Shown here: positions 1 through 21,718 of the stretch, in pieces
Layout of the letters: each line of letters begins with the position of its first letter
Position numbering within the stretch: the first letter of the stretch is position 1
From: a virus
Virus record (IMG/VR): IMGVR_UViG_3300020471_000353
Coordinates: 1 to 21,718 of that record
Length of the DNA: 21,718 bases
Strand: one strand, 5' to 3'
Notes under the pieces: model-generated
Databases searched by the model: none
The model's input: only the letters and a program-made list of their open reading frames with translations
Told to the model about the DNA's origin: nothing
Made by a program: the position numbers and the translations under genes

Positions 1-362
1 CTTTAGTTTTCTATGGAGATAGATGTGATGATGGACAGGCATTAAAGTTTCCAAGAAATAATTATCAAGTAGATGGTGTTGAACTAGCTTGTTCTAAAAT
101 TCCTAATGGAATTAAGTATGCACAATATGAATTAGCTAGAGCTTTGGCAAATGATACAGATGCAATTACAGGGACTACTGGAAAAGATGGAAACTTTGAA
201 GAAGTTAAGTTAGGAGATATTCAAGTTAAATATAATACTGCGAGTCAGGGAACTGGCTCTGTTAATAATATTTTAGATGTTTACCCATGGCTACAAAGTT
301 ATCTTGGAGCATATATGCTAGGTGGTGCAGGTAGTTTTCAGATGAGGGTAGTTAGAGGATAA
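1..362 (+). CDS. Head-tail adaptor, DnaT-like phage family (C-terminal part)
   Basis: The reading frame is open from base 3 to the TAA at 360-362, giving 119 residues with no start in the window, so this is the 3' part of a gene beginning upstream. A TTG at 144 would give only 72 residues and cut through the conserved part, so I do not accept it as the start. The visible protein has the pattern of the phage DnaT-like / head-tail connector family: 'FPRNNYQVDGVEL', then 'IPNGIKYAQYELARAL', a helical bundle, and a short C-terminal strand 'FQMRVVRG'. Proteins of this type usually sit just after the major capsid gene and dock on the portal. The stop overlaps the next ATG (TAATG), which fits translational coupling in a connector operon. 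The family call is from pattern memory and not from an alignment. Confidence 0.7.
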   Translation, partial: LVFYGDRCDDGQALKFPRNNYQVDGVELACSKIPNGIKYAQYELARALANDTDAITGTTGKDGNFEEVKLGDIQVKYNTASQGTGSVNNILDVYPWLQSYLGAYMLGGAGSFQMRVVRG

Positions 363-745
363 TGGCAGGTCAACTTGATTCATTATTAAAAAGCGTTGCC
401 AAAGATGTTGTTTCAACTCTTGGAAGTTCACTTGATACTTCTATTACTTACACAAAAAAAACATCTGGCAGTTACAACACAAGCACAGGTGCATATACTA
501 CAACTGACACCAGTTACAGTATTAAAGTTCCGATTGAATTTATTAGATCAGAAGAAGATTTAGGTAAAGAAATAAGAGAATTTAGAACTTATATAACACC
601 TGATCTTATTGGAGATAATCAACCTGATCTTGATGATGAGATTACATTAACTTACGCAGGGTCAACCAGAGTGGCAAAGATAGTTAATATAAGTACATTA
701 CAGGGTGGACAAACTTATTTGTTTACTATTCGTGGGAGATTCTAA
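362..745 (+). CDS. Head-closure / stopper-like protein
   Basis: This 127-residue protein follows the adaptor by a TAATG overlap and runs into the neck-protein gene by another. The N-terminus is helical (residues 1-25). The rest is predicted beta: a Thr/Ser-rich hairpin around 'TYTKKTSGSYNTST', a strand with 'IKVPIEFIRSEEDLG', and an end 'GQTYLFTIRGRF'. That layout and size match the small beta-barrel head-completion proteins that plug the portal channel after DNA packaging (SPP1 gp16 / lambda FII class). The assignment rests mainly on size, predicted beta content and position between adaptor and neck protein. No catalytic motif is expected or seen. No usable Shine-Dalgarno is present at the start, so translation probably depends on coupling from the upstream gene. 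Confidence 0.55.
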   Translation: MAGQLDSLLKSVAKDVVSTLGSSLDTSITYTKKTSGSYNTSTGAYTTTDTSYSIKVPIEFIRSEEDLGKEIREFRTYITPDLIGDNQPDLDDEITLTYAGSTRVAKIVNISTLQGGQTYLFTIRGRF

Positions 746-1257
746 TGAGTAAAACTCCAGTAACAGATTCCATAAGAAAACAAACAAGAAGAGAATTAAA
801 CACCCAATTTAATAATTTAATAAATAGAGTTCTTACCGATTTACCATCAGAAAGTCCTCAATATACTGGATTTTTTGCTTCGAGTTGGGATGCTAATACA
901 TATAGACCTCTAGCAACTGAAGAAAGAGTTGCTCCGTGGACACAAGTAAAAAAAGATAGAGATAATGGAATAAAAACAGCACCAATTATTGAACCTCGAT
1001 ACCCTCTTAATAAAAAGTTTAAATTTGGACAAACAGTATTTATAGGTAATAGAGCTAAATATGCAAAACAAGCATTAGGTTCTCCAAATAGTTCAATATT
1101 GACTTATGTAGAAACTATTAGTCAAGTTGTTGAATTTGTATTTGGTGGAAGTAATATTCAGCCAGATGTAAGAGTTGCTGATAGTCAAGTATTGTATCAA
1201 GGTGTTGAAGCTGGTAGAACTGCTCCAGCATTAGGTTCTAAATATACAAAATTATGA
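745..1257 (+). CDS. Neck / tail-completion protein, HK97 gp10-like
   Basis: This 170-residue protein starts at a TAATG junction. The N-terminal ~35 residues form an amphipathic helix rich in Arg and Asn. The middle contains 'YTGFFASSWDANTYRP' and then 'FGQTVFIGNRAKYAKQALG', the signature region of HK97-gp10-like neck proteins, in which a strand with '(V/I)xIxNxxxYA' precedes a short helix. These proteins sit between the head stopper and the tail terminator and help join the finished head to the tail. The length is slightly above the usual 110-150 residues because of a C-terminal extension ending 'APALGSKYTKL'. The 3' end overlaps the next gene by 4 nt (ATGA). The neck role is inferred from the motif and from gene order. 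Confidence 0.6.
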   Translation: MSKTPVTDSIRKQTRRELNTQFNNLINRVLTDLPSESPQYTGFFASSWDANTYRPLATEERVAPWTQVKKDRDNGIKTAPIIEPRYPLNKKFKFGQTVFIGNRAKYAKQALGSPNSSILTYVETISQVVEFVFGGSNIQPDVRVADSQVLYQGVEAGRTAPALGSKYTKL

Positions 1258-1682
1258 GTTTAGTTAATGCAAGAGCAGCTTTTGAAAAAGCTATTACTGA
1301 TGCAGTTGTGGCAGCAGATAATACTGTAATTATTACTTATGACAATGTAAATTTTACAACCCCTGGAAAAACAAAAAAATATATAAGTACTTCAATTACA
1401 TTTAATCAATCAACAATACAAGCCCAAGGTGCAGCATCAGATTATTATTCTGGTGCAATTCAATGTAATATTTATGTTCCAAAAAATAAAGGTTCTTCTG
1501 TTTTATCTGCAATAGGCGAAGCTGTGATAGATGGTTTAACTTCTATAAATGCTTCTAACTATTCAGATCCATTTTCCTGTTCTCCGACAGTAGGAGAAAT
1601 AAGCGGTATTATTCCTGTAGAAATTGAAGATCGTTCACATTTTCTTGGAATTATATCTTGTGCTTTTTTTGCTAATAGCTGA
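1254..1682 (+). CDS. Tail terminator-like protein (lambda gpU / DUF4128 type)
   Basis: This 142-residue protein is coupled to the neck gene by ATGA. It starts with an N-terminal helix ('NARAAFEKAITDAV'), followed by 'VIITYDNVNFTTPG', a central hairpin, and 'YYSGAIQCNIYVPKNKGSSVLSAIGEAVIDGL'-type strand plus helix organisation. This is the fold order of tail terminators, which cap the tube and stop its elongation at the length set by the tape measure. The end is a beta strand rich in Cys and Ser. It could instead be a very small tube protein. However, tube proteins normally lack the early long helix and the 'xAIGExVIDGL' helix, so terminator is preferred. The next gene begins 27 nt later without room for another protein. 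Confidence 0.55.
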   Translation: MSLVNARAAFEKAITDAVVAADNTVIITYDNVNFTTPGKTKKYISTSITFNQSTIQAQGAASDYYSGAIQCNIYVPKNKGSSVLSAIGEAVIDGLTSINASNYSDPFSCSPTVGEISGIIPVEIEDRSHFLGIISCAFFANS

Positions 1683-1708
1683 TATACTTCTAATAGCTAT
1701 ACAATAAC

Positions 1709-2068
1709 ATGACTAGAGCAGTTGATCTTTTAAGAAACAAGTTTGGTGTTTCTCAGCTTTACAAACATGATGTAAAGCAAGATGATGAGATTCTTCTTAC
1801 TATCTATTGGCATCCGTTAACTATTGCTGAACGTGAGATGATTCAGCAAAAAACTAATTCTGAAGATGCAAATGATTTTGCTTTGCAATTAATGATTGAA
1901 AAAGCGTTAGATAAAGACAAAAAAAGAATATTTGCTGATGGAGATAAAGCATCATTAAGAAGAGAAGTTGCTGCTTCTGTTTTACAAGAAATACAATTAG
2001 CAATGTTAGAAGCTGGAGAGGGTAAGGAGGTTGAAGAGGCAAAAGCCGATTTGAAAAGCGAATCCTGA
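1709..2068 (+). CDS. Tail assembly chaperone, short form (lambda G-like)
   Basis: This 119-residue acidic, helical protein starts after a 26-nt gap with no clear Shine-Dalgarno. Features include 'LLTIYWHPLTIAEREMI', typical of the beta-hairpin plus helix at the start of siphovirus G-type chaperones, and a charged C-terminus ('EAGEGKEVEEAKADLKSES'). Its place directly before the tape measure gene is the standard chaperone position. These proteins coat the tape measure before tube polymerisation and are absent from the virion. The gene ends in TGA at 2066-2068. That stop lies inside TCC-TGA-T, and the +1 frame beyond it is open for 60 codons, so this frame probably also makes a longer G-T fusion. 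Confidence 0.7.
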   Translation: MTRAVDLLRNKFGVSQLYKHDVKQDDEILLTIYWHPLTIAEREMIQQKTNSEDANDFALQLMIEKALDKDKKRIFADGDKASLRREVAASVLQEIQLAMLEAGEGKEVEEAKADLKSES

Positions 2069-2249
2069 TTGGTTTTTTATATATTTTCTTGCTAGTGAAT
2101 TAAAAATCACTGTAATTGAACTGTGTAAAGTTTTAACTATTGAAGAGATGATAGGTTGGGCTGCTTTTTATGAATTAAAAAATGATGAAAGTAAAAAAGA
2201 AGAAGAAAGAGCACAAACTAAAAGAGGTTTTTCACGCAAATCAAGGTAG
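1709..2249 (+). CDS. Tail assembly chaperone G-T fusion made by +1 frameshift
   Basis: If the ribosome shifts +1 at the serine codon TCC (2063-2065) just before the TGA, reading resumes at GAT 2067 and continues to the TAG at 2247-2249. This adds 60 residues for a total of about 179. The extension begins 'DWFFIYFLASELKITVIEL', carries 'LTIEEMIGWAAFYELKND', and ends in a Lys/Arg/Glu-rich tail. This is the usual look of the T domain that contacts the tape measure ('eWxxxfAxE' then a short helix pair). The T frame has no ATG before 2148, which would delete its first half, and it is closed by a TGA at 2052-2054, so independent translation is unlikely. A -2 shift is poorly supported, because re-pairing fails at each codon of the 2055-2066 window. 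Confidence 0.65.
2063..2069 (+). promoter_or_regulatory. Programmed +1 frameshift site TCC-TGA-T
   Basis: In the G frame the bases read TCC TGA T. The UCC-UGA-U heptamer is the same as the shift site of vertebrate ornithine decarboxylase antizyme, and stop-codon-driven +1 shifting at NCC-UGA is also known in Listeria phage PSA. The required fusion frame (0 mod 3) lies exactly +1 from the G frame (2 mod 3). No strong stem-loop is obvious immediately downstream, where the sequence is T-rich. A slow UGA termination step may be the stimulator. Frame arithmetic is direct; the use of the site is inferred. Confidence 0.6.
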
Positions 2250-2281
2250 AATAGAATATAAGTTTGTCTAATTAGGTCGAG

Positions 2282-4711
2282 ATGGCAGAAAAACAGATAA
2301 ATATACGAATAAATACGATTGAGACTAAGTTAAATCAGTCTTTAAAAAAGATAGAGAAGTTAGAAAAAACTATAGATAAATTAAATAAAAAGAAAGTAAG
2401 ATTAAATACTTCTGCAGCAGAACAAGCAGCAAAACGATTACGAAAAGAAATAGAAAAAGGAAACAATATAGTTGCTAAATTATTTGATACCAGTAGAAGT
2501 ACAGGATTTGGTAATTCAATAGGAAAAGTCAGAGATGAATTAAGTTTAGTTAGAAAAGCGTTTGATGCTGCTAATAGTGCAGCTAGTAGGCAAGAAAAAG
2601 CAACTGCATTGATCGCAGGTAATTTTAAAAAGATAAGAATGGAAGCTGTTGCATTTGCACAGGCAACTGGTAACAAAGAAGCTATGCAGGGAGCTATGGG
2701 TGGTAGCGTTCAGACCAGATTGAAAGAGATAAGAGGATTTCCTAAAACTATTCTTGCAGGTAGAGAGGCTATGGGTCTACTTAACAGAATGTTGGAGATG
2801 GCTGAAGTCAATTCAAAAGATTTCTTAGATATTAGTAAGGCTATAGGTAAACAATTAAAAATTAATGCTGATATGCAAACGGCTGCAAATGAAGCTAGTG
2901 GTAGAGGAAAGAAAAAATCTGGTGATACAGCATCAAAGAAAAAATTAGAAGATGAGAAAAAAGCTACAGCAGAGATGAAAAAACAACAAAAAATAGAAGA
3001 TCAAAGATTTAAAAGAGCACTTAGAAATATAAGACAAAGAAAGAAAGATAGAAAGATGCAAAGACAAGGTAGATTACTTGGTGCAGGTTTTCCATTACTA
3101 TTTGGTGGAGGCATTGGTTCTATTGCTGGTTCACTTGCTGGAAGTTTTGTAGCCAGACCAGGAGAAGAATTTGGTGCTCAAATATTTGGTAGTGCTATAG
3201 GTCAACAGCTTGAAACTTTAGTTAGAAGAGCTAATGCTTTAGGAGATGCAATAAGAGAAATAAGTTTTGAAAAGTTAGAAGAACAAAGCATTATCATTAA
3301 TGGTGCATTAAGAGATCAAGTCAAATTTTTAAAAGAAATTGGAGAAAAAGAACAAGCAAGAGCTTTAATTGCAGAGGAAGTATTTAAAAGGACTGGAGCT
3401 ACTGCTGATGTAAATAGAGATATAAATAGATCAGTTGAAGTATTAAATGCAGGATTTAGTGAACTTGTTAATAGTGCAGGAACAACTTTAGCAATATTAG
3501 GTGCTCCTTTATTAAAGGCAGTTGGTTCTGTATCTTATTTAATTGGTCAAATATTTAAAACATTTAATCGAGGAGCTTCTACTTTAAGAAGTTTGATTCC
3601 AGATTTAGCAATAGTAGATAAATTTTTTGAAAGGTTTAATAGATTTTTACAAAATTCTGCTGAAAAAAGTTTAGAAATTCAAAGAAATTTTAATAAAATT
3701 GGAGATCGTGCATTTACTCAATTATCAATAGAACAGCAAAAAATAATAGGTAAAGAAGCACAGACATTTGAAGCACAAAGAAAAAATCTAAAAATAGAAA
3801 AAGATTTAATAGCTTTTAAACTTAAAGGAGAAAAAGATGCAGCGTTACAGAAAGCAGGTGTTAGTTTTGAAAGTGATCCTAAAGCATATAACTCAATTAT
3901 AAAATCATTTAATGAAAAATTTAAACTACAAACTAAAGGCATAAATGATCAATTATTTATTATTAATGAGACAGAACAATTAAGAAATGAAAAATTAAAA
4001 AGAAGAATTAATTTAATAACAAAAGAAACCGAAATACAATCAAACATAACTAGAGCTTTAAAACTTGGAGATGAACAAACTGCTAGAAGATTACAGTTTG
4101 AATTAGAAAAAGTAAGAATACAAAATAAGTTAGGAGAAGATTTAAGAAATGCTAAGAGTGTTGAAGAAGAAATATTATTAGTTAAGAAAGCAATAAAAGA
4201 GATTGATGCTGCAAGAATAAGAATAAACGATCAATTAACAAAACAAGAAATAAAACTTAAGTCACTATATGAAAGTATTGGTCAATCAATAGAAAATGGT
4301 TTAGTTAGTGCTATCCAAGGTGCAATAAATGGTACTAAAACTCTTGGAGATGTTGCACGTAGTGTATTTAATGAGATTCAAACTTCATTAATAAGATTTG
4401 GTGTAAACACATTTTTAACAAGTTTATTCCCAGGTTCTAGTTTCTTTAGAGCTAATGGTGGTCCTGTTAGTGGAAATAAAAGATATATTGTTGGAGAACG
4501 TGGACCAGAAATGTTTGTTCCAAACGCAGGTGGTCGTATAGTTCCTAATTCTGATATGGGTGGTTCAACTAATGTTGTAGTAAATGTAGATGCTTCTGGA
4601 TCTTCTATTGAAGGTGATCAAGAAAGGGGTAAGGAATTAGGACAAATGTTATCAGCGGCAATACAATCAGAATTAATTAAACAAAGGAGACCAGGAGGTT
4701 TATTAAGTTAA
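2282..4711 (+). CDS. Tail tape measure protein (lambda H-like)
   Basis: This is an 809-residue protein, the longest of the assembly block after J. Residues 1-60 are a basic coiled coil ('KIEKLEKTIDKLNKKK'). Residues ~200-260 are very Lys/Arg-rich. A Gly/Leu hydrophobic stretch at about 264-292 ('GAGFPLLFGGGIGSIAG') resembles the membrane-active segment of tape measures. Long charged helices run from ~330 to ~690. The C-terminus (about 725-756) holds 'NGGPVSGNKRYIVGERGPE' followed by 'MFVPNAGGRIVPN', the hallmark end of lambda-family tape measures. Length compared with lambda H (853 aa) suggests a flexible tail of roughly 120-140 nm. It lies just after the chaperone, as expected, and its TAA overlaps the next ATG. 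AGGAGG at 4693-4698 lies inside its last codons and can serve the next gene. Confidence 0.9.
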   Translation: MAEKQINIRINTIETKLNQSLKKIEKLEKTIDKLNKKKVRLNTSAAEQAAKRLRKEIEKGNNIVAKLFDTSRSTGFGNSIGKVRDELSLVRKAFDAANSAASRQEKATALIAGNFKKIRMEAVAFAQATGNKEAMQGAMGGSVQTRLKEIRGFPKTILAGREAMGLLNRMLEMAEVNSKDFLDISKAIGKQLKINADMQTAANEASGRGKKKSGDTASKKKLEDEKKATAEMKKQQKIEDQRFKRALRNIRQRKKDRKMQRQGRLLGAGFPLLFGGGIGSIAGSLAGSFVARPGEEFGAQIFGSAIGQQLETLVRRANALGDAIREISFEKLEEQSIIINGALRDQVKFLKEIGEKEQARALIAEEVFKRTGATADVNRDINRSVEVLNAGFSELVNSAGTTLAILGAPLLKAVGSVSYLIGQIFKTFNRGASTLRSLIPDLAIVDKFFERFNRFLQNSAEKSLEIQRNFNKIGDRAFTQLSIEQQKIIGKEAQTFEAQRKNLKIEKDLIAFKLKGEKDAALQKAGVSFESDPKAYNSIIKSFNEKFKLQTKGINDQLFIINETEQLRNEKLKRRINLITKETEIQSNITRALKLGDEQTARRLQFELEKVRIQNKLGEDLRNAKSVEEEILLVKKAIKEIDAARIRINDQLTKQEIKLKSLYESIGQSIENGLVSAIQGAINGTKTLGDVARSVFNEIQTSLIRFGVNTFLTSLFPGSSFFRANGGPVSGNKRYIVGERGPEMFVPNAGGRIVPNSDMGGSTNVVVNVDASGSSIEGDQERGKELGQMLSAAIQSELIKQRRPGGLLS

Positions 4712-5052
4712 TGGCTACTTTTCCATCAATTCAACCTACTTACAATGCTCGTAAGACTACAACACCTAAAATAAATGTTACTCAATTTAATGATGGCTAC
4801 CAACATAGAATTAAATTTGGATTAAATACAATTCCATATGTTTGGTCGCTTAGTTTTGATGTAAGTGAAGCAGATTCTGATGTTATAGAGGCATTTCTTG
4901 AGGCAAGAGCTTTAGATGGTGCTTCTTTTGATTGGCAACCTCCTGGAAGTGGTGCTGCTTATAAGTGGGTATGTCTTAGTTGGGATAAAACAATTCCCTA
5001 TGTAAATAGGTCTAAGTTAAATATGACATTTCAACAAGTATTTGAACCTTAA
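4711..5052 (+). CDS. Minor tail protein, lambda gpM-like
   Basis: This 113-residue protein begins at a TAATG overlap with the tape measure gene and has AGGAGG about 12 nt upstream. The sequence 'NVTQFNDGYQHRIKFGLN' followed by 'PYVWSLSFDVSEADSDVIEAFLEAR' and 'FDWQPPGSGAAYKWVC' is the classic pattern of the phage minor tail protein M family: an antiparallel beta protein with the FDW...P turn. Length matches lambda gpM (109 aa). It is part of the tail tip initiator complex with L, K, I and J. The end 'NMTFQQVFEP' is the typical final strand. Gene order H-M-L-K-I-J is preserved, which makes the call firm. Confidence 0.88.
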   Translation: MATFPSIQPTYNARKTTTPKINVTQFNDGYQHRIKFGLNTIPYVWSLSFDVSEADSDVIEAFLEARALDGASFDWQPPGSGAAYKWVCLSWDKTIPYVNRSKLNMTFQQVFEP

Positions 5053-5678
5053 TGACTAGCCCTGTATCTGAGTTACAAAAAGTAAATCCAAGTAGTATTA
5101 TCGAGCTTTTTCAACTTGAACTGATAACTGCTATTCATGGTTCTAACACAAAATATTATTTTCATAACGGAGTAAATACTAATGCAAATAGCAATGTAAT
5201 TTTTAATAATATCGAATATACAAAGATGCCAATAGAAGCTGAAGGTTTTGAATTTAATGGTAAACAGACTCCTAGACCACGTTTAAGAATATCTAATATA
5301 TTAGGAACTTTTACAACAATAATTTTAACTTTACCTCAAGGATTAGAAGGAGCAAAAGTTACTCGTATTAGAACTTTAAGTAGATATATTGATAATGTTA
5401 ATTTTCTTGGTGGTGATATTTTGTTAGAAGATGGTAATTTTTTAGTGCAGGAAAATGGAAGTTTAATAGATATGGAGGCTGGTATAAATCCATTTGGTAC
5501 ACCTGATCCTACTGCTACATTTGATGAACAAGTTTTTATAATTGATCGAAAATCTACAGAAACTAGAGACATAGTTGAATTTGAATTAGCTGCTACTTAT
5601 GATATACAAGGTGTTAGATTACCTAAAAGACAAGTATTACCAGCAGATTTTCCTGGAATTGGTACTTTTTTCTCATAA
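5052..5678 (+). CDS. Minor tail protein, lambda gpL-like, lacking the cysteine domain
   Basis: This 208-residue protein is TAATG-coupled to M and to K. The N-terminal half matches the L family: '[17 protein letters not shown]', '[19 protein letters not shown]', '[15 protein letters not shown]'. Residues ~118-142 contain an insertion of three imperfect 7-residue units ([21 protein letters not shown]). The conserved end of the beta domain is present ('[25 protein letters not shown]'). In lambda L, a cysteine-rich extension binds an Fe-S cluster. Here the protein stops at '[11 protein letters not shown]', and no cysteine occurs anywhere. The core tail-tip ring role is probably kept while the Fe-S module is missing. 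No frameshifted cysteine-rich tail is seen after the stop, because the K gene starts at once. Confidence 0.85.
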
Positions 5679-6379
5679 TGTGGCGAGATGATGCACTAGA
5701 ACACGCAATAAAAGAAGATCCAAGGGAATCGTGTGGTCTTTTGATAATTAAAAAAGGGAAAGAAGTATATTTTCCTTGTAAAAATTTAGCTTTTGATCCA
5801 AAAGATCAATTTATTATTGACGCAGATGATTGGGTAAAAGCGGAAGATGAAGGTGAAATAGTTGCTGTTGTTCATAGTCATCCTGTTACAAGTGAAAAGC
5901 CAAGTGAGGCAGATAGAGTTGCTTGTGAAAAATCAGATTTAAAATGGTGGATAGTTCAACCTAATTTAAAACAATGGGGTTATTGTGAACCTTGTGGTTA
6001 TGAAGCTCCTTTAATTGGTAGGACATGGGTTTGGGGTGTTACTGATTGTTGGAGTTTATGTAGAGATTGGTATAAAGAAGAGTTAGGAATAGAACTTATT
6101 GATTGGATTAGACCAAATAATCCAGAGGATTTTGTAAAGAACCCAATGTTTGTAAATTGTTTTGCAAAAACAGGATTTAGAGAATTATTACCAACAGAAG
6201 ATTTAAGATATGGAGATTTATTATTAATGTCAATAAGTAGTAGCGGATTAAATCATATTGGTGTTTACTTAGGACAACAAACAGTTTTACATCATCTACA
6301 AAATAGGTTATCAAGTCGTGATCTATTAGATGAATGGCTGTTAAAATGTATAGGTAAAAGGATTCGTTATGCTGCGTAA
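5678..6379 (+). CDS. Tail tip hydrolase, lambda gpK-like (JAMM + NlpC/P60)
   Basis: This 233-residue two-domain protein starts at a TAATG overlap. Residues ~1-95 form a JAB1/MPN metalloprotease-like domain with an intact motif: Glu17 in 'RESCG', then His66-Ser-His68-Pro, Ser76 and Asp79, spaced as in JAMM zinc sites. Residues ~112-225 form an NlpC/P60 domain with Cys124 in '[11 protein letters not shown]' and His193 in 'LNHIGVYLG', the expected catalytic Cys and His. Members of this family sit in the tail tip, cut cell-wall peptide cross-links during DNA entry, and may process tail proteins. Both active sites look complete, so activity is expected. The 3' end overlaps the I gene by 11 nt. Confidence 0.93.
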
Positions 6380-6986
6380 AATTAAGCTATACGGAGAACT
6401 GGCAAAGTTTTTAGGTCAAAAGACTTTTGAAGCTGAAGTGCATAGTGCTGCTCAAGCTATAAGATTTTTAGTAGTCAACTTTCCACAGTTAGAAAAACAT
6501 ATGGCAGATAGATATTATAAAGTTGCTGTTGATAGTTGGGAGTTAGAAGAAGAAGAACTACATTATCCAAATGGACAGGAAGATATAAAAATCATTCCTG
6601 TAGTCGGTGGTGCTGGTGGTAGTACAGGAAAAATATTACTTGGTGCTGCATTAATTGGTATAGGAATGGCAACTGGTGGAATAACTTTTGCAAGTTTTTT
6701 TAATCCTGCTGCAGTTCCTTATGCACCAGGCTTTGCTTCCGCAGGAGCATTAACAAAAGCTACTATAGCCATAGGTGGTGCATTGGTTTTAGGTGGTATT
6801 AGTCAAATGTTAACTCCTGTTCCCACTGTCTCAGAAACAGAACAAGATCCTAGGTTATCGTTTAATTTTAGTGGAATACAAAATACGAGTCGTGCTGGTG
6901 TTGCTGTTCCTGTTATTTATGGTGAAGTATTAACTGGATCAGTAGTAATATCTGCTGGTATTGAAACTGCACAGGTGGAAGTATGA
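6369..6986 (+). CDS. Tail assembly protein, lambda gpI-like
   Basis: This 205-residue protein starts inside the end of the K gene. The first ~75 residues match the beta-grasp-like N-domain of lambda I ('[20 protein letters not shown]', '[19 protein letters not shown]'), ending in '[12 protein letters not shown]'. Two Gly/Ala-rich hydrophobic stretches follow (about 80-107 and 118-142). The last segment '[25 protein letters not shown]' followed by '[18 protein letters not shown]' is the conserved end of the family, in which 'G..N....G.pVPv.YG' is typical. In lambda, I acts with J, L and K to form the tail tip initiator. The gene ends in ATGA overlap with J. Confidence 0.9.
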
Positions 6987-9900
6987 GTAAAGTTATCGGT
7001 TCTGGTGGTGGTGGCGGAAAAGGTGGAGGTGGAGGAGGTGGTACTCCTACCGAAGCTAAAGATAATCTTGACTCAAAACAATTTGCCAAAGTTTTAGATT
7101 TAATAGGTGAAGGGGAGATTGAAGGATTAGTAGATGGTGCAAAATCTATATTTTTAAATAACACACCATTACAAGCTGCTGATGGCACTTTTAATTTTAA
7201 AGATGTAACTTTTGAAGCTAGAACTGGTACTTCTAGTCAAACTAATATTCCAATAACAAAAAATGTAGAAACTACAAAATCTACAGGATTTTCTACAGTA
7301 GAACAAGCAACACCTAGAGTTGTCCAGATAACAGATTCTAGTGTTGATGCGGTTTCAGTAACTATCACTGTTCCATCATTACAATCTGTCAGTGATAAAG
7401 GAGATATTTTTGGTACAGAGGTTCAGTTAGAGATCGCTGTTCAATATAGTGGTGGATCATATTCAACTGTTGTTTCTGGTAATGCAGGAACTATTACAGG
7501 TAGAACTCCTGACACTTATCAAAGAGATTATTTAATAAATTTAAGTGGTGCTTTTCCTGTCAATATTAAAGTTACAAGAATAACTGCTGATAGTACGTCA
7601 GCTAAATTAGCTAACGAAATTCAATTTAACAGTTATGTAGAAATTAAATATGATCAAAGAACTTATCCTAATAGTGCATTAGTAGGTTTAAAAATTGATG
7701 CAGAACAATTTTCATCAATTCCTACTAGAAAATATTTAGTAAAAGGTATAAAAGTAAAAATTCCTCATAATGCAACAGTTAATTCAGATGGAAGCCTATC
7801 TTATGCAGGAATCTTTAATGGAACACTTGGTGCTGCACAATATACAAATGATCCTGCTTGGTGTTTATACGACCTTCTAACGTCATCTAGGTATGGATTA
7901 GGAGATCATTTACAGGAATCAGGTTTAGATAAATTTAGTTTTTATGCAGCATCAGTTTACTGTTCTCACCAAGTAGATGATGGTACTGGTGCAGGAACAA
8001 CCGAACCCAGATTTAGTTGTAATGTAGCAATTCAAAATCAACAGGAGGCTTACAACGTAATAAATCAGATGTGTTCTGTTTTTAGAGCTATGCCATATTA
8101 TGAGTCTGGTAGTTTGACTATTACACAAGATTCACCAAAAGATTCTAGTTATTTATTTACTTTAGGTAATGTATTGCCACCAGGATTTAGTTATCAAAAT
8201 ACATCTCAAAGAACTAGACCTACAGTTGTAGTTGCTAAATACATGGATTTAGAACTTAGAGATGTTAATTATGAACAAGTTATAGATACAGCAAACCAAG
8301 TCCGATATGGAAGTGTTGTAAAAACTATAGATGCTTTTGCTTGTACAAGTAGAGGGCAAGCGAATCGTTTAGCAAAGTGGTTGCTTTACATGGAAAATGT
8401 GGAGCGTGAGGTGGTAACATTTTCTACTTCAATAGATGCAGGAGTTGTTGTCAGACCTGGACAAATAATAGAGATAGCTGATCCTGTAAGGGCTGGAGAA
8501 CGAAGAGGTGGTCGTATAAGTGCTGCTACAACCACTGCTATAACTGTAGATGATGTAACAGGACTTTCTTTCTCTTCTAACTCTACTTTATCTGTTATTC
8601 TTCCTGATGGTTCCGTAGAAAATAAACCTGTTAGTGGTATATCTGGAAGTGTTATAACAGTTTCACAAGCCTTTAGTTCTGCTCCTAATGTGAATAGTAT
8701 TTGGATTTATCAGACAACAGATATTCTTACATCTACTTGGAGAGTTTTAACTATTAGTGAAGAAAATAAAACAAATCATGTTATTACAGCGAGTGAATAC
8801 AATGTTGGTAAATATAATCATATTGAAAGTGGAATTGCTTTAACATCAAGAGATGTTACTAATTTAGATGTACCACCTCCTTCTCCAACTGGTATTACAG
8901 CAGAAGAAGTTATTTATGAAAATACAGGTATTGCAAGAGTAAAAATTATTGTAAGTTGGACTACTTCTACTGATAATGTTTATGTTAGGTGGAGATATGA
9001 ACAAGGTAACTATACTTCTCGTTCTGTTGAAGGTGCTAAAAGTTATGAAATACAAGATACGATTGCTGGAAATTATACGATTGAAGTTTATAGCGTTAGT
9101 GCTTCTGGTCTAAGATCAACATTACCCAACTCATTAAATCCATTTGTAGCTGTAGGAAAAACTGCTTTACCATCAAATGTAACTGGTGTTAGTTTATTAC
9201 CGATTGATGAGACAAGTGCGATACTAAGTTGGGATCGTGCTACAGAGCTTGATGTGTTGTTAGGTGGTAAGACTTTAATCAGACACTCTAGCAAGACAAC
9301 AGGTGCTCAATGGAAGGATGGACAGAATATTGTTGTAGCTGCTGCTGGAAACCAAACACAAAAAATTGTCCCTTTGCTTGCAGGAACTTATTTAATTAAG
9401 TTTGAGGATGATGGTGGTCGAGAAAGTCCATCACCAGGCTCACAGGATTCTGCTTGGAATAATACTAGAGTTACTACCAATTTACCTGCACCATCTGAAA
9501 GACTTGTTGTAGGAAATGTAGATGAACATACACCAAACTTTACTGGTTCAAAAACAAATACAGTTTATGATTCTTCTTTAGATGCCTTAAAACTAACAAT
9601 AACTAACAATGCAGTATCAACTTCTGGAGAGTATGTTTTTGCTAATTCTGTAGATTTAACACAGCCATATGACGTAAATCTAAGAAAAGTATTAGAAGCC
9701 TCTAGTTTTAACTTAAATAATTTATGGGATGATAGAGTTGATTTAATAGATGATTGGGGATATATAGATCAAGTTGGTGGTGTAACTGAGGCTACGAAAT
9801 GTAATGCTGCTGTTTATGTAAGATCAACAGATGATGACCCATCAGGTTCACCAACATGGAGTGCTTATAAAGAGTTTAGTAATGTTTTAATTACAGGTAG

Positions 9901-10234
9901 AGCATTTCAATTTAAAACAATATTAACAAGTAATGACACTAACCAAAATATAGCTGTCACAAAATTAGGTGCTAAATTAGAATTACAGGGGAGAACAGAA
10001 TCTATTTCGACTCCAGTTACTACTGGATCATCTCAATATACTGTTTCTTTTACTAATCCATTTAAGCAAACACCAACTGTTGTAGTGACTCCGACCAATC
10101 AACAATCTGGAGATTTCCACGAACTTGCTAATATAAGTAGGACAGGTTTCCAAGTCACTTTTAAAAATGGTAGTTCAGCAGTTGCAAGGTCATTTGTATG
10201 GGCTGCATCAGGCTTTGGTAAGGAGGTCACATAA
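6983..10234 (+). CDS. Tail tip attachment / host specificity protein, lambda gpJ-like
   Basis: This 1083-residue protein is close to lambda J (1132). It opens with a Gly-rich segment (residues 7-20, 'GGGGGKGGGGGGG') and then the signature 'AKVLDLIGEGEIEGLVDGAK', 'SIFLNNTPLQAADGTFNF' typical of the J hub domain. The central part has 'NPAWCLYDLLTS'-like and 'NVINQMCSVFRAMPYY' motifs of the baseplate hub ('NDPAWCLYDLLTSSRYGLG'). Two fibronectin-III-like domains fall at about 630-715 and 720-815. The end (about 1008-1083) is a beta domain with 'YTVSFTNPFKQTPTVVVT' and 'WAASGFGKEV', a common terminal domain of J proteins probably exposed to the host. The protein forms the central tail spike and recognises the receptor. 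AGGAGGT near its end serves the next gene. Confidence 0.93.
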   Translation: MSKVIGSGGGGGKGGGGGGGTPTEAKDNLDSKQFAKVLDLIGEGEIEGLVDGAKSIFLNNTPLQAADGTFNFKDVTFEARTGTSSQTNIPITKNVETTKSTGFSTVEQATPRVVQITDSSVDAVSVTITVPSLQSVSDKGDIFGTEVQLEIAVQYSGGSYSTVVSGNAGTITGRTPDTYQRDYLINLSGAFPVNIKVTRITADSTSAKLANEIQFNSYVEIKYDQRTYPNSALVGLKIDAEQFSSIPTRKYLVKGIKVKIPHNATVNSDGSLSYAGIFNGTLGAAQYTNDPAWCLYDLLTSSRYGLGDHLQESGLDKFSFYAASVYCSHQVDDGTGAGTTEPRFSCNVAIQNQQEAYNVINQMCSVFRAMPYYESGSLTITQDSPKDSSYLFTLGNVLPPGFSYQNTSQRTRPTVVVAKYMDLELRDVNYEQVIDTANQVRYGSVVKTIDAFACTSRGQANRLAKWLLYMENVEREVVTFSTSIDAGVVVRPGQIIEIADPVRAGERRGGRISAATTTAITVDDVTGLSFSSNSTLSVILPDGSVENKPVSGISGSVITVSQAFSSAPNVNSIWIYQTTDILTSTWRVLTISEENKTNHVITASEYNVGKYNHIESGIALTSRDVTNLDVPPPSPTGITAEEVIYENTGIARVKIIVSWTTSTDNVYVRWRYEQGNYTSRSVEGAKSYEIQDTIAGNYTIEVYSVSASGLRSTLPNSLNPFVAVGKTALPSNVTGVSLLPIDETSAILSWDRATELDVLLGGKTLIRHSSKTTGAQWKDGQNIVVAAAGNQTQKIVPLLAGTYLIKFEDDGGRESPSPGSQDSAWNNTRVTTNLPAPSERLVVGNVDEHTPNFTGSKTNTVYDSSLDALKLTITNNAVSTSGEYVFANSVDLTQPYDVNLRKVLEASSFNLNNLWDDRVDLIDDWGYIDQVGGVTEATKCNAAVYVRSTDDDPSGSPTWSAYKEFSNVLITGRAFQFKTILTSNDTNQNIAVTKLGAKLELQGRTESISTPVTTGSSQYTVSFTNPFKQTPTVVVTPTNQQSGDFHELANISRTGFQVTFKNGSSAVARSFVWAASGFGKEVT

Positions 10235-10236
10235 TG
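10219..10236 (+). promoter_or_regulatory. Strong Shine-Dalgarno before the first fibre gene
   Basis: The last codons of the J-like gene read AAGGAGGTCACATAATG. A near-perfect Shine-Dalgarno (AAGGAGGT) lies 7-8 nt before the ATG at 10234, which itself overlaps the J stop as TAATG. Most earlier genes in the tail block have little or no such signal, so the first fibre gene may be translated at a higher level. Confidence 0.75.
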
Positions 10237-11196
10237 AGTAATACGTCAGATTATAATTTAGCTAACCAAGTTGGTTCTTCTTTTAGAACCGAACTTAATA
10301 CTGTATTAGGAGATGTTCAGTCTTTAAATAGTGGATCGTCAGATCCTACAACCACTATTGCTTATAAAATATGGGTAGATACTTCAACAAACTTATTAAA
10401 AATTAGAAATAGTTCAAATAATGGTTGGTTAGTTCTAGGAAGTCTGACAGATGCAGCACATACTAATAACTTTGGATTAGCAACAAAAGCTGATCCAGAT
10501 TTTACAGGTACAGTGGATTCTGCTGGTGATATTGTTATGGGTGGTACAGGAGCTTTAAAACTGCCAAATGGTACAACTGCCCAAAGGCCAACAGCAGCTA
10601 CAGGTCAGATAAGATTCAATAATACTACAACAGAATTTGAAGGATATAACGGATCAGCCTGGGGTGGTTTAGCTTCTGGAGTGCCTGTAGGTACAATCCT
10701 TGCTCATGCGGCTAATACACCACCAACAGGATTTTTAGAATGTAATGGATCGAATATTAGTAGATCAACTTATGCAACATTATTCTCTACCATATCTACA
10801 ACATTTGGTGTAGGAGATGGATCATCAACTTTTGCTTTACCTGATTTAAGAGGACAATTTATTAGAGGTTGGGCTAATACTGGCAGTACTGATGCAAGTA
10901 GAGCTTTTGGTTCAACACAAACAGATCAAAACAAAAATCACACCCATACAACAGATTCAACAAGTTTAACTGGTGGTATCAGAAAAATATCAGAAGGTTT
11001 TGGTGCTGGCGGTTCTGCAACTGGTGTATTTACAAAAACAGCAGATGGTAATAACACCATAACAGGTAGTTCCTCAACTAGTCCTGTAGGTGGTGTAGAT
11101 TTCGATGGCACTCACACTCATACAATATCAAGTAGTGGTGGTGGAACTGAGGCACGACCCACAAACCTTGCTTTAATGTACATAATCAAGTTTTAA
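10234..11196 (+). CDS. Tail fibre with phage tail-collar domain
   Basis: This is a 320-residue protein. The N-terminus ('DYNLANQVGSSFRTELNTVL') is followed by a short 'IWVDTSTNLLKIRNSSNNGW' module and 'GTTAQRPTAATGQIRFN' with 'TEFEGYNGSAWG', a common phage fibre module. From residue ~150 a tail-collar domain is clear: 'VPVGTILAHAANTPPTGFL' then 'ECNGSNISRSTYATLF', 'FALPDLRGQFIRGW'. The end has two His-x-His elements ('NHTHT', 'THTHT') and 'GTEARPTNLALMYIIKF', the usual collar C-terminus. In T4 fibre tips, HxH motifs hold iron, so a metal-stabilised trimeric tip is possible here. It sits directly after J and is probably a side fibre or receptor-binding tip. Confidence 0.88.
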   Translation: MSNTSDYNLANQVGSSFRTELNTVLGDVQSLNSGSSDPTTTIAYKIWVDTSTNLLKIRNSSNNGWLVLGSLTDAAHTNNFGLATKADPDFTGTVDSAGDIVMGGTGALKLPNGTTAQRPTAATGQIRFNNTTTEFEGYNGSAWGGLASGVPVGTILAHAANTPPTGFLECNGSNISRSTYATLFSTISTTFGVGDGSSTFALPDLRGQFIRGWANTGSTDASRAFGSTQTDQNKNHTHTTDSTSLTGGIRKISEGFGAGGSATGVFTKTADGNNTITGSSSTSPVGGVDFDGTHTHTISSSGGGTEARPTNLALMYIIKF

Positions 11197-11198
11197 TT

Positions 11199-13259
11199 AT
11201 GACAAATAAAAAGATAACCGAATTTACAGAGCTTACCGCACCAGCGAGTACTGATGTTCTACCGATTATTGATGCAAGTGATACAAGTAACAAGAAGATA
11301 AGTTATGCAAATTTACTAAGTAAAGCTCCAGACGGATCTACTTCTGCTCCTGCATTTAGTTTTAATTCTGATCCAAATACAGGAATAAGTGGAGGGTCAG
11401 ATACTTTAACCTTCAGTACAGGTGGAACTGGCAGAATGTCTATCAGTTCTGCTGGTCTTGTTAATATTCCTGGTGATCTAACAGTAGGCGGTACGACCAC
11501 CACCATAAATACAAGTAATTTAGATGTCGAAGATAAAAATATTACTATTGGTAAGGTATCAACTCCGACTGATACAACTGCTGATGGCGGTGGTTTAACT
11601 CTTAAAGGTGCATCTGATAAAACATTTAATTGGGTAAATGCAACAGATTCATGGACAAGTAGTGAACATTTATCTGTTTCTGGTCAAAAAGAAGTTAGAT
11701 ATTTAGATTCTGATTCATCTCATTATGTTGGTTTTAAATCTCCTGCAACAGTTTCATCTAATGTAGTTTGGACATTACCTTCTGCTGACTCGTCTGTAAG
11801 TGGATATGTTTTATCAAGTAATGCTTCTGGAGTTCTTAGCTGGGTAGCACCTGGTCAAAATGCAGATCCTAACTTTACTGGTACGTTAACTCTTACTGAT
11901 GATGGAAATATTAGAGGATTTGCTTCTACTCAGGCTACATATACTGGATCTGTAAAATCATTTGCTGTTACTGTAGCAAGTAAAACAGCAGCACATAGAT
12001 ATAACGGAAGTGGCTCTAGTAATGGATATGTAATAGATAGTAAGGAAGCACCATTTTTAACTCTCACACCTGGTCGTACCTATAAGTTCGATCAATCACA
12101 TTCAAGTAATACTGGTCATCCTTTACGTTTTTATCTCGAAGCAAATAAAACTACAGCTTATACAACAAACGTAACTGTAAATGGCACAGCAGGTCAAAGT
12201 GGTGCATATGTGCAGATTGTCATAGGGGATACTACTCCGATGGTAATTCATTATCAATGTTCATCTCATGCGTTGATGGGTAATGCGATCCAGACAAACT
12301 CTGCAACAGCTACAGGAACTTTATTGTCCAGCCTAAGTGTTAGTGGAAATATGGATGTTACTGGCACATTTACTGTCAGCGATAATATCTTGATGACGGG
12401 AACAGGAGCTATTGATGTTGCTGCTGGAACTACAGCACAAAGACCAGGCTCTCCTTCTGCTGGTATGTTCAGATTTAATAGTCAGACATCAGAGTTTGAA
12501 GGATACGATGGTAGTGCTTGGGGTGAAATTGGTGGTGCAGCAGCTACTTCGGGAACAGCAGATTTATTAGATATTGCATCATCTTCTGGAACGGGTGGTG
12601 GATCAGCTACATTTAATGGATCTGCTTATAGATTTAAGCTAGTTACAAAAGGCACAAGTACAGCAGTAACACCAATTAATGCAGAAATATTAAGAGTATC
12701 AATCAATGGTGTTATGCAACAGCCTAATGATGGTTCTGGACAGGGAGATATGACAGATGGATATGTTGTAAGCGGTACTGATATTATCTTTGATTCTGCT
12801 CCTCCTAGTGGATCTACATATTTCATCATTAATATGGGAACTCAAGTTGCTGTTGGCAATGCGACTACCTCTACGATTGCTGATGAAAGTTCTGATACAA
12901 CTTGTTTCCCTCTGTTTACCACCGCAGCTACAGGAGATTTAGGTTTAAAGTCAGGATCAAATCTTACCTTTAACTCTTCTACAGGATTATTAACAGCAAC
13001 TACATTTAGTGGATCAGGTGCAAATTTAACTAATTTACCTTCTTCTGCACTTACTGGAGCGTTGCCAGCTATTGATGGGTCAGCATTAACTGGAGTCTCA
13101 TCACAAAAAGCAGATGGCTGCGTTACAGAAAACTCCCTAACAATTTCAAATAATTATACTATGACCACAAACAAGTCAGGTATAAGTGCAGGAGATATAA
13201 TAGTAGCAAGTGGGGTAACAGTTACCATTCCGTCAGGTTCACGTTATGTTATTGTCTAG
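11199..13259 (+). CDS. Mosaic tail fibre with cupredoxin-like module
   Basis: This 686-residue protein starts 2 nt after the collar fibre with no clear Shine-Dalgarno. Modules in order: 'KITEFTELTAPASTDVLPI' anchor (1-50), 'NSDPNTGISGGSDTLTFST' beta repeats (50-100), 'TTTINTSNLDVEDKNITIG' (100-130), a long beta region (130-235), a cupredoxin-like module (about 245-370), 'GTTAQRPGSPSAGMFRFN' with 'EFEGYDGSAWG' (408-445), 'LRVSINGVMQQPNDGSG' beta domain (470-560), and an end module 'ENSLTISNNYTMTTNKSG' to 'TIPSGSRYVIV' (640-686). The cupredoxin-like part has His307 in 'TGHPLRFYLE' and C354-x2-H357-x2-M360 in 'YQCSSHALMG'. The gene's last bases and stop form a TAGGAGG Shine-Dalgarno for the next gene. 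Confidence 0.85.
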   Translation: MTNKKITEFTELTAPASTDVLPIIDASDTSNKKISYANLLSKAPDGSTSAPAFSFNSDPNTGISGGSDTLTFSTGGTGRMSISSAGLVNIPGDLTVGGTTTTINTSNLDVEDKNITIGKVSTPTDTTADGGGLTLKGASDKTFNWVNATDSWTSSEHLSVSGQKEVRYLDSDSSHYVGFKSPATVSSNVVWTLPSADSSVSGYVLSSNASGVLSWVAPGQNADPNFTGTLTLTDDGNIRGFASTQATYTGSVKSFAVTVASKTAAHRYNGSGSSNGYVIDSKEAPFLTLTPGRTYKFDQSHSSNTGHPLRFYLEANKTTAYTTNVTVNGTAGQSGAYVQIVIGDTTPMVIHYQCSSHALMGNAIQTNSATATGTLLSSLSVSGNMDVTGTFTVSDNILMTGTGAIDVAAGTTAQRPGSPSAGMFRFNSQTSEFEGYDGSAWGEIGGAAATSGTADLLDIASSSGTGGGSATFNGSAYRFKLVTKGTSTAVTPINAEILRVSINGVMQQPNDGSGQGDMTDGYVVSGTDIIFDSAPPSGSTYFIINMGTQVAVGNATTSTIADESSDTTCFPLFTTAATGDLGLKSGSNLTFNSSTGLLTATTFSGSGANLTNLPSSALTGALPAIDGSALTGVSSQKADGCVTENSLTISNNYTMTTNKSGISAGDIIVASGVTVTIPSGSRYVIV

Positions 13260-13263
13260 GAGG
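13257..13263 (+). promoter_or_regulatory. Shine-Dalgarno overlapping the fibre stop codon (TAGGAGG)
   Basis: The TAG stop at 13257-13259 is also the first part of TAGGAGG, placed 7 nt before the ATG at 13271. A stop fused to a strong Shine-Dalgarno favours re-initiation on the first gene of the short-fibre array. Confidence 0.7.
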
Positions 13264-13270
13264 TAAAATT

Positions 13271-13825
13271 ATGCCAATAGTATTAAACGGATCAGGAACA
13301 GTAACAGGAATAAGCGTAGGTGGATTGCCTGATGGAATAATACAAAGTGCTGATTTAGCATCAGGAGTCGGTGGTAAAATTCTTCAAATTGTAAATACTC
13401 AAACTGGTGCTATGTCAACTGGTACAACAATAATCCCTAATGATGATACAATCCCTCAAATTACTGAAGGATTTGAAGTAATGACTAGAACTATAACTCC
13501 AACAAACACATCAAATATACTTTTAATAAATGTTGTTTGCCATTTATCAGCTAGTGTTAATAGTATGCCTACAACTGCTTTATTTGTTGGATCAACGGCT
13601 GATGCGTTAGCATCTACATTTAGTCACGCTTTTGGGGCAGGTGCTTATCCAAAAGTTCATAATTTTACTCATAAAATGACGGCTGGATCAACTTCTGAAT
13701 TAACTTTTAGAGTAAGAACTGGAATGAATAATTCTGGAACTGTTACTTTTAATGGTAGGGATGGATCAAGGATGCGTGGTGGATCTGCTGCTTCTTCAAT
13801 AACAATAATGGAGATAGCTGCATGA
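13271..13825 (+). CDS. Short tail-fibre-like protein, adaptor type A, copy 1
   Basis: This is a 184-residue protein. Residues 1-33 are the type A adaptor ('MPIVLNGSGTVTGISVGG', 'LPDGIIQSADLASG'). Residue 35 starts the junction 'GGKILQIVN', followed by a ~148-residue beta-rich body: 'TRTITPTNTSNILLINVVCH', a central variable part, and the conserved end 'SSITIMEIAA'. The same adaptor recurs at 15298. The body recurs behind other adaptors at 13822, 14424, 15298 and 17192. The final codons encode GGAG, and the stop overlaps the next start (ATGA). I do not recognise a named family; the style is that of marine phage structural proteins. A structural or receptor-facing role is inferred from position and beta-rich composition. 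Confidence 0.75.
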   Translation: MPIVLNGSGTVTGISVGGLPDGIIQSADLASGVGGKILQIVNTQTGAMSTGTTIIPNDDTIPQITEGFEVMTRTITPTNTSNILLINVVCHLSASVNSMPTTALFVGSTADALASTFSHAFGAGAYPKVHNFTHKMTAGSTSELTFRVRTGMNNSGTVTFNGRDGSRMRGGSAASSITIMEIAA

Positions 13826-14427
13826 GTCAGATAAAATTATTACATAGCGGTGGAAATGGAGTTATATTAGCTGCACCAAGTTCTAATCCAGCAGCAGATA
13901 GAACCCTTACATTACCTGGTGATGCCGATGGGACGATAGCTACAACTGCAACTGCTGGTAAAATTCTGCAAGTTGTTCAAACAGTTAAAAAAGATAGATT
14001 TACTGCTCAATCACAAACTCCAGTTGATATTACAGGTTTAAGTGTAAGTATTACTCCTAGTTCAGCGTCTAATAAAATCCTAGTACATAGTTCTGTTTAT
14101 GTTAATGGTAATGCTATTTATTATGCAATGCGTTTAGCTAGAGATAGTGATAATACAATTTTTATCGGTAATGTAAACGGTTCAAATACAAGTCAAACTA
14201 GAGCCACTTTTGGAGGTTACATGGCTTCAACTATGGATACACAAACGATTGTAACTTCTTATTTAGACTCTCCAAACACCACATCAGCAACAACATATAA
14301 AATGCAAGTATATTCTCCATATGCTATTTCGTATGTGGTTGGAATTAATAGTACTGTTGCATTAGATAATTACGGATATGTTACAAACGGTACTTCATCA
14401 ATAACAGTTATGGAGGTGGCAACATGA
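13822..14427 (+). CDS. Short tail-fibre-like protein, adaptor type B, copy 1
   Basis: This 201-residue protein is ATGA-coupled to its neighbours on both sides. Residues 1-44 are the type B adaptor ('IKLLHSGGNGVILAAPSSNP', 'ADRTLTLPGDADGTI'). Residues 46-50 give the junction 'GKILQVVQ'. The body contains 'DITGLSVSITPSSASNKILV', 'YAMRLARDSDNTIFIG', 'SYLDSPNTTSATTYKMQV' and 'SSITVMEVAT'. The pattern 'sITP.s.sNKILV ... mRLaRd ... yLDsP.t...TYK.Q ... SSIT.MEVA' is shared with copies C1 and C2. The last codons encode GGAGGTGG 4-5 nt before the next ATG. The same adaptor with a different body appears at 15891. Function is inferred as tail-fibre accessory; no enzymatic motif is seen. Confidence 0.75.
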   Translation: MSQIKLLHSGGNGVILAAPSSNPAADRTLTLPGDADGTIATTATAGKILQVVQTVKKDRFTAQSQTPVDITGLSVSITPSSASNKILVHSSVYVNGNAIYYAMRLARDSDNTIFIGNVNGSNTSQTRATFGGYMASTMDTQTIVTSYLDSPNTTSATTYKMQVYSPYAISYVVGINSTVALDNYGYVTNGTSSITVMEVAT

Positions 14428-15002
14428 GTAGGTTAATAACAAACGCAATACGATCCACTTCTGCTTCAGCAGATGCGATAACATTTGATAACTCTGGCAA
14501 ACCAGCATTTCCAAATGGTGGTGCTGGTAAAATTCTTCAAGTTTTACAAGTAGTGAAAACAGATACACAATCTACGCAATCAACAAGTTATGGCGATGTT
14601 ACTGGTTTATCACAAGCTATAACTACTGTTGCTGGGAGTAAAGTTCTTTGTCTTGGAACTTTCTTTTTTGGATCATCTGCTGCATATAGCACTTGGTTTA
14701 GATTAGTAAGAGTAGATGTAGATGGAAGTACAAATTATCCTTATCTTGGAGATGCGGATAGCTCTGTGACTCGTGCAAGTGCTGGTGCGTATAACAATTC
14801 TTATAACTATGCAGCAGCCAATTCTTCTTTTAATTTTTTAGATACGCCAAGTGGGGCTGGTTCACATACTTATAAAATTCAATGGAAACAAGGTTATTCT
14901 GGTGGATTTACGAGTTATATTGGAAGAGATGCTCAAGGTTCAACTGATGTATCAAGAGGAAGAGTGCCTTCTTCACTTACATTAATTGAGGTGGCAGGAT
15001 AA
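14424..15002 (+). CDS. Short tail-fibre-like protein, adaptor type C, copy 1
   Basis: This 192-residue protein starts in ATGA overlap behind a GGAGGTGG Shine-Dalgarno (14412-14419). Residues 1-33 are the type C adaptor ('MSRLITNAIRSTSASADAIT', 'FDNSGKPAFPN'). The junction 'GGAGKILQVLQVVKTDT' follows, then a body with 'GDVTGLSQAITTVAGSKVL', 'WFRLVRVDVDGSTNYPYLGD', 'FNFLDTPSGAGSHTYKIQW' and the end 'SSLTLIEVAG'. The nearest relative in the window is the type C protein at 17192, which shares the adaptor and 'VKTDT', 'RLVR', 'YPFLGDA', 'YLDSP'. It ends in TAATG with the small gene at 15002. Confidence 0.75.
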   Translation: MSRLITNAIRSTSASADAITFDNSGKPAFPNGGAGKILQVLQVVKTDTQSTQSTSYGDVTGLSQAITTVAGSKVLCLGTFFFGSSAAYSTWFRLVRVDVDGSTNYPYLGDADSSVTRASAGAYNNSYNYAAANSSFNFLDTPSGAGSHTYKIQWKQGYSGGFTSYIGRDAQGSTDVSRGRVPSSLTLIEVAG

Positions 15003-15298
15003 TGGGATTAACTAAAGCACAAGCTAATGGATTAGCTGATACTTCTGTTAGTGCAGGAAGTTATGGTTCTGCTACTGCAATACCAGCTATTACAGTTGAT
15101 GCCCAGGGAAGAATAACTGCTGCATCTACCAATGCAATATCTGCTGGTGGTGAGACAGACTCCATATTTCAAAACCCAATAGCAGCATCAGGAAATATTA
15201 CAGTTGGTACTAATAAAAATGGTATGGTAGCTGGCCCTTTTTCAATGGCGACTTATACTTTAACTATACCTTCTGGATCAGTGTTCACAGTAGTCTAA
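15002..15298 (+). CDS. Small fibre end-module protein (type T')
   Basis: This 98-residue protein has TAATG overlaps at both ends. The N-terminal half is a fibre repeat often seen in phage tail fibres ('SAGSYGSATAIPAITVDAQG', 'RITAASTNAI'). The C-terminal half ('ASGNITVGTNKNGMVAGPFS', 'TLTIPSGSVFTVV') matches the end module of the 686-residue fibre ('NYTMTTNKSGISAGDIIVAS', 'TVTIPSGSRYVIV'). Both modules come just before a type A gene. The gene therefore looks like the tip of a long fibre kept alone, or a minimal fibre that trimerises with a longer partner. GAGGTGG at 14988-14994 precedes the start. Confidence 0.7.
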   Translation: MGLTKAQANGLADTSVSAGSYGSATAIPAITVDAQGRITAASTNAISAGGETDSIFQNPIAASGNITVGTNKNGMVAGPFSMATYTLTIPSGSVFTVV

Positions 15299-15894
15299 TG
15301 CCAGTATCAATCAACGGAAACACAGGAGTAATTACAGGTTTAGCGGTAGGAGGGTTGCCTGATGGAATAGTTGATAGTGATATGATTGCAGCTGGTGTAA
15401 TCCCTGCTGGTGGTAAAGTTTTACAGTATAAACAATATCAAGCAGTAGGTAGTTATTCAACAACCGCAACATCATGGGCAAGTATATCAAGTGATTTTGA
15501 ATTTGATTTACCCAATGTTGCAACTAATGCTAACGTGCTTATATCTTTTTGCGCTCCAAAAGGCTCAAGTAATACTGATACTGTAAGATTTAAAATTGTC
15601 AGAACAAAAGGTGGTGTTTCTACAGATTTAGGAATGAATACTACAGGAGATGGTGTTGGCAGAACTTCAACTATGTCTAACTATGTAGGTGGCGATAATT
15701 CAAACCAAATATTCCATGTTGCATTTCAATGGTGGGATATGGATCCAGGCGGAGATGGTAGCACAACAATAACTTATAAAATACAATGGATAGCTAATTC
15801 TGGACAGACTTGTTATTTAGGACAATCTGACCCTGCATCATTTCAACAACGTGCAGGGGGTACACAAGCCTATGTAGTGGAGTATGCAGCATGA
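15298..15894 (+). CDS. Short tail-fibre-like protein, adaptor type A, copy 2
   Basis: This is a 198-residue protein. Residues 1-35 repeat the type A adaptor ('MPVSINGNTGVITGLAVGG', 'LPDGIVDSDMIAAG'). Bases coding for GGLPDGI are nearly identical to copy 1, with 15 identical nucleotides in a row in 'ttgcctgatggaata'. The junction 'GGKVLQYKQY' starts at residue 39. The body has diverged but keeps the frame of the family: 'TATSWASISSDFEFDLPNVA', 'RFKIVRTKGG', 'STTITYKIQWIANSGQTCYL' and the end 'AYVVEYAA', in which Tyr replaces the usual Val. The last codons give TGGAG before the overlapping ATGA. Structural fibre accessory role inferred. Confidence 0.72.
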   Translation: MPVSINGNTGVITGLAVGGLPDGIVDSDMIAAGVIPAGGKVLQYKQYQAVGSYSTTATSWASISSDFEFDLPNVATNANVLISFCAPKGSSNTDTVRFKIVRTKGGVSTDLGMNTTGDGVGRTSTMSNYVGGDNSNQIFHVAFQWWDMDPGGDGSTTITYKIQWIANSGQTCYLGQSDPASFQQRAGGTQAYVVEYAA

Positions 15895-16529
15895 CAGGAA
15901 AGATTAAACTCGTACATTCTGGTGGCAATGCAGTTTCATTAGCCGTACCAACATCTAACCCTTCTTCAAGTGAGGTTGAACTAAAGCTACCGCAATCCGA
16001 CGGGAGTGCTGATACTTTTTTAAAAACGGATGGCTCTGGAAATTTATCATTTGCTGCTGTTGGTGGAATTACAATGGCCGATCAATGGAGAATTACAAGC
16101 GACTTTAACGTAACTTCGTTTGCTTATATCACATCAAACTGGGAAAGGAATGATGATGATGGTTATGGCAAAATTGGTACAGGAATGTCTGAATCAAGTG
16201 GTGAATTTTCTTTCCCTTCAACTGGCGTATATTTAGTAAGAAGCGTAATTAGCTGGTATCCAAGTGGAGGTGGAGTTAATTATACTCGTATTGGCATACA
16301 TACAACAATTGACAATAGTAGTTATGCCGCTCGTGCTTATTCTTGGTCTGGTGTTGAAGATGCTAATCAGTATAATAATATGACGGCAGAAATTCTTTTT
16401 GATGTGACAGATGTCTCAACACATAAAGTAAAATTTCAAACTGGAGGTTCTAATACTAGACCTAATGTAAGAGGTAGTACTGATGCTAATTACTCATATG
16501 CAACTTTTATTAGATTAGGAGATACATAA
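15891..16529 (+). CDS. Short tail-fibre-like protein, adaptor type B, copy 2, with C1q-like body
   Basis: This is a 212-residue protein. Residues 1-40 repeat the type B adaptor ('IKLVHSGGNAVSLAVPTSNP', 'SSSEVELKLPQSDGSA'). A linker 'TFLKTDGSGNLSFAAVGG' replaces the GGKxLQ junction. The remaining ~150 residues are a different beta domain: 'DQWRITSDFNVTSFAYITSN', 'GYGKIGTGMSESSGEFSFPS', 'TGVYLVRSVISWYPSGGG', ending 'ANYSYATFIRLGDT'. The 'G.FsFPsTGvYLV' core resembles C1q/TNF-like jelly-roll domains used as fibre heads. This copy lacks the terminal MEVA peptide, and the next gene starts 1 nt after its stop without a GAGGTGG signal. The adaptor appears to have been joined to an unrelated head domain. 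Confidence 0.75.
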   Translation: MTGKIKLVHSGGNAVSLAVPTSNPSSSEVELKLPQSDGSADTFLKTDGSGNLSFAAVGGITMADQWRITSDFNVTSFAYITSNWERNDDDGYGKIGTGMSESSGEFSFPSTGVYLVRSVISWYPSGGGVNYTRIGIHTTIDNSSYAARAYSWSGVEDANQYNNMTAEILFDVTDVSTHKVKFQTGGSNTRPNVRGSTDANYSYATFIRLGDT

Positions 16530-16530
16530 A

Positions 16531-16860
16531 ATGGATTTGAAAGGCAGAGCAGACCACATTGAAGATTTTTTAGTTTCATATAGAGGTGGACAATGGTTTG
16601 GTTGGAGTGATTCAAAAAACAAAAATTATGCAAACTTAATAGTGCATGATGGTGGTTCAAAACCTACAGAAAAAGAATGTACAGACGGACTTGCTACATT
16701 ACAAGCTGCTTGGGATTCAGAAAATGATTCATATAAGTCACAACGTAAAGCAGAGTACCCAAGTATTGAAGATCAGCTTGATTCGATCTATCATAATGGT
16801 ATAGATGGCTGGAAAACCACTATCAAAGCTATCAAAGACAAGTACCCTAAACCTAGTTAA
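16531..16860 (+). CDS. Small tail-fibre-associated protein, DQLD family, copy 1
   Basis: This 109-residue protein begins after a 1-nt gap. The N-terminal part ('GGQWFGWSDSKNKNYANLIV', 'GSKPTEKECTDGLATLQAAW') and the C-terminal part ('YPSIEDQLDSIYHNGIDGW', 'IKAIKDKYPKP') match a small phage family often found next to tail fibres, reminiscent of Bacillus XkdW-type proteins. The role is not established; a fibre assembly or attachment function is often assumed. The next gene shares the 'DQLD....W...IKA.KD..PKP' C-terminus with a different N-terminus, so the two are paralogues joined to different fronts. Confidence 0.7.
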   Translation: MDLKGRADHIEDFLVSYRGGQWFGWSDSKNKNYANLIVHDGGSKPTEKECTDGLATLQAAWDSENDSYKSQRKAEYPSIEDQLDSIYHNGIDGWKTTIKAIKDKYPKPS

Positions 16861-16862
16861 TT

Positions 16863-17195
16863 ATGGCGTTAGACCACGAAGCTATTTATGAAGCTTACAA
16901 AACGGCAACAAAACCTGTTGTTTCTATAGACGATACTGCTGGAGCGTTTGCTGCTGACGGATCAAAAGTAACACTCAGCGATACAAAGATAGCTGCTGCA
17001 AGAAAGGCATTAGACGATGCTGCTGCTCTTATAAAATATAAGACCGACAGAACAACTGATGGTTCTACTGTCTATGCTTCTTTAGGAGATCAGTTAGATA
17101 TGTTGTATAAGGATATGGTTGCTGGCAAATTAGATACAACAGGAACCTGGGCTACACATATTAAGGCAGTTAAAGACGCTAATCCCAAGCCATGA
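16863..17195 (+). CDS. Small tail-fibre-associated protein, DQLD family, copy 2
   Basis: This 110-residue protein starts 2 nt after its paralogue. The N-terminal region is 'MALDHEAIYEAYKTATKPVV', 'SIDDTAGAFAADGSKVTLSD'. The helical middle is Ala/Lys-rich. The C-terminus 'YASLGDQLDMLYKDMVAGK', 'WATHIKAVKDANPKP' is shared with the preceding protein. I know this style from marine cyanophage fibre regions but no proven function. The stop overlaps the next ATG (ATGA) without a Shine-Dalgarno, so the type C copy 2 gene relies on coupling here. Together the two DQLD genes look inserted between adaptor types B and C of the second block. Confidence 0.7.
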   Translation: MALDHEAIYEAYKTATKPVVSIDDTAGAFAADGSKVTLSDTKIAAARKALDDAAALIKYKTDRTTDGSTVYASLGDQLDMLYKDMVAGKLDTTGTWATHIKAVKDANPKP

Positions 17196-17830
17196 CCAGT
17201 AGGTTAATTGTTAATAGTATTAGGCACACTGGAGCGTCTAGTGATGCTATTTCACTAGATAGTTCTGGTAATGTTACTTGCAATGGAACAGCTACAGGTT
17301 TTGGTGGTGGTAAACTTCTTCAAGTAAAGCAATCAGTTAAAACTGATACTGCAAGTTGGACAGGTACTTCATTTGTAAACATTGCTGGAACGGATGAAAC
17401 TGGTGCTGGATCTATTTGGGAAGTAAACATAACACCAACAGCAGCTAATAGTAAAATTTTGGTTGAATTTAGTGCAGCAATGGGTTCTAATCTTGGAGTT
17501 ATGATGGCAGTAAGATTAGTTAGAGAAATACAAGATGCAAACCCTGCATATCCTTTTTTAGGGGATGCAAGTGGTAGTTCCCCAAGAGTTTCAAGACAAG
17601 TTCGTGATGACCAAACAGCAATGAAAGTTCATGCTATACATCAAGCACATTTTAGTTATCTTGACTCTCCTAGTTATACTTTAGGAAACAAAATCACATA
17701 TCACTTAGAAGGTATGGGTTATAGTGGAAGTGAAACAGTTTATATTAATAGATCAGGAAGTCAGCAAACAGAAGCCACATATGATGGATTACAAGCCTCA
17801 ACAATAACAGCAATAGAGGTGGCAGCATGA
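17192..17830 (+). CDS. Short tail-fibre-like protein, adaptor type C, copy 2
   Basis: This is a 212-residue protein. Residues 1-38 repeat the type C adaptor ('MTSRLIVNSIRHTGASSDAI', 'SLDSSGNVTCNGTATGFG'). The junction 'GGKLLQVKQSVKTDT' starts at residue 40. The body keeps all family marks: 'EVNITPTAANSKILVEFSAA', 'MAVRLVREIQDANPAYPFLG', 'FSYLDSPSYTLGNKITYHLE', 'INRSGSQQTEAT', ending 'ASTITAIEVAA'. GAGGTGG (17816-17822) in its last codons is 4 nt before the overlapping start of the next gene. It is the longest member of the GGKxLQ body family here and the closest relative of the gene at 14424. Confidence 0.75.
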   Translation: MTSRLIVNSIRHTGASSDAISLDSSGNVTCNGTATGFGGGKLLQVKQSVKTDTASWTGTSFVNIAGTDETGAGSIWEVNITPTAANSKILVEFSAAMGSNLGVMMAVRLVREIQDANPAYPFLGDASGSSPRVSRQVRDDQTAMKVHAIHQAHFSYLDSPSYTLGNKITYHLEGMGYSGSETVYINRSGSQQTEATYDGLQASTITAIEVAA

Positions 17831-18048
17831 CCAATCCATTAGATGATCTTCTAAAAAGATACGAACAGGAGCTTATTGCTATTCAAAATCGTAAAGCACA
17901 AGCAAAAAGGTCTTATGAATTAGAGTGTCAAAACGAACATAGGTATCAAGGTGCAATTATTGGTGTAAAAGATGCACAGGCACAATTATTATCTACAAAA
18001 GCTCAAGAAGAACAGTTAAAACCTTCTGACGCACAAAAATCTAGTTAG
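17827..18048 (+). CDS. Small coiled-coil protein, unknown
   Basis: This 73-residue, mostly helical protein ('LLKRYEQELIAIQNRKAQAK', 'LECQNEHRYQGAIIGVKDAQ') starts by ATGA overlap with the type C copy 2 gene and uses its GAGGTGG as ribosome site. It is charged with a single Cys (in 'LECQNEH'). It has no signal peptide or membrane segment, so it is not a normal spanin. Small helical proteins with 'HRYQGAIxGVxDA' occur in phage late regions; I do not recognise a function. Being coupled to the fibre array, it may help fibre folding or attachment. Confidence 0.6.
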   Translation: MTNPLDDLLKRYEQELIAIQNRKAQAKRSYELECQNEHRYQGAIIGVKDAQAQLLSTKAQEEQLKPSDAQKSS

Positions 18049-18074
18049 GCTTTTCTTGCACTTGTCTAGTCATT

Positions 18075-18392
18075 ATGCCCATAGTGACGTATAAAGGAGA
18101 GAGAGCTACAATAAGCAGTAACACAAGCACACTTGTAAAAGATAGTGCTTTTAATATTGCAAACTTAATCATGTTTCAAAAAATAGCAAATACTTTAAGT
18201 ATTATTTCTTTTCTTATGGTAGCTTCCATGAGTGGTGGAGCATATCTAGGCTACAAATATGTAACATCTGAAAATTTTAAGTCTCAAGTTATGAATGAAA
18301 TCCTTGGAAATATACAGGGTTCTATGCCTAAAGTTTTAGACAATGTAATGCCTCAACAAACAGGTCCATCTATACCTATACCGAAAAAATGA
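18075..18392 (+). CDS. Single-pass membrane protein, unknown (holin candidate)
   Basis: This is a 105-residue protein. Residues ~30-60 ('NLIMFQKIANTLSIISFLMV', 'ASMSGGAYLGYKYVTSENF') form one clear membrane segment with small residues, flanked by a polar N-terminus and a C-terminus 'SQVMNEILGNIQGSMPKVLD' ending 'IPIPKK'. The protein follows the fibre array after a 26-nt gap and overlaps the zinc-ribbon gene (ATGA). One membrane helix, small size and late position would fit a class III holin-like protein. However, no endolysin is next to it, and similar proteins in cyanophages are uncharacterised as far as I recall. I therefore mark holin as a guess only. Confidence 0.6.
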   Translation: MPIVTYKGERATISSNTSTLVKDSAFNIANLIMFQKIANTLSIISFLMVASMSGGAYLGYKYVTSENFKSQVMNEILGNIQGSMPKVLDNVMPQQTGPSIPIPKK

Positions 18393-18556
18393 ATTGTTGG
18401 CACTGTAAAACTGAACTAATCTGGGGTGGAGATGCTGATATTGAAGAAGATTTCCAACCCGTACTATATCAAGAGTATTCAATGGTTACGAATCTTAGCT
18501 GTCCTAAATGCGACTCATATGTAGAAGTCTACCGAAGAAGAGATGCCTACGATTGA
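18389..18556 (+). CDS. 55-residue zinc-ribbon protein
   Basis: This short gene starts at ATG 18389 in ATGA overlap with the upstream stop and ends at TGA 18554-18556. The protein starts 'MNCWHCKTELIWGGDADIEE' and continues to 'YSMVTNLSCPKCDSYVEVYR'. Two pairs of cysteines (C3-x2-C6 and C38-x2-C41) form a classic four-Cys zinc ribbon. Small proteins of this CWHC...NLSCPKC type are frequent in marine cyanophage genomes, mostly unannotated or hypothetical, and their target is unknown. The gene also overlaps the next start by 14 nt, so it is embedded in a tight operon. The Cys spacing and the double overlap make it a real gene despite its size. Confidence 0.85.
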   Translation: MNCWHCKTELIWGGDADIEEDFQPVLYQEYSMVTNLSCPKCDSYVEVYRRRDAYD

Positions 18557-19184
18557 CATACCTCGTTTTCAGATAAACAAGATTCAAATACACGAAATAC
18601 CAATATGGAACTTTAATAATCCAGTAGTAAATCATATAAATAAACCTGTTGTAGATATTCCAGGTTGTGTAAGAGTTCACAGAAATAATTTAACTAGCCT
18701 TATTGACAACCCTAAAGATGAATATGGAACATATACAGAGTGTGGTAACTTCAGTATTCCTAGCTTTGAACCTCTGGAGTATAACCCCAACGAATTTAAA
18801 TACACGCAAGCCGAAACCCCCAATCAGACAGAAGAGTTTGTACCAGAAACAGTAGAACCACCGAAATATGAACCAAAAAAGAAAGAAGATAAACCGCTTT
18901 TCGTTGAGTGCCCTGGGCCTAATGACCAGAGAGTAGGCCAATATGCTTCAGAGTTTAAACTGGAACGTGTGTCTGGGCATAAAAGAAGCGAAGATGGTAG
19001 TAAATGTATAACGCTTTATGAAGACGTTAAATTCATCGAGCAATACATACCGAATCCTCCACAGCTTGTTAGTACTGCTGTTATTGCTACTGTTGCTGCC
19101 TCTACTCCATTACTGCTTAATATTGTCAAACCTTTAATAAAAAACCTGTTTAAAAAATTAACTAAGAAAAAGGAAGAGAAGTAA
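18543..19184 (+). CDS. Pro-rich membrane-anchored protein, unknown
   Basis: This 213-residue protein starts inside the zinc-ribbon gene. Residues 1-40 are Ile/Asn-rich ('IDIPRFQINKIQIHEIPIW'). Residues 75-120 are Pro/Glu/Lys-rich ('VEPPKYEPKKKEDKP'). Residues ~120-170 form a compact part 'VECPGPNDQRVGQYASEFKL', 'GSKCITLYEDVKFIEQYIP'. Cysteines are C42, C67, C123 and C155, an even number that could make two disulfides. A membrane helix at ~174-198 ('LVSTAVIATVAASTPLLLNI') is followed by a very basic tail ('KKLTKKKEEK'), which predicts a C-terminal anchor with the basic end in the cytoplasm. I recognise the style from cyanophage genomes but no function. It may be membrane- or virion-associated. 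Confidence 0.65.
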   Translation: MPTIDIPRFQINKIQIHEIPIWNFNNPVVNHINKPVVDIPGCVRVHRNNLTSLIDNPKDEYGTYTECGNFSIPSFEPLEYNPNEFKYTQAETPNQTEEFVPETVEPPKYEPKKKEDKPLFVECPGPNDQRVGQYASEFKLERVSGHKRSEDGSKCITLYEDVKFIEQYIPNPPQLVSTAVIATVAASTPLLLNIVKPLIKNLFKKLTKKKEEK

Positions 19185-19193
19185 CATTGTTAC
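19181..19193. promoter_or_regulatory. Perfect 13-bp palindrome GTAACATTGTTAC
   Basis: The dyad GTAAC-ATT-GTTAC covers the stop of the Pro-rich protein gene and lies just before the putative promoter of the next unit. It could be an operator. It resembles the cyanobacterial NtcA site GTA-N8-TAC but has N7, so NtcA is not claimed. Confidence 0.4.
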
Positions 19194-19196
19194 GGA

Positions 19197-19223
19197 TTGA
19201 AAACATACTGAGAGTTATATACT
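19197..19223 (+). promoter_or_regulatory. Possible sigma70-type promoter
   Basis: TTGAAA (19197-19202) and TATACT (19218-19223) are separated by 15 nt, shorter than ideal. A second -10-like TATAGT at 19232-19237 exists. This is the only gap over 75 nt on the + strand between long operons, and it precedes genes of a different nature from the tail block, so a promoter is expected here. In such AT-rich DNA, matches of this quality arise often by chance. Confidence 0.35.
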
Positions 19224-19264
19224 TTTCATGTTATAGTAAATAGGCAATAAACAATTTCATTTTT

Positions 19265-19573
19265 ATGAAACATAAATACGAACAAAGAACCGAACACACT
19301 CTTGAAAAAGATGACAGATTCTATTTTTACTTTGACCAATTTGATAAAGAGATCAGTCTCAATTTTCATTCTGCTAGAAATGATGTAACAGAGTATTCAA
19401 TGTCTCTTGATAAATTTATAAAATCATTACAAATATCTATTTCAGATTTCGATAAAAATGAATTAGAAGTAATGAAAACACTTGCTGCTGTTCTATTTAC
19501 AAAAATAAGAGAAATAGAAAAAGCTGAAGCTGAAGCAGAACTTGAAGAAACTAAAGAAAAAGTCACTATCTAA
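19265..19573 (+). CDS. Small acidic helical protein, unknown
   Basis: This 102-residue protein follows an 80-nt intergenic gap and has no clear Shine-Dalgarno. The N-terminus is polar ('MKHKYEQRTEHTLEKDDRFY'), with a beta-type region ('FYFYFDQFDKEISLNF') and then 'YSMSLDKFIKSLQISISDFD'. The C-terminus is a highly charged Glu/Lys/Ala helix ('IEKAEAEAELEETKEKVTI'). No family recognised. It begins a + strand unit with the ParB-like and RHH genes, 2 nt upstream of the former, and is likely co-transcribed with them. This suggests a DNA-metabolism or regulatory role instead of a virion role, but nothing in the protein itself shows a function. Confidence 0.6.
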   Translation: MKHKYEQRTEHTLEKDDRFYFYFDQFDKEISLNFHSARNDVTEYSMSLDKFIKSLQISISDFDKNELEVMKTLAAVLFTKIREIEKAEAEAELEETKEKVTI

Positions 19574-19575
19574 TT

Positions 19576-20544
19576 ATGAAAACAAATTTACTTGTTAATA
19601 ATTTGGTTAAAATCGAAAGAAACCAAGATTATTCAAATGTCAAAATTAGTATTGAAACTATAGACAAAAGAAAAGCCTTAGAATATTTAGACAAAAACTT
19701 TAAATTCAATCGGACTATTACAAGGCGATCTATAGAAAACTATGCTAATCAAATGAGAAATGGCGATTGGGTTTTGTCGTGGGATGCTATAGCTTTTAAC
19801 ACAAAAGGCGAACTTATTAATGGTCAACATCGTTTAAGTGGTCTTATAGAAGCTAATACAAGTTGTGAGTTTTTTGTTATCAGAGACTTGCCTCATAAAA
19901 CGGCACAATATTCTGATAATGGCAGAAAACGAACTCAATCAGAACGTATCACTATTGCTGGCACTCCTATGCACTCGAAATCTTGTAGTGCTATAAAAAA
20001 TGCTTTTACAGATTTTAAAGGTAAAGGATTAGGTCAAGCCTTGTATGCACATACACGATTTGATACTGATATTGCAAAAATTTATAAAAGACATAGTAAG
20101 TTTTTTGAGCGTTTAGAAGATAAAGGCTATGTCAAAAACAAACAAGCTACTGTTTTTCTAATATCAGCAGCTTTTAAAATTTTCTTAGAGCTTACAACTC
20201 CAGAACATAATCATAGTTGGGATGATGCTTTTAATAGAGCTACATTTTTCATGCAACTTGTTTATCATGGTTATTCAGATGAATATATGATAGATAATGA
20301 GACTGATTTATCTCCATTAAAGTTAAAAGAATTTTTAGAAATGCGAAAATCTAGGAATTTAAGTACAGCAGATATGAAAACTTTTAAAGCCTATATAATT
20401 ACAGCACATCAATTTATGTTGTATAAAGTAAATAAAGTTTTAAGAGTTGAAAGACAACATACTATTGACCCATTTCCATCTGTAGATACTTACAAAGCTA
20501 CAAATAATCTTTGTGAGTCTTATAAAACTGAAATGGCTTTATAA
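19576..20544 (+). CDS. ParB-like nuclease-fold protein (GQHRL type)
   Basis: This is a 322-residue protein. Residues ~25-130 show the ParB/Srx-superfamily pattern as seen in many phage and mobile-element proteins: 'FKFNRTITRRSIENYANQMR', 'NGDWVLSWDAIAFNTKGELI', 'NGQHRLSGLIEANTSCEFFV' with the hallmark N-G-Q-H-R-L at about 82-87, then 'DNGRKRTQSERITIAG'. The remaining ~190 residues are helical and include 'LEMRKSRNLSTADMKTFKAY'. GQHRL is the phosphate- or nucleotide-binding loop of this superfamily. Members may bind DNA, cut nucleic acids, or hydrolyse nucleotides, so an exact activity cannot be read here. There is no ParA partner in the window and no parS-like repeat, so plasmid partitioning is not supported. 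It begins 2 nt after its upstream neighbour. Confidence 0.75.
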   Translation: MKTNLLVNNLVKIERNQDYSNVKISIETIDKRKALEYLDKNFKFNRTITRRSIENYANQMRNGDWVLSWDAIAFNTKGELINGQHRLSGLIEANTSCEFFVIRDLPHKTAQYSDNGRKRTQSERITIAGTPMHSKSCSAIKNAFTDFKGKGLGQALYAHTRFDTDIAKIYKRHSKFFERLEDKGYVKNKQATVFLISAAFKIFLELTTPEHNHSWDDAFNRATFFMQLVYHGYSDEYMIDNETDLSPLKLKEFLEMRKSRNLSTADMKTFKAYIITAHQFMLYKVNKVLRVERQHTIDPFPSVDTYKATNNLCESYKTEMAL

Positions 20545-20545
20545 T

Positions 20546-20567
20546 CTAATTAACAACTAATTAACAA
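20546..20567 (+). repeat. Perfect tandem repeat, 2 x 11 bp, before the RHH gene
   Basis: CTAATTAACAA occurs twice in a row (20546-20556 and 20557-20567), and the last base is the A of the RHH gene's ATG. It fills the whole 22-nt gap, where a ribosome site would be expected. An 11-bp repeat step is close to one DNA turn and would fit adjacent RHH dimers binding their own operator. Confidence 0.6.
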
Positions 20568-20830
20568 TGAATGAAAATCTACAGCGATTATCAATTCAAA
20601 TAACAAAACATCAGTATAACTTGTTGAAATATCATCAAAAACCAGGTGTTTCAATATCTCTTCTTGTTAGACAAGCTCTTGATAAACATTTTGCTGAAGC
20701 CGACCAGATTCTTGGAGAACAGGCTATTGAAGATGCTAAATATGAAGAGTATGAAAAATATATGCTTGCTAAAGAAAAAGCAGGTATAAAAGAAGAACCA
20801 GTAATGGCTGATGCAAGTTGTCTTTTCTGA
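20567..20830 (+). CDS. Ribbon-helix-helix (CopG/MetJ-type) small protein
   Basis: This is an 87-residue protein. Residues 7-43 ('RLSIQITKHQYNLLKYHQKP', 'GVSISLLVRQALDKHFA') have the RHH layout: one short polar strand (RLSIQIT), a helix (KHQYNLLKYH), a turn (KPGVS), and a second helix (ISLLVRQALDKHF). The C-terminal half is acidic and helical ('EDAKYEEYEKYMLAKEKAG') and could bind a partner or oligomerise. RHH proteins are dimeric DNA binders, often autoregulators or antitoxins. No obvious toxin gene follows or precedes, so a regulator is more likely. A perfect 2 x 11-bp repeat lies right at its start, and a strong terminator follows. Confidence 0.75.
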   Translation: MNENLQRLSIQITKHQYNLLKYHQKPGVSISLLVRQALDKHFAEADQILGEQAIEDAKYEEYEKYMLAKEKAGIKEEPVMADASCLF

Positions 20831-20881
20831 TTTACTGCTATACTAAATGTGATTCATCCAAGAATCCCATTGCAACACAAG

Positions 20882-20923
20882 AAATAGGTAAGATGTTTGG
20901 AAGGGTCTTACCTATTTTTTTTT
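20882..20923 (+). terminator. Strong intrinsic terminator after the RHH gene
   Basis: The perfect stem AAATAGGTAAGA (20882-20893) / TCTTACCTATTT (20906-20917) has 12 bp with a 12-nt loop, and the 3' arm runs into nine T residues (20915-20923). This ends the 19265-20830 + strand unit. Confidence 0.9.
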
Positions 20924-20946
20924 GTTTTGTTGTAAAATAATAATCC

Positions 20947-20978
20947 GTAGATAAGTGTAATACCCGTGACTTATCTAC
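20947..20978 (-). terminator. Hairpin at the end of the - strand gene (probable terminator)
   Basis: The perfect 10-bp arms GTAGATAAGT (20947-20956) and ACTTATCTAC (20969-20978) enclose 12 nt. The stem overlaps the stop codon (20975-20977) of the - strand gene. On the - strand the hairpin is followed by an AT-rich tail (ATTATTATTTT) without a clean T run, so it may be a weak or non-canonical terminator, or an RNA 3'-end protector. Confidence 0.55.
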
Positions 20979-21643
20979 TGGCCTATTTTTAGTTCGTGAG
21001 TGTGCGGTATAACTTGATTTGGTTTTGGAGCTATACGGACTCCTTCGCATAATTTTGCAAACTGACTTTTAGGATCAAAATATATACCAGCCAACATAAG
21101 TTCACCACAATTTTTTAGTCTAGCTATCTCATAATTAAGCATCTTTGCATTTAATTCTTGTTTTTGTAGTTTTATTTGTGTATTAGCTGCATTAAGACAA
21201 GAATCTTGAAATCTATTATCTAAAGGAATATTGAATGTAAAAGCAAATCCAAAATTAAGTCCAAGAGAATCCTTGTTACCACTATAGTTTTCTTGATAAT
21301 AAAGTATATTTCCTGGATTATCTGGCACGTTATCATTGTTGGCATCTGTATTGTCGTACACAGGCGTATGATAAATATAATCTTGAGGCCGTCTTTGGTT
21401 AAATGTTGTAGTAACAAAAGGGCTAAATCCCATCTGTGGGCCAGAACAAACTATTCCATTTCCGTATTGATTCTCAACCATAGGGCCACCTAAAACTTGT
21501 GTTGCAAAGTTAGACACTGAAGATGAGGATTGAGCTACAGGAGCAGCCGTATTGCTGGTATTAGCAAATACAGGATTACTTATAAGACTTATTGCGAGAA
21601 GATAGTTGTGGTATCTGTGACGCTTGTGCTTTCTATGGTTCGT
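20975..21643 (-). CDS. Secreted protein, unknown, with probable ACG start
   Basis: Read on the - strand from ACG at 21643 the product has 222 residues. It opens with a basic n-region (N-H-R-K-H-K-R-H-R), a hydrophobic stretch 'YLLAISLISNPVFA' with likely cleavage after residue 27, and an Ala/Ser/Thr-rich mature start. The rest includes 'FATQVLGGPMVENQYGNGIV', 'DNTDANNDNVPDNPGNILYY', 'SLGLNFGFAFTFNIPLDNRF' and the helical 'NAKMLNYEIARLKNCGELML'. The signal peptide lies upstream of the first conventional start (GTG 21517, 180 aa), which would remove it. No ATG, GTG or TTG occurs in frame between 21517 and the window edge. I recall similar proteins in cyanophages starting M-N-R-K-H, which fits ACG in the ATG position. 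Function unknown; export to the periplasm or outer membrane is likely. The DNxxDxNxDNVPD segment may bind calcium. Confidence 0.65.
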   Translation of the reverse strand, partial: TNHRKHKRHRYHNYLLAISLISNPVFANTSNTAAPVAQSSSSVSNFATQVLGGPMVENQYGNGIVCSGPQMGFSPFVTTTFNQRRPQDYIYHTPVYDNTDANNDNVPDNPGNILYYQENYSGNKDSLGLNFGFAFTFNIPLDNRFQDSCLNAANTQIKLQKQELNAKMLNYEIARLKNCGELMLAGIYFDPKSQFAKLCEGVRIAPKPNQVIPHTHELKIGQ

Positions 21644-21718
21644 GTTATATCGGTTACGGATTCTAAACCAGGTGCTTGATAAACTTCTGTAAATTGAAAG
21701 GCATCTCCCTGATTTGTC
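21589..21718 (-). CDS. C-terminal end of an upstream - strand gene, unknown
   Basis: A second - strand frame is open from the window edge to TAA at 21591-21589, giving 42 residues: 'NQGDAFQFTEVYQAPGLESV', 'TDITRTIESTSVTDTTTIFS', then Q. The composition is normal (Thr/Ser/Glu-rich with regular spacing) and looks like a true protein end. The secreted-protein gene begins about 55 nt before this stop, so the two overlap in different frames and are probably translationally coupled. The rest lies outside the window and the family is not recognised. Confidence 0.55.
   Translation of the reverse strand, partial: TNQGDAFQFTEVYQAPGLESVTDITRTIESTSVTDTTTIFSQ

Follow-up and report, generated by a model that had tools for sequence, protein, structure and literature searches.

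Fixed adaptor slots and exchangeable heads in an ordered array of putative receptor-binding genes of marine viruses

Why would a virus carry, downstream of one long tail fibre gene, two successive sets of short fibre-like genes in the same order, and is one set simply a copy of the other? The question is raised by positions 11,199 to 17,830 of a 21,718-nucleotide stretch of virus DNA (IMG/VR record IMGVR_UViG_3300020471_000353), the whole of which is referred to here as the window. All features described below are on the plus strand, and the open reading frames follow the order T-A1-B1-C1 and T'-A2-B2-D1-D2-C2 downstream of the 686-aa fibre, at the coordinates listed in a preliminary description of this locus. 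The long fibre (11199..13259) contains a B-like shaft module and, as its last ∼54 aa (approximately positions 13096-13259), the T end module recognized by a dedicated HMM, and it has no head of its own. It is followed by A1 (13271..13825), with the adaptor A (MPIVLNGSGTVTGIS.GGLPDGI) and a predicted TNF-like head starting with GGKILQ; B1 (13822..14427), with the adaptor B (MSQIKLLHSGGNGV); and C1 (14424..15002), with the adaptor C/F (MSRLITNAIRSTSASADAI), the latter two also ending in TNF-like heads. The first gene of block 2, T' (15002..15298), encodes a 98-aa mini-fibre that consists of fibre-shaft sequence and a T-type end module. Next come A2 (15298..15894) and B2 (15891..16529), which carry slot-specific adaptors A (MPVSINGNTGVITG.AVGGLPDGIVD) and B (MTGKIKLVHSGGNAV), respectively; the A2 head is TNF-like, and the B2 head belongs to a different family (ADQWR...FIRLGDT) that lacks the GKILQ junction. 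The genes for two DQLD proteins, D1 (16531..16860) and D2 (16863..17195), putative fibre assembly chaperones, precede C2 (17192..17830), which combines a slot-specific adaptor C (MTSRLIVNSIRHTGASSDAI) with a TNF-like head. This layout bears out the earlier view of separate, coupled genes that each encode an adaptor and a head, and it supports the division of the N termini into the three motif-defined classes A, B, and C. A head cassette that extends from GKILQ to the gene end is found in five of the six head-bearing array genes (A1, B1, C1, A2, and C2, but not B2); heads of the B2 type occur in other contigs as well, where A, B, and C adaptors all carry them.

The preliminary description offered segmental duplication followed by divergence as one of two readings of the repeated order and named pairwise alignments among the checks. 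Like-with-like pairs are indeed more similar than expected by chance (shuffle z values of 28 for C1/C2, 20 for A1/A2, 11.5 for T/T', 11 for D1/D2, and 7.8 for B1/B2, the last being limited to the N-terminal ∼40 aa). High values are also obtained for cross pairs (16 for B1/C1, 13.5 for B1/C2, and 12 for A2/C2), since most heads are members of a single family. When aligned alone, the adaptors pair up as a duplication would have it (51% identity for A1/A2 and 50% for C1/C2), whereas the heads do not: the A1 and A2 heads are 22% identical, as compared with 31% for A1/B1, 35% for B1/C1, and 36% for C1/C2, so that they are no closer than cross pairs (19 to 35%), and the B2 head comes from another family. 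By the refuting condition set in that description, the adaptors are in line with a duplication and the heads are not; as judged from these sequences, the duplication reading appears to hold for the N-terminal adaptors only. Tandem copying of the T-A-B-C block with subsequent divergence of whole proteins would make head exchange unnecessary and would account for the identical order of both blocks, the adaptor identities, and the 68% identity of the two T modules in podovirus contigs. However, T/T' identity is just 32% in siphovirus contigs, the siphovirus A1 is nearer to the podovirus A1 (68%) than to A2 (53%), the A1/A2 head identity is lower than that of most cross pairs, and near-identical heads are found on unrelated adaptors in many contigs. 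Such copying is therefore an unlikely source of the array, and its strict form, tandem duplication of whole proteins, was rejected on the head mismatch together with the T/T' and A1 comparisons.

Arrays of this type, recognized by a T module followed by ordered A, B, and C/F adaptors with a D gene within the array, as in the window, recur in numerous contigs of marine viruses as well as in the cultured Prochlorococcus podovirus P-SSP7; the window is not unique. Computational comparison of these genomes reveals a fixed order, slot-specific adaptors, and head swaps with matching junctions. The order A, then B, then C/F, noted previously for the window, was found in all 124 blocks that have at least two adaptors (28.5% expected by chance), with no unordered block among these relatives; the contigs are related to one another, and neither these blocks nor the swaps counted below represent independent events. 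Across contigs, the nearest neighbour of an adaptor is in the same slot in 93% of cases, compared with 19% after permutation, and mean adaptor identity is 67% within and 24% across slots, as estimated from identity matrices and permutation since ∼38 aa provide too few sites for slot-by-slot trees. For the heads, the respective identities are 36% and 35%. Their nearest neighbour is in the same slot in 34% of cases versus 19% permuted (P = 0.003), a weak slot signal indicating that exchange is not fully free. Of the head pairs from different contigs that are at least 80% identical, 107 share an adaptor class and 70 do not. In the window, the B1 head shares 96% identity with that of a C/F-slot gene in contig L085, and the C1 head shares 84% with a B-slot head of the T7-like podovirus contig L045; for the C2 head, the values are 87% with a B-slot head (L085) and 84% with an A-slot head (L161). 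A contig that carries a gpJ homologue encodes a head with 96% identity to that of the P-SSP7 A protein.

The exchanged segments have matching junctions. Among 69 distinct swaps across adaptor classes, the median start of DNA identity is -1 nt from the GK codon, a precision that is partly a product of choosing pairs with unlike N termini, and its median end is -2 nt from the stop codon; 66 of the 69 fit both ends, that is, the GKILQ codons and the stop codon. In same-slot control pairs, the identity extends into the flanks. In B1, the swapped DNA starts at approximately 13955..13975 (GGTAAAATTCTGCAAGTT, encoding GKILQV), and the 3' junction, at approximately 14409..14427 (ATGGAGGTGGCAACATGA), includes the end of the head, the hexamer GGAGGT, read here as a ribosome-binding site, and the start of C1. 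Synonymous codon choice at the junction is common to all adaptor classes (CTT for Leu in 71% of cases versus a background of 25%), whereas conserved motifs within the head show little such bias. A site-specific recombination site was considered and rejected, as the anchors are short, lie within the coding sequence, and vary at synonymous positions. With such anchors, and no recombinase noticed next to the array of the window, ordinary short-homology recombination suffices.

As for the nature of the heads, A1 matches the Pfam profile of the Pgp3 C-terminal domain (PF05475, 28.1 bits with a cutoff of 25), a profile that found no match among the B-class members. The best structural matches of the AlphaFold model of the B1 monomer, with head pLDDT mostly above 90, are the C-terminal domain of Pgp3 (E = 2.4e-7) and two TNF-like lectins, PLTL and BC2L-C; the B1 head is thus predicted to have a TNF-like lectin fold. 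Searches of PDB sequences with A1 and C2 as single queries returned nothing usable, but a profile of B proteins located the head family in the solved 18-chain entry 9efk (E = 7.8e-34), where it forms the C terminus of a 658-aa protein. The TNF-like heads would probably be trimeric and bind cell-surface sugars. Chlamydial Pgp3 is a secreted protein, and its fold, shared with soluble lectins, would also suit array products that are secreted and act as lectins or modify the infected cell. Yet the array genes are flanked by fibre and D genes, the shaft of the long fibre contains adaptor B as well, and the same head family is found at the end of long fibres, which makes a nonvirion role very improbable.

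The D proteins can be linked only weakly to tail assembly chaperones. Neither D1 nor D2 matched a family among the tail fibre chaperone profiles (Phage_tail_APC, XkdW, or DUF4376 type); the D2 profile search gave DUF2379 alone, below the cutoff, and that for D1 gave nothing above it. Of 81 relatives, 3 match Phage_tail_APC and 1 matches XkdW. The D2 model (pLDDT 96) is mainly helical with a small hairpin, and the fold search yielded no significant match (best E of 2.7; XkdW, 2hg7, at E of 6.9).

Taken together, the locus is probably best read as a receptor-binding array in which docking slots are fixed and heads can be exchanged. The N-terminal adaptor of about 35 to 50 aa would set the slot, which is A, B, or C/F of either block, and each short gene would contribute a C-terminal head, most often of the one TNF-like lectin-type family. 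The adaptors would probably attach to the distal end of the long fibre, where the T module lies, to the mini-fibre T', or to each other, and the D proteins would probably assist fibre folding; virion location, docking site, and this chaperone role are inferred, the literature having yielded no virion, binding, or structural data for array proteins and no virion data for P-SSP7 genes 037-041. Recombination would replace whole cassettes, from the conserved GKILQ codons to the gene end, which also contains the putative ribosome-binding site of the next gene, and the swaps cross both slots and the divide between podoviruses and siphoviruses.

Alternatively, the tail tip could offer every adaptor a separate site for direct docking, so that several short fibres surround the tip, as the highly conserved, slot-specific N termini and the several short side fibres of other phages might suggest. 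However, the two-block form is present in T7-like podovirus and siphovirus contigs alike and so does not depend on one particular tail tip. Behind both T7-type and siphovirus-type fibres, the array orders are the same (the N-terminal region of the long fibre has matches almost exclusively in siphovirus-type contigs), although fibre N termini and tail proteins are unrelated between the two groups, and the neighbours that they share are the fibre end (T) and D. Since the same arrays are found behind fibres whose tail-attachment ends are unrelated, docking at the tip is less likely than docking at the fibre end, and we regard it as possible but doubtful. It is also conceivable that the virus uses no more than one or a few of the array proteins at once and that the others serve as a reservoir of heads for recombination: heads often move between slots, and overlapping genes could all be expressed without all being assembled. 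The slots have kept their reading frames open, with conserved adaptors, ribosome-binding sites, and an invariant order; this would be unexpected for unused genes, and the possibility is quite unlikely. For the array with fixed slots, it is about as likely as not that marine podoviruses and siphoviruses draw on one common gene pool of receptor-binding heads, in which conserved anchors at both head ends (GGTAAAATTCTTCAAGT and the overlap of ribosome-binding site, stop, and start) would allow in-frame insertion into any of up to six slots, giving one virion several independently replaceable specificities. Comparison of the array A proteins with bacterial and archaeal genomes produced one short match, in a metagenome bin, and no host reading.

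The earlier statement that no named system resembles this array was roughly right, except that the same array is present in P-SSP7, whose genome was sequenced long ago and in which the products are annotated as uncharacterized or tail fiber proteins. There, PSSP7_037 to PSSP7_041 follow gp17 immediately in the order T-A-B-C/F-D-C/F, with the same adaptors (the A adaptor is nearly identical) and the same head family, but in one block and with a T7-like tail; no description of these genes as an array was found. Engineered T7-like cyanophages have been reported (PMC8776855). The branched multi-spike phages CBA120 and G7C assemble several receptor-binding proteins via N-terminal adaptor domains. 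These phages and phiKp24 have large tailspikes, unlike the short proteins of the window; to our knowledge, their adaptor domains are unrelated to those described here, and between-slot head exchange has not been reported for them. Klebsiella phage phiKp24 is likewise described as a branched phage with several receptor-binding proteins (PMC9700779). In Alteromonas phages V22, A5, and P24, a host-recognition module of fibre and chaperone is, as here, common to unrelated tail types (PMC10579305), but it is a single fibre and a single DUF4376 chaperone that move as a module, rather than single heads exchanged among slot-fixed adaptors. Shuffling of C-terminal parts of fibres and spikes, even across families, is covered by a survey of phage receptor-binding proteins, the available portion of which does not describe a fixed adaptor order or between-slot exchange in one genome (PMC10684548). 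In cyanophage Pam3, too, the fibre contains a TNF-like domain and the chaperone has its own gene (gp24/gp25; PMC9608196); no sequence relation is shown, and Pam3 differs in its single fibre, glycine-rich tip, and helical N-terminal dock. An ordered array with exchangeable heads is apparently undescribed among the modular receptor-binding proteins of phages.

Prochlorococcus and its phages serve as a model of host-virus coexistence in which surface receptors change. An array that keeps its slots and exchanges its heads, if this reading is correct, would represent a concrete source of host-range variation that is common to different tail types. The parts of the array are recognizable by sequence alone, provide naturally occurring pairings of compatible adaptors and heads for work on phage fibre construction, and suggest a testable function for P-SSP7 genes that have so far been uncharacterized. 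With the mounting ends fixed and the heads swapped, the array suggests how viruses may keep altering what they attach to.

The preliminary description had reported T-A-B-C units in the same order twice, and all of the named units were found where it had placed them: a T module at the end of the 686-aa fiber followed by the short genes A1, B1, and C1 (block 1), and a 98-aa mini-fiber with a T-type end (T') followed by A2, B2, the two DQLD proteins D1 and D2, and C2 (block 2). This arrangement is real and unusual, and arrays of its kind are widespread among marine phages. Neighboring genes of the array are mostly coupled, by ATGA overlap or a common TAATG, with short gaps 5' of A1 and around D1. 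In pairwise protein comparisons within the window, like pairs were far above shuffled sequences in similarity, but so were several cross pairs, because one family includes most of the heads. When the proteins were split at the adaptor/head junction motif GKILQ, the N-terminal adaptors paired as had been proposed, whereas the C-terminal heads showed no such pairing.

A scan of IMG/VR with the A, B, and C2 queries yielded 154 distinct sequences including the window, and profile searches for the modules detected related arrays in most of them. Blocks most commonly read T-A-B-D-C/F; ∼18 contigs, some of which are near-copies of each other, contain the two-block form, T-A-B-C/F-T'-A-B-D-C/F, in full. 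In the cultured Prochlorococcus podovirus P-SSP7, the gp17 fiber with its terminal T is followed by A (037), B (038), C/F (039), D (040), and C/F (041). The gene order is indeed shared by related phages: A, B, C/F is kept in all 124 of the blocks that have two or more adaptors (28.5% expected in shuffled blocks), although the contigs carrying these blocks are related and the 124 are not independent cases. Further slot types exist, since marine arrays in L152, L122, L151, L153, L162, and L163 carry the same heads on other N-termini (e.g., MSQLKVNSIVPVGGLPSG).

Among two-block contigs, the identity of adaptors and T modules is 66 to 96% inside most slot groups (a slot being an adaptor class in a given block) and ∼20 to 55% in most between-slot comparisons. 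For 93% of adaptors the nearest neighbor occupies the same slot (19% when permuted), compared with 34% of heads (19% permuted; p 0.003), and mean head identity is 36% within slots and 35% across them. These figures indicate that adaptors keep their place and heads move, with a weak slot memory in heads. The closest between-slot pairs, which are the exceptions, are T1/T2 (the T modules of the two blocks) in podoviruses and A1 of podoviruses versus siphoviruses, each at 68%. The former favors an origin of block 2 by tandem duplication, in line with the segmental duplication and divergence proposed initially; against it stand the siphovirus T1/T2, at only 32%, and the resemblance of A1 between podoviruses and siphoviruses, which suggest exchange, the alternative being that block 2 arose by acquisition of a second set.

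Head pairs with at least 80% identity include 70 on different adaptor classes and 107 on the same class. In the window, the B1 head shares 96% identity with a C/F-slot head of the marine contig L085. The C2 head matches a B-slot head of L085 at 87% and an A-slot head of L161 at 84% identity, and the C1 head matches a B-slot head of the podovirus contig L045, again at 84%. In 69 distinct cross-class swaps, the median start of DNA identity is −1 nt relative to the GK codon and its median end is −2 nt relative to the stop, with both boundaries fitting in 66; picking pairs with unlike N-termini biases the swap boundary towards GK but leaves the 3' boundary unconstrained. In same-slot control pairs, similarity mostly extends into the flanks. 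Synonymous codons at the 5' junction are common to all adaptor classes (Leu CTT, 71% versus 25% background), a sharing little seen in conserved motifs within the head, and the 3' end of the head favors GAG GTA GCA, giving GGAGGT ahead of the next start codon. To judge from these sequence features, the 3' junction doubles as a ribosome-binding site and the 5' junction serves as a reading-frame anchor.

The A1 match to the Pfam Pgp3 C-terminal domain is slightly over the cutoff, and the AlphaFold model of B1 has a confident beta head, for which structural comparison ranked Pgp3, along with PLTL and BC2L-C (both TNF-like lectins), highest. A further match of the head profile is to the C-terminal region of the 658-aa protein orf22 in a solved structure (PDB 9efk, chain AE, residues 497 to 656), whose 18 chains suggest six trimeric fibers, each tipped by this head family. 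The B2 head represents a second family, seen elsewhere on A, B, and C adaptors. D1 and D2 both have matches to phrog_9114, whose function is unknown; D2 was modeled with confidence as a mostly helical protein, for which a fold search returned no significant match. Among 81 D relatives, 3 match Phage_tail_APC and 1 matches XkdW. By analogy with the fiber chaperones of V22 and Pam3 (PMC7289586, PMC9608196), D1 and D2 are plausible as putative chaperones.

The two-block array is present in contigs with T7-like internal core or fiber N-terminal proteins and also in contigs with gpJ or tape-measure homologs. Since the tail-attachment parts thus differ between array-bearing contigs, an association with the fiber end is more likely than one with the tail tip.

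Among other window genes, 18075-18392 encodes a 105-aa protein that includes a hydrophobic segment; its family match, phrog_568 (E 1e-15), is labeled plasmid stability. With homologs in 33 of the sequences searched, this label is probably wrong. The protein at 18543-19184 (phrog_570, E 7e-41) is rich in proline and has a C-terminal hydrophobic segment; siphovirus contigs and MED4-117/P-HS2 have it too, and P-SSP7 042, behind the array of that phage, is similar to it in look. The 322-aa protein at 19576-20544 (phrog_5931, function unknown) looks, by eye, like a ParB-type nuclease-like protein. The sole minus-strand gene with a family match, at 20975-21517, encodes a function-unknown protein (phrog_848, E 6e-64) in a frame that stays open up to the end of the window.

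The 21,718-base window comprises an entire IMG/VR virus record and carries a siphovirus tail module (a 1083-aa gpJ, tape measure, and minor tail proteins). The cultured Prochlorococcus siphoviruses nearest to it, such as MED4-117 (locus 9634-11708), have gpJ, one 582-aa fiber, and one D gene, the array being absent. By score, the window gpJ has its best cultured-phage matches in the Prochlorococcus siphoviruses MED4-117 and MED4-184/P-HS2 (38 to 39% identity over 94 to 97%), which makes a picocyanobacterial host likely.

Modular receptor-binding proteins are already known (PMC10684548), as are shared host-recognition modules (PMC10579305); the open-access literature searched yielded no account of adaptor slots in a fixed order between which heads are exchanged. 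The array is a widespread marine-phage one in which slots are fixed and heads are exchanged, and it may be a gain within the lineage of the window virus.
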